DNA of 64,000 nt from Bacteroidota bacterium (GTDB taxonomy: Bacteria > Bacteroidota > Bacteroidia > Bacteroidales > JACABE01): contig JACABE010000011.1 in NCBI GenBank assembly GCA_013377005.1, forward strand, positions 1-64,000. The letters run 5' to 3'. Under the pieces are notes generated by a model. That model worked only from the letters and a program-made list of their open reading frames with translations, was not told where the DNA came from and ran no database searches. The translations under genes and the position numbers were made by a program. Below, one piece after another: positions 1 through 64,000 of this stretch; the first letter of the stretch is position 1; every line of letters starts with the position of its first letter.

Positions 1-59
1 TTAGACCTACCAACAATTTAAAAGTAAATCTTTCCTAAATGCACAACGGGTTAAAAAGT

Positions 60-947
60 ATGAATAAGTTTCTTTACACAATTGCAATAATCATGACCAT
101 TGCAATTTCTTCCTTTGGCCAGATTCAGAATATTAATTTTGAAGATACTACTTACAAGCAATCTATAATTATAGATAAAATATCAAATCCAAATAATATC
201 TGGCAGGTTGGAAAACCTCAAAAAGCTAAATTTACATCGGCATATTCTATTCCAAATGCTATTTTAACAGATACATTAAATTATTATCCATGCAATGACA
301 CCTCCTCTTTTATTTTAACGCATAATATTCAAATAAATGGTTATGGTAGTAATTATTGGGGCTCATTTTTTAATGGGAGTTATTATGTGAATTCAGATAC
401 TTTAAATGACATAGGAAGTATAGAGGTTTCGTCAAATAAAAATCATACGTGGATAAACTTATTAACATCAACATCTTTCCAAATATATAACAAGCCAACT
501 TTAACCGGAAATTCAAATGGATGGCAACATTTTTCCATTTATATTGAAAATTATCCGCTACAAGCTTGGTGGGGTGATACTATTTATCTTCGGTTTACTT
601 TTGCAAGTGATGGTATTCAAACAAATAAAGACGGTCTTATGTTTGATGATATTCAAATCATTGATATTGGTGAAGGTATTGAAGAATTCGGTTACGGATT
701 AATTAATTCAAAAGCATTTCCTAACCCTGTAAATGATAATTTAATTATTGAGTTTGAGAATACAACTAATTCTTCATTTGATGTTATACTGATTGATAAT
801 ACTGGCAAAGCTGTAAAAACTATTTCTGATTTTAAGCAAAGTTCTGTAAGTATAAATATCAAGGAATTATCATCCGGTATTTATTATTATAAATTAATAA
901 ATAGGATGGATAAAAAGAATGCTTTTGGTAAATTTATAAAACAATAA
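60..947 (+). CDS. Secreted protein with T9SS type A C-terminal sorting domain
   Basis: Probably an exported surface or extracellular protein of unknown function. The N-terminus is a typical signal peptide (MNKF, hydrophobic run, SSFGQ cleavage region). The middle, roughly residues 20-205, is beta-rich with a DGLMFDDIQI segment, resembling choice-of-anchor-J/MAM-like adhesive beta-sandwich domains. The last ~75 residues are a Bacteroidota T9SS sorting domain: AFPNPVNDNLIIEF, then an SSGIYYYKL strand and a basic tail. An in-frame ATG at 39 would add seven residues before the signal peptide; 60 is preferred because the signal peptide then begins directly. It stands alone, with no linked T9SS component in view. 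The sorting domain is a firm call; the N-terminal domain is inferred. Confidence 0.85.
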   Translation: MNKFLYTIAIIMTIAISSFGQIQNINFEDTTYKQSIIIDKISNPNNIWQVGKPQKAKFTSAYSIPNAILTDTLNYYPCNDTSSFILTHNIQINGYGSNYWGSFFNGSYYVNSDTLNDIGSIEVSSNKNHTWINLLTSTSFQIYNKPTLTGNSNGWQHFSIYIENYPLQAWWGDTIYLRFTFASDGIQTNKDGLMFDDIQIIDIGEGIEEFGYGLINSKAFPNPVNDNLIIEFENTTNSSFDVILIDNTGKAVKTISDFKQSSVSINIKELSSGIYYYKLINRMDKKNAFGKFIKQ

Positions 948-1021
948 TGCGATGAAAAGTAATATAATATGCAAAATTAGCAGATTAATTAAAAGATATT
1001 AATCCCTCTGACGGGCAAAGT

Positions 1022-1039
1022 AAATATTGTACAATATTT
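1022..1039. promoter_or_regulatory. Perfect 18-bp palindrome, candidate operator
   Basis: AAATATTGTACAATATTT is an exact inverted repeat with no loop, 159 bases before the start of the polyferredoxin gene at 1198. A second, imperfect inverted repeat (AGTTTACTAA at 1081-1090 against TTAGCAAACT at 1092-1101) lies closer to the gene. Both look like dimeric regulator sites, but no regulator gene is adjacent, so function is inferred from symmetry alone. Confidence 0.4.
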
Positions 1040-1197
1040 TATCTGCAAAATCAAGTTCTGATTTGTATTATTATTAAATTAGTTTACTAATTTAGCAAAC
1101 TGACAGAAATTAACCCGCCTTGCTGTTAACTGCAAATAGCATTTAATGCTAGGCTTTAGGCTTTAAAAAATTGATAAAATATTAATAGATTGTTACA

Positions 1198-2130
1198 ATG
1201 GATATGCAAAGAAGAAAAATGACTAAAAGCATTATTATTTTTTTAGTTTTTTTTGCAATCGGAACATTTTTATGGCTTACAAAAGGTAATCTGTTTTACC
1301 TGTTTAATTTTACTTATATAGGCCTGTCTGTTTCAATAGGAGCTGTGTTAAATAGTATTCTCTCCAGTGAGAAAAAAATGTGGAGCAGAAAAATAACTCA
1401 ACTGATGATAGGTGTTTATTTGTTAGGCGTATTGGGGTTTTTGGGACATGAGAATATGCAAATTGAAGGTTTCTTTTTTTATCTGTTGTTAGGTTCATTT
1501 ACAGGACCAGTAATTCATTATTTTATTGCCAAAATTTTTGGTACTCTCTTATTTGGACGGGCATACTGTGGTTGGGCATGCTGGACGATAATGATTACTG
1601 ATTTTTTGCCATGGATGAAACCACAGAAAGGAAGGTTAAAATACTGGGGAATATTTCGCTATTTACACTTTTTGGGAGTTCTTTTTTTAATCTTGATTTT
1701 ATGGATGTTTTTTCGTGTAAATGACCATGAATATATTTCTTTTATTCTATTTAAATGCCTGATAATAGGAAATCTGACTTATTATGCAATTGCCATTATA
1801 CTTGCAACTATATTAAAAGATAACAGAGCATTTTGTAAATATGCCTGTCCTATACCTGTATTGATGAAATTTGGAACTCCATTTTCTGTTTGGAAAATTA
1901 AAATTGAAAAAAATAAATGTACTGAATGCAGATTATGTGAAAAAACTTGCCCTATGAATATTAAACTTTTAGTGTATATGAAAAGTAATAAAAGAATAGC
2001 TTCCACAGAATGTATTGCATGCCAGCAATGTGTTAATATTTGTCCGGAAAATGCAGTTCAATACACTAAAGGATTCGATTTTGAAATCAAACAATATATT
2101 AATTACAATCATATAAAAAAGTCGGAATAA
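1198..2130 (+). CDS. NapH/CcoG-like membrane polyferredoxin (4Fe-4S)
   Basis: Membrane-bound electron-transfer protein of the NapH/NosR-C/RdxA class. About five to six hydrophobic segments occupy residues ~8-210. They carry two Cys-rich elements typical of the class, CGWACW (~residue 124) and CKYACP (~residue 213). The soluble C-terminus has two classical ferredoxin motifs, CTECRLCEKTCP and CIACQQCVNICP, which should bind two [4Fe-4S] clusters in the cytoplasm. These proteins pass electrons between quinol and partner oxidoreductases, or serve metal-centre maturation; the substrate cannot be told here. No nap, nos or cco genes are nearby, so it appears as an orphan. ATGs at 1204 and 1219 are alternative starts. 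Confidence 0.85.
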   Translation: MDMQRRKMTKSIIIFLVFFAIGTFLWLTKGNLFYLFNFTYIGLSVSIGAVLNSILSSEKKMWSRKITQLMIGVYLLGVLGFLGHENMQIEGFFFYLLLGSFTGPVIHYFIAKIFGTLLFGRAYCGWACWTIMITDFLPWMKPQKGRLKYWGIFRYLHFLGVLFLILILWMFFRVNDHEYISFILFKCLIIGNLTYYAIAIILATILKDNRAFCKYACPIPVLMKFGTPFSVWKIKIEKNKCTECRLCEKTCPMNIKLLVYMKSNKRIASTECIACQQCVNICPENAVQYTKGFDFEIKQYINYNHIKKSE

Positions 2131-2139
2131 GTAATGCTG

Positions 2140-2153
2140 CATAAACGTTTATG
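2140..2153. repeat. Perfect 14-bp palindrome after the polyferredoxin gene
   Basis: CATAAACGTTTATG is self-complementary and lies 10 bases past the stop codon of the preceding gene. It has no T-tract, so it is not a normal intrinsic terminator. It could be a regulator site for the gene at 2240 or a chance AT-rich palindrome. Confidence 0.25.
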
Positions 2154-2239
2154 ATATAATGTTTGCATTTTGTAAGTGCATAATAAATTAAATACATGCA
2201 TAATGCATTAGCTCTACATAAAAAATAAAAAAGAAAAAT

Positions 2240-2770
2240 ATGAAATCATTTGTAGTAACAACACTTTTATTCGTTCTTCTCATAGTAACAATACCTGCAT
2301 TAGGACAAGACAAATTGAAATGTAACGACAATATTTTTAACGATCCATTGTTAGAAAAAATAATCGGAAACTGGAATGTCAGCGGACAGATTCATGGAGA
2401 TAATATTACTTATAATTTCAATGCAAGCTGGGAGTTGAACCATCAGTTTGTTGTGCTTAGTTTTGCCGATACTGCAAAACTACCGCAATACACCGCAAAG
2501 GTATTCATTGGCTACGACTGTATAAGCGAAAGATATGTTGCACACTGGCTCGATAATTTTGGCGGACGCTTTTCTGAAACCTTAGGTTATGGAATAAACT
2601 CAGGACAAAACATTGAGTTTCGCTTTGAATACCCCGACGGACCTTTTATAAATAAATTTATGTATGATAACAAAGCCGACACCTGGCAATTTCATACTAC
2701 TACCAAAAACAATAAAGGTAGTTGGGTAAGTTTTGGCGATATGTATTTACAGAGAGCTAATAATAAATAG
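2240..2770 (+). CDS. Exported DUF1579-like protein
   Basis: Small secreted protein of unknown function. Residues 1-22 form a signal peptide ending TIPALGQ. The mature part contains the features I associate with DUF1579-type lipocalin-like barrels: an early GNWNVSG motif, where such proteins carry G-x-W-x-G, alternating beta strands, a YDCISERYVAHWLDNFGG segment and a C-terminal GSWVSFGDMYLQR strand. The start ATG is well placed before the signal peptide. It is one of a run of small unrelated plus-strand genes with ~70-110 base gaps (2240-5495). Family membership is by pattern only; a ligand or activity is not visible. Confidence 0.7.
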   Translation: MKSFVVTTLLFVLLIVTIPALGQDKLKCNDNIFNDPLLEKIIGNWNVSGQIHGDNITYNFNASWELNHQFVVLSFADTAKLPQYTAKVFIGYDCISERYVAHWLDNFGGRFSETLGYGINSGQNIEFRFEYPDGPFINKFMYDNKADTWQFHTTTKNNKGSWVSFGDMYLQRANNK

Positions 2771-2881
2771 TAATATTTTTAGAAAAACAAACGAAATGAG
2801 TTGTGTTTACACAGATATTATGCGGCAGTTAAAAAAATATTCGAGCAATAAAGAAATGACATAAATTTATACAAAACAAAA

Positions 2882-3316
2882 ATGAAAGAATTAAAAACAG
2901 AAATTCTGATTAACTCCACACCGCAAAAGGTTTGGGCTATTCTCATTGACTTCCGGAATTATCACGAGTGGAATCCTTTTATTAAATCTATCACAGGAAA
3001 TGTTGTGGTTGGTAGCAAAATAATTGTAAGACTTGAGCCACCTGAAGCAAACGGAATGACTTTTAAACCCAAAGTTCTTGTTTTTGAAAAGAATAAAGAA
3101 CTTCGTTGGCTCGGGAATTTATTGTTTCCTGGACTATTTGATGGAGAACATAAATTTGAACTTATTGATAATGGAAACGGAACTACAACTTTTAAGCAAA
3201 GTGAAAAATTCAAAGGAATACTTGTTCCTTTATTCAAAAAAATGCTTGACATTAATACAACTAATGGATTCAATTTAATGAACCAAAAAATCAAAGAATT
3301 GGCAGAACAAAAATAA
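2882..3316 (+). CDS. SRPBCC (START-like) ligand-binding domain protein
   Basis: A single-domain 144-residue protein of the SRPBCC/polyketide-cyclase-like superfamily. The hallmark opening is present: KTEILINSTPQKVWAILIDF, followed by YHEWNPFIKSITG. A GLFDGEHKFELIDNGNGTTTF strand pair and a C-terminal amphipathic helix (FNLMNQKIKELAEQ) follow. Such proteins fold into a helix-grip cavity and bind hydrophobic ligands; many in bacteria are of unknown role. It is cytosolic, with no signal peptide. It sits in the run of small plus-strand genes and is not obviously co-transcribed with a pathway. Confidence 0.85.
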   Translation: MKELKTEILINSTPQKVWAILIDFRNYHEWNPFIKSITGNVVVGSKIIVRLEPPEANGMTFKPKVLVFEKNKELRWLGNLLFPGLFDGEHKFELIDNGNGTTTFKQSEKFKGILVPLFKKMLDINTTNGFNLMNQKIKELAEQK

Positions 3317-3393
3317 ACACAAACCGCTAATTATTCATCTTGTCCCGCTAGTAATCTGCTAACAATCTTGAATTAAAATAAGAATAAAACTAA

Positions 3394-3783
3394 ATGATAA
3401 GTTCAGATATTAATATTGATGCATTTCTGTCTCAATACGACGAAGAGGTTTATAACAATGCAATCATACTTCGCGAGCTTCTTTTGGCAAGCCTGCCCAA
3501 AATAACAGAACAAATTGACCTTACTGCAAAAATGATTGCTTATTGTTATGGTCAAAAATATTCGGAATTGATTTGTGTTATTATTCCCTCCAAAAAAGGA
3601 TTGAAACTTGGTTTTAACAGAGGTGTTCAATTAGCCGATCCAGATAAACTACTTGAAGGAACAGGCAGAATTTCGCGTTATATTAAAATAAAATCCGAAG
3701 CTCAAATCAAATCTATAACTATTAAAAAACTGATTGAAACCGCTTTAATCGCTTATAAACAATGTGTACAAAATAATGAATAA
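3394..3783 (+). CDS. DUF1801 domain protein
   Basis: A 129-residue cytosolic protein resembling the DUF1801 (YdhG-like) family. It opens with a helical DAFLSQYDEEVYNNAIILRE stretch, followed by an IDLTAKMIAYCYGQKYSELI strand region, then IIPSKKGLKLGFNRG and a C-terminal helix pair starting IKSITIKKLIETAL. The biochemical role of this family is not established. The length fits a single complete domain. It belongs to the run of small unrelated plus-strand genes. Assignment rests on overall pattern and is less certain than for its neighbours. Confidence 0.65.
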   Translation: MISSDINIDAFLSQYDEEVYNNAIILRELLLASLPKITEQIDLTAKMIAYCYGQKYSELICVIIPSKKGLKLGFNRGVQLADPDKLLEGTGRISRYIKIKSEAQIKSITIKKLIETALIAYKQCVQNNE

Positions 3784-3802
3784 TTAATTTAACAAATCAG
3801 CT

Positions 3803-4456
3803 ATGAATGAATATTTGACATATAAGAAATTCAATTCCATTGAAGAGTTAACTGACTTTAAAGATTTACTCGACCAAAATAAGATAGAATATATTGTTGA
3901 AGATACTTCACCCTCAGTTGATCTTACTTTCTCAGGAGGTAATTTTTTCGATAAAGAAATCAGACTAAAAATACGTCAATCTGATTTTGTTGTTATTGAT
4001 AAAATACTTGAAGATGAAGCAAAGAATACAAATTTTGAACTGGACAAGGATTATTATTTATTTGAATTTACTAATGAAGAATTACTTGAAATAATAGAGA
4101 AGCCTGATGAATGGAGTAAGCCTGACTTTGTTGAAGCACAAAAAATTCTCAATAGCAGAGGAGTAAAAATTACACAGACTGAAATAGACAATTATAAAAA
4201 AGAAAGACTCGAAAAATTATCAGAGCCGGAGAAAGGAAAAACCCGATGGATAATCATTGGTTATATTACAGCAGTACTCGGAGGCATCTTGGGTTTATTT
4301 ATCGGTTACCATTTATTAACTTTCAAAAAGACCTTACCAAACGGTGAAAGAGTGTATGAATACGACATTAACGCAAGGAAACATGGGCAGAAAATAGTAA
4401 TTATCGCTATTATTTGTATAAGTCTTTGTTATAGTTATAAATTTTTCATTAAATAG
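3803..4456 (+). CDS. DUF2007-like N-terminus with two C-terminal TM segments
   Basis: Unrecognised as a whole. Residues 1-75 (YLTYKKFNSIEELTDFKDLL, then IEYIVEDTSPSVDLTF and EIRLKIRQSDFVVIDKILED) resemble the small signal-transducing DUF2007-type fold found beside membrane segments in Bacteroidota. A charged central region (~80-145) follows. There are two hydrophobic helices near residues 148-170 and 197-213; the last runs almost to the C-terminus. This predicts an integral inner-membrane protein with a cytosolic N-terminal domain. It begins 19 bases after the DUF1801 gene and may be co-transcribed with it. Function unknown. Confidence 0.6.
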   Translation: MNEYLTYKKFNSIEELTDFKDLLDQNKIEYIVEDTSPSVDLTFSGGNFFDKEIRLKIRQSDFVVIDKILEDEAKNTNFELDKDYYLFEFTNEELLEIIEKPDEWSKPDFVEAQKILNSRGVKITQTEIDNYKKERLEKLSEPEKGKTRWIIIGYITAVLGGILGLFIGYHLLTFKKTLPNGERVYEYDINARKHGQKIVIIAIICISLCYSYKFFIK

Positions 4457-4548
4457 ATAAACAACTTATAATTGCAAATTGCGTTGTCAGTAATTAACTG
4501 ATAATATATAAACAACAATAAAAGACTAACCAATAAATAAACACAAAT

Positions 4549-4971
4549 ATGAATAAGCAAGATTGCATTCAATTTACCAACGAAAACCCCATTTGCTTTT
4601 TAGCTACTACCGAAGAAAATCAACCACGCGTAAGGGCATTGGGATTCTGGTTTGCCGACGAAAGCGGGTTTTATTTTCAAACTGCCACTGTTAAAGAGTT
4701 TCCAGGTCAACTCAAAAATAACCCCAAAACCGAAGTGTGTTTTTACAAACACGATGGAATGATAGGACAAATGTTGAGAATTGCCGGAGAAGTAGAATTT
4801 ATTGATACTATTAAGTTAAGAGAAAAAGCCCTAAACGATAGACCTTTCTTGAAGAATTTCGGGATAACAATAGATAGCCCTGGTTTAGTACTATTCAGAA
4901 TAAGCCATGGAAAAGCCCACTTCTGGACCATGGAAAACAATCTGAAACCTAAGGAATACATTGAATTCTGA
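4549..4971 (+). CDS. Pyridoxamine 5'-phosphate oxidase-like flavoprotein
   Basis: A 140-residue split-barrel protein of the PNPOx-like superfamily, which usually bind FMN, F420 or haem. Visible family features are the early NPICFLATTEENQPRVRALG segment (strand, turn, then Arg/Leu-Gly), FYFQTATVKEFPGQLKNN for the cofactor phosphate region, and PKTEVCFY. The closing segment ISHGKAHFWTMENN is common in the small general-stress-type members. The substrate is unknown. It is cytosolic and monocistronic by spacing (92 bases from the gene before), and it ends in TGA, showing that TGA is a stop in this genome. Confidence 0.85.
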   Translation: MNKQDCIQFTNENPICFLATTEENQPRVRALGFWFADESGFYFQTATVKEFPGQLKNNPKTEVCFYKHDGMIGQMLRIAGEVEFIDTIKLREKALNDRPFLKNFGITIDSPGLVLFRISHGKAHFWTMENNLKPKEYIEF

Positions 4972-5000
4972 TTATAACTTTATAAACTTTAAGAACTGCT

Positions 5001-5495
5001 ATGATAAAAGCTATTATCTTTGATTGGGGTGATACTGTAATGCGGGATTATCCTGAACTTAAAACTCCCATGTTTACATGGGAGCATGTTGAATATATAC
5101 CCGATGTAGAACAGGTATTAAGAGCATTAACTTCCCGCTATACAATGGTAATTGCTACAAATGCTGGACAATCTGATACAGCTGCCTTGATTAAAGCTTT
5201 GAAAAGAGTGGGAGCCGAGCAGTACTTTCATCATTTCTTTTCCTCCAAAGATTTGGGATACGAAAAGCCCGATGTTCGCTTTTTTACTAGTATCGCTCAA
5301 ACCATTTATCTCAAACCTGAAGAATGTATTATGATAGGGAATTTGTATGAGAAAGATATAACAGGAGCCAAAGATGCAGGAATGAAAACCATATTATTTG
5401 ACAAAAAAGCAAGTAATCTTGTGTTTCCTAAAGCGGATAAGGTAATTCACTCGATGAAAATCTTGGTAGAAACGGTGAAATTTATGTCAATGTAA
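5001..5495 (+). CDS. HAD-superfamily hydrolase-like protein
   Basis: A short HAD-like protein of 164 residues. Motif I is FDWGDT (nucleophile Asp8). Motif II is the VIATNAGQ strand, motif III the Lys of KPDVRFF, and motif IV the GNLYEKDITGAKDAG segment. The cap is minimal. The +2 position after the nucleophile is Gly10 where typical phosphatases have the acid/base Asp, and Asp11 replaces the usual Gly before Thr. The reaction may therefore differ from a standard phosphomonoesterase or depend on Asp11. It starts 29 bases after the flavoprotein gene, so co-transcription is possible. The substrate is unknown. Confidence 0.8.
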   Translation: MIKAIIFDWGDTVMRDYPELKTPMFTWEHVEYIPDVEQVLRALTSRYTMVIATNAGQSDTAALIKALKRVGAEQYFHHFFSSKDLGYEKPDVRFFTSIAQTIYLKPEECIMIGNLYEKDITGAKDAGMKTILFDKKASNLVFPKADKVIHSMKILVETVKFMSM

Positions 5496-5539
5496 GTAAT
5501 AGAAGTAAAGCTATAACATTTTTTCTTTATTTATACGAT

Positions 5540-6394
5540 TTACAACCTATAAATACCTGTAACCATCAAGCATCCTCCGCTTTGAGAAGGAAATAAAAAC
5601 CATTTTGTTTGTTTGTGGTGTTTTACCATATATTTTCCAATACCGTAACCCAAAGCAGAACCCACTATAACATCTGATAACCAGTGCGCATTTTCTGTAG
5701 TTCTCGAAAGTGCAACACCTGAAGCAAGAGTGTACATAATGAAGGGAATAATTTTAGTTTCTTTATACTGTTCGGCAATTACAGTTGCCAGTGTGAATGC
5801 TGCAATGCTATGTCCTGATGGAAAGGAAGCATAATAGTCTGATGATGTTCCTGAAAATTGTTTTAATGATTCTGGAAAAGGATGCCAGGTATTGGTCGCA
5901 TCCACGCGTGGTCGTTCTCTTCCTGCTATCATTTTTAATATACTTACTACTACTGCAGAGTTTACTAATGCATAGCCGGCAATAGCTCCTGTTTGCATGG
6001 CCTTATCGTCTTTTAAAACAAAGCCTGTCAAATAAAATGCAGCACTAATACCTCCAACCACAGAGATTTCTCCTCCATTTGTAAAAACTGGGCTCACATC
6101 TTTTACCCAGGCATTGTTGGTTTTAAACTGCATGATATTGCGGTGAATATCTTCATCGTAAACAATAGCAGTTGTTGCAGCCAAAGCAACGGGAAGTAAA
6201 TATAATAAATCTTTCTTTTTAATTCGGAAAGGCGAAGTCCAGATATGTTTTTGATATTGAAGAAATGTTTTTCCAATACAGATTGGTTTTATTTGAGTGT
6301 TTGTTGTGCTATCATTCTTTTCATTTATAAACTGAGCAAGTGTGGTATTTATAAAAAAGGAAAAGAGTAAAAGAAAGATGAAAAATTTTTTCAT
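5540..6394 (-). CDS. PAP2-family membrane-associated phosphatase
   Basis: An acid-phosphatase/PAP2 protein, likely acting on lipid or isoprenoid phosphates at the outer face of the inner membrane or in the periplasm. It has an N-terminal signal peptide (MKKFFIFLLLF...NTTLAQ). All three PAP2 motifs are visible: KMIAGRERP, then FPSGHS, then SRTTENAHWLSD with the catalytic His. Hydrophobic segments near residues 65-80, 110-125 and 135-150 are compatible with membrane association. The gene is convergent with the HAD gene (44-base gap) and 40 bases downstream of xdhB on the same strand, so read-through from the xdh operon is possible. Confidence 0.9.
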   Translation of the reverse strand: MKKFFIFLLLFSFFINTTLAQFINEKNDSTTNTQIKPICIGKTFLQYQKHIWTSPFRIKKKDLLYLLPVALAATTAIVYDEDIHRNIMQFKTNNAWVKDVSPVFTNGGEISVVGGISAAFYLTGFVLKDDKAMQTGAIAGYALVNSAVVVSILKMIAGRERPRVDATNTWHPFPESLKQFSGTSSDYYASFPSGHSIAAFTLATVIAEQYKETKIIPFIMYTLASGVALSRTTENAHWLSDVIVGSALGYGIGKYMVKHHKQTKWFLFPSQSGGCLMVTGIYRL

Positions 6395-6434
6395 TTTAAT
6401 AGTAAATGAAGTGATAAATGCAATAAACTAATAA

Positions 6435-8756
6435 CTATTTCCCCGATAACTTAATTTTCTCAATAGATTTTAAAATCACCTCATTGGTTGCAGGTAATGA
6501 AAAATCAGGCTCAATCTCATGGTTTCCAACTGCCGAAATAGCGTCTTTAATTGCCAGCCATACTGAGAATGCCAACATCAAAGGTGGTTCACCAACAGCT
6601 TTACTTTGACGGATGGTATTGTAATTGGGTGCATCTTTCAATAAAGTTGTTCTGAAATCAGCAGGAATATCCTGAACTGTTGGTATTTTGTATGTATCCG
6701 GCGAATGATTGAGCAGTTTGCCATTTGTATCCCATTTTATATCTTCAGTAGTGCACCAGCCAACGCCTTGTATAAATCCACCTTCCACCTGACCAATATC
6801 AATAGCTTCGTTGATTGATTTTCCTGTATCATGCAAAATATCTGTGCGTAATATTTTATGATTACCCGTTAAAACGTCAACCTGAATTTCCGAAACAGCC
6901 ATTCCAAATCCATAGTAATGAAAAGGGTGACCTTTACCAGTATCTCTGTTGTAATGAATATTGGGTGTTTTATAATATCCTGTAGAACTTAGACTTTTTT
7001 GTTGTAAATATGCCATCATTACTAATTCTTTAAAAGGAAGGATGCGGTCAGGGTGTAGTTTGTCAAAAATAAAATTATTATGAAAAACGATATCTTCAGC
7101 ATTGCTTGGATTTGGATGTTTCTTTTTGTTAAATTCATCAATAGCTATTTCAATTAAACGTAATTTAATAATATCAATTGCATTTTTTACAGCCATTCCA
7201 TTCATATCGCTTCCAGAGGAGGCTGCAGTTGCAGATGCATTAGGTACTTTAGATGTGTTGGTAGCATTTACTTTAATATATTCATGAGAAATACCTAATT
7301 CTAAAGCTGCAATTTGTTGCATTTTTGTATGCAAGCCTTGTCCCATCTCGGTACCTCCATGGTTAACAAGAACAGTACCATCCTGATAAATATTAACCAA
7401 AGCTCCTGCTTGATTTAAAAAAGCAGTTGTAAATGAAATGCCGAATTTTACAGGCGTTAATGCCATTCCTTTCTTATAAAATTCATTCTTAGAATTAAAT
7501 TCAGCTATTTCTTTTTTTCTTTTATGGTAATCTGAAGATTGAATAATTTGTTCGAAAATGGTAAATAAGCGATTGTTTTCAACTTCCTCTTCGTAATGCG
7601 TGGTGTTTCTATCGGTGATGCCGTAAAAATTTCTAAATCTGATTTCTGTTGCATCTTTTTTCAAAAATCTTGCCATCCTGTCAATGGCATTTTCAATTAC
7701 AGCAATGCCTTGAGGTCCTCCAAAACCACGAAAAGCTGTATTGGAAGGTAAATTTGTTTTCCATGCTTTGCCAATTACAGAAATATCAGGTATAAAATAA
7801 CTGCCATCGGCATGCAAAACAGCTCTTTCCAATATAGCCATCGAAAGATCAGCCGTAGCACCTGCATCAGCATTAAGGTTTACCTTATAGGCTGTTATCA
7901 TTCCTTCATCGTCAAAACCAATTTCGTAATCAGAAATAAACCGATGTCGTTTTCCTGTCATAACCTGATCATCGTCACGGAATAAGTGTATTTTTACCGG
8001 ACGCTTTGTATAATTGGCCAACAAAGCAGCCCAAGCAGCGGTATGATTTCCCTGAGTTTCTTTACCACCAAAAGCACCCCCCATTCTTCTTATTTCTACT
8101 ATTACTTCGTTGCGAGGTATGCCCAAAACTTCGGCTACAATAGCCTGTGTTTCGTTTGGATTTTGAGTAGAACTGTAAACCATCATTTCGTTCATTTCAT
8201 CTGGAATACATAAGCTGGTTTGAGTTTCGAGATACCAATGTTCCTGAGCACCCGTTTTTAGTATTCCTTTCAATACATGTTTAGCTTTTTGCATTGCATC
8301 ATTAGCATTTCCTCGATTAATAATGCGTGGAACGGATAATAATTGATTGTTTGCAATGGCTTCTTCAATTGTAGTTATTGGTATAAGTGGTTCGTATTCA
8401 ATTTCTATTAATTTTTCAGCTTTAGCAGCAATTTCTTTGCTTTCGGCAGCAATTAAAAATACTGCTTGTCCAATAAAATTTACGATGTTTTCTGCCAAGC
8501 AAGGTTCATCGTGAAATACAGGCCCCATTTGATTAGCTCCGGGAATGTCTTTATAACTTAATATACCATGTACACCCTTTACCTGAAGTGCTTTTTCGAG
8601 ATTAAATGAAAGAATTTTTGCATGGGCATAAGGGCTGTAAACCACTTTTCCGTGAAGCATATCTGAAGGAGCATTCATATCGTTGATGTAAACGGATTTG
8701 CCACTTACATGCTTTATCGCACTGTCGTGATATATCTGATTCTCGTTAGCATTCAT
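6435..8756 (-). CDS. xdhB: Xanthine dehydrogenase, molybdopterin-binding large subunit
   Basis: Catalytic Mo-cofactor subunit of a purine (xanthine/hypoxanthine) dehydrogenase of the XdhB type, 773 residues, the usual length. Recognisable elements are the N-terminal hammerhead domain (GKSVYINDM... YSPYAHAKI), RRMGGAFGGKE and FRGFGGPQG of the Mo-bis-domain, GGTEMGQGLHTKM, ASGSDMNG, and the C-terminal GEPPLMLAFSVW carrying the catalytic Glu. It is the last gene of xdhC-xdhA-xdhB, 83 bases after xdhA. It would hydroxylate purines in the cytosol with electrons passing through the FeS/FAD subunit. Exact substrate preference among purines or related heterocycles is inferred. Confidence 0.95.
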   Translation of the reverse strand: MNANENQIYHDSAIKHVSGKSVYINDMNAPSDMLHGKVVYSPYAHAKILSFNLEKALQVKGVHGILSYKDIPGANQMGPVFHDEPCLAENIVNFIGQAVFLIAAESKEIAAKAEKLIEIEYEPLIPITTIEEAIANNQLLSVPRIINRGNANDAMQKAKHVLKGILKTGAQEHWYLETQTSLCIPDEMNEMMVYSSTQNPNETQAIVAEVLGIPRNEVIVEIRRMGGAFGGKETQGNHTAAWAALLANYTKRPVKIHLFRDDDQVMTGKRHRFISDYEIGFDDEGMITAYKVNLNADAGATADLSMAILERAVLHADGSYFIPDISVIGKAWKTNLPSNTAFRGFGGPQGIAVIENAIDRMARFLKKDATEIRFRNFYGITDRNTTHYEEEVENNRLFTIFEQIIQSSDYHKRKKEIAEFNSKNEFYKKGMALTPVKFGISFTTAFLNQAGALVNIYQDGTVLVNHGGTEMGQGLHTKMQQIAALELGISHEYIKVNATNTSKVPNASATAASSGSDMNGMAVKNAIDIIKLRLIEIAIDEFNKKKHPNPSNAEDIVFHNNFIFDKLHPDRILPFKELVMMAYLQQKSLSSTGYYKTPNIHYNRDTGKGHPFHYYGFGMAVSEIQVDVLTGNHKILRTDILHDTGKSINEAIDIGQVEGGFIQGVGWCTTEDIKWDTNGKLLNHSPDTYKIPTVQDIPADFRTTLLKDAPNYNTIRQSKAVGEPPLMLAFSVWLAIKDAISAVGNHEIEPDFSLPATNEVILKSIEKIKLSGK

Positions 8757-8839
8757 ATCTTTTATTTTTTTACAGCAATGTATGCAAAGTTTTTTCTTAA
8801 TTCTTTTTTAGTGTTACTCTGTATTCTTAGTGGTTTGTT

Positions 8840-10297
8840 TTATTTTGTTTCATCCCAAAATTTCATCAATAAATTTCTGCAAGCTAATTTACGGTATTCT
8901 TTATCAGAACGAGCATCCGAAATCGGAGTGAATTCATTGTATAATATTTCCATAGCAGTTTCTACTATTTGTTTATTCCATGTTTTACCATTCAAAAAGG
9001 CTTCTGTTTTTTTTGCTCTAAGTGTTTGAACTGCCATTCCTCCATATACAATTATAATTTCCTTCACTTTTTTATCATTGCTCAATTGCAAACGAAAACA
9101 AACACTTACGGTAGAAATATCAAGGTCTTTGCGGTTAGAAACTTTATAAGATTTTAAAATAACATTTTCAGGAATAAAAGGAATTTCAATTGCTACAATC
9201 AATTCATCTGTTTTTATAGCTGTTTTACGATAGCCGATAATAAAATCCTCAATCGGTATTTTGCGTTTTGTATCAAAACTTTGTAATTTTATTACAGCTT
9301 TACATGCAAATAAAAAAGGCAAAGTGTCGCCGATAGGAGAGGCTGATCCAATATTTCCGCCCATTGTCGCAATATTGCGAATTTGCAACGAACCAAATAC
9401 TTTAAGAATATTAAAAAGTGCCGGGAATGATTTCTCAATGCCTGATTTTAGTTTTTCTAAAGGTAATGACGAACCAATAATTACTGATTTGTCAGTAATT
9501 TCAATATTTTTTAGTTCTTCTACCTGTGATAAATCAATGATTTGAGGAATAATTTCCCCTTTCTTGGTTTGTCGTAAAGCAGTATCGGTAGCACCAGCTA
9601 TTAGAACAGCGTTAGGGTATTGTTTTTTTAGTTTCAACGCATCATTCAAGTTTTGTGGAAGCATATACAATTGCTCCGAATGATAAAGAAGTATGCTTGT
9701 ATTATCTTTCTTTATGTTTAAAAGCTGTTGCTTAATTTCTTGCTGTTTTTCACTGAAATGGTCTTTCCCTTGATGGATACAAGCGTGTTTAGCAGCTTCT
9801 ATTATAGGTTTGTAGCCTGTGCAGCGGCATAGATTTCCTGTTAAAGCGTCTTCTATTACTTCTTTTTCGGGTTTGTGATGATTTTTATACAATGCAAACA
9901 AAGACATCACAATACCCGGTGTGCAATATCCACACTGGCTGCCATTATTTTCAACCATTAACTGTTGAACAGGATGTAATTGAATTTCTTTGCCAATATG
10001 TTGCTCTAAATTTTCAATAGTAATAATTTGTTTCCCATGTATCATTGGCAAAAAAACAAGGCAGGAATCAAGTGCTTTGTATTCGAGTTCGTTGTTTGTA
10101 TTTAATTCTGCAACTACAACGGTACAGGCTCCACAATCACCTTCAGCGCAACCTTCTTTCACACCTTTGTGCGATGGCAAACATCTTAAATAATTAAGCA
10201 GGGTAGTGCTAGGACGAATATTTTCTGATTGCTGAAAATCGAGTTCAACCCATTGGTTGTCTAAAATAAAACGGATATGATGAGAAGTAGCTTTCAT
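8840..10297 (-). CDS. xdhA: Xanthine dehydrogenase, FeS/FAD small subunit
   Basis: Electron-transfer subunit of xanthine dehydrogenase (485 residues). The N-terminus has a plant-type [2Fe-2S] domain (CAEGDCGACTVVV) and then the second [2Fe-2S] domain (CGYCTPGIVMS ... CRCTGYKPI). From about residue 215 the FAD-binding domain follows, with AGATDTAL and GGNIGSASPIGDTLP. Both FeS and FAD modules sit in one chain, as in XdhA-type enzymes. Its ATG overlaps the stop codon of xdhC by four bases (ATGA), indicating translational coupling. It precedes xdhB. Confidence 0.95.
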   Translation of the reverse strand: MKATSHHIRFILDNQWVELDFQQSENIRPSTTLLNYLRCLPSHKGVKEGCAEGDCGACTVVVAELNTNNELEYKALDSCLVFLPMIHGKQIITIENLEQHIGKEIQLHPVQQLMVENNGSQCGYCTPGIVMSLFALYKNHHKPEKEVIEDALTGNLCRCTGYKPIIEAAKHACIHQGKDHFSEKQQEIKQQLLNIKKDNTSILLYHSEQLYMLPQNLNDALKLKKQYPNAVLIAGATDTALRQTKKGEIIPQIIDLSQVEELKNIEITDKSVIIGSSLPLEKLKSGIEKSFPALFNILKVFGSLQIRNIATMGGNIGSASPIGDTLPFLFACKAVIKLQSFDTKRKIPIEDFIIGYRKTAIKTDELIVAIEIPFIPENVILKSYKVSNRKDLDISTVSVCFRLQLSNDKKVKEIIIVYGGMAVQTLRAKKTEAFLNGKTWNKQIVETAMEILYNEFTPISDARSDKEYRKLACRNLLMKFWDETK

Positions 10298-11064
10298 AAT
10301 TTATTTTTAGAATTTCTAACATCAATTAATTTAGCAACAATGCTTACTGCAATTTCATTGGGAGTTTCTACTGTAATTGGAATACCGATGGGCATATCGA
10401 AACGGGCAATTTCTTCTTCGGAATATAAGCCAGATTGCAATAAATTCTTTTTTACGCCTTCTACTTTTCTTTTACTACCTATCATGCCTACATAAGCATG
10501 AGGCTTTTTACCTAATTTGAATAGTATTTGCTCATCAAATTCGTGAGAAGGTGTAACGATAACAGAGAAAGTATTTTTATCGAATACTGCTTTTTCTATA
10601 CTTTCCAGATAATCTCCTTTTATAAATTGATAATCTGCCGATTCTTCATCTGTAAAACTAATATCACGCCAGTCGAAAAAGCTGATGTTGAAATCGAGTT
10701 CTTTGGCAAATTTTGCCAAAGCTTTTCCAACATGTCCGGCTCCGAATATATATAAATTATTGGTCTGCAACAGTGGCTCAATATATACTTCCATGCTTCC
10801 ACCACAGTGCATATTCAGGTCGGCTTCGAGTTTATATAGTTTTTTAAAAGGAATATTCTGTTCTATTACCTGTAAAGCATCTGCAATTACTTGTTTTTCG
10901 ATGGCTCCACCACCCACGGTTCCTATAATTTCGGCATTGGCAAAAACTATCATTTTAGATGCTGCTTTACGAGGTGTAGAGCCTTTAGTTTCAGTAATTA
11001 CACATAAAGCTGAAGGGCGATGCTGTTTGAGTATGTTTTCTATTTCAAGATAAATATTATTCAT
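10294..11064 (-). CDS. xdhC: XdhC/CoxF-family Mo-cofactor insertion protein
   Basis: Accessory protein that binds molybdenum cofactor, promotes its sulfuration and delivers it to the large Xdh subunit. The XdhC N-terminal segment includes GSTPRKAASKM and GGGAIEKQVI. A CGGSMEVYIEP motif is followed by a Rossmann domain (FGAGHVGKALAKFA) and VGMIGSKRK. Length (256) fits the family. It is the first gene of the operon, so the operon promoter must lie in the 137 bases before the divergent arsenate-reductase-like gene. The four-base overlap with xdhA supports joint expression. No moa/moe cofactor genes are in the window. Confidence 0.93.
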   Translation of the reverse strand: MNNIYLEIENILKQHRPSALCVITETKGSTPRKAASKMIVFANAEIIGTVGGGAIEKQVIADALQVIEQNIPFKKLYKLEADLNMHCGGSMEVYIEPLLQTNNLYIFGAGHVGKALAKFAKELDFNISFFDWRDISFTDEESADYQFIKGDYLESIEKAVFDKNTFSVIVTPSHEFDEQILFKLGKKPHAYVGMIGSKRKVEGVKKNLLQSGLYSEEEIARFDMPIGIPITVETPNEIAVSIVAKLIDVRNSKNKL

Positions 11065-11140
11065 GTTATTATGTTATCAATTTGAGAGCATAAATTTACA
11101 TAAAATTATTATTTACCAATCAATACTGATAAAAAGTTTT

Positions 11141-11148
11141 TATTTTTG
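11141..11148 (+). promoter_or_regulatory. Candidate Bacteroidetes -7 element (TATTTTTG)
   Basis: TATTTTTG matches TAnnTTTG and lies 53 bases before the arsenate-reductase gene. No clear TTTG -33 element is seen at the right distance, so this is a weak call. Confidence 0.3.
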
Positions 11149-11201
11149 TTGAATAGATTCGATTTTGATAAGCTTAATCCTTTATAACAAAACAAAAAGC
11201 A

Positions 11202-11714
11202 ATGGATGCTAACAATTCTACCAATGGATTTTCTTCATGCCATATTGAAGGATTTAAGTATAAAGAACCGCTTTATGCCAGCGAAAAGAAGTTTGAACGT
11301 AAACGAATTTTGATAATATGCACAGGAAACTCTTGTCGCAGCCAGATGGCAGAAGGTTGGTTGCGTTTGTTCGATGAACGTTTGGATGTGTTTTCAGCAG
11401 GAACTCGTCCGGAAAAAGAAATAAATCATTATGCCGTAAAAGCCATGGAGGAAGTAGGTGTTGATATCAGTCTGCAATTTCCTAAATTCGTCAATCATTT
11501 TATCAAGGATGATTTTAATTATGTAATTACTGTTTGCGATAATGCCCGGCAAGTTTGTCCTGTATTTACGGGTAATGTAAAACATCATTTACACATAGGC
11601 TTTGAGGATCCTGCTGATGCCAAAGGTAGTTCTGAGGAAATTATGGAAACTTATCGTAAGGTACGCGACCAGATGCGCGATGCTTTTTATAAATTTATAC
11701 TTGAAATGGAGTAA
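11202..11714 (+). CDS. arsC: Thioredoxin-coupled arsenate reductase (ArsC, LMW-PTP fold)
   Basis: Likely reduces arsenate to arsenite in the cytosol. The phosphatase-fold P-loop C40-TGNSC-R46-S is present. The two extra redox cysteines that distinguish pI258-type arsenate reductase from plain phosphatases are visible in VCDNARQVCPVF (C112 and C119, seven apart, as C82/C89 in the archetype). GFEDPADAKG supplies the later Asp-Pro. An unusual ~35-residue N-terminal extension precedes the normal start, and no internal ATG would remove it. No arsR, arsB or acr3 gene is adjacent, so the arsenic role is inferred from the Cys pattern. Confidence 0.85.
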   Translation: MDANNSTNGFSSCHIEGFKYKEPLYASEKKFERKRILIICTGNSCRSQMAEGWLRLFDERLDVFSAGTRPEKEINHYAVKAMEEVGVDISLQFPKFVNHFIKDDFNYVITVCDNARQVCPVFTGNVKHHLHIGFEDPADAKGSSEEIMETYRKVRDQMRDAFYKFILEME

Positions 11715-11776
11715 ATAAGTAGTAAACAGCAAATAATATCATATTTTTAGTTTCGGTAATTAATATATAAAAACAA

Positions 11777-11975
11777 TAGAACGCTGATTAAACGGATACG
11801 TTCCGTAAACTCAGATTTTCACGAATTATTCAGAATGTTTTTGATTTTCATATATTAATAATCCGTTTTATCAGCGTTTCCCTGAGGGATCTGCGTCATC
11901 CGCGTTCATGAAAAATACATTAGAAAAATTAATTCTATATTTTAAATATGACAATAAATGGTTCTTAGTACTTAA
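11777..11975. repeat. Dispersed palindromic repeat, copy A
   Basis: Starts TAGAACGCTGATTAAACGGA. It contains a short hairpin (ACGGA-TACGT-TCCGT) and a long inverted pair (AACGCTGATTAAACGGAT against ATCCGTTTTATCAGCGTT), then a GATCTGCGTCATCCGCGTTC segment. Copies B (13421) and C (20576) share this body. A and B also share a ~75-base right flank, including an exact 27-base match beginning CATGAAAAATAC and a later CTTAGTACTTA. It is non-coding. The structure suggests a MITE/REP-like element, but no transposase or target duplication could be identified. Confidence 0.8.
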
Positions 11976-12096
11976 ACTATCTTGTTTTTAAATTAAACAT
12001 TCATTATTACTTTTTAATATTTGTACTGCAGAGAAAATGTGCGAATCATGTAAGTTTTTTAAATAATGATATAAGTTATAGCGGAACTATAGGATA

Positions 12097-12104
12097 TACC
12101 TTTG
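12097..12104 (+). promoter_or_regulatory. Candidate -7 element for the BON-domain gene (TACCTTTG)
   Basis: TACCTTTG fits TAnnTTTG exactly, 42 bases before the BON gene start. The -33 element is not clear. Confidence 0.4.
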
Positions 12105-12145
12105 TGTCGTTATGAAAATTTATTCATAATATAAAAAAATATATA

Positions 12146-12811
12146 ATGAAAACTAATGCAGAATTACAGATAGACGTTCAAAACGCTATCAAATGGGAAC
12201 CATTATTGAATGCAGCCGAAATTGGAGTTACAGCAAAAGACGGTGTTGTTTCTCTTACAGGTGTAGTTGATAGCTACGCTAAAAAAATGGAAGCTGAAAA
12301 TGCTGCAAGAAAAGTTATTGGTGTTAAAGCTTTGGTTGAAAAAATTGAAGTGAAATTCCCTGCTTCGTGGACAAAAACAAATCTTGAAATTGCTAATGAA
12401 GTTTTAGCCGCTTTGAAAGCAAACTGGTCGGTTCCTAACGACAAAGTAAGCGTAAAGGTTGAAGATGGTTGGGTTACCTTAGAAGGTGAACTTTCGTGGA
12501 ACTATCAGAAAGAAGCTGCAAAAACTGCTATAAATTATCTTTCCGGTGTTAAAGGCGTAACCAACAACATTAAAATTAAATCGGAAGTACACGATGCTAT
12601 TGAGCAAAAAGATGTTGAAACTGCTATCAGCAGAAATTGGACTGTTAATGACCATAATATAAAAGTAAAAGTATCGGGTACAACCGTAACTCTTAGCGGA
12701 ACTGTAAAATCATGGTATCAAAAAGAAGAAGCAGGTCGCATAGCCTGGAAAACTCCAGGTATTTGGTATGTAAATAACGATTTGGAAGTGGACTATTATT
12801 ACACGTTTTAA
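12146..12811 (+). CDS. Triple BON-domain protein (OsmY/Kbp-like)
   Basis: A 221-residue protein made of three consecutive BON domains at about residues 5-70, 78-145 and 150-218. Each repeats the pattern V-x-x-A-[I/L]-x-x-N/W..., then a VxVKVxxGxVTLxGxV strand pair (GVVSLTGVVDS, GWVTLEGELSW, TTVTLSGTVKS), then a KxxAExxAxxxxGVKxVxNxIxV helix-strand. BON domains are linked to envelope stress and osmotic shock and may bind phospholipid. There is no signal peptide, so it is probably cytosolic, as in some tandem-BON proteins. It is monocistronic, bracketed by repeat copies A and B and followed by an intrinsic terminator. Confidence 0.93.
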   Translation: MKTNAELQIDVQNAIKWEPLLNAAEIGVTAKDGVVSLTGVVDSYAKKMEAENAARKVIGVKALVEKIEVKFPASWTKTNLEIANEVLAALKANWSVPNDKVSVKVEDGWVTLEGELSWNYQKEAAKTAINYLSGVKGVTNNIKIKSEVHDAIEQKDVETAISRNWTVNDHNIKVKVSGTTVTLSGTVKSWYQKEEAGRIAWKTPGIWYVNNDLEVDYYYTF

Positions 12812-12936
12812 TTAATAGTTTGCTATAATTGAAATCATATAAATGCTAATTTGAATATTCCATCAGTTCAAAATAGTTTTTAAGCAAAGCAATACAGACT
12901 TGTTTTGCGACGCTAGAATTAGCTTTATTAAATATT

Positions 12937-12968
12937 AAAACCCAAGGCATACATAAGCTTTGGGTTTT
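12937..12968 (+). terminator. Intrinsic terminator after the BON gene
   Basis: AAAACCCAAGGC (12937-12948) pairs with GCTTTGGGTTTT (12957-12968) with one mismatch across an 8-base loop and a T-rich end. It lies 125 bases past the BON stop codon. Confidence 0.65.
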
Positions 12969-13145
12969 GATGTTTTAAAATATATGATAATAAAAGCAGG
13001 TATTTATATCTTAGCCTTGTATACCTGTTTTAGTATGGTTTGTTGGAAAGAAATAATATTCGACTACAATTATAGTAAACTGAAATAGCATTTAATTAAA
13101 ACATTACACAACGTTTCATCTTTTTTTGGATAGACCTTATCCTTA

Positions 13146-13397
13146 TATGCCGATATCAACTTCTCTAATGCCAATATTGATTTCCTGAATAGAAATATTA
13201 ATTTCTTAAATAGCGATATTAACTTCCCTAATGGAAATATTAATTTCTTAAATGCAGATATTAATATCCCTAATGCCAATATCAATTTCTTAAATGCAGA
13301 TATTAATTTATTAAATACCGTTATCGATTTCTTAAATGCAAATAACAACTTCTTAAATGTCAATAACAACTTCTTAAATGCCGATATCATTTTCTTA
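13146..13397. repeat. Exact-period tandem repeat, 12 units of 21 bp
   Basis: Twelve consecutive 21-base units (252 bases) with no insertion or deletion, built around AATGCnnATATnAATTTCTTA. Because 21 is a multiple of three, frames stay open. The plus strand reads as heptapeptides near N-A-D-I-N-F-L ending at a TAA at 13413-13415, but has no ATG and a TAG at 13131. The minus strand reads as amphipathic heptads near L-I-S-A-F-K-K with an ATG inside the first unit (13390). It may be the relic of a heptad-repeat protein or a minisatellite. Spacer-less, so it is not a CRISPR array. Confidence 0.85.
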
Positions 13398-13420
13398 AAT
13401 GCTTTGGTGAAATAAAATAT

Positions 13421-13596
13421 TAGAACACGGATAAAACGGATACGTTCCGTAAACGCGGATTTTTACGGATTTTAACAATAATCTGATTTTATCTGTGTTT
13501 CCCACAGGAATCTGCGTTATACGCGTTCATGAAAAATACATTAGAAAAATTAATGCAGTATTTTACGTATAACAATAAATGATTCTTAGTACTTAG
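13421..13596. repeat. Dispersed palindromic repeat, copy B
   Basis: Starts TAGAACACGGATAAAACGGA and shares the ACGGA-TACGT-TCCGT hairpin, the ATCTGCGTTATACGCGTTC segment and the ~75-base right flank with copy A. It is in the same orientation as A, so A and B form direct repeats around the BON gene and the 21-bp array. Confidence 0.8.
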
Positions 13597-13734
13597 CTGC
13601 TGTTTTGCAACTGAAAATTGTTAAAATAAATTTTTTAAAAAAATATTATGATGTAATAAAATTTATATTATTTTTACAAAATATTATTGTTATTCCATTC
13701 ACAATAAGAAACTAATTAATTAAAATTGTATTTT

Positions 13735-14412
13735 ATGGAAAAAGCTATTTTAAACAAACAAAGAATGTACAGCAGTACAAAAACTGTATTAAACAAATAC
13801 AGTCAGATATGGGGTAGTTCAATCCCATTCAAAACCAGTTATAATCAATTTGTTGATATCTTAGACAAAATTGAGGGAAAGGAGCACGATCAAAAGAGCT
13901 CGAAGGGTGTAACCAAAGAAAAAAAGCAGTCGCTGGATAAAATGCTTGATATTGCCCTGATAGTATGAGGTGGCGGATTGGCATATACCAATATTGTCAG
14001 TAATAAAACACTGGGCGAGGCTTTTAACTTTAGTAAAACCAGCCTGAAATCGGGCAAGGATAAAGAAATTTACGACCGTTGCAAACTGATAGCCGAAAGT
14101 GCCGATACTATTAAAGATAAATTGGTAGATTATAATGTAAGTACAGTTCAGGTAAAATTGCTGGTAGATGCGGTAAAGGATTATCATGATATAATAAATG
14201 CTCCCCGCGATACCCGAAAATCGAGCAAATCTTCGAAGGAAGAAATGATGGTTTTGCACGACGAATGCGACCGCATACTGGAAGAAGTTATTGATAAGTT
14301 GATGCTTACCTATAATGCCAGCCAGCCCGATTTTTATCTGGAGTATTTTAATGCAAGGGTTATTGGCGGATGGAAGAAAAAAAAGGATGAGGAAGAACCA
14401 CCGGTAGCTTAA
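13735..14412 (+). pseudogene. Hypothetical protein gene interrupted by an in-frame TGA
   Basis: One continuous reading frame of ~225 codons, split only by TGA at 13966-13968. Upstream lies MEKAILNKQRMYSS...LDKMLDIALIV. Downstream GGGLAYTNIVSNKTLGEAF runs on in the same frame to TAA at 14410-14412. The whole reads like a helical cytosolic protein of a kind I associate with Bacteroidota hypothetical proteins (N-terminal helical region, hydrophobic AxAYT helix, charged helices, Lys/Glu-rich tail); function unknown. The simplest reading is a nonsense mutation of a Trp, Arg or Cys codon. A start at TTG 13726 is possible, but the ATG at 13735 is better. The second half is richer in GC than its surroundings. 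A strong terminator follows. Confidence 0.7.
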
Positions 14413-14421
14413 GGGGATATT

Positions 14422-14455
14422 AAAAAAAAGCCACCTAAAAGGGTGGCTTTTTTTT
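14422..14455 (+). terminator. Strong intrinsic terminator
   Basis: A-tract plus GCCACC (14430-14435), loop, GGTGGC (14442-14447) and eight T. The flanking A/T tracts extend the pairing and make it potentially bidirectional. It sits 10 bases after the stop of the TGA-interrupted gene. Confidence 0.9.
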
Positions 14456-14575
14456 GAAAATACGGAATAAAAAAGCAGGATTATAAAAAGTAGAGTTTTA
14501 GGAGATTTTAGCGATAAAATAACTGAAAATTGAACAGACGTAAGTAAACAGTGGTTAAGGAAGATAAAATTGCCT

Positions 14576-14607
14576 TTTGATGATTTATAAAATTATTAAT
14601 ATATTTG
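14576..14607 (+). promoter_or_regulatory. Consensus Bacteroidetes promoter (TTTG-N20-TATATTTG)
   Basis: TTTG at 14576-14579 and TATATTTG at 14600-14607 are separated by exactly 20 bases, a full match to the Bacteroidetes primary sigma consensus. It would start transcription near 14614 and serve the gene at 14750. Confidence 0.65.
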
Positions 14608-14749
14608 CAAAACAAATAAATAAGAGTGACATTTGCCAGGACTATACAACCAAAATACGGATGCAAAGGATGATTTTGTCAGACATATAATAATGTTGTA
14701 CGTCATGTAAACAGAGTACCAGATAATATGTATAATTAAAAATAAGACT

Positions 14750-15433
14750 ATGGCTAAGAAAAAAGGAATATTAAAGAAAATTATCTTAGGAATTATTGGA
14801 TTAATTGTTCTTTTCATATTAATTGTGATTGGTAACTTAATGATTTTTGAGAAGACTGCATCTGCTGTTTCCAAAGGACAACCAATAGATAATTTTAACG
14901 AAAAGAATTATGCACTTTTGGTTATTGATATTCAAGAAGCAACAACAGGAGTTGTTTCAGCAAACTCATTTTATACAAGAAATTCTGATGATTTAATAAA
15001 AAATATAAACCAAATAACTGAAAGTTTTAAGAATCAAAATATTCCAGTTATTTATATACGCAGTGAAATAACAAATCCATTAATAAATTTACTGAATAAT
15101 TCATATGCCAAAGGTAGTCTTGGGGCTAAATTTGATAAACGATTAAATATAGGTTCTGGAATAGTGGTCGTTAAAAGTAGGAATGATGCGTTTATGAATT
15201 CGAATCTCGACAATATATTGTCTATAAATAAAATAAATGAATTGTATATCGTGGGTTTAGATGCTGCTCAATGCATAAATATTACGGTTGAAGCCGCACA
15301 GAACAGAAATTACAGGGTTAATCTTATAGAAGAAGCGATTTTGTCGGAATCAGCAAAAATGAAGGACAGTATGATATTGAGTTATAGGAATAGGGGTGTT
15401 AAAGTTTTAAAAATAGATAGTTTAAAACTTTAA
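14750..15433 (+). CDS. Membrane-anchored isochorismatase-family cysteine hydrolase
   Basis: Cysteine hydrolase of the isochorismatase-like superfamily. The catalytic triad can be placed: Asp60 in LLVIDIQ, Lys142 in VVKSRNDAF and Cys175 in IVGLDAAQCINIT. An N-terminal hydrophobic helix at residues ~8-30 (ILKKIILGIIGLIV) is unusual for this normally cytosolic family. It predicts a membrane anchor or uncleaved signal with the enzyme domain outside. Members hydrolyse C-N or ether bonds in compounds such as nicotinamide or isochorismate; the substrate here is unknown. It is a single gene behind a strong promoter and is followed by the attC-like palindrome. Confidence 0.88.
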   Translation: MAKKKGILKKIILGIIGLIVLFILIVIGNLMIFEKTASAVSKGQPIDNFNEKNYALLVIDIQEATTGVVSANSFYTRNSDDLIKNINQITESFKNQNIPVIYIRSEITNPLINLLNNSYAKGSLGAKFDKRLNIGSGIVVVKSRNDAFMNSNLDNILSINKINELYIVGLDAAQCINITVEAAQNRNYRVNLIEEAILSESAKMKDSMILSYRNRGVKVLKIDSLKL

Positions 15434-15459
15434 CATAAAAAACACGAACGCACAACACG

Positions 15460-15566
15460 CAATATAAAAAATTGGGGTTTAAGTGGTTATTCAAGAGTTA
15501 TGCCTCGCATCAAATGCCGAGTAGCTTGATAATGAATTGCTCCGTAATCCCCAACTTTTCATATTG
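15460..15566. repeat. Long attC-like imperfect palindrome
   Basis: The outer arms CAATATAAAAAATTGGGG (15460-15477) and CCCCAACTTTTCATATTG (15549-15566) match at 16 of 18 positions as an inverted repeat. Nested inside are TTATTCAAG/CTTGATAA (one bulge) and CTCGCAT/ATGCCGAG around a three-base loop. A CGTTAGC motif directly follows (15571-15577). A ~107-base folded single strand with bulges and a GTTAGC-type end is the architecture of an integron attC site, though GTTAGCA does not fully meet GTTRRRY. No integrase gene is in the window. Confidence 0.5.
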
Positions 15567-15618
15567 CCACCGTTAGCAGTAATTTTAGAAAAACAATTAA
15601 TCATAAAAAACAGAAATC

Positions 15619-16173
15619 ATGAAAATTAAATCATTTATCGCAATTATTGCTGTTTTGACAATTATCAGTTGTAGCAAGACAAAAACTACCGACTTTCTTT
15701 ATCTAAACTCAGAGCAGCTTAAATCATTAGGAGTTGAGTTAAAAGACAATGGACTTTTTTACAAAAACATGAATCCAAAATGGAGAGAAGACGGTGAAAG
15801 ATTTTGTTTATTAGCTTTTCATTGCACAAGTGACAATTATTTAACGACGAACCATTACACTGAGTCCGATATTGTTACTGCTGGAGAAAACAACGATACT
15901 ACTTTGGCTGAAAAATTTTACACTAAGAATGATTTTTATCCCCTTCTTATAGGTAACAAAAAAGGCAACATGAGTTTAGATAACTATACTGTCTTAAACA
16001 AAGAATTAAAACTTTTACCAATTGCTATTTGCATGAATGAAGCGAAAAATTCAAACAGAAAAGACACTGTAATTGTGTGGTTTAAGGCGACAGAATTAAT
16101 AAAAAAAGCACTACCTACTAATGTTAGACTGGAGGATTATTTAAAAGTACCAAAGGTTTTAAACAAAGAATAA
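15619..16173 (+). CDS. Lipoprotein of unknown function
   Basis: A 184-residue probable lipoprotein. The signal sequence ends in TIISC with Cys at residue 18 as the lipidation site, preceded by a hydrophobic stretch. The mature part has no motif I recognise. It contains YLNSEQLKSLGVELKDNGLF, a FCLLAFHCTSDNYL segment with two Cys, and a C-terminal DTVIVWFKATELIKKALPTN strand-helix. It sits between the attC-like palindrome and a T9SS gene, without operon partners. Its place next to the palindrome suggests mobile cassette cargo, which is inference. Confidence 0.7.
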   Translation: MKIKSFIAIIAVLTIISCSKTKTTDFLYLNSEQLKSLGVELKDNGLFYKNMNPKWREDGERFCLLAFHCTSDNYLTTNHYTESDIVTAGENNDTTLAEKFYTKNDFYPLLIGNKKGNMSLDNYTVLNKELKLLPIAICMNEAKNSNRKDTVIVWFKATELIKKALPTNVRLEDYLKVPKVLNKE

Positions 16174-16229
16174 ATTAACGTGATAAATCAAGATGTTTTT
16201 ATATTAAAAGCTGCGGAAGGTTAGTAGCC

Positions 16230-16257
16230 ATTTTAGAAAAAAATACTATTCTAAAAT
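16230..16257. repeat. 9-bp inverted repeat before the T9SS gene
   Basis: ATTTTAGAA (16230-16238) and TTCTAAAAT (16249-16257) pair exactly across a 10-base loop, 16 bases before the gene at 16274. It may be a regulator site or an mRNA leader hairpin. Confidence 0.3.
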
Positions 16258-16273
16258 TAAAACATAAGAAACA

Positions 16274-17320
16274 ATGAAAAAAATATTTATTGGAATATTG
16301 ATTAGCCTGTTGATTATCTCAAAAGCTAATGCAGATAGGATATATATAGTTAATAACTCAGGTTATAATTATGCTGGAACAGAATTAATTAATGCCATTA
16401 TAGCGAATGGGCATGTTGTTACTGTTGGAATTTCTATTCCAAATGGAATAACAACATCTTGTATTGATCCTATAAATGGATATGATATGATTTGTCTTTT
16501 TGGGAATTCGGATTATTCTAGTTTTCTAAATCAAATTAGATCATTTATTGATTGTGGAGGAAAAGTTTTTTACCAGTATGAAGTAACTTGCTGTCCCAAT
16601 TCATCAATAGGTGCTTCTTTCATTGCTAGTAGTCTTACAGGTCTAAATATAATACCGAATTCTAATGCTAGTATTGCAGGTAGTATTTACCCACCCGGCT
16701 GGTATACTTCATTGCAAGATGAATGCATAAGCATATTTGGGAATGCATACAAAGGCCTTGATGGGATTCCAATAGCTAATCAAATAAATGCAATTGGGAT
16801 TATGAATAATGCTTCACCACTTCCAAGTGTATGTTCAAATTTTGGATTTTATTTTTCAACTACTGACTTTGTTGGGACTGCTCATAATGGTGCGTTTTTT
16901 GGATTGGGAGATATTAATATATTTTATGATGGATATGAGCCGTTCTGGAATGGAGGTACAACAGCTGTAAATATGGATGTAATAAATTTCTTTTTCCCAA
17001 ATAATAATTCAAAGTGTAACTTATTTCCAGTAGGATGTATACTCGGAAATCCATCTGAGATTAATCCTTCAAATAATTATAATAATTTTACTGTTACTCC
17101 AAATCCATTTAATGATTTTATAAATATTGAATTCCCTAATTTAGACTCTCAGGTATCAAGAATTATTTTATATGATATTTTAGGGAATGTTATTTTTGAC
17201 ATAACTAATATTTCTAATAACAATTATACCATCGGGACATCAGAAATCCCTCAAGGTTTTTATATATTAGAAATACATGGACAAAATAAAAGAATAATAC
17301 GAAAAATAATTAAGGAATAA
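16274..17320 (+). CDS. Secreted T9SS cargo with Rossmann-like N-terminal domain
   Basis: Exported protein of 348 residues. A signal peptide occupies residues 1-20 (ends KANA). Residues ~22-230 begin with DRIYIVNNSGYNYAGTELIN, followed by alternating strands and helices and a DMICLFGNSDYSSFLNQIRS segment. This recalls class I glutamine-amidotransferase-like or ThuA-like folds, but no catalytic triad could be placed. The last ~80 residues are a T9SS type A sorting domain: FTVTPNPFNDFINIEF, IILYDILGNVIFD, and the IPQGFYILEI turn with a basic end. It is likely surface-attached or released. Several Cys pairs (TCC, CIDPING, CGGKVF) suit an extracellular protein. Confidence 0.82.
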   Translation: MKKIFIGILISLLIISKANADRIYIVNNSGYNYAGTELINAIIANGHVVTVGISIPNGITTSCIDPINGYDMICLFGNSDYSSFLNQIRSFIDCGGKVFYQYEVTCCPNSSIGASFIASSLTGLNIIPNSNASIAGSIYPPGWYTSLQDECISIFGNAYKGLDGIPIANQINAIGIMNNASPLPSVCSNFGFYFSTTDFVGTAHNGAFFGLGDINIFYDGYEPFWNGGTTAVNMDVINFFFPNNNSKCNLFPVGCILGNPSEINPSNNYNNFTVTPNPFNDFINIEFPNLDSQVSRIILYDILGNVIFDITNISNNNYTIGTSEIPQGFYILEIHGQNKRIIRKIIKE

Positions 17321-17364
17321 TAAGTCCATAAGCTAACATTGTGCAAGCCGCATATTTGCTGGGA

Positions 17365-17395
17365 TTGTTCTTCAACCCCTCGGGTTGCTGAACAA
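17365..17395. repeat. Stem-loop bordered by GCTAAC
   Basis: TTGTTC-TT-CAACCC-CTC-GGGTTG-CT-GAACAA forms a 12-bp stem with a symmetric 2x2 internal loop. GCTAAC lies just upstream (17332-17337), the reverse complement of the GTTAGC that ends the attC-like palindrome at 15571. It has no T-tract, so a terminator is unlikely. Confidence 0.5.
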
Positions 17396-17420
17396 AGTTT
17401 GTGATTTTATAATTTAAACA

Positions 17421-17948
17421 TCAGGTAGCAACGTAATATTTTTCTTCACCACCACGTTCTTTAAGCAATGCATTAATTTCATTTTTCAGCTCAACCATTT
17501 TTACTTCTCTAAGAATAAAATAACTATTGTCTTCTATCGATTTTCTTAATTCATCGGTAATATTTATTAATTCAAGGGCACGGTTTTCTTTTTCTTTGTT
17601 CTGAAATGCAAGTTCTTTTATTGCAATCACAAGTTCAGCCGCACGTTTTTCCTTTTCTTCGTTTTGATGTACCAGCTCTTTATTAGCAATAATTAATTCT
17701 GCAGCACGTTTAGCTTTTTCTTCATTTTGATATGTCAGTTCTTTGTTAGCAACAATTAGTGCAGCCGCACGTTTTTCTTTTTCTGTATTTTGAAAAGCAA
17801 GTTCTTTGTCAGCAATAACCTTTACTTGGTTCACTTGAATATGCAATGCAACACATTTTTCGTACAATACATTCAATGAATTATATTCTTTATGTAAGTC
17901 TTCTAGTTCTTTTACTAGTTTTTCATACGCTGTTGTTTCGTCATTCAT
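17421..17948 (-). CDS. Coiled-coil protein with four 21-residue repeats
   Basis: A 175-residue all-helical protein. The centre holds four near-identical 21-residue repeats of the form KELxxQNxEKxxRAAxLIxAN (63-bp DNA period). Variants of this repeat also appear as linker helices in many bacterial signalling proteins. Here there is no kinase, PAS or cyclase domain, so it is a free-standing coiled coil. The C-terminus (DNSYFILREVKMVELKNEIN) is also helical. The start is the ATG at 17948; a TTG at 17981 would add 11 residues. It may be a scaffold or a relic of a signalling protein; function unknown. Confidence 0.7.
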   Translation of the reverse strand: MNDETTAYEKLVKELEDLHKEYNSLNVLYEKCVALHIQVNQVKVIADKELAFQNTEKEKRAAALIVANKELTYQNEEKAKRAAELIIANKELVHQNEEKEKRAAELVIAIKELAFQNKEKENRALELINITDELRKSIEDNSYFILREVKMVELKNEINALLKERGGEEKYYVAT

Positions 17949-18288
17949 AATTGTAAATTTATTTTTTTGTATCAAAGACAAATATTTTTTCGCATTGGCT
18001 TTAACTCTTCATGCATGCATCAATACTTCCACAATTTTACACCATCTAATCATGGTTTATCAAAATAATAAAGAACTATATGTCTGTTTTTGATTATTTT
18101 CTGTAAAGGTAAGTCATTTTTTCACTATAAATCAATTTATTATGATTAAAATTTAAAAAACGCTAAGAAATAATAAGAATTTGGTTAGTTTGCTTTCAAT
18201 ATTTTTTTAATGAAGTAAAATAAAAAATCCGTCGATTACTGCTAACCGACGGATTTTTATGTATTGTTTATTCAGCTATATCAATAGC
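17949..18288. other. Gene-free stretch between the coiled-coil and S9 peptidase genes
   Basis: AT-rich. It holds the upstream region of the coiled-coil gene and the terminator of the S9 peptidase gene (18222-18258). No other feature was recognised. Confidence 0.6.
18222..18258 (-). terminator. Intrinsic terminator of the S9 peptidase gene
   Basis: AATCCGTCG and CGACGGATT pair across a 12-base loop. An A-tract on the plus strand at 18222-18227 gives the T-tail on the minus strand, and five T at 18254-18258 serve the other direction. It is 31 bases past the peptidase stop codon. Confidence 0.85.
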
Positions 18289-20376
18289 TTATTTCAACCA
18301 TTTATCCAACCATTTGTAAAAAGTACGTTGCCATAAAATACCATTTTGAGGTTTCAATACCCAATGGTTTTCATCAGGAAAAATAAGCATTTCGGCAGGA
18401 ATACCCCTTAGTTTTGCTGCATTAAAAGCCTGCATACCTTGCGATGCTAAAATACGGTAATCCAATTCACCATGGATACAAAGAATAGGAGTGTCCCATT
18501 TATCCACAAAACGATGAGGCGAATTAGCAAAGCTATTTTGTGCAACCTTATTGTTTTTATCCCAATAAGGACCACCCAAATCCCAATTAACAAACCACAT
18601 CTCTTCGGTTTCCAAGTATTGAGCTTCTAAGTTAAACATACCATCATGCGCAATAAATGCTTTAAAACGTTTGTTGTGATTTCCGGCCAGCCAATATACC
18701 GAAAAACCGCCATAGCTGGCACCTACACAACCCAATTTAGCTTTATTTACATAAGGAAGTTTGCAAGCTTCGTCAATGGAAGTCAGATAATCTTTCATAT
18801 TTTGTCCGCCATAATCGCCGCTGATTTGTTCGTTCCATTTCTGTCCGAAACCAGGCAATCCATGACGATTAGGAGCTACAATAATATAACCGTTAGCAGC
18901 CATCATCTGGAAATTCCATCTGAAACTCCAAAACTGACTTACCGTAGATTGTGGGCCGCCTTCGCAATACAACAAAGTAGGGTAGGTTTTGGTGCTGTCA
19001 AAATTTGGTGGATATATCATCCATACCAACATATCTTCGTTGCTGGTAGTTTTTATCCAGCGTTCTTTTACTTCTCCCATTTTAATTTGAGCCAACAAAT
19101 CATCATTGATAGTACTGATTTTAGTAATTTTCCCGTCAGCAGGATTTACAGTTACAATATCTACCGGATGCGACATCGACATACGGGTAGCCAACAAAAC
19201 TTTACCGGCAGGAATTACCGAAGTCATATCATGAATACCGTCGGTAATTTTGCGGAATTTACCATCAGCAACACTTAGTTCATAGATATCATCTTTTGCA
19301 TGAAAATCGCTGGTGAAATAAATCTTGCTTCCATCATCCGACCATGTCAATCCAGCAACATTCTGATCGAAACCTTTGCTGTAATCTTTCGCTTCTTTGG
19401 TTTGAATATCATAAATAATCAGGCGGTTTTTGTCGGCTTCGTATCCATCACGTTCCATACTTTCCCAGGCAATTTTGCTGCCATCAGGCGAAAATACAGG
19501 CGACATATCATAGCCTTTATTGCTTTCGCTGATATTAACCGTAGTTTTGCTTTCGAGATTATAAAGATAAATATCCGAATTGGTTGAAACGCTATAAGCA
19601 ACACCTTTCAGTTTGCGACAGGTGTAAGCAATAGTTTTACCATCAGCACTCCAGTTAATTTGTTCCATTCCTCCAAAAGGACGGTTAGGTGTTTCAAAAG
19701 ACTCACCTTTCATTACATCAATAGGATTGCTTATGCTGCCATCACTATAATTAGCCACAAATAAATGAGGATAGCTTTCAATCCATGTATCCCAGTGTTT
19801 GTACATAAGGTCGGTAATTATTCTGCCACTCGCTTTGTCAAGGTCAGGATAAATATCTTTGGTAGTAGAATCAGTTTTAACCTGTTTTACAAACAAAATG
19901 TTTTTGCTGTCAGGAGCATACTTAAAGCCTTCCAAATCCCCATCTTCTTTCGAAACTTGTTTCTTGCCGCTTCCGTCAGCATTCATTTCCCACACCTGAG
20001 CACTACCATTTTCGGCTGAAATATAACCGATTTTTTTACCATCAGGACGCCATACCACATTGTATTCGCTACCCGGCGTTTTGGTAAGTTGTTTAACGTC
20101 GCTGCCATCTATTTTCATCGAATAGATTTCGGCATTGCCTTTGTTTTCTTTAATGCTGAAATACTTTACAGTAAAAGTAACAATAGATTTATCAGGCGAA
20201 ACCGATACTTCGCCAATACGTCCGAACGACCATAACGCTTCAGACGTCATAATGCCATCTTTAACCGATATTTCAGGCTTCCCGATGACGTCTTTATCTT
20301 GTTTTCCATCCTTGTTTTTGCAAGCAGTGGTAGCAAGTAAAGCAATAGTAATTAAATAGATTGCTGTTTTTTTCAT
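18289..20376 (-). CDS. S9 family (prolyl oligopeptidase/DPP IV-like) lipoprotein peptidase
   Basis: Serine exopeptidase or acylaminoacyl-peptidase type, probably anchored in the envelope. The signal ends LATTAC with Cys19 as the lipobox Cys. Residues ~40-420 form a PD40/WD40-like beta-propeller with repeated W-x-x-D-G-K-x-I-x-[Y/F] units (VVWRPDGKKIGYIS, INWSADGKTIAYTC, VFSPDGSKIAWES). The C-terminal alpha/beta-hydrolase domain carries the nucleophile in GASYGGFS, the Asp in HGELDYRI and the His in DENHWVL. A GGPQSTVSQFW stretch forms the oxyanion region. Length (695) is normal. It is a single gene with its own terminator, likely serving peptide uptake. Confidence 0.93.
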   Translation of the reverse strand: MKKTAIYLITIALLATTACKNKDGKQDKDVIGKPEISVKDGIMTSEALWSFGRIGEVSVSPDKSIVTFTVKYFSIKENKGNAEIYSMKIDGSDVKQLTKTPGSEYNVVWRPDGKKIGYISAENGSAQVWEMNADGSGKKQVSKEDGDLEGFKYAPDSKNILFVKQVKTDSTTKDIYPDLDKASGRIITDLMYKHWDTWIESYPHLFVANYSDGSISNPIDVMKGESFETPNRPFGGMEQINWSADGKTIAYTCRKLKGVAYSVSTNSDIYLYNLESKTTVNISESNKGYDMSPVFSPDGSKIAWESMERDGYEADKNRLIIYDIQTKEAKDYSKGFDQNVAGLTWSDDGSKIYFTSDFHAKDDIYELSVADGKFRKITDGIHDMTSVIPAGKVLLATRMSMSHPVDIVTVNPADGKITKISTINDDLLAQIKMGEVKERWIKTTSNEDMLVWMIYPPNFDSTKTYPTLLYCEGGPQSTVSQFWSFRWNFQMMAANGYIIVAPNRHGLPGFGQKWNEQISGDYGGQNMKDYLTSIDEACKLPYVNKAKLGCVGASYGGFSVYWLAGNHNKRFKAFIAHDGMFNLEAQYLETEEMWFVNWDLGGPYWDKNNKVAQNSFANSPHRFVDKWDTPILCIHGELDYRILASQGMQAFNAAKLRGIPAEMLIFPDENHWVLKPQNGILWQRTFYKWLDKWLK

Positions 20377-20575
20377 TGTGTAAAAATGTTAAATAAATTC
20401 GAGTGTAAATATCGTATTTTTTTAGCAACAAAGGCTAAAATAATTAAAGAAATTTATACCCTGCTTTTATAATAATATGTGTTATGTTTATGCTTTTATT
20501 GAAACACGAAATAAGTAGTAAAAAGTTATTAACCGTCATTTAAATTATAATTGAAATTATGAATTAAAGAAAAAT

Positions 20576-20715
20576 TAGAACACGGATGAAACAGATACGT
20601 TCCGTAAACGCTGATAATCGCGGATTTTATAAATGTATATTTTTTTTTGTTGTTTAAAATCCGTTTAAATCAGTGTTTCCCTTCAGGGATCTGCGTTATC
20701 CGCGTTCAGAAAAAC
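20576..20715. repeat. Dispersed palindromic repeat, copy C
   Basis: Begins TAGAACACGGATGAAACAGA and keeps the TACGTTCCGTAAACGCTGAT core. The inverted partner is AAATCCGTTTAAATCAGTGT, followed by GGGATCTGCGTTATCCGCGT. It lacks the 3' flank that copies A and B share, which suggests the mobile or conserved unit is the ~135-base palindromic body. Confidence 0.78.
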
Positions 20716-20819
20716 AAATCAGAAGATTCAATACTTTAGATTAAACGCAACATAAAATTATTCTAATTATTAATTTAAAAATAATTTATCTAATCCTTCG
20801 TTGGAATTAAAAAAATATG

Positions 20820-20827
20820 TAGGTTTG
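20820..20827 (+). promoter_or_regulatory. Candidate -7 element (TAGGTTTG)
   Basis: Exact TAnnTTTG, 20 bases before the ATG at 20847. A TTGG at 20801-20804 is a possible, slightly short-spaced -33 element. A very short leader would result. Confidence 0.42.
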
Positions 20828-20846
20828 CGGAAAATCAGCACACACA

Positions 20847-22394
20847 ATGAGTACCTCATTATATAAAACATTATTTATTGTTTCCTTTCTTGTTATAATA
20901 CCTGTATTGCTTCAGGCACAAAGCAAGAAGGTTGTAAGGGCTGAACTGGAAACTACAGAAGATGCAAAACCATTCAATATTGTAAATCTTGGCAAAAGAG
21001 GATTGATAACACTTACCAAACTCAATGAATTTATTGACAGAAAAACTCAAAATTGGTCGTTTACTTTCTATAACAATATGCTGCAAAAAAAATGGATAAA
21101 AAAACTACCCATGTCCGAAGATTTTTCATTTCAGGGATATGGTTTTGAGAAAGATACAGCTTATTTGTTCTTTTATAAAGAAAACAAACGATCTACTGAA
21201 AATAATCTTAAAATTATTGCTTTTGAACTTTCAAAAGGGAATAATTTACATATTGATACATTGGTAACAGATAAAGCAAAATTAACTACTTTACAGTTTT
21301 ATCATCAATATGCTTATTACACTATCGAAAATAAGTCGAAAATAAGTTTAAGTATAAATAATTTTGCAGAGCGCAGCCATAAAGAATTAGTAATTGATAA
21401 TTCTGACGAAACCAATGTTGAAAATCTTAAAATTGACACCATCAACCAAGCAATATATCTGCTTATCAAGAAAGAGATATCCAAGCGTGAGAATAAACTG
21501 ATACTTAAAAAATATAATTTCGAAGGAACCGAATTATCATCTATAGATATCAATAATACGGACGAAACCAAAAAGCTTTTAACCGGAATGATTACACTTT
21601 TAAAAGATGGTTTTATTAGTATAACAGGTTCGTATAACTTATCTAACGAAAAACCATCTAATTATGCTGAGACTTCTGTTTTAGAAGCAGCAGGCATGTA
21701 TTTCATCAGAATAGAAGGAAATCTTATTAAGCCGATTCGATTTATAAACTTTTTATCTTTCAACAATATAAATAAGTATTTAAACAAACGTGAAGTTTCC
21801 AAGATTAAGAAAATTCAGGACAACAAAACTCAAACAGATTTTTCACTTAATTACTTATTAATTGAACATGAAGTTATACAACAAAATGATAATCTGATAA
21901 TGGTTTCCGAAGCTTTTTATCCCGAATACCGTGTTATTTCAGATATGTCTTATGATTATTATGGACGAATGACACCTACCTCCCGTACAATTTTTGATGG
22001 CTATCGTTATACCAATGCATTCGTATTGTGTTTAGATGAAAATGGCAATACAAAATGGAATCAATTGTTCGATATTTGGAATATATTAACGATGGAAATT
22101 AAAGAAAGAGTAAGTGTTATGCCATTGAAAGACGATTTGTTAATGGCATATAATGATGATGGAGAAGTTGTTTATAAAATAATGAATGATACCACAACGG
22201 CTTCAGATATTGAAAATCTAAAAATTGAAATGACTTATGCCAATGATAAAGCAATGTCAAATCCATCTTCTAATATTGATTATTGGTACGGAAGCTACTA
22301 TTTAATATATGGCATACAAACTATTAAAAATAACTCTTTAGCCAACCGTAGCAAGCGAACTGTATTTTATATGAATAAAGTTTCGTTTGAATAA
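20847..22394 (+). CDS. Exported protein of unknown function (515 aa)
   Basis: A signal peptide covers residues ~1-25 (LYKTLFIVSFLVIIPVLLQA, cleavage before QSKK). The mature protein is rich in beta strands with alternating polar/hydrophobic patterns and no Cys-rich or catalytic motif that I recognise. Segments such as NWSFTFYNNMLQKKWIKKLP, SYDYYGRMTPTSRTIFDGYR and FVLCLDENGNTKWNQLFDIW recall propeller-like blades comparing recorded values. It is probably periplasmic or surface-exposed. It stands alone behind a candidate promoter, tail-to-tail with ppx. Confidence 0.65.
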   Translation: MSTSLYKTLFIVSFLVIIPVLLQAQSKKVVRAELETTEDAKPFNIVNLGKRGLITLTKLNEFIDRKTQNWSFTFYNNMLQKKWIKKLPMSEDFSFQGYGFEKDTAYLFFYKENKRSTENNLKIIAFELSKGNNLHIDTLVTDKAKLTTLQFYHQYAYYTIENKSKISLSINNFAERSHKELVIDNSDETNVENLKIDTINQAIYLLIKKEISKRENKLILKKYNFEGTELSSIDINNTDETKKLLTGMITLLKDGFISITGSYNLSNEKPSNYAETSVLEAAGMYFIRIEGNLIKPIRFINFLSFNNINKYLNKREVSKIKKIQDNKTQTDFSLNYLLIEHEVIQQNDNLIMVSEAFYPEYRVISDMSYDYYGRMTPTSRTIFDGYRYTNAFVLCLDENGNTKWNQLFDIWNILTMEIKERVSVMPLKDDLLMAYNDDGEVVYKIMNDTTTASDIENLKIEMTYANDKAMSNPSSNIDYWYGSYYLIYGIQTIKNNSLANRSKRTVFYMNKVSFE

Positions 22395-22434
22395 ACTTAA
22401 CTGAATAAACGAATTTACTTAATTTCTTTATTAA

Positions 22435-23322
22435 TTATCTATTATTAATATACTTATCATACAATCTGTAAATTAATCCATCCGCTAAACCTACTTTTGG
22501 GGCAATCAGCGATTCAATTCCAGAGTCTTTCATAATAGTCAGGAAGATTTTAGCAGCGGGAACAATAACGTCAGCACGGTCGGGACGCATACCCATTTTT
22601 TCAATTCTTTCCTTTAAAGGAATTGATTTTAATTGTTTATAAGCAAACTGTAATTGAGAGAAATTAATTGTGTTTTCAATTTGATTACCGTACAACTTGG
22701 TTAAACGGTTGATATTTCCACCTGTTCCAATACAATTTATCCTGCCTAAATCCTTTTTAAATAAGCTAAGCCATTCTTTCAATTCATTCCATGAATCTTC
22801 TTCCACTTTTTTATTCAATATTCTAACTGTTCCAATATTGAAAGAATTACATTTTACAAACTTGTGATTTTTTAGAATTGAAATCTCGGTACTACCACCA
22901 CCCACATCAATATACATAGTAGTCTCATAATCATTGCTGAAATCTAAATTATTTGAAGACCGAATAATAGTAGCTTCTTCTAAACCATCAATAATTCTAA
23001 CATCTAAACCAGCTTCTTTCTTAATTCTTTCAATAATTTCAGTGTTATTAACAGCTTCACGCATAGCTGCTGTAGCACAAGCTTCAAAGCTTAACGGATT
23101 GTAGACATCTATTAATAGTTTGAAAGCCTCAAGTGTTTTTATCAGCTTTTGAATTCTTTCTTCTGAAACTTTGCCTGTTTTAAAAACATCTTCACCCAGT
23201 CTTAATGGAATACGTACTAATGTAGCTTTAGCTGCAGTGGGGATTTTTTCGTCAGAAACATATACATTTGCAAAGAGAAGTCGAACAGCATTGGAGCCAA
23301 TATCTATGGAAGCAAATAGCAT
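22435..23322 (-). CDS. ppx: Exopolyphosphatase, Ppx/GppA family
   Basis: Hydrolyses inorganic polyphosphate from the ends, or pppGpp to ppGpp. The actin-like ATPase fold is seen from ASIDIGSNAVRLLFANV (phosphate-1), TAAMREAVN, then YIDVGGGSTEISIL (phosphate-2) and NCIGTGGNINRL. At 295 residues it is the short form with only the two N-terminal domains. It starts one base after the ppk1 stop codon, so the two are translationally coupled, pairing synthesis and breakdown of polyphosphate. Choice between polyphosphate and pppGpp as main substrate is not resolvable from sequence; operon context favours polyphosphate. Confidence 0.93.
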   Translation of the reverse strand: MLFASIDIGSNAVRLLFANVYVSDEKIPTAAKATLVRIPLRLGEDVFKTGKVSEERIQKLIKTLEAFKLLIDVYNPLSFEACATAAMREAVNNTEIIERIKKEAGLDVRIIDGLEEATIIRSSNNLDFSNDYETTMYIDVGGGSTEISILKNHKFVKCNSFNIGTVRILNKKVEEDSWNELKEWLSLFKKDLGRINCIGTGGNINRLTKLYGNQIENTINFSQLQFAYKQLKSIPLKERIEKMGMRPDRADVIVPAAKIFLTIMKDSGIESLIAPKVGLADGLIYRLYDKYINNR

Positions 23323-23323
23323 T

Positions 23324-25390
23324 TTATTGTTTGTTTTTTAGGTATTTATAAATTTCAATTTGCGATCTGATTTTTTCTTCGCTATCTGTCTTTTTATATT
23401 CAATGGGTGTATTTGCACTGATAATTCGAGCTTTAACATTGTCCTTCAATTGAATTTTAAGCATTTCGTTTAAGTCAGCCTGAATTTTTTTGTCGTAAAT
23501 AGGGGTAGTAACTTCAATACGATGATCAAAATTTCTTTGCATCCAGTCGGCCGAACCTATAAAATATTTATTATCATCATTATTACAGAAAACAAAAATG
23601 CGGGAATGTTCCAGATATCTATCTACAATACTAATAGCTTCAATATTTTCACTAATTCCCGGAAGTCCTGGTACTAAAACACAAATACCTCTAACAATTA
23701 CTTTTATGTTTACATTTGCCTGACTGGCTTCATATAATTTATTGATAATTTTATCATCAACAAGATTATTCAATTTAATAATGATCCAAGCAGGTTTTCC
23801 TTTCTTAGCATTTCTTATTTCATTGTCAATTTGATGTATAAAGAAACTTCTTGTTTTGAAAGGAGAAACAATTAAGCAATCAAAATCTGGTTGATTGTAT
23901 TTAGCTTCAAAAAGATGAAAAACTTTATTTACATCTGAAACTATCTTTTTATTGGCAGTTAAAAGATGTTCATCTACATATATTTTTGATGTAATTTCGT
24001 TAGGGTTACCGGTGCCAATTCCTGCATAATATACATTTTCATTATTTTCTTTTCTTCGAATAAGAATTAATTTACAATGTACTTTATAACCTGGTATATT
24101 TTGAATAACCTTTACTCCTTCTTCCTGCATAATTCCTGCCCAATAAATATTGGCTTCTTCATCAAAACGGGCTTGTAACTCAAGATAAACTGTAACTTCT
24201 TTTCCATTTCGTACGGCATTGATAAGTGCATTGATTACGCGAGAATCTTTAGCAGCACGGTAAATGGTCATTTTAATTGCTCTGACTGCAGGGTCAATAG
24301 ATGCTTCTCTAAGCAAATCAATAATATATTGAAAAGATTGATAAGGATAATGCAACATGATATCTTTTTTCTTGATGCAGTCCAGAATTCTTTTACTCAA
24401 AGAAAGTTCCTTGGTGTAAAGCTTAGGAACTTCTTCATATCTTAAGTTATCAGCACCTAAGTTTAAAGGGAAATTCATAAAATCTTTGAAATTATGATAT
24501 TTCCCACCTTTCTTTAAAGTATCTTTCTTTTTAATAAAAAACTTCTTAACCAATTGGTTTAAAAGTGGCAAAGGAATATTTTCATCGTAAATAAATCGTA
24601 CAGTAGCTCCCTTTTTTCTTTGCTTTATACTATCACTGATTTTTTCAAGAAAACTTTTCGATACATCATTGTCAATATCCAATTCCGCATCACGTGTAAA
24701 TTTAATAGTATAAGCTTCGTATATATCAAATCCAAAAATAGAAAAAATATCTGATAAGCAATATCTTATCACATCATCAAGCAAAAGGATATATTTATTA
24801 TTGTCACCGTTGGATGGTAAAATCAAAAAACGGGAAATTCTATAGGCTGGTATTTCTATTAAAGCATAATTTTCTACTTCGGGTTGTTTACTGTATTTTA
24901 GATCGATTGCCAGATAAATTGATTTGTCCCGCAAAGTGGCAAAATTATATAATTGGTCAAGCATGATTGGAAATAGATGTTGGCGGACTTCTTCTCTGAA
25001 ATATTTTTTCACATAAATTCCTTGCTCTGATGTAAGTTGTGTTTCGTCAATAATATGAATATTTTCTTTAGCTAACTCATTTTTAATGTTTTGGTAAGTA
25101 TTGTAAAATTCACCTTGAAGAACAACAATTTTTTGGTCAATTTCTTTTAATATTTTTTGTGGATTTGCTTCTGTGTCTTCGCTTGGATGTACTTCCTGTA
25201 TTTTGAGAATCCTATTTAAAGTAGCTACTCTTACTCTAAAAAACTCATCCTGATTATTTGAATAAATTCCAAGAAAAATCAAGCGTTCCAATAAAGGAGT
25301 AGAAGCATCTTTTGCTTCCTGCAAAACTCTTTCATTGAATTGCAGCCAGCTGATTTCTCTATTGATGTATTTTTGAAATTTAGTTGACAT
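23324..25390 (-). CDS. ppk1: Polyphosphate kinase 1
   Basis: Makes polyphosphate from ATP (reversibly) through a phospho-histidine enzyme. The 688-residue length and domain order fit PPK1. The N-domain opens NREISWLQFNERVLQEA, then the head domain, then two phospholipase-D-like C-domains with YKVHCKLILIRRK and LEHSRIFVF. GTGNPNEITSKIYVDEHLLT and GSADWMQRNFDHRIEV are family signatures. It is the middle gene of sixA-ppk1-ppx, 16 bases after sixA and one base before ppx. Confidence 0.96.
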   Translation of the reverse strand: MSTKFQKYINREISWLQFNERVLQEAKDASTPLLERLIFLGIYSNNQDEFFRVRVATLNRILKIQEVHPSEDTEANPQKILKEIDQKIVVLQGEFYNTYQNIKNELAKENIHIIDETQLTSEQGIYVKKYFREEVRQHLFPIMLDQLYNFATLRDKSIYLAIDLKYSKQPEVENYALIEIPAYRISRFLILPSNGDNNKYILLLDDVIRYCLSDIFSIFGFDIYEAYTIKFTRDAELDIDNDVSKSFLEKISDSIKQRKKGATVRFIYDENIPLPLLNQLVKKFFIKKKDTLKKGGKYHNFKDFMNFPLNLGADNLRYEEVPKLYTKELSLSKRILDCIKKKDIMLHYPYQSFQYIIDLLREASIDPAVRAIKMTIYRAAKDSRVINALINAVRNGKEVTVYLELQARFDEEANIYWAGIMQEEGVKVIQNIPGYKVHCKLILIRRKENNENVYYAGIGTGNPNEITSKIYVDEHLLTANKKIVSDVNKVFHLFEAKYNQPDFDCLIVSPFKTRSFFIHQIDNEIRNAKKGKPAWIIIKLNNLVDDKIINKLYEASQANVNIKVIVRGICVLVPGLPGISENIEAISIVDRYLEHSRIFVFCNNDDNKYFIGSADWMQRNFDHRIEVTTPIYDKKIQADLNEMLKIQLKDNVKARIISANTPIEYKKTDSEEKIRSQIEIYKYLKNKQ

Positions 25391-25406
25391 ACACTAAGGT
25401 TTTTAT

Positions 25407-25898
25407 TTATAGTTCTTTAGGAAAAATTACATAATTTTCAAGTTTCTTTGCATGAATAATTTCATTCCATTCATCTGTTTCAAATTTCACACAAATCAAA
25501 CCAGAAGTGGGTAAATTATCAATTTTAATATCTAAAAAATAGTTGGCTATATTTGTAAAAGTCGGATTATGTCCGAATAAGATTACGCAATTAAAATCGT
25601 TAGGTATTCCAAAAATAGTATCAAATAAATTGTCAATACCTGAAGCATAGATTTTTTTATCAATAATAATATTTTCTTCAGGGTAATTGATTTTTTTTGC
25701 AATAATTTGAGCAGTATGGATGGCTCTGATAGCATGACTGGAAATAATAAGGTCAGCTTTTATATTTTTTTCTTTCAAATACTTACCAATTTTTTTTGCT
25801 CTCTTTATACCTTTTTCTATCAAAGGACGTTCTTCATCTGTTAATTGAGTAAAATCCCATGATGACTTTGCATGTCGGATAAGGTATAATGTTTTCAT
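25407..25898 (-). CDS. sixA: SixA-type phosphohistidine phosphatase
   Basis: A small histidine phosphatase (163 residues). The catalytic RHA motif is in LYLIRHAKSSWD, a second Arg/His block is IISSHAIRAIHTA, and the later His is in LFGHNPTFTN. The short alpha/beta core without inserts is typical of SixA, which removes phosphate from phosphohistidine in relay proteins. As the first gene of the polyphosphate operon it may act on the PPK1 phospho-His, an attractive but unproven idea. The operon promoter must lie in the 172-base divergent gap before the GT9 gene. Confidence 0.9.
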   Translation of the reverse strand: MKTLYLIRHAKSSWDFTQLTDEERPLIEKGIKRAKKIGKYLKEKNIKADLIISSHAIRAIHTAQIIAKKINYPEENIIIDKKIYASGIDNLFDTIFGIPNDFNCVILFGHNPTFTNIANYFLDIKIDNLPTSGLICVKFETDEWNEIIHAKKLENYVIFPKEL

Positions 25899-25943
25899 TG
25901 TTAGTTATATATTTTAAAATTATAAATTGTTAGTTTTTTTGTA

Positions 25944-25951
25944 TACTTTTG
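25944..25951 (+). promoter_or_regulatory. Candidate -7 element for the GT9 gene (TACTTTTG)
   Basis: TACTTTTG matches TAnnTTTG, 120 bases before the start at 26071. No well-spaced TTTG is seen upstream, so confidence is low. Confidence 0.28.
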
Positions 25952-26070
25952 AACTATTGTTTTCCAAAAATAATTCAAATTATGATAGGTTATAATTATT
26001 TTTTCGCAAAACTTTATTATCTCTATATAGATCTATGGTAATCAGTTATATAAATATTTAAATAAATTAA

Positions 26071-27072
26071 ATGGATAAAATATTAGTGATACAAACGGCC
26101 TCTTTGGGCGATGTAATTCTAGCTACTCCTTTGCTCGAAAAACTTCATTTTTTGTACCCTAATGCTTCCATAGATTTTTTATTAAAAAAGGGAAATGAAA
26201 GTTTGTTTTCTTCTCATCCTTATCTACACGATTTATTAATTTGGGATAAGTCAAAAGATAAATATAAACACCTGATATTGTTATTAAAAAAGATTAGACA
26301 TAAAAAATATGATTTAATTATAAATTTGCAAAGATTTACTACGACAGGTTTTATTACAGCATTTTCAAATGCAAATACTACGATAGGTTTTAATAAAAAT
26401 CCGTTTTCTATTTTCTTTACTAAAAGTGTTGAACATAAAATTGGTATAAAATATAATGGAATTCATGAAGTAGATCGAAATATGGAATTATTAGCTCATT
26501 TAACATGTAATCAAATATTTAGAGTAAAATTATATCCATCAGGAAAGGATTTAGTAAATGTGATTCAATATAAAAAAGTTAAATTTATATGTATTGCACC
26601 TGCTTCTCTGTGGAAAACCAAGCAATTTCCTGCTGTTAGGTGGATAGAATTTTTGAAAGATATTGATAAAGATTTGTTTGTGTATTTTTTAGGATCAAAG
26701 AATGATATTTTGCTTTGTGACGAAATTATTTTAAAGTCTGGACATGAAAACTCTTTAAATTTAGCCGGTAAACTTTCTATGTTGGAATCAACAGCATTAA
26801 TGCAGGATGCATTTATGAATTATGTTAACGATTCATCTCCATTACATCTTGCTTCAGCTACCAATGCCAGAGTTACTGCTGTTTTTTGTTCTACAATTCC
26901 AGAATTTGGATTTGGACCCTTAAGTGATGATGCAGTAGTGGTTGATATAAAAGAGAACCTTGATTGTCGCCCATGCGGTTTGCATGGATATAATAAATGT
27001 CCGAAAAATCATTTTAAATGTGCTTATAATATAGATATTAATCAACTTAAATTGCGTTTGAACAATGGATGA
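26071..27072 (+). CDS. Glycosyltransferase family 9 (ADP-heptose:LPS transferase-like)
   Basis: A GT-B fold transferase of the heptosyltransferase family that adds heptose (or a similar sugar) to the LPS core at the inner face of the cytoplasmic membrane. It begins in the characteristic way, KILVIQTASLGDVILATPLL. It has the GFNKNPFSIFF insertion and PASLWKTKQFPAVRWIEF before the donor domain, NLAGKLSMLESTALMQDAFM, and NDSSPLHLASATNARVTAVF where the family keeps a D/N-S-G-x-x-H-x-A motif. The C-terminal CRPCGLHGYNKCPKNHFKC Cys cluster is a common GT9 ending. It overlaps the next gene by eight bases. Confidence 0.92.
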   Translation: MDKILVIQTASLGDVILATPLLEKLHFLYPNASIDFLLKKGNESLFSSHPYLHDLLIWDKSKDKYKHLILLLKKIRHKKYDLIINLQRFTTTGFITAFSNANTTIGFNKNPFSIFFTKSVEHKIGIKYNGIHEVDRNMELLAHLTCNQIFRVKLYPSGKDLVNVIQYKKVKFICIAPASLWKTKQFPAVRWIEFLKDIDKDLFVYFLGSKNDILLCDEIILKSGHENSLNLAGKLSMLESTALMQDAFMNYVNDSSPLHLASATNARVTAVFCSTIPEFGFGPLSDDAVVVDIKENLDCRPCGLHGYNKCPKNHFKCAYNIDINQLKLRLNNG

Positions 27073-27643
27073 TAATTCCTTGAATAAAGATGTTAAAAAT
27101 GCTATCAAAGTATTGGAAAAAGGAGGTGTGATTCTTTATCCTACAGACACAATATGGGGAATTGGTTGTGATGCTACCAACAGATTAGCTGTAGAAAAAA
27201 TTTATCGTATAAAAAAGAGAGAGCAAAACAAAAGTATGATTGTTTTGCTTGATAATATGGTGCACCTCTCAAGCTATTTGGAAAATATTCCCTCAATTGC
27301 TTATGAAATGCTTTTAAAAGCAGATTGCCCTCTTACAATAATATACCCTGAAGCAAAAAATCTGGCTGAAAATGTAATTGCTTTTGATGGTAGTATTGCA
27401 ATAAGAATTCCTGATAATGAATTTTGTCAAAAATTAATCAGAACTTTTGGCAAACCTATCGTTTCTACATCTGCTAATTTTTCAGGAGAACCTTCAGCAA
27501 TAAGTTTTGATAATATTTCAGCCAATATATTATCTCAAATGGATTATATTGTTCAATTCAATCAAAATCAAATAATAAAAACAAAGCCTTCTCGCATCGT
27601 AAAACTTAATAAAGATGTTGGTTTTGTTGTAATAAGAGAATAA
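27065..27643 (+). CDS. L-threonylcarbamoyladenylate synthase (Sua5/YciO/YrdC)
   Basis: Makes threonylcarbamoyl-AMP from Thr, bicarbonate and ATP for the t6A37 tRNA modification. The YrdC domain fills the protein (192 residues): GGVILYPTDTIWGIGCDATN, KKREQNKSMIVLL (KxR...S/T nucleotide-binding pattern), DCPLTIIYP, and STSANFSGEPS near the end. Its start lies inside the end of the GT9 gene (8-base overlap), so it is co-translated with it, and the ferredoxin-like gene starts four bases after it. A YciO-type paralogue is the main alternative. Confidence 0.93.
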   Translation: MDDNSLNKDVKNAIKVLEKGGVILYPTDTIWGIGCDATNRLAVEKIYRIKKREQNKSMIVLLDNMVHLSSYLENIPSIAYEMLLKADCPLTIIYPEAKNLAENVIAFDGSIAIRIPDNEFCQKLIRTFGKPIVSTSANFSGEPSAISFDNISANILSQMDYIVQFNQNQIIKTKPSRIVKLNKDVGFVVIRE

Positions 27644-27647
27644 CATT

Positions 27648-28070
27648 ATGGAAAAAATTAGGAAAAAATATTCAAACGGTGAAGTAACTATCATTTGGGA
27701 ACCAGATTTATGTGATCATTCATCAATTTGTTATAGAAGTTTGCCAAAAGTATTTAAATTATCAGAACGACCTTGGATAGATGCAAAAGCTGCCACTACA
27801 CAGGAAATTATAAAAACTGTTGATAGATGTCCAACTAAGGCACTAACTTATGAGTTAAATAAAAACATAATGATTGATCAACAAGAAACAACAACCAAAA
27901 TTACAATTTTGCAAGATGGTCCTTATTTGGTAGATGGTAATGTTAAGCTTTTAGACAATAAAGGTAATGAAATTATTTATAAGAAAGGTATTGCTTTATG
28001 TAGATGTGGTGCATCTAAAAATAAGCCATTTTGTGATGGAATCCATAGCCATATTGGTTTTAAAGATTAA
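27648..28070 (+). CDS. Fer4_19 plus CDGSH iron-sulfur fusion protein
   Basis: A 140-residue two-module protein. Residues 1-70 are the divergent mono-cluster ferredoxin domain (YjdI/Fer4_19): WEPDLCDHSSICYR, then VDRCPTKALTYE. Residues ~80-138 are a CDGSH-type domain: GPYLVDGNVKLLDNKGNEI, then CRCGASKNKPFCDGIH, where C-x-C-x(n)-C-D-G-x-H ligates a [2Fe-2S] cluster through three Cys and one His. It is cytosolic, probably in electron or cluster transfer. It lies four bases after the t6A gene in the same transcription unit; a functional link is not evident. Confidence 0.92.
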   Translation: MEKIRKKYSNGEVTIIWEPDLCDHSSICYRSLPKVFKLSERPWIDAKAATTQEIIKTVDRCPTKALTYELNKNIMIDQQETTTKITILQDGPYLVDGNVKLLDNKGNEIIYKKGIALCRCGASKNKPFCDGIHSHIGFKD

Positions 28071-28093
28071 TTGATTTAATAACCCAAAAGAAA

Positions 28094-28747
28094 ATGAAAA
28101 GGAAATTTGTATTGTTTTTTTTATTCATGCTTCAAATTTCTTTGTATGGACAAAAAGAGGTTGTTATTGACACTACAAAAACAAATTTTCCTCAAAGAAA
28201 GCTAAATGGTTTTTTGAGTTTAATTAATGATTTTACATTAAATGATAATCAACAATTTGCTTCTGCAGGGATGGGGGTGGCTTTTTTATTTGCTAATAAG
28301 TTTTATATTGGAGGTTATGGATTAGGTCTCATTTCTGTTTTGCATCGTTCAGATGTTCTTGCAGATAATAAAATGGAAAATTATCATCTTAATTATGCGC
28401 ATGGAGGTTTATGGTTGGGTATTATTGATTCGCCATGTAAAAAAAATCAGGCAAGTATTAGTCTTAAAATAGGGTGGGGTGCTTTGTTTATGAATGACGT
28501 TAACAATACAATTAATTATAATGCATATAGAGATGAATTTTTAATTATAACACCTCAGTTTGAGATTGGTGTTTTAATAACAAATTGGTTAAGAGCAGAT
28601 TTAGGATTGGGTGTAAGATTTCTTTCAGGAATTTCAACTTTTTACAAAGATTCAAATGGGAATATGAGTCTTGTTTATCATTCATCTGATTTTGAAGGAT
28701 TTATTTCCTCATTACGGCTTAGTTTTGGGAGTTTTTGCTATAAATAA
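28094..28747 (+). CDS. Exported, probably outer-membrane beta-barrel-like protein
   Basis: A 217-residue protein. Residues 1-19 are a signal peptide (FVLFFLFMLQISLYGQ). The mature part is built of glycine- and aromatic-rich alternating strands (FASAGMGVAFLFANKFYIGG, YAHGGLWLGIID, ASISLKIGWGALFM, LRADLGLGVRFLSGI, FEGFISSLRLSFGSF). This pattern, ending in an aromatic-rich last strand, suggests a small eight-stranded barrel. It ends ...SFCYK rather than in the classical terminal Phe. It begins 24 bases after the ferredoxin gene. Function unknown. Confidence 0.65.
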   Translation: MKRKFVLFFLFMLQISLYGQKEVVIDTTKTNFPQRKLNGFLSLINDFTLNDNQQFASAGMGVAFLFANKFYIGGYGLGLISVLHRSDVLADNKMENYHLNYAHGGLWLGIIDSPCKKNQASISLKIGWGALFMNDVNNTINYNAYRDEFLIITPQFEIGVLITNWLRADLGLGVRFLSGISTFYKDSNGNMSLVYHSSDFEGFISSLRLSFGSFCYK

Positions 28748-28768
28748 TAATTTAATTTCAGTGTGTAT

Positions 28769-29179
28769 TTATTCTAAGTCAAATCTTTTAAAAAGTTCTT
28801 GAAAATCTTCTGGACAATGACATGGTTTCATTGTTGCTTGATTTACAAATACTAATATTGTTTCTCCATAATTAATAAGAATATTATTATCATTATATAT
28901 TTCATAATAAAATTTCATTCTAACATCAGGTTTTTCTTTTATTATGGTTTTTATTATTAACTCATCATCGTAAAAAGCTGGATTTTTAAAATTCATGGTC
29001 ATTTGAATAACAGGCATCATTATTCCGGAATTTTCTAATTTTTGATAACTCATGCCTAAAAAGCGAAGAGCTTCAACTCTTCCAACTTCATAATATTGGG
29101 CGTAATTTCCATAATATGCATAACCCATTTTATCTGTTTCCGCATATCGAACTCTAATTTTTGTTTTAGAAATAAACAT
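28769..29179 (-). CDS. Acyl-CoA thioesterase (YbgC/4-hydroxybenzoyl-CoA type)
   Basis: A hot-dog-fold thioesterase (136 residues) that hydrolyses acyl-CoA or acyl-ACP. The N-terminus shows the family pattern KIRVRYAETDKMGYAYYGNY, with Asp of ETD as the catalytic acid, followed by YYEVGRVEALRFLG. MTMNFKNPAFYDDELIIKT and MKFYYEIYND form the central strands. The motif has Tyr-Gly where YbgC has His-x-Asn. It is convergent with the barrel-like gene and divergent from dnaA; I recall this thioesterase as a frequent neighbour of dnaA in Bacteroidota. Confidence 0.9.
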   Translation of the reverse strand: MFISKTKIRVRYAETDKMGYAYYGNYAQYYEVGRVEALRFLGMSYQKLENSGIMMPVIQMTMNFKNPAFYDDELIIKTIIKEKPDVRMKFYYEIYNDNNILINYGETILVFVNQATMKPCHCPEDFQELFKRFDLE

Positions 29180-29654
29180 AGTGTTTTTTATACAAAATTA
29201 CAAATAATTCTAAATTCATATTACAGTTTATAGAATATTTTGTTAAATAAAACTAGCTGCTTTTGAGAGAATTAATAAGTAGTATTTCATGTAATATTCA
29301 TTCTATTTATAATGAGTATAAATTTCAATTAAAGTTGAAAAAATATTTTTTAATGTATTTTTTTTTGTATCATTGTATAGTTTTAAATAAACTAATGATT
29401 ATTATTTAATAGTCTGCAAATAAAATTGTTAATGTAATTTCTAATGATAATAAACAAAAATTATTTTTTTTGCTATATACAATAAAAAAAAGATAAAAAC
29501 AATAGTATATTTTTTTTTTTTTTAACTTTTTAATGAGCAATTTTGTTGAAAAATTACAACTTCCTTTTAAAATGAAAGAATTTTGTTGATAAAATTCTGA
29601 TTTTAAAAAACTTTTAAAAATTACTAATAATAAATTCCGATATTAATGCTGATA
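29180..29654. other. Extremely AT-rich region upstream of dnaA
   Basis: 475 bases, with a run of 14 T (29510-29523) and long A/T tracts. Two weak DnaA-box-like words occur: TGTTGATAA (29584-29592, complement TTATCAACA) and TGTTGAAAA (29544-29552). There is no cluster of canonical TTATCCACA boxes, so an origin cannot be claimed; autoregulation of dnaA is possible. No gene was seen. Confidence 0.45.
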
Positions 29655-31094
29655 ATGGAAAGAAACTATAAAGAAGTTTGGGCTAACTGTCTCAACGTAA
29701 TTAAGGATAATCTTGGGAACAGCCAAAGTTTTAAAACTTGGTTTGAACCAATTAAGCCAGTTAAGCTTGAAAATAAGGTGCTTACAATTCAGGTGCCAAG
29801 CCAATTCTTTTATGAATGGTTAGAAGAACACTATATCGGATTGATAAAAAAAACCATTAAAAAGGAACTCGGTGTAGAAGGTAGATTAGAATATAGTATT
29901 GTGATGGATAATTCTAGTTTTGGTAACGCACCTTTTACGATTAATCTCCCAACAGCCAATAAAAATGCTGTTCAAAATCCAGCAGTAACCATGCCAATTG
30001 ATATAAATAAAAATTCATCTAAAGATATTCCAAATCCTTTTATTATTCCTGGATTAAAGAAAATTAAAATCCATTCTCAATTAAATGATAATTACTCTTT
30101 TGATAATTTTATTGAAGGAGATTGCAATCGTTTAGCACGCTCTGCTGGTTTTGCTGTTGCCGAAAATCCTGGTAAAACTGCTTTTAATCCATTATTATTA
30201 TATAGTACTGTTGGTTTAGGAAAAACACATCTTTCTCATGCAATTGGTATTCAAGTAAAAAATATTTTTCCTGATAAAACAGTTTTATATGTTGGAGCAG
30301 AACAATTTGCTTCTCAATATATTGATTCTGTTAGAAATAATAATCAAAATGATTTTATTCATTTTTATCAAATGATAGATGTATTAATCATTGATGATAT
30401 ACAGTTTCTTTCAGGAAAAGAGAAAACACAAGATATTTTCTTTCATATATTCAATTATTTACATCAGAAAGGAAAACAAATAGTAATTACTTCTGATAAA
30501 GCTCCTGTTGAAATGACCGGAATGGAACCTCGATTGATTTCACGATTTAAATGGGGATTATCTGCAGATTTGCAAATTCCAAATATCGAAACACGTATTG
30601 CAATTTTACAGAAAAGATTATACAACGATGGTATTGATATGCCGGACGAAGTAATAGAATATCTGGCTTATAGTATCAATACAAATATTAGAGAACTTGA
30701 AGGCGTTTTAATTTCATTATTAGCTCAATCATCATTAAATAAAAAAATCATTACACTTGATTTGGCTAAACAAATGATTGATAAGTTTGTGAAAAATACT
30801 TCAAGAGATATTTCTATAGATTTTATTCAGAAAATTGTATGTGACTATTTTGGTATACCTGTTGATAGAATTAGTTCTAAAACACGTAAACGTGAAGTTG
30901 TTCAAGCACGTCAACTAGCAATGTATTTTTCAAAAAAATTAACCAAATCATCCTTAGCATCTATTGGTTTGCAATGTGGGAACAAAGATCATGCAACGGT
31001 TTTACATGCTTGCAGAACTGTAAATAATTTAATAGAAACGGATAAAAAGTATAAAAGTAACGTTGATGAACTTGAAAAGAAAATAAAAATATAA
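29655..31094 (+). CDS. dnaA: Chromosomal replication initiator DnaA
   Basis: AAA+ initiator that binds DnaA boxes and opens the origin. Domain I is at residues ~1-80 (W-x-x-C-L-x-x-I ... FKTWFEPIKPV), followed by a short linker rich in Asn/Pro. Domain III has FNPLLLYSTVGLGKTHLSHA, DVLIIDDIQFLSGKEKTQ and EPRLISRFKWGL (sensor/box VII). Domain IV carries the DnaA signature CGNKDHATVLHACRTV. The P-loop reads S184-TVGLGKT: the first Gly of GxxxxGKT is Ser, which is unusual. The start at ATG 29655 (MERNYKEVW) is preferred over 29646. A perfect 11-bp terminator follows. Confidence 0.96.
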   Translation: MERNYKEVWANCLNVIKDNLGNSQSFKTWFEPIKPVKLENKVLTIQVPSQFFYEWLEEHYIGLIKKTIKKELGVEGRLEYSIVMDNSSFGNAPFTINLPTANKNAVQNPAVTMPIDINKNSSKDIPNPFIIPGLKKIKIHSQLNDNYSFDNFIEGDCNRLARSAGFAVAENPGKTAFNPLLLYSTVGLGKTHLSHAIGIQVKNIFPDKTVLYVGAEQFASQYIDSVRNNNQNDFIHFYQMIDVLIIDDIQFLSGKEKTQDIFFHIFNYLHQKGKQIVITSDKAPVEMTGMEPRLISRFKWGLSADLQIPNIETRIAILQKRLYNDGIDMPDEVIEYLAYSINTNIRELEGVLISLLAQSSLNKKIITLDLAKQMIDKFVKNTSRDISIDFIQKIVCDYFGIPVDRISSKTRKREVVQARQLAMYFSKKLTKSSLASIGLQCGNKDHATVLHACRTVNNLIETDKKYKSNVDELEKKIKI

Positions 31095-31130
31095 TATTAT
31101 TTTAAACATAAGATTATCAGTAAAATATAT

Positions 31131-31165
31131 AAATGTAAGCTCTTTAAAAAGCTTACATTTGTTTT
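31131..31165 (+). terminator. Intrinsic terminator after dnaA
   Basis: AAATGTAAGCT (31131-31141) and AGCTTACATTT (31150-31160) pair perfectly over 11 bp, followed by GTTTTT. It lies 36 bases past the dnaA stop codon. Confidence 0.88.
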
Positions 31166-31189
31166 TAATAATCATATAATTTCATAAAG

Positions 31190-31645
31190 ATGAAAATTTT
31201 AATCCTATGTCACGGGAATATTTGTCGTTCTCCAATGGCAGAAGGAATATTAAAGCATAAGCTTAAACAGCAGGGTAAAAATATTTTAGTTGAATCAGCT
31301 GGTTTTGAGTCATATCATATTGGAGATAAACCTGATGAAAGAACTATTCAAACTTTACAAAAGCATCAAATTAATATTCTAGGGAAAAGAGCAAGGCTAT
31401 TTAAAAAAAATGATTTTGATGAATTTGATAAAATCTATTTTATGGATGATAATAACTTTCTTTATGCAAAAAAGATTGCTAGAAATTCAGAGGATTTAAA
31501 GAAGCTTGATTATATAATGAATGTATTAGAACCTAAAAATAACATTCAAGTTCCTGATCCATATTATGGCGGAAAAGAAGGGTTTGATTCGGTTTATAAA
31601 ATGTTGGATATGGCTTGCCAAAAGATTGCAGACTCAAATATTTAA
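31190..31645 (+). CDS. Low-molecular-weight protein-tyrosine phosphatase
   Basis: Dephosphorylates protein phosphotyrosine in the cytosol. The P-loop is at the N-terminus: ILCHGNICRSPMAEG (C-x5-R-S). The general-acid Asp is in the PDPYYGG motif (DPY) near residue 124, typical of true phosphatases and unlike the arsenate-reductase relative at 11202, which has extra Cys and no DPY. Length (151) is normal. It follows the dnaA terminator by 25 bases and precedes the PLP enzyme by three bases. I recall dnaA next to this phosphatase and an RsmI-like methylase as a common Bacteroidota gene order. Confidence 0.94.
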   Translation: MKILILCHGNICRSPMAEGILKHKLKQQGKNILVESAGFESYHIGDKPDERTIQTLQKHQINILGKRARLFKKNDFDEFDKIYFMDDNNFLYAKKIARNSEDLKKLDYIMNVLEPKNNIQVPDPYYGGKEGFDSVYKMLDMACQKIADSNI

Positions 31646-31648
31646 AGC

Positions 31649-32590
31649 ATGATACCAAATAAAGAAACTATCACTCAAGCTGCTGAAAGAATACTTCCTT
31701 ATATTCATCGTACTCCATTAATAACTTCTAAACGAATTAATAAAATATTTAATGCTGATATTTATTTTAAATGCGAGAATTTACAGAAAGCGGGTGCTTT
31801 TAAAACGAGAGGTGCTATAAATGCAGTTTTTTCTTTGAACGAGCATGAATTTAAAAATGGTGTTGCAACACATTCATCCGGAAATCATGCTCAAGCATTA
31901 GCAAGAGCAGCGTCTATTAGACGTATTAAAGCTTATATTGTTATGCCTGAAGATTCTTCAAAGGTAAAGATTGAAGCAGTAAAATCTTATGGCGGAATCA
32001 TCACTTTTTGCAAACCAACCTTAGAAGCAAGGGAAACAACTTTGGCATTAATATTAGAAAAAACCAAAGCAATAGAGATTCACCCTTATGATAATTATAA
32101 AATTATTGCAGGTCAGGCGACTGCTGCTAAGGAATTTTTTGAACAAATACCTGAAATTAAGACTATTATAGTTCCGGTTGGCGGTGGTGGACTGCTAAGT
32201 GGAACTGCTTTAGCAGCACATTATTTTTCTTCAGATACTAGAGTAATTGCTGTAGAACCAGAACAGGCTAATGATGCTTTTAAGTCTTTTTACTCTGGTA
32301 GTTTTGTACCTTCTCTTAATCCAGATACAATAGCTGATGGTTTGAGAACATCTCTAGGAACTAAAACTTTTCCTATAATACAAAAACATGTTCATCAGAT
32401 TGTTACTGTAAGTGAAAAATCTATTATTGAAGCTATGCGTTTAGTATGGGAGAGTACAAAAATGATTATTGAAGCCTCTTCAGCTGTTCCTATTGCTGCG
32501 TTATTAGAGAAAAAGTTTAATTTTGAAGGACAAAAGATTGGAATTGTAATTTCGGGTGGTAATGTAGATTTTGACAATTTGCCATGGTAA
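31649..32590 (+). CDS. PLP-dependent threonine/serine dehydratase-like enzyme
   Basis: A fold-type II PLP enzyme of the threonine dehydratase/serine racemase group. The PLP-binding Lys is in KAGAFKTRGAINAV (S/A-F-K-x-R-G). The phosphate-binding loop is PVGGGGLLSG. HSSGNHAQALA is the SxGNHxQ substrate/phosphate motif. At 313 residues it lacks the regulatory ACT domain of biosynthetic IlvA, as in catabolic dehydratases and serine racemases. It would form 2-oxobutyrate and ammonia from Thr, or interconvert Ser enantiomers. The three-base gap to the phosphatase gene implies one transcript. Confidence 0.93.
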   Translation: MIPNKETITQAAERILPYIHRTPLITSKRINKIFNADIYFKCENLQKAGAFKTRGAINAVFSLNEHEFKNGVATHSSGNHAQALARAASIRRIKAYIVMPEDSSKVKIEAVKSYGGIITFCKPTLEARETTLALILEKTKAIEIHPYDNYKIIAGQATAAKEFFEQIPEIKTIIVPVGGGGLLSGTALAAHYFSSDTRVIAVEPEQANDAFKSFYSGSFVPSLNPDTIADGLRTSLGTKTFPIIQKHVHQIVTVSEKSIIEAMRLVWESTKMIIEASSAVPIAALLEKKFNFEGQKIGIVISGGNVDFDNLPW

Positions 32591-32705
32591 ATCAATTCTA
32601 TATTTTAATACTTTATTAAGCTTCTGTTTAAAAAATAACTATAAAAATTACAATAAATATTTTTAATTCTATTTTTACTTATCCTTCTTTATAAAAAACA
32701 GCTAT

Positions 32706-33413
32706 ATGAAAAAAGGAAAACTATATCTTATACCTTCTACCATTGGCGAATCACCTGTGGATATGGTAATTCCAGCCTATAATAGGGATATAATTAATGG
32801 AATAGATGTTTATATCGTCGAAGAAATTCGTACGGCTCGAAGATTTTTAAAAAAAGCAGGAATTATTAAACCAATTGACGAGCTTAGCTTTTTAGTTTTG
32901 AATGAACATTCAAAACCAGAAGAGATTGATAACTATTTAGATGTTATCAATAAAGGCGAAAATATTGGTTTGCTATCAGAAGCAGGGGTACCTTGCATTG
33001 CAGACCCAGGTGCTGATATTGTTAGAATAGCTCAACAAAAAAATATTGAAGTAATTCCATTGGTTGGTCCTTCTTCAATTTTATTAGCCTTAATGGCTTC
33101 TGGCTTTAATGGACAACAATTTGCTTTTTTAGGTTATTTACCTGTTGATAAAAATTTGAGAATAAATAAAATAAAAGAAATTGAAAAAAATGTTTTCAAT
33201 AAAAATGAAACGCAGATATTTATTGAAACGCCTTATCGCAACAATCAATTAATAGAGTCTCTTATACAAACATGTAGAAATGAAACCTTATTGTGTATTG
33301 CTACAGATATTACATTAGAAACAGCATTTATTAAAACAAAAACTATATCTGCTTGGAAAAAATCAGTTCCAGATTTTCATAAAAAGACAACAGTTTTCTT
33401 ATTATATAAATAA
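32706..33413 (+). CDS. Tetrapyrrole-methylase-fold SAM methyltransferase (RsmI-like)
   Basis: A SAM-dependent methyltransferase of the tetrapyrrole methylase superfamily, short form (235 residues). It opens GKLYLIPSTIGESPVDMVIP, followed by VYIVEEIRTARRFLKKAG. GLLSEAGVPCIADPGADIVR is the conserved RsmI-type segment, and VIPLVGPSSILLALMASGFN is the SAM-pocket region. RsmI 2'-O-methylates C1402 of 16S rRNA. This form is distinct from canonical RsmI in its shorter ends and altered N-terminus, so the rRNA target is inferred. It closes the dnaA-linked gene group and is followed by a convergent terminator. Confidence 0.88.
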   Translation: MKKGKLYLIPSTIGESPVDMVIPAYNRDIINGIDVYIVEEIRTARRFLKKAGIIKPIDELSFLVLNEHSKPEEIDNYLDVINKGENIGLLSEAGVPCIADPGADIVRIAQQKNIEVIPLVGPSSILLALMASGFNGQQFAFLGYLPVDKNLRINKIKEIEKNVFNKNETQIFIETPYRNNQLIESLIQTCRNETLLCIATDITLETAFIKTKTISAWKKSVPDFHKKTTVFLLYK

Positions 33414-33487
33414 ATGAGTCTTTTTTTGTTTTAAGGTTATTTTTATAATATTCAATTGTATTTTTTTTAGAGAATAAATTTTTTATA

Positions 33488-33516
33488 AAAAAAGTCTCGA
33501 ATTGACGAGACTTTTA
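33488..33516. terminator. Bidirectional intrinsic terminator between convergent genes
   Basis: AAAAGTCTCG and CGAGACTTTT pair perfectly across a six-base loop, with an A-tract on one side and a T-tract on the other. It can serve both the methylase gene (plus) and the GNAT-like gene (minus, ends 33533). Confidence 0.88.
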
Positions 33517-33532
33517 ATTGTATATGATATTG

Positions 33533-34660
33533 TTATTCAATTTTTTTAATATAGCATCTTCTACGAATGTGTTGACGCGGACTATAATCTTTCCAAATAT
33601 CAATGTTTTTATTATTTAATTCTAAAACAGGATTTTGAATAGTTTTTTGAACACCATTTTTTATATAGTTAGCCATTAGTTCATCAAACATTAGGGCATT
33701 TAAACCTTTATTTTGCCAATCGGGACGAATTGCTATCAGGTTCATATCTATAATAGTACATGTTTTTAATGCTCTTAATAAATGCCACCAGCCAAAAGGT
33801 AATAAACGACCATTTGCTTTTTTTGTAGCGATTGACAGCGATGGTAAGGTAATTCCAAATCCTAGTAATTCATTAGTTTCATCACTCATTACTAATGAAA
33901 TATATTTTGGATTAACGTATGGAATATATTGTTTTGTTAATGTATCAATCTGTCTCTGAGATAATGGAGCAAAACCGTAAAGAGGCATAAAACTCTGATT
34001 TAAAACATCAAAAATCTGAGGTGCTAATTTCATCAAATCCTTTTTTGTTTTAGTCTGCAAAGTGTGTACTTTATATCTTTTAGCCACCATTTCTGCAATT
34101 TTTCTCAATTTTTCTGGTTCTTCTTTTGGTACCTTGAATTCAAACTGCAGCCAGTCAATGTCTTTTTCAAAACCTAATTTGTCAATAATCTCCGGATAAT
34201 ATTCATGATTATAAATAGTAGCATAGGTTCCCAACTCATCAAAACCAAATACTAGCAAACCTTCACGATCCATATCAGTGAAACCTAAAGGTCCATGAAT
34301 TTCTGCCAAACCATTTTCTTTACCCCAAAGTTCGACACTATTCAATAAAGCTTTTGCAACGTTGATATCGTTAATAAAATCAATCCAACCGAATCTAACT
34401 CTTTTTTCTTTCCAACATTCATTAGCTCGATTGTTTATTATTCCACCTATTCTTCCTGCAAGTTCACCATCCTTATATGCCAGCCAGTAACGTGCATCAC
34501 AAAATTCAAAAGCTGGATTTTTGTCTTTAGACAAGGTCATTTTTTCATCCATATCTAAAGCAGGTACCCAAAAAGGATTATTCTTGTATAATTTATAAGG
34601 AAATCTGATAAATTTGTTCATATCAGAGCTATTCAAAACTTCTTTAATTTCAATTGCCAT
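33533..34660 (-). CDS. GNAT-superfamily-like protein (375 aa)
   Basis: A conserved Bacteroidota protein with acetyltransferase character. The N-terminus has the recurring pattern MNKFIRFPYKLYKNNPFWVP, LDMDEKMTLSKDKNPAF and YWLAYKDGELAGRIGGIIN, the last resembling the GNAT central strands. The C-terminal half has MNLIAIRPDWQNKGLNALMF, which matches the GNAT acetyl-CoA-binding motif A (R-x-x-x-x-K-G-x-G/N-x). The protein is therefore probably an N-acyltransferase of unknown acceptor, perhaps with two GNAT-like halves. It is a single gene with an AT-rich upstream region. Confidence 0.75.
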   Translation of the reverse strand: MAIEIKEVLNSSDMNKFIRFPYKLYKNNPFWVPALDMDEKMTLSKDKNPAFEFCDARYWLAYKDGELAGRIGGIINNRANECWKEKRVRFGWIDFINDINVAKALLNSVELWGKENGLAEIHGPLGFTDMDREGLLVFGFDELGTYATIYNHEYYPEIIDKLGFEKDIDWLQFEFKVPKEEPEKLRKIAEMVAKRYKVHTLQTKTKKDLMKLAPQIFDVLNQSFMPLYGFAPLSQRQIDTLTKQYIPYVNPKYISLVMSDETNELLGFGITLPSLSIATKKANGRLLPFGWWHLLRALKTCTIIDMNLIAIRPDWQNKGLNALMFDELMANYIKNGVQKTIQNPVLELNNKNIDIWKDYSPRQHIRRRCYIKKIE

Positions 34661-34768
34661 TTTAGATTTTTTTAATTAATTAAATATTTTAGGAAAACTA
34701 TACTCAAATTCTCAATTTTTAAGTAAAATTAATAAAAAGTATATTATTTATAATGAGCCTTGTTTAAA

Positions 34769-35005
34769 TTAATAATTACCACTTGTTCTTTTGTTCTTAA
34801 TTCGATAATTTTTTGATATAGGTATTACATTACGTCTAGCTCTCATACGATTTGAAGAACTTCTATTGTAATAAGAAGAGCTTCCTGTAGGTCTGCGACT
34901 TCGATATTTTCCACTTCTTGGAGCTTCACAGGACATCATCAGTAAAACGAAAATTATTGCAAACGAAAGCAAATATGTAAATCTGATATTTTTAAACTTA
35001 AGCAT
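34769..35005 (-). CDS. Small, highly basic lipoprotein
   Basis: A 78-residue predicted lipoprotein. Hydrophobic signal, then LLMMSC with the lipidation Cys at residue 26, followed by E. The ~52-residue mature part is very rich in Arg, Ser, Tyr and Asn (RSGKYRSRRPTGSSSYYNRS, then RMRARRNVIPISKNYRIKNK) with almost no hydrophobic residues. It is probably disordered or binds an acidic partner such as LPS or nucleic acid. It has its own spacing on both sides (108 and 190 bases). Family unknown. Confidence 0.7.
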   Translation of the reverse strand: MLKFKNIRFTYLLSFAIIFVLLMMSCEAPRSGKYRSRRPTGSSSYYNRSSSNRMRARRNVIPISKNYRIKNKRTSGNY

Positions 35006-35195
35006 AAATATTGGTTTTGGGTTTGCTTAAAACTTTTTTGCTAAATTATAAATAAAAATCTTTTGTCTGAAAAAAAATAAAATAATAATCTTTTACTTGC
35101 GTTAAATTTAGTTAAAAATCATCAGATTTCAAAAATAATATTCGTTCTTTGTAATGAATTTATTGCAATATCAAAACTTTAAGCTACAGCACTGT

Positions 35196-36086
35196 ATGAA
35201 ATTTACTATAATTAATATTATTTTTACTTCATTTTTATTTATCTATTGTTTTACATTGCAAGCTCAAGAAGATGGTTATAAAAAATTAGACCCTATATAC
35301 ATAATTGAAACTGCTAATGATAGCATTGATATAGCATCAAATTTTTATTCTTTTTATGATTCATTAGCTGTTTTTTTTGAAGATGATACGCTTTATAGCT
35401 CTTTTGATAATGAAATTATTCATTACCCAAAGGTTGATTTCTCTAATAAAACGGATACAACTATTTTGTTTTTAACTGATGCTTCTAAAAAGAGTTTTTA
35501 TGTAAATCCTCATAATGGTGAGGTTACATCTCGTTTTGGATTAAGACATAGACGCTACCATTATGGAACAGATATCAATCTTGAAACAGGAGATAGTGTT
35601 TTAAGTGCTTTTGATGGAAGAGTTAGAATTACTAAACTTAGTAGTTCATACGGGTATGTGATTGTAATACGCCATTTAAATGGCGTAGAGACCTTATATG
35701 CACATCTATCTCAAATAAATGTAACAAATGATCAATTGGTTAAAGCAGGAGAATTAATAGGGTTAGGTGGTAACACAGGTCATTCTCATGGTAGTCACCT
35801 TCATTTTGAAATAAGATATTTAGGTGCTCCAATTAATCCAGAAGATATTATTGATTTTGGAAAAGGACAATTAATTTCTGATAAACTTTTTTTAACAGCT
35901 TATCATTTTAGATATCAAAGAGAAATTGCTAAACTAAAAGAAGCTTGTTTCCATAAAGTTAAAAGTGGCGAGTCTTTGGGCTCAATAGCAAGAAAATATC
36001 ACACTACCACAAAAACCCTAAGAAAATTAAATCGCTTAAAAACATCTTCATTAATTAGAACTGGTGTGAAAATAAGAGTGAGATAG
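35196..36086 (+). CDS. M23 metallopeptidase with C-terminal LysM domain
   Basis: Likely cleaves peptidoglycan cross-bridges in the periplasm. A signal peptide covers residues 1-23 (FTIINIIFTSFLFIYCF ... QAQ). The M23 (LytM) domain has the zinc ligands in HYGTDINL (H-x3-D) and in HGSHLHFEIRY (H-x-H), with YVIVIRHLNGVETLYAHLS between them. A C-terminal LysM domain (FHKVKSGESLGSIARKYHTT ... LRKLNRLKTSSLIRTG) binds glycan. All metal ligands are present, so it is probably active rather than a regulatory EnvC type. ATG 35196 is chosen because it directly precedes the signal peptide; 35154 is an upstream alternative. Confidence 0.93.
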   Translation: MKFTIINIIFTSFLFIYCFTLQAQEDGYKKLDPIYIIETANDSIDIASNFYSFYDSLAVFFEDDTLYSSFDNEIIHYPKVDFSNKTDTTILFLTDASKKSFYVNPHNGEVTSRFGLRHRRYHYGTDINLETGDSVLSAFDGRVRITKLSSSYGYVIVIRHLNGVETLYAHLSQINVTNDQLVKAGELIGLGGNTGHSHGSHLHFEIRYLGAPINPEDIIDFGKGQLISDKLFLTAYHFRYQREIAKLKEACFHKVKSGESLGSIARKYHTTTKTLRKLNRLKTSSLIRTGVKIRVR

Positions 36087-36126
36087 TTAAATTTAATAGT
36101 GCCTCTTAATTTCAAAAAATCTGTTT

Positions 36127-37095
36127 TTATTTCGGTGTGTATAAATTATGTTCAGGTTCTCTTTTAGAACGATCTATACTAGAAGGCTTTGAATGATTAC
36201 GTGCATCAACATCCTCAATAAAATCCCATTTTCCATTTTCATAAATAAATGCATCGTATATGTTAGTTTCAGGAACATAAAATTGTTTTTGGCCTTCTAA
36301 AGATGGACTTAAAGGAACCAATCTATCAAAAAGTATCATTGAGCTTTTTATACTTACCATCTCAAATCTTTTGCCATTTTTAGGTTTCTTAAATCTTACT
36401 TTTTCTTGATATTCTTGATTGTCATATTTCAAATTCATAATTGCCTTTGCCGAATATTCAAAAATAATACGCTTTGGTTTATCTTTTCCTCTTTTAAAAA
36501 TGCTAGCACCAAAAATTGGCTTATTTCCGGCACGAAAACTTAGAACTTCTATTAATTTCTTAAATGACATACCATTATTGCCATTCCATCCGAGTAAAGT
36601 ATAGTAATCAACATCCTTATTCTGAGTATGAATTATTTTATAATACAATGCTCCATACCAATTATTTGCATCAAGAATTTGAAGTTCAGGAGCAATAATA
36701 TCATTTGATTTATCAGTTAATTTTAAAATATCGTATTTCTTTTTATTTTCATTATACAATTGAATAAATGCATAATAATCAAATGTCCCATCTAATTTTG
36801 CAATTACCCAATTAAATAATTTAAATCTTTTATCAGGAGAAATTAATCGTGCAATGGTTTTGATTGAATCAAAAGGATAATCAAATGACTTTTTTTTGTT
36901 AAGAGCATCTTCCAATAATTCTATAAATTTTTCATTGGCTTCAAATTTAACTCTTTCATTTTCACCATTTCGCATAATGTCCCCTAAAAGTGCAAGAGAA
37001 TCTTCGTATTCACCAAAAGTTTCTCTCCCTTGCGAAAACGATAGTTTAGCAAAAATAGTAGTAATAATAATTATAATTAAAATGCTCTTTTTCAA
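36127..37095 (-). CDS. Conserved exported protein of unknown function
   Basis: A 322-residue protein with a clear signal peptide at residues 1-21 (SILIIIIITTIFAKLSFS). The start is a TTG codon, supported by the signal peptide beginning there (MKKS) and by the lack of a nearby ATG. The mature part has a helical N-terminal region and a beta-rich remainder: RLISPDKRFKLFNWVIAKLD, YYTLLGWNGNNGMSFKKLIE and RGKDKPKRIIFEYSAKA. These recur, as I recall, in hypothetical proteins of Bacteroidales; no catalytic motif was seen. It is convergent with the M23 gene, with a 40-base gap. Confidence 0.75.
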   Translation of the reverse strand: MKKSILIIIIITTIFAKLSFSQGRETFGEYEDSLALLGDIMRNGENERVKFEANEKFIELLEDALNKKKSFDYPFDSIKTIARLISPDKRFKLFNWVIAKLDGTFDYYAFIQLYNENKKKYDILKLTDKSNDIIAPELQILDANNWYGALYYKIIHTQNKDVDYYTLLGWNGNNGMSFKKLIEVLSFRAGNKPIFGASIFKRGKDKPKRIIFEYSAKAIMNLKYDNQEYQEKVRFKKPKNGKRFEMVSIKSSMILFDRLVPLSPSLEGQKQFYVPETNIYDAFIYENGKWDFIEDVDARNHSKPSSIDRSKREPEHNLYTPK

Positions 37096-37203
37096 TATTT
37101 TTAAATTATTATTTTACAAACTCTAAAACGATGAATTATTATATTTATTTTAGCAAACTTTTACAAAGATAATAAAACAATTTATTAAACAATTATCAGC
37201 AGC

Positions 37204-38253
37204 ATGAATCTAACAAAAAGAATAGAGGTATTTGGGAAACTTTCAGATTACTTAATTAATTTTCAGATAAATAATATATCAACTAATGATAATCTTAAAA
37301 ATGCAATTAATTTAGCTTCGCTGCATAATCGTTGGTTTACCATTGATAACATTTTCTATGCTATTTCATCAATAGCTAAAAGTATTGAAAAACAATCTGT
37401 TGAAGATTGGATTAAAAATTACGACTATCCTGAAAATGTTGAAAATATTCAAAAAATTGCTGTAATAATGGCAGGGAATTTACCTTTAGTGGGATTTTTT
37501 GATTTCTTTTATGTATTATTATCAGGAAACCATGTAATCGCAAAATTATCTTCTGACGATAAATATTTATTACCTGCAATTGTAGATAAACTTATAGAAT
37601 TTGATGCTGAATTTGCTGAATTAATTACTTTTACAGAAAGTAAACTTATAAATTTTGATGCAGTTATTGCAACCGGAAGTAATAATACTGCAAGATACTT
37701 TGAATATTATTTTGGGAAATATCCTCATATAATTAGAAAAAACAGAAATGGAGTTGCTGTTCTTTCAGGAAATGAAAGCAATAAAGAGTTAACAGCTCTT
37801 GGCAATGATATTACCAGATATTTTGGTATGGGCTGTCGAAATGTATCAAAATTATATTTACCAAAAGACTATAACTTTAACAATATGCTTGAGCTACTAT
37901 CAGAATTCAAGCATATTCTTGATAGTTCAAAATATTACAATAATTATGAATACTATAAATCTATCTATCTCATTAATTTGTTACCATTTTATGATAATGG
38001 ATCTGTTATTCTAAAAGAAGAAAAATTAATATCTTCTCCTATCTCTGTCATTTATTATGAGTTTTATGATAGTATTGAAGTTTTAAATGAGTATTTAGTT
38101 CTGAATAAAGACCAAATTCAATGTATTGTATCTAATAATACTATGATATCCAATGCTATTTCGTTTGGTAATGCTCAAACACCTGGTTTGATGGATTATG
38201 CTGATGGCGTTGATGTAATGGATTTTTTGTTGACTTTAAATAAGGATAAATAA
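37204..38253 (+). CDS. LuxC-like acyl-CoA reductase
   Basis: An aldehyde-dehydrogenase-fold reductase similar to LuxC, converting acyl-CoA or acyl-protein to aldehyde with NAD(P)H. Typical elements are IAVIMAGNLPLVGFFDFFYV, the nucleotide-pocket region VIAKLSSDDKYLLPAIVDKL, VIATGSNNTARYFEYYFGKY, and the catalytic Cys in YFGMGCRNVSKLYLP. The 349-residue length is shorter than LuxC of luminous bacteria but normal for the Bacteroidota homologues. No luxD/E/A/B genes are near, so the role is probably in lipid or aldehyde metabolism rather than light. Confidence 0.88.
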   Translation: MNLTKRIEVFGKLSDYLINFQINNISTNDNLKNAINLASLHNRWFTIDNIFYAISSIAKSIEKQSVEDWIKNYDYPENVENIQKIAVIMAGNLPLVGFFDFFYVLLSGNHVIAKLSSDDKYLLPAIVDKLIEFDAEFAELITFTESKLINFDAVIATGSNNTARYFEYYFGKYPHIIRKNRNGVAVLSGNESNKELTALGNDITRYFGMGCRNVSKLYLPKDYNFNNMLELLSEFKHILDSSKYYNNYEYYKSIYLINLLPFYDNGSVILKEEKLISSPISVIYYEFYDSIEVLNEYLVLNKDQIQCIVSNNTMISNAISFGNAQTPGLMDYADGVDVMDFLLTLNKDK

Positions 38254-38261
38254 TTGTAAAC

Positions 38262-39476
38262 CTATTCAAAATCAGGGTACAATAAATATTTTTTACGTAT
38301 TGTTTTAAATTTTATTAAATCAGCTTGCCAACTTTTTCTAATTTCTTCTTCCGTTTTCCCTGCAATGATTTGCTTTCTAAGCATATCTGTGCCTGCTAAT
38401 TTATCGAAAAATGGAGTAAAAAACTCACTTTTTTCTGAAATTCGCTTGTATAAATCTATTAGCCAAAATAAATTTAGTTTTCTATTGTTTTTAAGAATAT
38501 TTATTGAATAGTCACTTAAATCATAACCACAGCATAGTTTATTCTTAAATGGAGGCTCAGTACTCATCCCTTTAATTGAAGTAGGAATAAAAGTAAATAA
38601 GCAACTATCTAGTTTAGGATGACCTAATATTTGAAAAGGTTTCATAGTTCCTCTACCAACACTTACTACTGTTCCTTCAAATAAACACAAAGTTGGATAT
38701 AAATATATAGCACTCATATTTAATAAATTAGGAGAAGGTTTTATGTGGAGGTTGTAAAAATCTGAATGCTTGTAATTACTTACTGTAATAATTTTTAATT
38801 TGCATTGAATTCCGTTTTTGAGCCATTTTTCGCCATTAATCATACTTGCATATTCACCTATAGTCATGCCATGTACAATAGGAACTGCATGCATACCAAC
38901 AAAAGAAGAAAACTTCATATCTAACACAGGACCATCTATATAATATCCATTTGGATTTGGACGATCCAACAATAACAATTGAATTTTATTTTTAGCACAA
39001 GCTTCCATTACATAGTGCAAGGTGGATATATAGGTGTAAAATCTTGCTCCAACGTCTTGTATATCAAATATAATTGCATCTATTCCCTCTAAATCAACTT
39101 TTTTAGGAATTTTATTTTTACCATATAATGATATTACTGGCAAATTTGTCTTTTTATCAAATGTATTTTGTACAATTTCTCCTGCTTCAGAGTCCCCTCT
39201 AAAACCATGTTCAGGACAAAAAACTTTTTTGATACGAATACCTAAGCTTAATAGACTGTCAACTAAATGTGTAGAGTTAATAACAGAAGTTTGATTGGCA
39301 ACAACAGCAATATTTTTATTTTTTAAGAACATTAAATATTTATCAGTCAATTCTGCTGCTGTTTTAATATTTGAATTTTCTATTTGTTTCGTAACAGGAA
39401 TATATTCTTGAGCTTCAACAATAAATACTGAAAATAAGAGTAAAATAATGATAATTTTGGAGTTTAAAAATGCCAT
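38262..39476 (-). CDS. DUF1343 family exo-beta-N-acetylmuramidase (NamZ-like)
   Basis: Likely removes terminal MurNAc from muropeptides during cell-wall recycling. A signal peptide sits at residues 1-22 (FLNSKIIIILLLFSVFIVEA). Family features are NIAVVANQTSVINSTHLVDS, FCPEHGFRGDSEAGE, DIQDVGARFYTYISTLHYVM, LLLDRPNPNGYYIDGPVLD and VSVGRGTMKPFQILGHP. Length (404) is normal. The start is the ATG at 39476; a TTG at 39509 would put 11 residues before the signal peptide. It is divergent from the FtsX-like permease and close to the LuxC-like gene (convergent). Confidence 0.92.
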   Translation of the reverse strand: MAFLNSKIIIILLLFSVFIVEAQEYIPVTKQIENSNIKTAAELTDKYLMFLKNKNIAVVANQTSVINSTHLVDSLLSLGIRIKKVFCPEHGFRGDSEAGEIVQNTFDKKTNLPVISLYGKNKIPKKVDLEGIDAIIFDIQDVGARFYTYISTLHYVMEACAKNKIQLLLLDRPNPNGYYIDGPVLDMKFSSFVGMHAVPIVHGMTIGEYASMINGEKWLKNGIQCKLKIITVSNYKHSDFYNLHIKPSPNLLNMSAIYLYPTLCLFEGTVVSVGRGTMKPFQILGHPKLDSCLFTFIPTSIKGMSTEPPFKNKLCCGYDLSDYSINILKNNRKLNLFWLIDLYKRISEKSEFFTPFFDKLAGTDMLRKQIIAGKTEEEIRKSWQADLIKFKTIRKKYLLYPDFE

Positions 39477-39605
39477 TTTAATAAGTTTTAAATAGTATTT
39501 TATTGACAATTTTTCTATTTATTAAGTTGCCTTTAAAGGCAATTTAATTTGTAATAATTTATATATCATTCATTATCAATTCGCAAATTTTTCTTTAGTT
39601 ACAAC

Positions 39606-39638
39606 TTTGCCCTATAAGAAAAAAAATATGTAGATTTG
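39606..39638 (+). promoter_or_regulatory. Consensus Bacteroidetes promoter (TTTG-N21-TAGATTTG)
   Basis: TTTG at 39606-39609 and TAGATTTG at 39631-39638 are 21 bases apart, matching the primary sigma consensus. The predicted start near 39645 leaves a leader of only ~15 bases before the TTG start codon at 39661. Confidence 0.62.
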
Positions 39639-39660
39639 TAAAATTATAAAAAAATCACCA

Positions 39661-40881
39661 TTGAACTTAGAAACTTTTATAGCAAAGCGATTTTTAATCA
39701 AAAATAAGAAAAATATTTCACAACCTATCATTCGAGTAGCTATTATAGGTATTGCTTTGGGGATAGCTGTTATGATTATTGCAGTTGCTACTGTTACGGG
39801 ATTTCAACAAAAGATTACTGAAAAAGTCATTGGTTTTGGAGGACATATCCAAATAGGAAATTTCGATTTGAATAATTCATATGAATCTCTTCCTATTGAA
39901 AAAAATAAAATGCTGGAAAATGAATTAAAGAGAATAAATGGCATATCACATATACAAGTTTTTGCAAATAAAGCTGGTATGATTAAAACGGATGAGCAAA
40001 TTCAAGGGTTTATATTAAAAGGTGTGGGGAGCGATTTTGATTGGTCTTTTATGAAAAAGAATATCGTTCAAGGTCAAATTATTCAGATTAATAATATTGA
40101 AAAAACAAATGATGTAATTATTTCCAAGTATTTAGCTGATAAGTTAAAGCTAAAGTTGAATGACAAATTAAAAACTTATTTTATTGGCGATGATGGTTTA
40201 CGTGGCAGGCCTTTTTTAATAAAAGGCATTTACGAAACTGGTTTAGAGGAATTTGACAAGAAATTTGTTTTTGCAGATATAGCTCACATACAAAAGCTCA
40301 ATAAATGGGATGTAAATAAAATAGATGGATATGAAGTTTTGATCAAAGATTTTGACCAATTAGATAAAATTAGTAACGAAGTTTATCAAGCAATTGGTTA
40401 TAACCTTAATGCCAAAAATATTAAAGAACTCCATCCTGAAATATTTGATTGGTTAGGTCTTACTAATATGAATGTTATTGTAATTATTGTGATTATTTCT
40501 CTCGTTTCATCTGTGACCATGATTTCTACATTACTTATTCTTATTCTTGAAAAAACAAATTTAATCGGAATCCTAAAAGCATTGGGTGCCAATAACCTGA
40601 ATATTCGTAAAATATTTATATATAATGTTTTGTATATTACTTTTCAAGGAATGCTTTTGGGGAATTTTGTTGCATTAACATTAGGTTTAGTGCAACAAAA
40701 ATTCGGCATAATGAAACTTGATCAGGCTTCTTATTATGTAAAAACTGTTCCCATTGCTCTCAATTTATGGCATATTCTTTTAATCAATTTAGGGAGTATT
40801 TCCGTTTGTATATTAGCATTGCTTATTCCTTCGTATATTGTTTCTAAGATTACTGTGGTAAAAGCGATACGATTTAATTAA
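39661..40881 (+). CDS. FtsX/LolC-like ABC permease subunit
   Basis: Inner-membrane permease of the MacB/FtsX superfamily, most like LolC/LolE, which extract lipoproteins from the inner membrane. One N-terminal TM helix (IIRVAIIGIALGIAVMIIAV) is followed by a large periplasmic domain (~residues 45-265), then three C-terminal TM helices (VIVIIVIISLVSSVTMISTL, VLYITFQGMLLGNFVALTLG and LLINLGSISVCILALLIPSY). LIGILKALGANNLNIRKIF is the conserved coupling segment. The start codon is TTG, supported by the MNLETFIAKRF opening and a promoter just upstream. No LolD-type ATPase is adjacent. Confidence 0.9.
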   Translation: MNLETFIAKRFLIKNKKNISQPIIRVAIIGIALGIAVMIIAVATVTGFQQKITEKVIGFGGHIQIGNFDLNNSYESLPIEKNKMLENELKRINGISHIQVFANKAGMIKTDEQIQGFILKGVGSDFDWSFMKKNIVQGQIIQINNIEKTNDVIISKYLADKLKLKLNDKLKTYFIGDDGLRGRPFLIKGIYETGLEEFDKKFVFADIAHIQKLNKWDVNKIDGYEVLIKDFDQLDKISNEVYQAIGYNLNAKNIKELHPEIFDWLGLTNMNVIVIIVIISLVSSVTMISTLLILILEKTNLIGILKALGANNLNIRKIFIYNVLYITFQGMLLGNFVALTLGLVQQKFGIMKLDQASYYVKTVPIALNLWHILLINLGSISVCILALLIPSYIVSKITVVKAIRFN

Positions 40882-40910
40882 GATTTTGATAATTTGGAAA
40901 AATAAATATT

Positions 40911-41202
40911 ATGAAGATAGGATATCTTTTTTTATTAGCCAGTTTAATGCAAGTATCAAGAGTTTTATCTCATTGCAACCTTTTATTAAAAGTTGATAAT
41001 AAAAAATCAGTTAATTTCTTTTTTTTTCGACGATGTATCAACTTTTGCTTTATTAGCTTTTATGTTTTATCTTATTCCTTTAAAGCAGAAAAAATATCCT
41101 AAATTTGAGAAAAATGTGAAAATAATTAATTTATTACTTTATTTAACATATTTTTTTAGTGCTATTTTTATTGTTGGGTTAAAATTAGGATATTCTAAAT
41201 AG
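40911..41202 (+). pseudogene. Small membrane protein gene with a probable frameshift in a T9 run
   Basis: The first frame opens at ATG 40911 with a hydrophobic start (IGYLFLLASLMQV) and runs through KVDNKKSVNFFF. After a run of nine T (41019-41027) the sense continues one frame over as DDVSTFALLAFMFYLIPLKQ, then IINLLLYLTYFFSAIFIVGL and GYSK, stop at 41202. Removing one T would join them into a ~97-residue protein with about three TM segments. This may be a true frameshift, a phase-variable homopolymer or a sequencing error. It starts 30 bases after the FtsX-like gene and so is likely in its transcript. Confidence 0.5.
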
Positions 41203-41248
41203 AAAAATAAATATTATCATATAAATAAAATTAAATCAATAGATTAAA

Positions 41249-42193
41249 ATGTTTTTTCAGCTAAAAGATATCCTCAAAACAGCTTTGCCTTCGGCATTTA
41301 AAACGGTAAGATGGTTGCTTAGTTTAATGATTCCTATTTCGCTATTGGTTACTTTGCTTCAATACTATGGCATTATTAGCTTAGCTGCTAATTTACTGAA
41401 TCCTTTGTTTTATTATCTTGGTTTATCAGGTCAATGTGCTTTTGTATTTTTAACCAGTATTTTTCTGAATATTTATTCAGCTATTGCAGTAATTTCAAGT
41501 CTTTCACTTTCAATGCGGGAAATTACTATTGTTGCATTGATGTGTTTGATTTCGCACAATATGATTATAGAAACTATTATTCAAAGCAAAACGGGTTCAT
41601 CTGGATTAAAAATGGTATTTATTAGGCTGCTTTCAAGTATTTTTGGTGCTTTGGTTTTAAATTATTTATTACCTGCCGAAAGTATGAAAGCTTTTACAGT
41701 TCAAGTCATTCAAAATCAACATGCAGGTTTGTTATTGGTTATTAAGGATTGGGGAATTAAAATGTTTTTTCTGGCACTAAAGGTAGTTTTGTTTGTTTCT
41801 GCATTGATGATTCTGCAAAAGGTATTAGAAAAGTCAGGGATTATCGAAATCATTTCAAAAGTTCTTTCTCCTCTGCTAAAAATAATGGGATTACCCATTA
41901 AAACATCATTTTTGTGGATAGTAGCAAATGTATTGGGCTTGGCTTATGGCTCAGCAATTATGATAGATGAGTTAGAAAAAGGCAAACTCAGCAAAGAGGA
42001 AAATAATTTACTTAATCATCATGTAGCTGTTTCTCATTCTTTGTTAGAAGACACTTTGCTATTTATGACGATTGGTGTATCAGCCTTTTGGATTACGGTT
42101 CCTCGTATATTGATGGCTATTTTTGTAGTGTGGATGTATAAATTCTGGCAGAAATTAGAAATTAAAAATTTAGCAATACTTCTTCTTCTTTAA
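41249..42193 (+). CDS. Nucleoside-recognition (Gate) domain membrane protein
   Basis: A multispanning inner-membrane protein with two Gate/nucleoside-recognition-type halves, like SpmA/SpmB or YjiH proteins. Helical spans lie near residues 23-45, 55-80, 88-110, 125-145, 170-195, 225-245 and 280-305. The halves begin LKTALPSAFKTVRWLLSLMI and WGIKMFFLALKVVLFVSALM. GLAYGSAIMIDELEKGKLS and DTLLFMTIGVSAFWITVPRI are conserved second-half elements. Transport of nucleosides or other small molecules is suggested for some relatives, but the substrate is not known. Probably in the permease transcript. Confidence 0.85.
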   Translation: MFFQLKDILKTALPSAFKTVRWLLSLMIPISLLVTLLQYYGIISLAANLLNPLFYYLGLSGQCAFVFLTSIFLNIYSAIAVISSLSLSMREITIVALMCLISHNMIIETIIQSKTGSSGLKMVFIRLLSSIFGALVLNYLLPAESMKAFTVQVIQNQHAGLLLVIKDWGIKMFFLALKVVLFVSALMILQKVLEKSGIIEIISKVLSPLLKIMGLPIKTSFLWIVANVLGLAYGSAIMIDELEKGKLSKEENNLLNHHVAVSHSLLEDTLLFMTIGVSAFWITVPRILMAIFVVWMYKFWQKLEIKNLAILLLL

Positions 42194-42208
42194 TCTTAAA
42201 GACTTCAT

Positions 42209-44146
42209 TTACTTGCAATATTTATATAGCAAACTATAGGCCTCTGCTACGCCAAGTTCGCCTGCTTTACTGAAATCAGAACATGCATTTTCTCTATCTC
42301 CAATAAATATATACAATAGTCCCCTATTGTAATAAGCCTCTCCATTGGTTTTGCTAAAATAAATACAGCTGCTATAGTCAACAATAGCACCGCTTATATC
42401 GTTTATTGAACTTTTAGCATATGCTCTGTTAAAATATGCATAGCTAAACTTCCTGTTTTTTATAATTGAAGTAGAAAATTCTGTAATTGCTAGATTATAG
42501 TTATTATTTATGCCTGTAGAAGGTTTGCTTTCTACAAAAGGATTATTGAATTCAATATTTTCTTCTTGTTCGCCCAATTTAAGATATAGATTTCCTTTTA
42601 GAAATGAAGATAAATAAGAAAATTCAGAAGAATCTGGAATTTGTGATACAAAATATAAGGCTTCATTATAGTTTTTTAACAAACCTGATAAGATAACGTT
42701 CCATAAACAATTACTTACTATGAATATTTTGTTTTTAGGTGAAAGAGAATCAAGCAAAGTTTTACTTTCAGCAATATTTCCATAACTTAATTTACTGTCA
42801 ATATTGTCCATTCTTATTTTAAGATTCACGTTTTTATTCTGATTTAGCAAATCTATTTGTTCGTTATATTCATTTATTGAATAATTACTATTATCGGGAA
42901 TTAAAGTATAACTAGCCTTTAGCATAATCTGAAAAGATTTGTATTGAAGATGTCCTTCACTGGTATCCATAGCTTGAGATTCCGAACGAAAATCAAGTAA
43001 AGGTATTAAATATACAGAATCGGATTTGTTGAAATTTAAAGTATCGCTACTTGCATTATAGATATAATTAGCAAGTTTTCTGTCTTTTTCAGCATCTGCA
43101 TAATTTTTGAGTTGCATATAAATGTTGGAACGCAAAATATATGCTTTTTGAAATTTGGGATACAACTCAATTACCTTGGAGAAATCAGCTAAAGCTCCTC
43201 TATAATCAGATAAATATTGTTTTACTATTGCTCGATTGTAATAAGCATAAATATTTAAGGGATTTATTTTTATAACATGGTCATAATCATTCATTGCTTC
43301 TACATATTTTTCTTTTTCTGCAAATAATGCAGCTCTATTGTAATAACAAACTGAATGATAAGGGTTAAGTGAAATGACTTTATTGTAATTAAACAATGCT
43401 TTCTCGTAATTTTTTTGATTATGATAATACAAAGCAAGATTATAATAAGCAAGAATATGTGTTGAGTCTTTTGCAATTACAAATTCATAATCTTCTTTAG
43501 CTCCAAGTGAGTCTTTATTATTTAATTCGATAAAGCCTCTGATAACAAATGAATATAAATTAAATGGAGAAATGCCAATGGATTTGTTAATATTTATTAA
43601 GGCTTTATCATATTGCTTCATGTCTATTTCTAATAGACTTTTGTTTAAATAAGCATTGCTGTTATTTCCATTCAAAAAGATAGCTGTATTAAAATCATGC
43701 ATTGCATTTGTTGTATCTTTCAGCACATTATAGAGATACCCACGGGCAATATAATAATCGGAATTTGTAACATTGTAACTAATGGCTTTATTAATATCAG
43801 TCAAAGCACTATAGAAATCTTTAAAGTCAATTTTTTGAATACAACGGTAATAATATGCTTTGCTAAAACCTGGATGTAAATTAATAGTTGTAGAAAAATC
43901 ATTAAATGCACCTATATTATCACCCAGTTCCTTTTTAGCCAATCCTCTTAAAAAATAAGGCAGATGATTTCCTGTATTTTTTTCAATTTCTTGATTTAAT
44001 ATCAAGATAGCTCCTGTATAATTGCTTTTTAGAATTTCTTCTTCGCCTTTTTGAATAAGATTTTCTTTGATATATTGTGCTTTTATATTAACAGATATTA
44101 CTACTAGAATAATGAATAATGTAAATGCAGGTTTTGTAAAATACAT
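42209..44146 (-). CDS. Exported TPR-repeat protein (645 aa)
   Basis: A secreted or periplasmic tetratricopeptide protein. A signal peptide sits at residues 1-23 (FTLFIILVVISVNIKAQ). From residue ~25 to ~350 there are about ten consecutive 34-residue TPRs with the usual W/L-G-Y-A-F-A-P spacing (for example DYDHVIKINPLNIYAYYNRA and ADFSKVIELYPKFQKAYILR). After a ~200-residue region without clear repeats, further TPRs occur at the C-terminus (FSYAYFNRAYAKSSINDISG, EAYYNRGLLYIFIGDRENAC). It probably scaffolds protein partners. It is convergent with the Gate-domain gene. Confidence 0.92.
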   Translation of the reverse strand: MYFTKPAFTLFIILVVISVNIKAQYIKENLIQKGEEEILKSNYTGAILILNQEIEKNTGNHLPYFLRGLAKKELGDNIGAFNDFSTTINLHPGFSKAYYYRCIQKIDFKDFYSALTDINKAISYNVTNSDYYIARGYLYNVLKDTTNAMHDFNTAIFLNGNNSNAYLNKSLLEIDMKQYDKALININKSIGISPFNLYSFVIRGFIELNNKDSLGAKEDYEFVIAKDSTHILAYYNLALYYHNQKNYEKALFNYNKVISLNPYHSVCYYNRAALFAEKEKYVEAMNDYDHVIKINPLNIYAYYNRAIVKQYLSDYRGALADFSKVIELYPKFQKAYILRSNIYMQLKNYADAEKDRKLANYIYNASSDTLNFNKSDSVYLIPLLDFRSESQAMDTSEGHLQYKSFQIMLKASYTLIPDNSNYSINEYNEQIDLLNQNKNVNLKIRMDNIDSKLSYGNIAESKTLLDSLSPKNKIFIVSNCLWNVILSGLLKNYNEALYFVSQIPDSSEFSYLSSFLKGNLYLKLGEQEENIEFNNPFVESKPSTGINNNYNLAITEFSTSIIKNRKFSYAYFNRAYAKSSINDISGAIVDYSSCIYFSKTNGEAYYNRGLLYIFIGDRENACSDFSKAGELGVAEAYSLLYKYCK

Positions 44147-44563
44147 TTTATAAATTGTCTATTTTTTTATCAAGTAAAATTTAATTAACTTATTGATAAT
44201 GCTAACTAAAATCTATATTAAATATTGCATGAAGTTACAAAATTAGATAATAATTACTGATATTACTCAAATGTTTAAAAAGGAATCTGTTAATTAATCA
44301 ATGAAAATTTTGAAATTTGATTTTTTTATTTAATTTTGTTATTTACCAAATTTTTATAGATAAAGAGAGAATACTATAAAAATAGAATATTAAATTAAGA
44401 GAAAAATAAAATCATCGAATATATAATCTAATGTTTTCGTTTAGATATAATTGATACCTAAAATGGATTTTGGAAAGCATTCTATTTTTATTTAAAGCTT
44501 TTAATTTTTTGAATAACATAAGATTTATTTAAGTTTTAATCAATCTAAAGTTTTAAAAAGCAA
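44147..44563. other. Divergent intergenic stretch between TPR and SDR genes
   Basis: 417 AT-rich bases. The only recognisable element is TAATTTTG (44331-44338), with TTTG at 44309-44312 18 bases before it: a near-consensus plus-strand promoter, although far (225 bases) from the SDR start. No gene was seen. Confidence 0.4.
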
Positions 44564-45217
44564 ATGAATAAATCGTTAATCATCGGAGCTACAGGACTTA
44601 TTGGATCTAATCTTTTGGCATTACTTGAAAAAGATGACTTTTATGACACGATAGAAGTCTGGGTAAGAAAACCTTTTGAAACTTCTTCAATTAAAACAAA
44701 AATAAAGATTATTGATTTTGAAAATATTGATACAAATATTGATGCAAAACACATCTTTTGTTGTATAGGAACTACAATTAAAAAAGCTAGAACATGGGAT
44801 GCTTTTCGTAAAATAGATTATAACGTACCTGTAAATATAGCGAAACTATGTCAGGAAACTAATATTGAAAAATTAATTGTCGTTTCCTCATTAGGAGCAA
44901 ATAGATATTCTAATAATAAATATTTAAAAATTAAAGGTGAAATGGAAAATACAATTTGTAAAATTAAAATTCCATCTATTACCTTCTTACGTCCATCTAT
45001 ACTTTTGGGAAATCGTCAGGAATTTAGATTAGGAGAATTAATCAGTAAATATATTATTATTTACTTTGGATTTCTATTATTTGGAAAACTAAAAAAATAT
45101 AGAGCTATCCATGCAATAACTGTTGCAACCGCTATGCTATACATTGCAAAAGAAAATGAAATAGGTAAAAGAGTCATTGAATCAGATGAAATAAAACAAA
45201 TTGTAAAAAAATACTAA
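44564..45217 (+). CDS. Atypical SDR NAD(P)H-binding protein (HTATIP2-like)
   Basis: A Rossmann-fold atypical short-chain dehydrogenase (217 residues). The nucleotide-binding motif is SLIIGATGLIGSNLLALLEK. HIFCCIGTTIKKARTWDAFR and KIDYNVPVNIAKLC form the second alpha/beta unit. VVSSLGANRYSNNKYLKIKG supplies the SSLGA strand and a Y-x-x-x-K active-site pair, and ITFLRPSILLGNRQEFR closes the fold. It is similar to HTATIP2/YwnB proteins, whose substrates are unknown. It is cytosolic and stands alone between two long intergenic regions. Confidence 0.87.
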   Translation: MNKSLIIGATGLIGSNLLALLEKDDFYDTIEVWVRKPFETSSIKTKIKIIDFENIDTNIDAKHIFCCIGTTIKKARTWDAFRKIDYNVPVNIAKLCQETNIEKLIVVSSLGANRYSNNKYLKIKGEMENTICKIKIPSITFLRPSILLGNRQEFRLGELISKYIIIYFGFLLFGKLKKYRAIHAITVATAMLYIAKENEIGKRVIESDEIKQIVKKY

Positions 45218-45255
45218 TAAATCTTAGTTTCATGTAGTTATAATTTTTATCTTTT

Positions 45256-45396
45256 TTATCCATTCAGCCACTCTTTAAATTTACTTACTTTGTCAATGCT
45301 CACAAAAACCTCTTCCTTGCGAGGTGGTAATAAGTCAATCTTTAAATGACTTTTTGGAAAAATATGAACATTAGCTATCGATTTTAATTTTACCAT
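45256..45396 (-). pseudogene. 46-codon remnant resembling the end of a LytTR DNA-binding domain
   Basis: A short minus-strand frame: it starts MVKLKSIANVHIFPKSHLKI, continues LLPPRKEEVFVSIDKVSKF and ends KEWLNG. The end pattern (strand, basic turn, V-x-V-S-x-x-K-V-x-x-F-K-x-W-L-N) resembles, to my memory, the C-terminus of LytTR-type response regulators of Bacteroidota. There is no receiver or upstream part of the domain in the following 350 bases, so it would be a decayed fragment. It could instead be a small independent protein. Confidence 0.4.
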
Positions 45397-45711
45397 TTTT
45401 TTTTATTCATGAAAATATTTCTGAATTCTATATAACATTCGAATTTTTATTATTATAGAATCTGTTTTCTATAATAATTCACTAAATGAAATTCTAATAT
45501 TTACTTAAAATAACAATAATCTCTTCAATTTATGTATTGTCGCATTGTATAAGAGAGTGCTTTTTTATAGTTTTATAATATATATTTTTTTTTCAAATAT
45601 CATTCTGAAATTAAAATTTATTATTAAAATAGATGATTTACAATATATTAAATTCATTTTAAATAGTTGATTTTTTTTTAAAATTTTATGTCAATAGCTT
45701 TAAATTATTCG

Positions 45712-45719
45712 TATCTTTA
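45712..45719 (+). promoter_or_regulatory. Candidate -7 element of the polysaccharide locus (TATCTTTA)
   Basis: TATCTTTA is one base off TAnnTTTG, 42 bases before the first gene of the locus. No clear TTTG at -33. Confidence 0.33.
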
Positions 45720-45753
45720 CATCATATTTTGATAAATTTAGAACTAAATTTTT

Positions 45754-46155
45754 ATGGAAAAAAGAAATATTTTGATAATTGATGATGAAAAAAGCATTCG
45801 ATTTGTGTTGGAAAATACTTTAAAAGATGAATTTAATGTCATGTCATTTTCAGATGGAATTGAGGGATTATCATACCTTGAAAATGGCAATATTCCTGAC
45901 CTCATTATAAGTGATCTTTCCATGCCTCAAGTCGATGGTTTCTCGTTTTTAGAAAAAATCCGAAACAGTGGTTTTTTTGACAATATTCCAGTAATTATTC
46001 TTTCGGGAAACGATGAAAGTAAGGACAAAATAAAATGCTTTGAAATGGGTGCTGATGATTACGTTGCTAAGCCATTTAATCCTAAAGAAATAATTGCTAG
46101 GGTAAGACGCAGACTTGATGCACGAGATAAACTACTACAAAGAATCGGCATTTAA
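45754..46155 (+). CDS. Stand-alone response regulator (receiver domain only)
   Basis: A single CheY-like receiver of 133 residues. The acidic pocket is Asp10/Asp11 (ILIIDDEK), the phospho-acceptor is Asp54 (IISDLSMPQVDGF), the switch Ser is in IILSGN, and Lys106 is in YVAKPFNP. All catalytic residues are intact. There is no output domain, and the ~15-residue tail is helical. It lies 12 bases before the pseudo-receiver/sugar transferase gene, so it is the first gene of the polysaccharide operon. It may relay a signal to the initiating transferase by direct protein contact; this is inferred from order and the shared domain. No histidine kinase is in view. Confidence 0.93.
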   Translation: MEKRNILIIDDEKSIRFVLENTLKDEFNVMSFSDGIEGLSYLENGNIPDLIISDLSMPQVDGFSFLEKIRNSGFFDNIPVIILSGNDESKDKIKCFEMGADDYVAKPFNPKEIIARVRRRLDARDKLLQRIGI

Positions 46156-46167
46156 ATCAATTAATAT

Positions 46168-47370
46168 ATGGAAGAATTAACTTTGTTATACATCGGTGAT
46201 GATGATAAAATAATAAAAGCGCTCGATACTAACGATTTATTTAAATTGGTACATTTCAACAATGGCTTACAAGCGTTAAACTGGCTTACAAGTTTTAAAT
46301 TTAATACTTTTGATCAAACTCAAAAAAATGAGATTATTCATGTTGATTTAATTGTATGTGAAACCAATCTTCCTGGAATTGATGGATTTGGATTATTTCA
46401 GCTTTTCAAAAAACGCTGTATTGATTTCTTAACCCCTTTTATCTTAATTACTTCAAACTTCAGGGATACATTGCGAATAGAAGCTTTTAAGATGGGTATT
46501 GATGGTTATATGTCTAAACCTATTGATTTTCAGGTATTGTACAATCGCGCTCTTTATCTAATAAACGAAAAACAAAAATTAAGATTAGTTTTACAAAGTA
46601 ATCAGAAGAAAGAAGAATTTGTTCAGGAATATAAAACAAAATTCATAAAAAGAGTATTTGATATTAGTATAGCTTCAGTTGCTTTATTATTTGCTTCTCC
46701 TATCTTTCTTATTACTGCTATTGCTTTAAAGTTAGAATCAAAAGGTCCTGTATTTTATGCTTCAAAAAGAGTTGGGTCGAATTTTAAAATATTTAATTTT
46801 TATAAGTTTCGGTCAATGTATCCTGATGCAGATAAAAGATTAAAAGAAGTAGAACATCTGAATCAATATAAGGATGAAGATGTAGAACTTTTTTGTTCAG
46901 AATGTGCAAAACTTTCCGATGGAAAGTTTTGTAGTCCTGTGGTTTATTTAGATAAAGATCGTATTTGCGAGAGAATGGCAATAAAACGTAAAAAAGCGAA
47001 AAAAGCATTTTTAAAAATTCCTAATGATCCTAGAATTACAAAAGTTGGTAATTTTATTCGAAATACTAGTATAGATGAGCTTCCTCAATTAATAAATGTA
47101 CTAAAAGGTGATATGTCGATTGTTGGAAATCGGCCTTTACCAGTTAATGAAGCAAATGCAATTACAACTTCAATTTGGGCGAGGCGTTTTAAAGCATCTG
47201 CAGGGCTTACTGGTTTATGGCAGGTTGAGCTTAGAGGTCAGGGGGGAATAATGTCTGAAGAAGAAAGGTTTAAACTTGACAATAAATATGCTGAAAACAA
47301 CTCTTTTTTTGGTGATATAAAACTAATCCTCAGAACCTTTCCAGCTCTTTTTCAAAAAGAAAAAGTTTAA
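46168..47370 (+). CDS. Pseudo-receiver fused to initiating sugar-phosphate transferase
   Basis: A 400-residue fusion. Residues 1-125 are receiver-like: Asp11/12, E65 exactly where the phospho-acceptor Asp belongs (LIVCETNLPGIDGF), T95 and K117 (MSKPID). Residues ~158-398 are a bacterial sugar transferase (WcaJ/PglC type). It has KFIKRVFDISIASVALLFAS with one membrane helix, RVGSNFKIFNFYKFRSMYPD, PNDPRITKVGNFIRNTSIDE, LPQLINVLKGDMSIVGNRPL and AGLTGLWQV. It moves a sugar-1-phosphate to undecaprenyl phosphate, the first step of the polysaccharide unit. An insert at ~235-275 carries C243, C246, C255 and C267, a possible zinc site. The Glu may mimic the phosphorylated state. Confidence 0.93.
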   Translation: MEELTLLYIGDDDKIIKALDTNDLFKLVHFNNGLQALNWLTSFKFNTFDQTQKNEIIHVDLIVCETNLPGIDGFGLFQLFKKRCIDFLTPFILITSNFRDTLRIEAFKMGIDGYMSKPIDFQVLYNRALYLINEKQKLRLVLQSNQKKEEFVQEYKTKFIKRVFDISIASVALLFASPIFLITAIALKLESKGPVFYASKRVGSNFKIFNFYKFRSMYPDADKRLKEVEHLNQYKDEDVELFCSECAKLSDGKFCSPVVYLDKDRICERMAIKRKKAKKAFLKIPNDPRITKVGNFIRNTSIDELPQLINVLKGDMSIVGNRPLPVNEANAITTSIWARRFKASAGLTGLWQVELRGQGGIMSEEERFKLDNKYAENNSFFGDIKLILRTFPALFQKEKV

Positions 47371-47392
47371 ATTTTCATCAAATATTTTTTTT

Positions 47393-48133
47393 ATGAATTT
47401 TTTTAAAAATATTTTAGGTTTTATACTGATTATTATAGTGTTAAAGGTGTCTGCTCAATCAGACACTAATCTCTTAAAAAACATTAATGAATATAATCCT
47501 TCTGTTCATAGTATTTCATTAATATTACCACCTTTACAAGTATTGTTTGATTCTGCCATTGAAAAGTCATCTTTGATAAAATTCTGGGAGTCAGGTATTG
47601 ATGCTCAACAATATAAAATTCAAAGTGCTAGAATAAATTGGATGCGAAGTGTTAATCTTGAGGGTGATTTTCGGTATGGATCAATCAACAATGTTTTTGT
47701 AGGACCAACGTCCACTTTGATAACTACAAGTGATGCTACTCGTTGGGGAACAGGGATTTCATTAAAATTACCAATCTACGAATTCTTCAATAAAAAAAAT
47801 GCCGTTGGAGTCGCTGTTAAAGAAAAAGAACAAGCAAGTTTCCAGCGGGAAGCAGCAATTACTGAGTTAAAAAAAGCTGTTATTTCTCAATATTATGAAT
47901 TGCTTTTCAGAGAGCAATCTTTGAAAATAAGAAATTCGAATATGCAAAGTACAGCCCTTCAACTTCAAATGACTGAACTTGATTTTAAGAATGGTAAGAT
48001 TGCAATTTCAGAACTAGTGAGGTTGAGTCAACAACATGCTGCTAACCAATTTGAATTTGAAAAAGAAAAACGTGAGTTTTTAGCAGCATTACTAATTCTT
48101 GAAGAAATTATTGGATTTAAGTTGATTAAATGA
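47393..48133 (+). CDS. Short TolC-like outer-membrane protein
   Basis: A TolC-family-like protein only 246 residues long, about half of a normal TolC protomer. A signal peptide sits at residues 1-21 (NILGFILIIIVLKVSAQ). The following WESGIDAQQYKIQSARINWM helix, beta strands (NLEGDFRYGSINNVF, GTGISLKLPIYEFF) and long helices (TELKKAVISQYYELLFREQS, TELDFKNGKIAISELVRLSQ) reproduce one helix-strand-strand-helix repeat. It may assemble as a larger multimer or be a diverged export component. It lies 22 bases after the sugar transferase and seven bases before the chain-length gene, so a role in export is likely. Confidence 0.8.
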   Translation: MNFFKNILGFILIIIVLKVSAQSDTNLLKNINEYNPSVHSISLILPPLQVLFDSAIEKSSLIKFWESGIDAQQYKIQSARINWMRSVNLEGDFRYGSINNVFVGPTSTLITTSDATRWGTGISLKLPIYEFFNKKNAVGVAVKEKEQASFQREAAITELKKAVISQYYELLFREQSLKIRNSNMQSTALQLQMTELDFKNGKIAISELVRLSQQHAANQFEFEKEKREFLAALLILEEIIGFKLIK

Positions 48134-48140
48134 TATAAAC

Positions 48141-50297
48141 ATGAATATTCTTACAATTATTAGGCTCGTAATACGCTATTACAAAATATTAATTATCTTT
48201 CCTATCATTACTGCAGCTTTAGCTTATTTAATGTCTGGAAATCAAAAAACTACATATCAATCAAAAGTATCAATTTACACTGGTATTGCATCAGGCTATT
48301 CAATTGAAAGCGAAGGACAGTCAACTTATAATAATTATAAAACAAACAATGCGTTTGATAATCTGATAAATATAATTAAAGCTAGAGAAACCAGTCAAGA
48401 AACTGCATTGGAATTATTAGCAATGCATTTGTCGATGGATAAACCAAATGAATTGTTTATTTCTAATAAAAATTTTACTGATATTAAAAATAAAATTCCT
48501 GACATTGTAAAAAAAATAATTGTATCTAAAAACTTCAATAAAACACTTGAAAATTTTAAAAAACTATACAATAGTAGCGACACTAATTATATTTATAATC
48601 TTGTAAATAGTAAAAACCCTTATTATAGTATAGATGCAATTAACAATGCTGTTGTAAAGAGAGTAACAACAAGTGATTTAATTGAAATTAGCTATGATTC
48701 AGATGATCCTGGGATTTGCAGGCTTACCCTTGAACTATTGTCGAAAGTATTGATTAATAATTATCGTGAAATATTTCAGGATCAAACGATGGCTGTTGTA
48801 AAATGGTTTGATGAGCAGGTTAAATTGTCTGCCGAACGACTTAAAGATGCTGAAGATCAATTATTGGCTTTTAATAGTGATAACAATATTATTAACTATT
48901 ATGAACAAACAAAATTTATTGCAGAACAAAAAGAGCAACTTGACAAAGAATATCATACTGAGCGAAAAGAAATGATGGCTTCAGAAGCATCAAAGAAAAA
49001 GCTGGAAGAAAAATTAGGCATTAAAGAAAATATCTTTCAAACTAGTAATGATATCCTTAAAATGCGCAATCAGCTAACGGATATTATAGATCAAACTGTA
49101 ATTTTAGAAATTGATAAAGATCAGGCTCAGAATAATGCTGCAAAAATTACAGAATTAAAGAATAAAGCAGAATCTTTAAGGATTAAGCTTTCCACAGATA
49201 TTTCCGCTTTATTTAATATGCAGAACTCAACTGAAGGTATTCCGATTGACAGAATGTTGAATGAATGGTTATCAAAACTTATGAATTATGAAGAAAGTCT
49301 TGCGAAAATAAAAGCATTTGAACAACGGAAATCTGAGTTTTTTCAAAAGTATAAAACATTTGCACCCTTAGGAGCTACATTGAAACGTATTGAAAGACAG
49401 ATAGGTGTATGTGAACAGGAATACCTTGAACGTCTTCATAGTTTAAATTTGAGTAAACTAAGGCAACAGAACATAGAACTTTCAAGTAATATAAAAGTAA
49501 TTGATGAACCTAATTTCCCTAATACAGGAAAATCTACCAGCAGAAAATTATTAGCAATTATTGGTTTTATAGTTGGCTTAATTCTTGTACTGACAGTTTT
49601 AATTCTTTTGGAAATATTTGATTCAACATTAAAAACTGCAGATAGAACAGAAATAATAACTGGTTTTAAAGTAGTTGGTCTTTTCCCAAATTTTAAATAT
49701 CTTGAAAAAAATCCTCAAAAAGAACTTATTCTTCATCGTTTGATTGATATTACTATTAGAAATACATTTTTAAAACGACTGAAAGATGAATCTAATCTTA
49801 AAATTGCTTTTATAAGTACTAGGGCAGAGGAGGGAAAACACACTATTGCTTCACTTTTTTCTGAAAGATTAGTACAAAGAGAACTTGATTGTGCTCATTT
49901 CTGCCCAACTAGTTTGAAACAAATAGACGATAAAATAATTCAATTCAATCCTGATATTCCGAATGAATTAAAATCATTGATAAATTCTCATATTAATCAG
50001 CATATTGTACTTGAAATTCCATCATTGCTGATGAACGATTATCCCTCGGAAATAATTTCTGGTTGCGATATTGTATTTTTAGTATGTCGATCAAACAGAG
50101 TGTGGAACAAAGCAGATAAAAAAGCAATTGCAAAATTTATAGAAACTACCAACAAAACACCTGAATTAATTTTGAATGGTGTTGATATTTATCAACTTGA
50201 AAATATACTGGGTGAATTACCTAAAATAAGAAGCAAGTTCAGAAAACTTGTGAAAAAAGTTCTTACTTTCAATTTTTCCGGTTCCAAAAAGTTTTAA
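48141..50297 (+). CDS. Wzz/Wzc-like chain-length protein with degenerate kinase domain
   Basis: Inner-membrane polysaccharide co-polymerase (718 residues). Wzz domain: TM1 at residues ~12-32 (ILIIFPIITAALAYLMSG), long periplasmic coiled coils, and TM2 near 472-494 (LAIIGFIVGLILVLTVLILL). The C-terminal ~210 residues align with the BY-kinase fold, but Walker A reads STRAEEGKHT (H567 where Ser/Thr is needed), the Walker B strand has Glu (HIVLEIPSL) and there is no C-terminal Tyr cluster. It probably sets chain length without tyrosine kinase activity, or binds a partner. It is packed between the TolC-like and flippase genes (gaps of seven and two bases). Confidence 0.9.
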   Translation: MNILTIIRLVIRYYKILIIFPIITAALAYLMSGNQKTTYQSKVSIYTGIASGYSIESEGQSTYNNYKTNNAFDNLINIIKARETSQETALELLAMHLSMDKPNELFISNKNFTDIKNKIPDIVKKIIVSKNFNKTLENFKKLYNSSDTNYIYNLVNSKNPYYSIDAINNAVVKRVTTSDLIEISYDSDDPGICRLTLELLSKVLINNYREIFQDQTMAVVKWFDEQVKLSAERLKDAEDQLLAFNSDNNIINYYEQTKFIAEQKEQLDKEYHTERKEMMASEASKKKLEEKLGIKENIFQTSNDILKMRNQLTDIIDQTVILEIDKDQAQNNAAKITELKNKAESLRIKLSTDISALFNMQNSTEGIPIDRMLNEWLSKLMNYEESLAKIKAFEQRKSEFFQKYKTFAPLGATLKRIERQIGVCEQEYLERLHSLNLSKLRQQNIELSSNIKVIDEPNFPNTGKSTSRKLLAIIGFIVGLILVLTVLILLEIFDSTLKTADRTEIITGFKVVGLFPNFKYLEKNPQKELILHRLIDITIRNTFLKRLKDESNLKIAFISTRAEEGKHTIASLFSERLVQRELDCAHFCPTSLKQIDDKIIQFNPDIPNELKSLINSHINQHIVLEIPSLLMNDYPSEIISGCDIVFLVCRSNRVWNKADKKAIAKFIETTNKTPELILNGVDIYQLENILGELPKIRSKFRKLVKKVLTFNFSGSKKF

Positions 50298-50299
50298 AT

Positions 50300-51619
50300 A
50301 TGGAGGTAAAAAAAGTTTTAAAGAGTAATAATATACTTTCATTAGCTGGTAACTTTTCTGCTGCAATTTTTGGTTTCCTGAGTTTTATGTTGCTCACTAG
50401 AATTACTACGACTGATACATTTGGGAAATGGGTTCTTTTTATTACTTCATCAACATTTGTCGAAATGTTCCGATTTGGAATTACTCGCGTTGCCTTGATT
50501 AAATATTTGAGTGGTGCACCTGAAGAAGAAAGAATTATTTTAATCGGAAGCAATTGGACTATTGGTATATTTCTTACTATTACAATTTCTCTTTTACTTG
50601 TTATTATTCGTTTTCTTTTTAAATCATCTATCGACCAATCTGGTTTCGTTTATTTTTTTCAATGGTATCCGTTATTAGCTTTTATTAATTTGCCTTTTAA
50701 CAATGCATTATCTGTTCTTCAGGCAGATATGAAGTTTTTTAAAATATTACTTATTCGATTAGTTAATACTGGTGTTTTTGTTATATTTTTATTTTTTGAT
50801 TTGCTTTATTTTAAATGGGGTGTTGAAAAAATAGTGACAGTTTATCTTTTAGTTAACTTATTTACATCCTTAATGACCATTTTTTTAGGATGGGATAATA
50901 TTAAATTGGCAAAATACTATGATATCAATGTTATAAAAAAAATACTGCATTATGGCAAATTTTCATTAGGAACATTAATTGGCACTAACTTGCTTAAAAG
51001 TGCTGATACATTTATTATTGGAATGAGCCCTGTATTAGGAACTACTGCTGTTGCTCTTTTTAGTGTTCCCATTAAAATGACTGAAATTCTCGAAGTTCCA
51101 TTGCGTAGTTTTGTTGCGACTTATTTCCCTCGAATGTCAAAAGCTCATAGAAATGGGAATACAAATGAACTCAGGCGCTTATTTTATTCCTATTCAGGAG
51201 TAACTTCATTATTATTTATACCTTTTTTATTAGTTTGTTTTTTTATGGCTAATCAGGTAATTCTTGTTTTAGGAGGTAAAGAATATCTTTCTTCCCTTCC
51301 TGTATTTTATGTTTTCTGTATTTACGGATTATTTTTACCTATCGACCGTTTTACTGGAGTAGCTCTTGATAGTGTGAATAAACCTGATAGAAATTTCTAT
51401 AAAGTTCTTGCAATGGCTTTGGTTAATATTATAGGTGATGCTATTGCTGTATTTTACTTTAATAGTATTTTAGGAGTTGCTATTGTTACAATTGTTATGA
51501 CTATTGTTGGTGTATTTGTTGGGTTATATCAGTTAAAAAAAGAATTTCCATTTAAAATACGAATGGTTTTTATTTCTGGGTTTCAAACAATTTTGAGTAG
51601 GATAAAGAAAGCTATATAG
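50300..51619 (+). CDS. Wzx-type polysaccharide flippase
   Basis: A MOP-superfamily oligosaccharide-lipid translocase (439 residues). About 12 to 14 membrane helices run through the protein, starting ILSLAGNFSAAIFGFLSFML and LLTRITTTDTFGKWVLFITS, the conserved Wzx opening with a Gly/Arg-rich cytoplasmic turn. LIGTNLLKSADTFIIGMSPV (second half, D-x-F/I-x-I-G) and STYFPRMSKAHRNG-like turns (here ATYFPRMSKAHRNG) are typical. It moves undecaprenyl-linked repeat units to the periplasmic face. The start lies two bases after the co-polymerase stop, and the polymerase gene follows after seven bases. Confidence 0.93.
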   Translation: MEVKKVLKSNNILSLAGNFSAAIFGFLSFMLLTRITTTDTFGKWVLFITSSTFVEMFRFGITRVALIKYLSGAPEEERIILIGSNWTIGIFLTITISLLLVIIRFLFKSSIDQSGFVYFFQWYPLLAFINLPFNNALSVLQADMKFFKILLIRLVNTGVFVIFLFFDLLYFKWGVEKIVTVYLLVNLFTSLMTIFLGWDNIKLAKYYDINVIKKILHYGKFSLGTLIGTNLLKSADTFIIGMSPVLGTTAVALFSVPIKMTEILEVPLRSFVATYFPRMSKAHRNGNTNELRRLFYSYSGVTSLLFIPFLLVCFFMANQVILVLGGKEYLSSLPVFYVFCIYGLFLPIDRFTGVALDSVNKPDRNFYKVLAMALVNIIGDAIAVFYFNSILGVAIVTIVMTIVGVFVGLYQLKKEFPFKIRMVFISGFQTILSRIKKAI

Positions 51620-51626
51620 CAAAAGT

Positions 51627-53093
51627 ATGGGGAATTTCGAAAAATTTTCTGGAGCAAATCAGTTACTAAAAATGCCTTATGTTTTACTAACTGGTATAGC
51701 AATGGCATTAATCGGAATTGTTATTGCAAAATATGAGATATTAGCTGCGGCAATCTTTATTGTTCTTCCTTTTGTAATTTATTATTTTATTAAATTATTC
51801 AGAAATCCTTCCATTGGATTAACTACTACTATAATTTTAAATTTTTTTGTACTTGGAGCATCTAGATATATTGACGCACCTTTTGGTCTTTTAATTGATG
51901 GTTTTCTTGTTTTAACAATCATTGCATTATTATTCAAAAGTTATAGTATCTATAAACCTGATTATTCTTTATTGAAAAATGATGTAATGTATTTTGCTGT
52001 TCTTTGGTATTTATTCCTTGTTTTGGAATTACTTAATCCTGAAGTTGTCAGTAGATCTGCCTGGTTTTTCTTTATGCGTGGTATGGGATTATATATGCTA
52101 TTGACTGTATTTTTAGCATTAATGGTATATAATACGCCTAAACATTTAGAGAAGTTTTTGTTTTTATGGGCCATTCTTTCTTTTCTAGGAATTTTAAAAG
52201 GCATAGGTCAGAAAGTTTTTGGTCTTGACCATTGGGAACAACATTGGCTATCTACAGAAGGATTTGTAACACATTTTGTATTCGGTAAACTAAGAATCTT
52301 TTCATTTTACTCTGATGCTGGACAGTTTGGTGCATCTCAAGCACATACAGGAGTTGTTTTCTTAATTATTGGTTTGAATACTAAAAAAAGTTTGTTAAAA
52401 TATTTTTATTTAACTGTTGCATTGTTGGGATTTTATGGAATGTCAATAGCTGGGACAAGAGGTGCAATGGCTGTTCCTCTTGCTGGATTTTTCTTATATA
52501 TTATTTTGCAGAAAAATTTTAGATTAATAATTATTGGATTTGTCCTGTTAATAAGTATTGTTATCTTTTTTAAATTCACAACGATTGGTCAGGGAAATGA
52601 TCAAATTAGGAGAATGAGAAGTGCATTTGATACTGAAGATAATTCACTAAATGTTCGGCTTGATAATCAAAAAAAACTATCTAAGTATCTAGCATCAAGG
52701 CCTTTTGGTGGAGGTGTTGGAAATGCTGGAGCTAAAGCGCTTCGTTTTGCTCCAAATTCATTTTTAGCAAATGTCCCTACTGACAGCTGGTTCGTTCATG
52801 TTTGGGCTGAAACAGGAATTGTAGGTTTATATTTTCATTTTTTTATCATTTTCTTTATTCTTGGAAAAGGAAGTTATATAGTAATGTTTAAAGTAAAAGA
52901 TAAAGATCTTAAAATAAAATTGATTGCTTTACTTAGTGGTTATGTTGGGATTATTGCAGCTAGTTATGGAAATGAAGTCATAAGTGGGTTACCTACTGCT
53001 TTTCTCGTTTATCCATCAATAGTCTTTGTTTTTCTTTATAAGCATCTTGAAAAACAAAAAAATGAATCTAAAGTAAACTTACTTCAAACTTAA
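51627..53093 (+). CDS. O-antigen ligase/polymerase family protein (Wzy-like)
   Basis: A polytopic membrane protein (488 residues, about 12 helices) of the Wzy_C/O-antigen-ligase family, presumably linking repeat units into polymer in the periplasm. The large loop between late helices contains SDAGQFGASQAHTGVVF and a second block GGGVGNAGAKALRFAPNSFL followed by PTDSWFVHVWAETGIVGLYF, the conserved C-terminal signature. It could be a ligase instead of a polymerase; the position between flippase and transferases favours polymerase. It is the last gene before a 138-base gap with an internal promoter. Confidence 0.88.
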   Translation: MGNFEKFSGANQLLKMPYVLLTGIAMALIGIVIAKYEILAAAIFIVLPFVIYYFIKLFRNPSIGLTTTIILNFFVLGASRYIDAPFGLLIDGFLVLTIIALLFKSYSIYKPDYSLLKNDVMYFAVLWYLFLVLELLNPEVVSRSAWFFFMRGMGLYMLLTVFLALMVYNTPKHLEKFLFLWAILSFLGILKGIGQKVFGLDHWEQHWLSTEGFVTHFVFGKLRIFSFYSDAGQFGASQAHTGVVFLIIGLNTKKSLLKYFYLTVALLGFYGMSIAGTRGAMAVPLAGFFLYIILQKNFRLIIIGFVLLISIVIFFKFTTIGQGNDQIRRMRSAFDTEDNSLNVRLDNQKKLSKYLASRPFGGGVGNAGAKALRFAPNSFLANVPTDSWFVHVWAETGIVGLYFHFFIIFFILGKGSYIVMFKVKDKDLKIKLIALLSGYVGIIAASYGNEVISGLPTAFLVYPSIVFVFLYKHLEKQKNESKVNLLQT

Positions 53094-53106
53094 GCTAAAA
53101 ATATAT

Positions 53107-53114
53107 TATCTTTG
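53107..53114 (+). promoter_or_regulatory. Internal -7 element (TATCTTTG)
   Basis: Exact TAnnTTTG, 125 bases before the small membrane protein gene at 53232. The -33 element is weak. It would give the second half of the locus its own promoter. Confidence 0.42.
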
Positions 53115-53231
53115 TTAGAGATTAGGTAATAATTTAATATTTGTTCATTTACTGATTTTGTAATAATATTTGATTTCTTATCAAAAAACATTTAAAAAGA
53201 AATCAATATTTTAAAATAATAATTTATAAAA

Positions 53232-53336
53232 ATGGAAGGTGTTGTAATACATTTAGTAATTGGTGGAGTAGTATTTACAGCTTTCGGATTTATTGTAGCT
53301 CTTATTCAGGATAAAAAAGAAAAAGAAAATGAATAA
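53232..53336 (+). CDS. 34-residue single-TM protein overlapping the GT2 gene
   Basis: ATG at 53232 opens a 34-residue protein: MEGVVI, a hydrophobic segment of ~20 residues (VIHLVIGGVVFTAFGFIVAL), then a charged tail [10 protein letters not shown]. By the positive-inside rule the tail with four Lys, as well as Glu and Asp, is cytoplasmic. Its stop overlaps the start of the GT2 gene by eight bases, suggesting translational coupling. A -7 element lies upstream. It may anchor or recruit the glycosyltransferase or the Wzx/Wzy complex at the membrane; no family recognised. Alternatively it is a leader peptide. Confidence 0.6.
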   Translation: MEGVVIHLVIGGVVFTAFGFIVALIQDKKEKENE

Positions 53337-54345
53337 TTTCAAATCAAATCCATTAGTATCAATAATTACTGTTAATTATAATCATTCAACAGATACTATT
53401 GATATGATACATTCATTAAAAGAATGTACTTATAAGAACATTGAAATTATTGTTGTTGATAATGATTCTCAGAATGATAACCCCTCCTGTATTTTAGAAA
53501 AATTCCCTGATATTAAGCTGGTATTATTAGATAATAATCTAGGATTTGCAGGAGGAAACAATGAAGGTTTCAGATATGCAACAGGAGAATATATATTGCT
53601 TTTAAATAATGATACAGAGGTAGATCCATATTTTTTGGAACCATTAGTTGAATTGTTGCAAAATGATAAGAAAATTGGAATGGTCTCTCCTAGATTATTA
53701 TTTTACAATAGTCCCGAAAAGAAAACAATTCAATATGCAGGTGCCAGCAAAATTAATTTATTAACAGGCAGAGGTAAAAATCTTGGATGGGGTGAAACTG
53801 ATAAGGGAAAATATAATTTTGTAAAAGAAACAGATTATGCACACGGTGCTGCTTTAATGCTTTCCCGTGAAGTTTTATCTGAAGTTGGATGTATGCCTGA
53901 TGTCTTTTTTCTTTATTATGAAGAACATGACTGGTGTACAGCTATGCAAAAAAAAGGACTAAAAGCATTTTATGTAGGAACATCAAAAGTTTACCACAAA
54001 GAATCAGTATCTATCGGTAAAAACAGTCCGATAAAAACATATTATATGACAAGAAACAGAATTGTTTTTTTAAGGCGAAATGCCAATTGGATTAATTTCT
54101 TATTTTCAATGCTGTTCTTTCTTTTTATTTCAGTACCTACAGGAATTTTTCGGTTTGTAAAAAATAAAGAATCTCATCTTATTAAGTACTTTATTTCTGC
54201 AATAGTATGGAATTTTACACATTTAAAAAGTTTAAAAGGATTTCCAAAACTTAAGCAAATTGATAATGAATTACCAGAATTAACTGACACATATCATCAT
54301 TTTGCATTTCATTCAAAATTTGTTAAATCAATAAATACAAAATAA
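53329..54345 (+). CDS. Family 2 glycosyltransferase (rhamnosyltransferase-like)
   Basis: A GT-A transferase (338 residues) of the WbbL-like class. It opens [20 protein letters not shown], with [12 protein letters not shown] (first Asp), [20 protein letters not shown], and a D-x-D-like metal site in [24 protein letters not shown] and [18 protein letters not shown] with the EEHDW motif mark the rhamnosyltransferase-type subfamily. A hydrophobic segment near residues 255-275 could associate it with the membrane. It adds a sugar, perhaps rhamnose, to the lipid-linked unit. Start overlaps the 34-residue protein by eight bases. Confidence 0.93.
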
Positions 54346-54347
54346 TT

Positions 54348-54959
54348 ATGAAAGAACTTCTGGAGCGGGAATTAAAAAAAATGATGAAAGAACGTCAATC
54401 CGATAAAAAATCAGTAAGTTTATTCATCTTTTTCTTTTTTAGATTATTAAACTTATCACTTAATCTTGCGTTAACCCGTTTTTATTTAATTAAATGTAAT
54501 AAAGTTGGGAAAATGGTTTTTACAAAAGGTAAACCTCAGATTACTAATAAAGGAACATTAATTATTGGAAGTTATAACAGTATATGGTCAAAAATAAGTA
54601 ACACACGCCTCTCAGCTCATCCTGGTGGATACCTTGAAATAGGTAATCATAATTATATTAATGGTGCTTTTATATCAGCATCAAGCAAGGTCGTTTTGGG
54701 CAATAATATTAAAATTGGGCCTCAAACTATGATAATGGACAGCGACTTCCATGATACTTCAGATCACAATAAAGAAGGTCTGTCTTCAGAAATTATTATT
54801 GAGGATAATGTATGGCTTGGAGCAAGAAGTACTGTACTGAAAGGGGTACATATTGGAAAAGGAGCTGTAATTGCAATTGGAGCAGTTGTAACCAAAGATG
54901 TTCCTGCAAATGCAATTGTTGGAGGTATTCCTGCTAAAATAATTAAAATGAAAAATTAA
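54348..54959 (+). CDS. Left-handed beta-helix acetyltransferase
   Basis: An O-acetyltransferase of the hexapeptide-repeat class (203 residues), similar to WcaF/maltose acetyltransferases. The N-terminus is basic with a hydrophobic stretch ([20 protein letters not shown]). The C-terminal half carries the repeat pattern (L/I/V-G-x-x-x-x): [34 protein letters not shown] with the catalytic His region, [20 protein letters not shown] and [20 protein letters not shown]. It likely decorates the polysaccharide with acetyl groups. It starts two bases after the GT2 stop codon. Confidence 0.92.
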
Positions 54960-54979
54960 TCTTTTAAAATTTACAAACT

Positions 54980-56809
54980 ATGAACAGTTTTATTGGAAAT
55001 TTTAGTAATGAAGTATTTGAATTTAAATCTTCGAAAGAATTTGAAAGTTACAAACAATTAAGTGCTAATTTTTTTGCAAAAGGTGATTTTACCGATTACA
55101 AAATAAATGAGAAATATATTATTTTGTTTGGTAATATTTATAATATTGCCAATGTAGCAAATGGAGAAGGAATTAATGCTAATTACTCAAATGCACAGAT
55201 TTTTCTGGAATTATTTATGAAAAATCAATTTTTAATTAAAAAACTCGATGGAGAGTTTACTGCAATTATTTTCTCAGAAAATGGATGCAATATTATTCGA
55301 GATCGCCATGGTGCATCCTTACAGGTATATTATTCAAATAAAGTTTTTTGTTCTAATATTTTTGATTTTAAAAAAGTAAAAGATTTCTCAATCGAATTGA
55401 ATCAAAGTTCATTGGCTACTTATTTGGCATACGGTTATATTCCCTCTCCTCAAACTGCATTAAAAGGAGTATCAAAGTTAACTGCAGGATTTGCATTAAA
55501 TTGGCAAAAAGGGAATACGAAAATATCACCTATGTATAGTTTTGAAGAATTTAAAGCTGATATTAATCCGAATATTCGTTTAAAAGATGCTGCTGTTGAG
55601 TTTGAGCAACTGCATCAGAAAGCAATAAAAAGCAGGATAGAGGGAAAAAAGAGTATAGGTTTATTCTTAAGTGGAGGCTATGATTCAGGCGGAAATATTC
55701 ATGCTTTACGTCAGATATATAGCGGAGAAGTATCTTCATTTTCTATTGGTTTTAAAAATAATCCTTGGTCAGAACTACCTTTAGCTCAAAAGCTTGCAGA
55801 TGTGTATTCAACCAAACATAATGATTATGAAATAGACGGAAGTGAAATTACTTTCCTTCCGGATATTGTTGCAGAAATAGGAGATCCATTTCAAGAAAGC
55901 GGATTAATGATTAATTATTTGGTTAATAAATTAGTTGCTAACGATAGACCTGAAATAATATTAGGTGGAGATGGTAATGATCAACATTTTGGAGTAGCTA
56001 TGCGTGAATTGGCAATGTTCTATAAAATTTCAGGTATGGGATTAATGCCAGCGCTTAGATTTACAACATCTGTATTGCAATCAAACATATTTGACAACGA
56101 TAATTTTTTATTTAAGCTTCGTTTTCAGGGACATAAAATTTCACATATCCTTGAAAATGATCGTTTTGGTTTTAATAATCAACAACAAAAAGTTTTATTA
56201 AAAAATTTCACACCATATAAAGCTCCTGCATCACCAATTCAATCTTGTTCTGATTTTGACCAATTATGTCTTATTAAACAATTTTACATTGACTTAGCCC
56301 AAATTGTAAATGAAGTTATTTTGTTTAAAGGATCTAAAATGGCTGCACATTTCGATAATCAGCTTTCTTTTCCTTATATGTCAACAGATATTTACAATTT
56401 TTTGAAAACAATTCCAAGAACAATTAAAACAAAAGGTGATCCTGATGCTATATCTAAGGGTAAAGGTGCTGCAAAATACCTGCATAAATATTACTTAAAA
56501 CCACATCTTCCTTCTGAAATTACAGACAGAAAAAAACAAGGCGGTTTCGCTCCTTTACCTGTATTTTTCAATGATCCAGATCAAAGGGAGAAAATATTCA
56601 GCTATATTGTTGATTCAAAATTTGTAGCAGAATATGCAAATAAAAATACAGTTAATAAAATACTTAATGATTATAGTACACAAGCAGATAAAGAACCTTA
56701 TTGGTTCTGGAATCGGCAAACAAAAGCTACTCAGGTATGGAATTTACTTGTAATTTGTATTTGGTGGGATACTATGAAAAGTGAAAATAATAAAATTAAT
56801 TTTTTATAA
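54980..56809 (+). CDS. Asparagine-synthetase-like protein lacking the N-terminal Cys
   Basis: A class II amidotransferase/asparagine synthetase homologue (609 residues). The N-terminal Ntn-like domain (~1-175, LDGEFTAIIFSENGCNIIRD and RHGASLQVYY) starts MNSFIGNF, so the catalytic Cys2 for glutamine hydrolysis is absent. The C-terminal synthetase domain has the PP-loop SGGYDS (231-236), FSIGFKNNPWSELPLAQKLA, and GGDGNDQHFG for the E/D-rich ATP region. It may amidate a sugar acid using free ammonia or a partner glutaminase, or act as a lasso-type adenylating enzyme. Its position in the polysaccharide locus favours modification of the glycan. Confidence 0.9.
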   Translation: MNSFIGNFSNEVFEFKSSKEFESYKQLSANFFAKGDFTDYKINEKYIILFGNIYNIANVANGEGINANYSNAQIFLELFMKNQFLIKKLDGEFTAIIFSENGCNIIRDRHGASLQVYYSNKVFCSNIFDFKKVKDFSIELNQSSLATYLAYGYIPSPQTALKGVSKLTAGFALNWQKGNTKISPMYSFEEFKADINPNIRLKDAAVEFEQLHQKAIKSRIEGKKSIGLFLSGGYDSGGNIHALRQIYSGEVSSFSIGFKNNPWSELPLAQKLADVYSTKHNDYEIDGSEITFLPDIVAEIGDPFQESGLMINYLVNKLVANDRPEIILGGDGNDQHFGVAMRELAMFYKISGMGLMPALRFTTSVLQSNIFDNDNFLFKLRFQGHKISHILENDRFGFNNQQQKVLLKNFTPYKAPASPIQSCSDFDQLCLIKQFYIDLAQIVNEVILFKGSKMAAHFDNQLSFPYMSTDIYNFLKTIPRTIKTKGDPDAISKGKGAAKYLHKYYLKPHLPSEITDRKKQGGFAPLPVFFNDPDQREKIFSYIVDSKFVAEYANKNTVNKILNDYSTQADKEPYWFWNRQTKATQVWNLLVICIWWDTMKSENNKINFL

Positions 56810-56880
56810 TACTCTTAATTAGTAAGCATTAACCTAAATCAAAAATTAATTCATTATCTTACTTTTATTTTAACTCTAAA

Positions 56881-58068
56881 ATGAAAAGAAAATTTGGTAC
56901 GTATCTTTCGTCAAAACTAATGCGTATTACAACTACAGGTAAGATTATCCGGGAAATTGACGGTTTGCGTTTTCTCGCAATATTACCTGTTATTATACAA
57001 CATATTAGTGAACGCTTATTTCGTTATAGTTATGCATCTCATAGTGGATTTCAGGGAGATTACCATAAATTTATCAATACAGATATGTCTGCTTACTGGA
57101 TTAGCCGAGGAACTGTGGGAGTATTTGTTTTCTTTGCGATCAGTGGATTTGTATTATCTTTTCCCTTTGCCAAGCATTATTTATCGGATAAACCTGCTGT
57201 GAATCTTAAAAAATATTTCTGGCGAAGAGTTACAAGACTTGAACCACCTTATATTGTAATAATGACTTTATTGGCAATAGCTTTGATTGTAAAAGGAGAC
57301 TTTACTTTTCTTCAAATGATACCACATTACATTGCCAGTATTTTTTATCAGCATAATTTGTATTTTCAAGATTATAGCATTATTAATCCTGTTGCTTGGT
57401 CGCTTGAAATTGAAATTCAGTTTTATATATTAGCTCCTTTACTAGCATATTTAGTGTTTTCAATAAAACCAATTATTTTAAGAAGAGGCTTATTGATAGC
57501 TTACATTTTTGTGTTTATTACACTTCAAAGTATATTCAACTGGCATATTGGTCTGATGAAAATGACAATTTTTGGTCAATTGCCCCATTTTCTCGTAGGA
57601 TTTTTAATTGCTGATATCTTTTTAACTGAATGGGAAAAAGAAATTAAGAAATCTTACCTATGGGACTTGATAGGTATTATTGCACTAATCCTCTTAATGT
57701 ACACATGGACAACAGAATATTGGAAAAATCTGGTATTTGCATTGTCTCTTTTTACTGTTCTATTTAGTGTGTTTAAAGGAAATATTTTGAATGCTTTTTT
57801 TACCAATACATGGATAATGGTAACTGGAGGAATGTGTTATTCAATCTATCTTATCCATCTCCCAATAGTTGAATTTCTTACACGATTAATAAAACCAGTT
57901 TATTTGGGTAGTAATTATATTGCAAATTTAGGTGTGTATGTCTTAATAATTGCTCCAGTAATTATGACATTTTCAATAATTTACTATCTGATTATTGAAA
58001 AACCATGTATGGATAAAGACTGGCCACAAAAATTAAAAGCCTATTTTAAAAGAACATTTTCTTTTTAA
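56881..58068 (+). CDS. Acyltransferase 3 family membrane protein
   Basis: A 395-residue multispanning O-acyltransferase (OafA/WecH-like) using a cytoplasmic or periplasmic acyl donor to modify glycans. The family start is seen: GKIIREIDGLRFLAILPVII, then QHISERLFRYSY with the conserved His, and WISRGTVGVFVFFAISGFVL. YFWRRVTRLEPPYIV holds the conserved R-x-x-R-L/I-x-P. The remaining eight or so helices include PVAWSLEIEIQFYILAPLLA. It follows the synthetase-like gene by 71 bases on the plus strand and meets a minus-strand glycosyltransferase five bases later. Confidence 0.92.
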   Translation: MKRKFGTYLSSKLMRITTTGKIIREIDGLRFLAILPVIIQHISERLFRYSYASHSGFQGDYHKFINTDMSAYWISRGTVGVFVFFAISGFVLSFPFAKHYLSDKPAVNLKKYFWRRVTRLEPPYIVIMTLLAIALIVKGDFTFLQMIPHYIASIFYQHNLYFQDYSIINPVAWSLEIEIQFYILAPLLAYLVFSIKPIILRRGLLIAYIFVFITLQSIFNWHIGLMKMTIFGQLPHFLVGFLIADIFLTEWEKEIKKSYLWDLIGIIALILLMYTWTTEYWKNLVFALSLFTVLFSVFKGNILNAFFTNTWIMVTGGMCYSIYLIHLPIVEFLTRLIKPVYLGSNYIANLGVYVLIIAPVIMTFSIIYYLIIEKPCMDKDWPQKLKAYFKRTFSF

Positions 58069-58072
58069 ATGA

Positions 58073-59254
58073 TTATTTTTCTTTATTGATTGTTCCGTGT
58101 TCAGTATGAATAAATGTTTTATTGGCTCCTTTCATCGAAATAAGTGCTTTAAACATTAACCATATTCCTTTGGGTAAGTAAAGAACTGCATTGAATGTTC
58201 GAATATTATACATTTTCCAAGGGATTGAAATAAGTAAAGTTAGGCAAATAGTGGCAAACAGGCCACACCAAATGACAGTATAAATACTATGGTCAAAAAT
58301 AATTGAAAGCATAAAAATTAATGACATAGCACCTAATAGTAATACTCTGGGAAGGAAAATGTGTTGAAAGGAACGATTGAAATAATCAACATTTCCTTTT
58401 GTAAATAGTTGTATAAAAGCTGATCCAAAAGATTTTTTCAGATAAATAAACTGAGCTGCAAGCCAGCGTTTTCGTTGATTTGAAAAATTATCAAAAGATT
58501 GAACTTTTTCATCGTAAACATAGGCATCTTCAATAAAGTCAACTTTTAACTCTCTTTGGGTCATATATAATTCAAGTTCTTTATCAAAACCACCAATTGC
58601 TTCAATTCCTGCCATAATCGTTTTAAAAGGTTTGTATTCAAATGCCATACCAGAACCTATTAAAGAGGAACTTAATCCAAGTGCTCTATTCCCTCTTCTG
58701 AATAAATGGTTGTTAATTTCTTCGCTTACAGCATCGAGGATTGCAACTGATGTATTCATGTTTTTTGCAACTCTATGTCCCTGAACTCCAAAGAAACCAT
58801 GACACAAACCATTATTCAGTTTACGAACAAAACCTGTTTCCATAATATTGTCAGCATCAAGAATTAAAGCATAATCATAATTTTCAGGCAAAATTTCAAA
58901 GGCTTTATTTAATGATTTAGATTTAGTGCTTTTTTCAAAATCTACTTCAATTACAGTTATTGGCATAGCTTTTAATTTTAAAATAGTCTCAGGCTTCAGC
59001 TTATCTGCTATAACAATAACATCATATAAGTTTTTAGGATAATCCTGATTGCAGGCATCTTCAGCAACTTCAAGTATTACTTTATCTTCTTTGTAAGCTG
59101 GAATAAAAATAGCAAAACTATGTTTAATTAAACTTTCTTCTATTACCTGCTTTCTTCTAAAAAGTCCGGCAATAGCTAAAAATAAAAGATATATTATTCC
59201 AATACCAAGATACGCAATAAGTATCACCTGAAGTAAATTAAGAATAGTTCCCAT
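58073..59254 (-). CDS. Membrane-bound family 2 glycosyltransferase, opposite strand
   Basis: A membrane GT2 (393 residues), cellulose-synthase/hyaluronan-synthase-like. An N-terminal helix (LLQVILIAYLGIGIIYLLFL) is followed by the GT-A domain: SFAIFIPAYKEDKVILEVAE, DVIVIADKL, YALILDADNIME (D-A-D metal site), then AFEYKPFKTIMAGIEAIGGF, EDAYVYDE and the QRKRW motif of processive enzymes (SNQRKRWLAAQF). Three or so C-terminal helices follow. It may polymerise or add a side sugar. It is the only gene of the locus on the minus strand, tail to tail with the acyltransferase. Confidence 0.92.
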   Translation of the reverse strand: MGTILNLLQVILIAYLGIGIIYLLFLAIAGLFRRKQVIEESLIKHSFAIFIPAYKEDKVILEVAEDACNQDYPKNLYDVIVIADKLKPETILKLKAMPITVIEVDFEKSTKSKSLNKAFEILPENYDYALILDADNIMETGFVRKLNNGLCHGFFGVQGHRVAKNMNTSVAILDAVSEEINNHLFRRGNRALGLSSSLIGSGMAFEYKPFKTIMAGIEAIGGFDKELELYMTQRELKVDFIEDAYVYDEKVQSFDNFSNQRKRWLAAQFIYLKKSFGSAFIQLFTKGNVDYFNRSFQHIFLPRVLLLGAMSLIFMLSIIFDHSIYTVIWCGLFATICLTLLISIPWKMYNIRTFNAVLYLPKGIWLMFKALISMKGANKTFIHTEHGTINKEK

Positions 59255-59596
59255 AAGATTGTAATTCAGAATTAATGATAAATTAGTTAATTATTATTTC
59301 AAATATTTCCAGTCTTTTAATACCAGCTTGTATAGCAAAAGTATAATAAATTTATCAGAGAAAATATGTTTTCGTAAAATATAATGAAGAATTTGGATAT
59401 TGTTTCGATTAAACATAAAAACTGTTTTAAATGTTTGATGAATTTGGGAAATATTTTTAAGAATTTTATATTTTGTATTAATTGTTTATTATCTTTGTTC
59501 TGCATCTGTAAATAAAAGCTTATTTTTTTTTTTTTGAAAAGTATTATTAATTAAATGAAATCAATCTATTTTAAATCAGGTTTGTAAAATTCTAAT
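59255..59596. other. Divergent intergenic stretch within the polysaccharide locus
   Basis: 342 bases between the opposite-strand glycosyltransferase and the YdcF-like gene. It holds a plus-strand -7 element (TATCTTTG at 59490-59497) and a run of 13 T (59523-59535). A 62-codon minus-strand frame (59317-59505) has a composition like random AT-rich DNA and is not accepted as a gene. Confidence 0.6.
59490..59497 (+). promoter_or_regulatory. Candidate -7 element for the second plus-strand unit (TATCTTTG)
   Basis: Exact TAnnTTTG, 107 bases before the YdcF-like gene. TTTG at 59472-59475 is only 14 bases upstream, shorter than the usual 19-21. It could launch transcription of 59597 onward. Confidence 0.4.
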
Positions 59597-60289
59597 ATGC
59601 ATTTAAAATCCTATTTAAAACTTTATAAAAAGAAAGAATGTAGAAGACCTACAGTAATAGGGTGGTTTATCTTATTGATATTTATCGTATTTATATTCTC
59701 ATTTTTAGGACATAATGCATATTCTTTTTTAGCTATCACAAATCCCGTAGTTTCTAAAATAATAGTTATTGAAGGGCATATACCTGATTATGCAATAGAT
59801 AGTGCTAAAGTTATTATCGCCAAGAATAAGGATTCTTTAATATTTACTTCAGGAGTTCCAATGATTCAAGGAAGTTACCTATGCGGATATAAAAACTATG
59901 CTGAATTAACTGCAGCGTCCCTTATTTCTGTTGGCATTGATTCATCAAGTATAATTATAGTTCCTTGTAATCCAAAACAAAAAGACAGAACCTACGAAAC
60001 TGCTTTAGCATTAAATCGCAGATTCCAGATGATGAATCTTACCGAAGAATACTTTAATATTCTGACTTCAGTTACTCATGCAAGGCGAACACGGCTTTTT
60101 TTTCAACTTGTTTTTGGTGAAAAGTGGAAGATAGGGATAATATCTATCACTGCAACAAATTATGATACAAAAAAATGGTGGACATCCAGCTTTGGTTTAA
60201 GAGCTGTAATTTATGAAGGAATAGCATTGATGTATGCAAAATTCTTTTTTTACACTAAAAATACTGATGACAATGCGAATAGGAATTGA
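59597..60289 (+). CDS. YdcF/ElyC-like (DUF218) membrane protein
   Basis: A 230-residue protein with one N-terminal TM helix (VIGWFILLIFIVFIFSFLGH) and a DUF218-type alpha/beta domain outside the membrane. The domain shows VVSKIIVIEGHIPDYAIDSA, LIFTSGVPMIQGSYLCGY, the conserved DRTYETALAL helix start (typical R-T/S-x-x-x-A), and TSVTHARRTRLFFQLVF. Relatives ElyC and SanA act in envelope homeostasis and undecaprenyl-phosphate-dependent polymer synthesis. It may thus support carrier-lipid use in this locus. It overlaps the next gene by 17 bases. Confidence 0.82.
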   Translation: MHLKSYLKLYKKKECRRPTVIGWFILLIFIVFIFSFLGHNAYSFLAITNPVVSKIIVIEGHIPDYAIDSAKVIIAKNKDSLIFTSGVPMIQGSYLCGYKNYAELTAASLISVGIDSSSIIIVPCNPKQKDRTYETALALNRRFQMMNLTEEYFNILTSVTHARRTRLFFQLVFGEKWKIGIISITATNYDTKKWWTSSFGLRAVIYEGIALMYAKFFFYTKNTDDNANRN

Positions 60290-61421
60290 AGCTCAACGAA
60301 TTTTTCGTCCAAATAAACATGGGATGGAAATTGTGATTTTAGAAATAATTAAACAAATTCAACAAATTGATATTGAAAATGAGTATTTTATTTATGTTAG
60401 AAAAGATAAAGATGTTTGTTTAAAATCAACAAGAAATTTTACAATACGTGAAATTGAAGGGCAATCATTTGCCTGGTGGGAGCAAATAAGTCTGCCAAAA
60501 GCAGCAAAAAAAGATAAATGCCAAATTCTTCATTGTACTAGTAACACAGCGCCCTTATTCACAAATATTCCTATTATATTAACACTACATGATATTATAT
60601 ATCTTGAAAAAACATATTTTGCAATTGCATCAGGAAAAGGAAGTTTTTATCAGCGATATGGAAATTTATACAGGAAATTTATTGTTCCAAGAATTATCAA
60701 CAAATGTAAGAAGATAGTAACTGTATCTTATTCTGAAAAAAAAATCATTGAAAATCATTTTAAGCATAATAATTTGAATTTAGAAGTGATTTACAATGCT
60801 GTAGATAAACGCTTTGAACACAAAGAAAACGTGGGCGAATTACTAAAACAATTGAATATTGTTAAGCCATTTGTTTTATTTCATGGTAATACCGACCCTA
60901 AAAAGAATACTGAAACCGTTATTAAAGCCATTTCACTTTTTAAACAAAAATATTTTTTTGATATTGAGTTTGTTATTACTGATTTAAAAATTGAATATCT
61001 ACAAAAACTAGCAAAAGAAATAAATAGTACTGAAATTCTTACTCAAATTAATCCTATTGGGTATATTTCAACTAAAAAAATGCCATTATTATATTCATCA
61101 TGTAAATTGTTTTTATATCCATCTCTTAGAGAAAGTTTTGGATTGCCTATTTTAGAAGCCATGTCATGCGGTGCACCTGTAATTACATCAAATACATACT
61201 GCATGCCGGAAATAGCAGGTGGTGCAGCATTCTTAACTAATCCAAAAGACCCTGAACAATTAGCCAATGCTATAGCTGAAATATTAAAAAATAATTCATT
61301 ACGAAATGAATTGATAGAAAAAGGCAATAAAAACATATTGCGTTTTTCATGGGAAAAAGCAGCAATAGAAACACTAAGAATATATAACAATATTTTAGCT
61401 AATTATTTGAATAATGCATAA
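60273..61421 (+). CDS. Family 4 glycosyltransferase
   Basis: A GT-B transferase of GT4. The start MRIGIEAQRIFRPNKHGMEI is the usual N-terminal opening with the acceptor-side Gly/His loop. TVSYSEKKIIENHF, VIYNAVDKRFEHKENVGELL, PFVLFHGNTDPKKNTETVIK (donor-domain G-x-x-x-x-K-N), and ESFGLPILEAMSCGAPVITS with the E-x7-E motif are visible. It adds a sugar to the lipid-linked unit in the cytosol. ATGs at 60267 and 60234 are alternatives; 60273 gives the family-typical start. It overlaps the YdcF-like gene by 17 bases, in a different frame. Confidence 0.92.
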   Translation: MRIGIEAQRIFRPNKHGMEIVILEIIKQIQQIDIENEYFIYVRKDKDVCLKSTRNFTIREIEGQSFAWWEQISLPKAAKKDKCQILHCTSNTAPLFTNIPIILTLHDIIYLEKTYFAIASGKGSFYQRYGNLYRKFIVPRIINKCKKIVTVSYSEKKIIENHFKHNNLNLEVIYNAVDKRFEHKENVGELLKQLNIVKPFVLFHGNTDPKKNTETVIKAISLFKQKYFFDIEFVITDLKIEYLQKLAKEINSTEILTQINPIGYISTKKMPLLYSSCKLFLYPSLRESFGLPILEAMSCGAPVITSNTYCMPEIAGGAAFLTNPKDPEQLANAIAEILKNNSLRNELIEKGNKNILRFSWEKAAIETLRIYNNILANYLNNA

Positions 61422-61440
61422 TTTAACATAAAAAATATTG

Positions 61441-61448
61441 TACTTTTG
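61441..61448 (+). promoter_or_regulatory. Candidate -7 element (TACTTTTG)
   Basis: Exact TAnnTTTG 56 bases before the glycosyltransferase gene at 61504, in an 82-base gap. No well-placed -33 TTTG was found. Confidence 0.33.
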
Positions 61449-61503
61449 AAGAAATAATCTGAGTAAAGGAAATTGCATAACACTTAATTAAAACAATATA
61501 TAA

Positions 61504-62697
61504 ATGCAAGGAAAAAATATCGTTATTACTGGCATACAACCATGGGATATTGAAATTGGTAGTAATTGCAAAAATATTGCACTGGAGTTCTCAAAAAAAA
61601 ACCGAGTACTATATATAAATGCTCCACTGGATAGAAATACGCTAAAATCAAAAAAAACCGACGTTAGTATTTTAAAACGATTGAAAATGCTTAGAGGTGA
61701 GATATCTTGCTATGAAAAGGTGAATGAAAATCTTACAGTTTTTTATCCAAACGTAATACTTGAATCTATTCAAAAAGCACCTCTGCTTTCAATCTTCAGA
61801 TGGCTTAATAAGATTAATAATAAAAGATTTGCTACTGAAATTAATAGGGCAATTAAAGAGAATGATTTTCATGACTTTTTGCATTTTAATGATAGTGATA
61901 TGTTTAGAAGCTTTTTCATGAAAGAATTGCTTAATCCTGTAATTAGTATTTATTATATTCGCGACAATCTTATTAAAAATCCTTACTGGAAAAAATATGG
62001 ACAGTTTCTAGAACCCGAATTAATTGCAAAATCAGATGTGGTAGTTACAAATTCTCTTTATTATGCTGATTATGCAAATAAATTTACTAAAAATGCATAT
62101 ATGGTAGGGCAGGGATGTGATATTTCAATTTATGATGAAGATAAAAACCATATTGAGATTGCAACAGAGCTAAAATCATTAAAAAATCCCATTATTGGTT
62201 ATATAGGGTTTTTAACTTCAAGAAGGCTGGATATTGATTTGGTTCGTTTGATTGCTCAAAAGCGTCCTGATTGGACTATTGTTTTAGTTGGACCCGAAGA
62301 TGCTAATTTTATTTCATCTGATTTGCATCAATTCGAGAATATTGTTTTTCTGGGTTCAAAAGCTGCGGAAGAACTACCTTCTTATACTAAGGGTTTTGAT
62401 GTATGTATCAATCCTCAAATTTTAAATGATGCTACTATAGGAAATTACCCTCGCAAAATAGATGAATACCTTGCAATGGGAAAACCAACCGTTGCAACAT
62501 GGACAAAGGCAATGGAATATTTTACAGATCATGTTTATCTTGCAAAAAGCCCTGAAGATTATATTGTTTTAATTGATAAAGCATTAAAAGAAAATAATGA
62601 AGATAAAAATAACTCAAGAAAAAAAATTGCAGCAGAACATACATGGGAAAACAATGTAGATGCAATTTATAATGCAATTTTAAAAATCAATCAATAA
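61504..62697 (+). CDS. GT-B glycosyltransferase (GT4-like)
   Basis: A 397-residue glycosyltransferase. The N-terminus opens [20 protein letters not shown], typical of GT1/GT4-like enzymes such as TuaH-type teichuronic acid transferases. LLHFNDS-like acceptor contacts (here [14 protein letters not shown]), [16 protein letters not shown], the donor half [34 protein letters not shown] and [16 protein letters not shown] follow, then [20 protein letters not shown] with the conserved E/K pair. It works in the cytosol on the lipid-linked unit. It is 11 bases before the acetyltransferase gene and probably co-transcribed with it. Confidence 0.9.
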
Positions 62698-62708
62698 AAC
62701 AGAATTTT

Positions 62709-63323
62709 ATGGGATTAATAGATCATATTAAATCTGATCCAAAGTGGAAAAAAAGAATTCTTTGGCTCATAGCTTCTCCTTACCGGGCAAGACCACGTTG
62801 GTATATTCGTTGGTTTGTTAATAAATTTTATCATAAACGTGGGAAACATTCCCTTATCAGATGGAGTGCCAGAGTTGATGTTTTTTTCTTTAAACGTTTC
62901 GACTTAGGCAAGTTTTCTACCATTGAAGATTATTGTGTAATTAATAATGGTGCTGGGGATGTAATCATAGGAGATAATTGCAGAGTCGGAATAGGAAGTG
63001 TTGTGTTAGGACCAGTTAGCATGGGAAATGGCTCAGGAATGGGGCAGCATGTTTTTATAGGAGGTTTTAATCATGGATATAAAGACGGTTCAAAAAACTC
63101 TAAACACCAATCACTCGATGTAAGAGGTGTTATTATTGAAGAGGAAGCGCATATAGGTGCAAATTCTGTTGTATTAGCTGGTGTAACTATCGGGAAAAGA
63201 AGTCAGATAGGAGCAGGGAGTGTTGTTACAAAGAATGTTCCTCCATTTTGTATTGCTGCAGGAAACCCCTGCAAGGTGATAAAACAATACAACTCTACTA
63301 GCGGAGAATGGGATAGAGTTTAA
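62709..63323 (+). CDS. Second left-handed beta-helix acetyltransferase (WcaF-like)
   Basis: A hexapeptide-repeat O-acetyltransferase (204 residues). The basic, aromatic N-terminus ([20 protein letters not shown]) precedes the beta-helix at ~85-195: [36 protein letters not shown]-type turns, [16 protein letters not shown] with the catalytic His, [20 protein letters not shown] and [20 protein letters not shown]. It differs clearly from the 54348 enzyme, so the locus has two acetylation steps or one step on each of two sugars. It lies 11 bases after the GT-B gene and 25 before the next GT2. Confidence 0.91.
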
Positions 63324-63348
63324 TTTAAATCAAATAAAATATTATGAT

Positions 63349-64000
63349 ATGAAATATTTAGAAATATTATTTTGGTTTTTGGTATTTATTGTTTTTTATG
63401 CATACATCGGTTATGGTATATTATTAATCTTTTTAGTAAAAATTAAATCCATTTTTGTTAAGGACAAAAATTTATATTCAAAAGACTATGAACCAGAAGT
63501 AACATTGTTAATTGCCGCTTTCAATGAGAAGGATTATGTGGCTGCAAAAGTTAGAAATTCTCTCCAATTGGATTATCCCAAAAATAAACTTCATCTTGTA
63601 TGGGTAACCGACGGTTCTGATGATGGAACACCTGAGTTATTAGGTAATTATCCTGAAGTAACTGTATATCATGAATCAGCTCGCAATGGAAAAATAGGAG
63701 CTATTAATAGGGCTATGAAATTTGTTAATACTCCAATTGTGGTTTATTCTGATGCCAATACTATGTTGGGCGAAGATGCCATCAGACGTATAATTTATCT
63801 TTTTTCCAATTCTGAAATTGGTTGTGTTTCAGGTGAAAAAAGAATTGTATCTAAAGATGCAGATGCAGCTTCAGGTGCAGGAGAAGGTATTTACTGGAAA
63901 TATGAATCTTTATTAAAACGCTATGATTTTAGACTATATAGTGTAGTTGGTGCTGCGGGCGAATTGTTTGCCGTTCGTACAGAGCTCCATCAGGATGTTG
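63349..64000 (+). CDS. Family 2 membrane glycosyltransferase, cut by window end
   Basis: The gene runs off the right edge, with 217 codons visible. ATG at 63349 (MKYLEILFWF) gives an N-terminal TM helix (FLVFIVFYAYIGYGILLIFL). The GT-A domain then begins: EPEVTLLIAAFNEKDYVAAK, HLVWVTDGSDDGTPELL (D-G-S-D-D-G nucleotide motif), SARNGKIGAINRAMKF and VVYSDANTMLGEDAI (D-A-N metal site). VVGAAGELFAVRTEL is the acceptor loop of polymerising or large GT2 enzymes. It likely adds a sugar in the same pathway. An earlier ATG at 63344 stops at once. Confidence 0.88.
   Translation, partial: MKYLEILFWFLVFIVFYAYIGYGILLIFLVKIKSIFVKDKNLYSKDYEPEVTLLIAAFNEKDYVAAKVRNSLQLDYPKNKLHLVWVTDGSDDGTPELLGNYPEVTVYHESARNGKIGAINRAMKFVNTPIVVYSDANTMLGEDAIRRIIYLFSNSEIGCVSGEKRIVSKDADAASGAGEGIYWKYESLLKRYDFRLYSVVGAAGELFAVRTELHQDV

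Follow-up and report, generated by a model that had tools for sequence, protein, structure and literature searches.

How could a receiver domain that has lost its phospho-acceptor aspartate take part in the control of the enzyme that initiates polysaccharide synthesis? This question is raised by two neighboring genes of the window (the whole 64,000-nucleotide stretch of DNA that was analyzed), which encode a free response regulator and, just downstream, an initiating sugar transferase (PGT) carrying a receiver-like domain at its N-terminus. The original prediction, made from the DNA letters alone, was that a glutamate standing in for the acceptor aspartate either locks this fused receiver on, or that the fused receiver pairs with the free regulator. 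To answer the question, we used domain searches, structure modeling, a residue table of the relatives, gene neighborhoods and a co-divergence analysis.

The fusion is a 400-amino-acid protein translated from an ATG start (ORF 46168-47370, + strand). In the Pfam analysis, PF00072 matched amino acids 26-127 (41.8 bits; cut-off 30.2) and PF02397 (Bac_transf) matched amino acids 161-395 with 200.8 bits. As had been predicted, the N-terminal domain and the upstream regulator could be aligned (141 columns, 26% identity, E = 1e-14), with E65 of the fusion facing Asp54 of the regulator. In the AF2 model of the fusion, built on 71 relatives (mean pLDDT 88.6), the receiver part displays the complete (beta-alpha)5 order. 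Because beta-3 (residues 61-65) ends at residue 65 in this model, E65 occupies the position of the phospho-acceptor, which agrees with the alignment and with the original assignment; in a single-chain model of the regulator plus the transferase, beta-3 of the regulator likewise closes at its acceptor position. Downstream of the receiver, the model comprises the long alpha-5 helix, a re-entrant/membrane helix (residues 159-190) and the PGT domain. In comparisons with the PDB, the receiver part matched the CheY-like receiver 3crn, and the transferase part matched PglC (8e37; 181 residues, 2.8 A). The coordinates of these features and of their neighbors are given in Table 1.

Table 1. Features of the regulator-transferase locus, with coordinates numbered from the first nucleotide of the window.
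Feature	Coordinates	Strand	Evidence or remark
Free single-domain response regulator, 133 aa	45754..46155	+	PF00072, 102.7 bits
Pseudo-receiver domain of the fusion, aa 1-140	46168..46587	+	PF00072; AF2 topology; VIA Z 16.5 (3crn)
D11, sole remaining acid-pocket Asp	46198..46200	+	Residue table
E65 (GAA) replacing the phospho-acceptor Asp, closes beta-3	46360..46362	+	Codon; AF2; alignment
K117, counterpart of the conserved receiver Lys	46516..46518	+	Retained by only 11 of the 104 relatives
Long alpha-5 helix, aa 121-149, receiver-transferase joint; includes R127	46528..46614	+	AF2
Small monotopic PGT domain, PglC-like, aa 158-400	46639..47367	+	PF02397; VIA Z 20.6 (8e37)
PGT insert with C243, C246, C255 and C267 (codons 46894-46968)	46873..47001	+	All-or-none in relatives
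Catalytic dyad Asp303-Glu304	47074..47079	+	No variation among 71 aligned relatives
Short OEP/TolC-like outer-membrane protein, next gene	47393..48133	+	PF02321; same place in 60 relatives
Wzz/chain-length-like protein, 718 aa	48141..50297	+	TIGR03007, 55.7 bits, below its cut-off; same place in 60 relatives
Wzx-type flippase	50300..51619	+	PF13440, PF01943
Wzy-type polymerase/ligase	51627..53093	+	PF04932

The acid pocket and the lysine had been said to remain in the fused domain. This holds for K117 (as well as for T95) and for D11, but the first pocket aspartate is replaced by a glycine (Gly10). The domain thus keeps a recognizable receiver fold, with the Asp65->Glu substitution and one pocket Asp changed to Gly, and the predicted fusion of a pseudo-receiver of dead chemistry to an initiating transferase was borne out. 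The transferase belongs to the small class: its N-terminus consists of the receiver fold and one membrane helix, and the four-helix TM bundle of the large class is absent. From its domains and its modeled fold, the protein is a receiver-fold domain joined to a small monotopic PGT, predicted to perform polyprenyl-phosphate sugar-1-phosphate transfer.

The upstream regulator possesses an intact catalytic set (D10 and D11, D54, S84, K106), PF00072 being the only domain found in it by Pfam, with no output domain. The two proteins are encoded by separate ORFs, whose frames are in phase with stop codons in between, and 12 bases separate the stop of the regulator from the ATG of the fusion. The genes follow one another in the order regulator, receiver-PGT, OEP/TolC-like protein, Wzz-like protein, Wzx flippase, Wzy polymerase and then glycosyltransferases, i.e. 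the locus is a Wzx/Wzy-type polysaccharide locus. The C-terminal part of the Wzz-like protein (LKIAFISTRAEEGKHTIASLF) resembles by eye the ATPase domain of BY-kinases, with a degenerate Walker A motif; it gave no Pfam match and is perhaps a pseudokinase. The polysaccharide cluster also comprises a gene (54980-56809) encoding an asparagine-synthase-like protein (PF00733).

To follow the two genes through the phylum, relatives were taken from the order, from named genomes and from 395 Bacteroidota genomes sampled evenly, 45 of which had a match at E <= 1e-60. The aligned family comprises 104 distinct proteins of at least 330 amino acids, the most diverged of which have N-termini that are weakly receiver-like. 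Enough sequence upstream of the fusion was available for 103 loci. In 102 of them, a single-domain regulator encoded on the same strand directly precedes the fusion, at a distance of −23 to 240 bases (median 13), and 94 of these 102 regulators have the pocket acids, the Asp, the Ser/Thr and the Lys all intact. In the one exception (L018, from the same record as L032), two transposase-type ORFs, identified by eye, lie between the two genes; they look IS66-like, and make of this locus a natural separation of the regulator-transferase pair. Such a regulator adjoins none of the 21 control PGTs, which come from the window's own genome, relatives and other phyla and for which 0.4-5 kb of upstream sequence were seen (Fisher p 7e-23, computed on related rows that are not independent). 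Furthermore, the regulator-PGT adjacency holds even where the other neighboring genes differ. The pairing with the regulator lying upstream, which had been put forward from this single locus, is a property of nearly the whole family.

The residue flagged by the original prediction behaves otherwise. The receiver-transferase architecture turned out to be widespread, but residue 65, although most often a glutamate, is one in 56 of the 104 proteins, the others having D (15), Q (10), Y (6), N (6) or another residue (11). On the tree of the PGT domain, the E/not-E state changed at least 13 times, and the column ranks 23rd of 140 for conservation. E65 persists over most of the clade of the window protein (Bacteroidales, Prevotella, Bacteroides and some Flavobacteriia); in Flavobacterium the residue is mostly D, in Pedobacter, Mucilaginibacter and Sediminibacterium it is Q, Y or N, and a relative from the same genus as the window (L010) has an aspartate. 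As to the other catalytic residues, the receiver Lys is kept in 11 of the 104 fused domains, an acid occurs at position 10 in six and at position 11 in seven, and the full set occurs in none. Since residue 65 varies, the lysine is mostly lost and no fused domain has the full set, this domain is by its residues a family-wide pseudo-receiver, E65 being a frequent state of a dead domain. A variable residue 65 together with a neighbor that is not conserved had been named as the outcome that would speak against the original prediction; the residue does vary, but the neighbor is conserved. The main finding is this pairing, conserved across the family, between a live regulator and a dead receiver borne by the initiating enzyme, in which the flagged residue is a minor element.

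The pseudo-receiver is itself diverged, with a mean identity of 19% versus 42% among the regulators and 57% among the PGTs. What the dead domain conserves better is a putative binding face. Residue 113 is acidic in 94 of the 104 relatives and residue 127 is R or K in 92 of them, with four and five changes on the tree, respectively, versus 13 for E65. In the regulator, the corresponding residues are D102 and R116; the window protein is an exception at residue 113, where it has a Gly. Knowing that the OmpR/PhoB regulators dimerize through their alpha4-beta5-alpha5 face (PMC2586830), it is worth noting that the pseudo-receiver conserves the Asp and Arg of this face, from which binding to the regulator is predicted. 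We modeled the complex with AF2 as a read-through single chain of regulator and transferase, using 23 paired rows. The model reached a pTM of 0.41 with no confident arrangement, and it differs from PleD by 15 A rmsd over both receivers (VIA). The best PDB matches of the free regulator are PleD chains.

Together, these data support the proposal that, because the dead receiver on the PGT almost always lies behind a live receiver, a two-component signal probably switches the initiating enzyme directly. More precisely we propose, with a probability of about 0.6, that phosphorylation lets the free regulator dock on the pseudo-receiver and so gate the PGT, whereby a two-gene module controls the first step of the Wzx/Wzy pathway. 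A histidine kinase or a phosphorelay would phosphorylate Asp54 of the regulator, which would then bind the fused receiver domain, most likely via the alpha4-beta5-alpha5 faces, and the long alpha-5 helix would pass the change to the PGT domain, altering its activity, its dimer state or its placement in the membrane. The pseudo-receiver would operate as a docking surface that is not phosphorylatable in the usual way, and E65 would be a residue tolerated or favored in a dead pocket, rather than the switch.

Three other explanations must be weighed against this docking proposal. The first of the two alternatives in the original prediction holds that Glu65 mimics an aspartyl-phosphate, making the fused receiver permanently active and the enzyme constitutively on. 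It draws on the prevalence of E at residue 65, on the ability of Glu to activate ordinary response regulators (PMC12632262), on the retention of both T95 and K117 in the window protein, and on the higher frequency of K117 with E65 (10/56) than without it (1/48). However, independent pairs, of which there are five only, give the E65-K117 association no support, and for a link of E65 to T/S95 such pairs were likewise too few. A phosphate-mimicking Glu is thought to require the receiver Lys; 46 of the 56 E65 proteins are devoid of it, and a constitutive phosphate-mimic therefore cannot be the family rule. Furthermore, the relatives with D, Q, N, Y or S at residue 65 have the same architecture and the same partner, and among receivers lacking the Asp in general, Glu is what most often takes its place; in some published cases its mimicry was found to be irrelevant or was disproved (PMC12632262). 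Weakened as it is by the residue table and the loss of the lysine, we regard mimicry as quite improbable, and "locked on" is not supported as the general mechanism; the window protein itself, with its T95 and K117, might still be a constitutive mimic.

Alternatively, the regulator might target the PGT domain directly, as proposed for EpsW and EpsZ, the pseudo-receiver being a dimerization or stability module. Consistent with this view, EpsZ has no receiver domain (PMC12802240), and a single-domain regulator gene immediately precedes six small PGTs that lack a fused receiver (L073, L091, L092, L129, L130 and L134), an arrangement closer to EpsW-EpsZ. These six cases indicate that the pseudo-receiver is not strictly needed, and therefore that the regulator may also act on the PGT domain. 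As a further possibility, the regulator would merely share the operon and have another target, a polysaccharide protein or a kinase, leaving the pseudo-receiver to read something else; the lack of a complex in the single-chain model is in line with it. Both explanations are confronted with the co-divergence of the proteins, measured from their distances (which are not independent) in the 52 loci having all five proteins. The regulator tracks the pseudo-receiver, with a partial correlation of 0.54 (0.35-0.67 for 5-95% of half-samples), and hardly the PGT (0.15) once the pseudo-receiver is controlled for, which makes action on the PGT domain alone unlikely. The value of 0.29 for the Wzz-like protein leaves some room for another target (it is −0.06 for the OEP-like protein), but the strongest co-divergence is with the pseudo-receiver and the adjacency to the PGT persists despite differing neighbors, so that a target elsewhere is in our opinion still less likely than direct action on the PGT.

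Returning to the docking proposal, candidates for its upstream signal were found in other genomes. In several Pedobacter/Mucilaginibacter loci and in a Chitinophagaceae MAG, the regulator is adjoined by a divergent hybrid kinase organized as HisKA-HATPase-REC-terminal HPt, and these hybrid kinases are candidate module kinases in Sphingobacteriales and Chitinophagales. Those lying upstream of the regulator in L042, L046, L050 and L051 have PAS domains in most cases, and three of them show a weak to moderate HNOBA similarity; no H-NOX was found in the window's own genome. In another locus, a stand-alone HPt gene (L040:4662-4997) immediately precedes the regulator, which suggests a phosphorelay. 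The window's own genome gave no HPt match and does not point to such a relay; the kinase would therefore have to act directly here. No partner kinase of the module was identified in this genome.

The PGT domain has another feature, unmentioned in the original prediction, namely the insert with four cysteines. All four occur in 45 of the 104 relatives and none in the other 59, never a part of them, with at least five changes on the tree. The insert also occurs in receiver-less PGTs of the wider subfamily (L073, L081, L133, L135, L137 and L138) and is absent from 21 other PGTs. The cysteine pattern makes it a probable metal site, for Zn or Fe-S; a literature search on zinc or cysteine PGTs returned no relevant description.

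The original prediction knew of no described system of this kind, and our literature searches for a receiver plus a sugar transferase in Bacteroidetes found nothing. In Myxococcus xanthus, however, the phosphorylated single-domain regulator EpsW activates the PGT EpsZ (PMC12802240, mBio 2025), a functional precedent for the direct control of a PGT by such a regulator, and its authors suggest that regulator control of PGTs may be wider. Furthermore, the domain combination of the window, a receiver joined to a small PGT, had already been reported by a sequence survey (O'Toole et al. 2021, PNAS, via PMC12802240). Insofar as the citing text summarizes this survey, dead chemistry, an obligate partner and co-divergence were not among the features that it reported. 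The window module also differs from EpsW-EpsZ in its parts. EpsZ is a large monotopic PGT with a TM bundle, without a beta-hairpin and without a receiver, whereas the window enzyme is small, PglC-like and fused to a pseudo-receiver; the window regulator scored 73.7 bits against the EpsW model NF041866 (cut-off 200), which places it outside the EpsW family. Activation was shown for EpsW-EpsZ, and is assumed by analogy for the window module.

Direct two-component control of polysaccharide initiation has so far been shown only for EpsW-EpsZ (PMC12802240). If our proposal is true, such control extends to a whole phylum, including the gut Bacteroides and Prevotella. A 2025 review called the control of pseudo-receivers a mystery, and raised receiver/pseudo-receiver heterodimers as a hypothesis (PMC12632262). 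The module described here is conserved in more than 100 genomes, with partners that are known, adjacent and small, and an enzyme that can be assayed as the output.

Similarly to other aspartate-less receivers (PMC12632262, PMC4395418), the window domain has the receiver fold, has lost catalytic residues and carries Glu, the residue that most often replaces the Asp in them. The best-studied bacterial pseudo-receivers are mostly transcription regulators according to the review, whereas this one is borne by a membrane transferase with an obligate neighboring regulator. The proposed pair resembles the BldM-WhiI receiver heterodimer of Streptomyces, one member of which is atypical (PMC12632262); unlike the window pair, these proteins are transcription factors, and BldM is not known to be phosphorylated (PMC12632262). 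There is also a likeness with PleD, which comprises a receiver, a pseudo-receiver and a diguanylate cyclase (PMC12632262): a live receiver controls an enzyme through a pseudo-receiver there, and would do so here. PleD carries its three domains, one of them a cyclase, on a single chain, whereas the live receiver of the window module is encoded by a gene of its own. By analogy, we tentatively suggest a phylum-wide "split PleD", in which a heterodimer of the phosphorylated free receiver and the pseudo-receiver would gate the initiating transferase, and with it the first committed step in making surface polysaccharide, post-translationally in gut Bacteroides and Prevotella, soil Pedobacter and marine Flavobacteriia.
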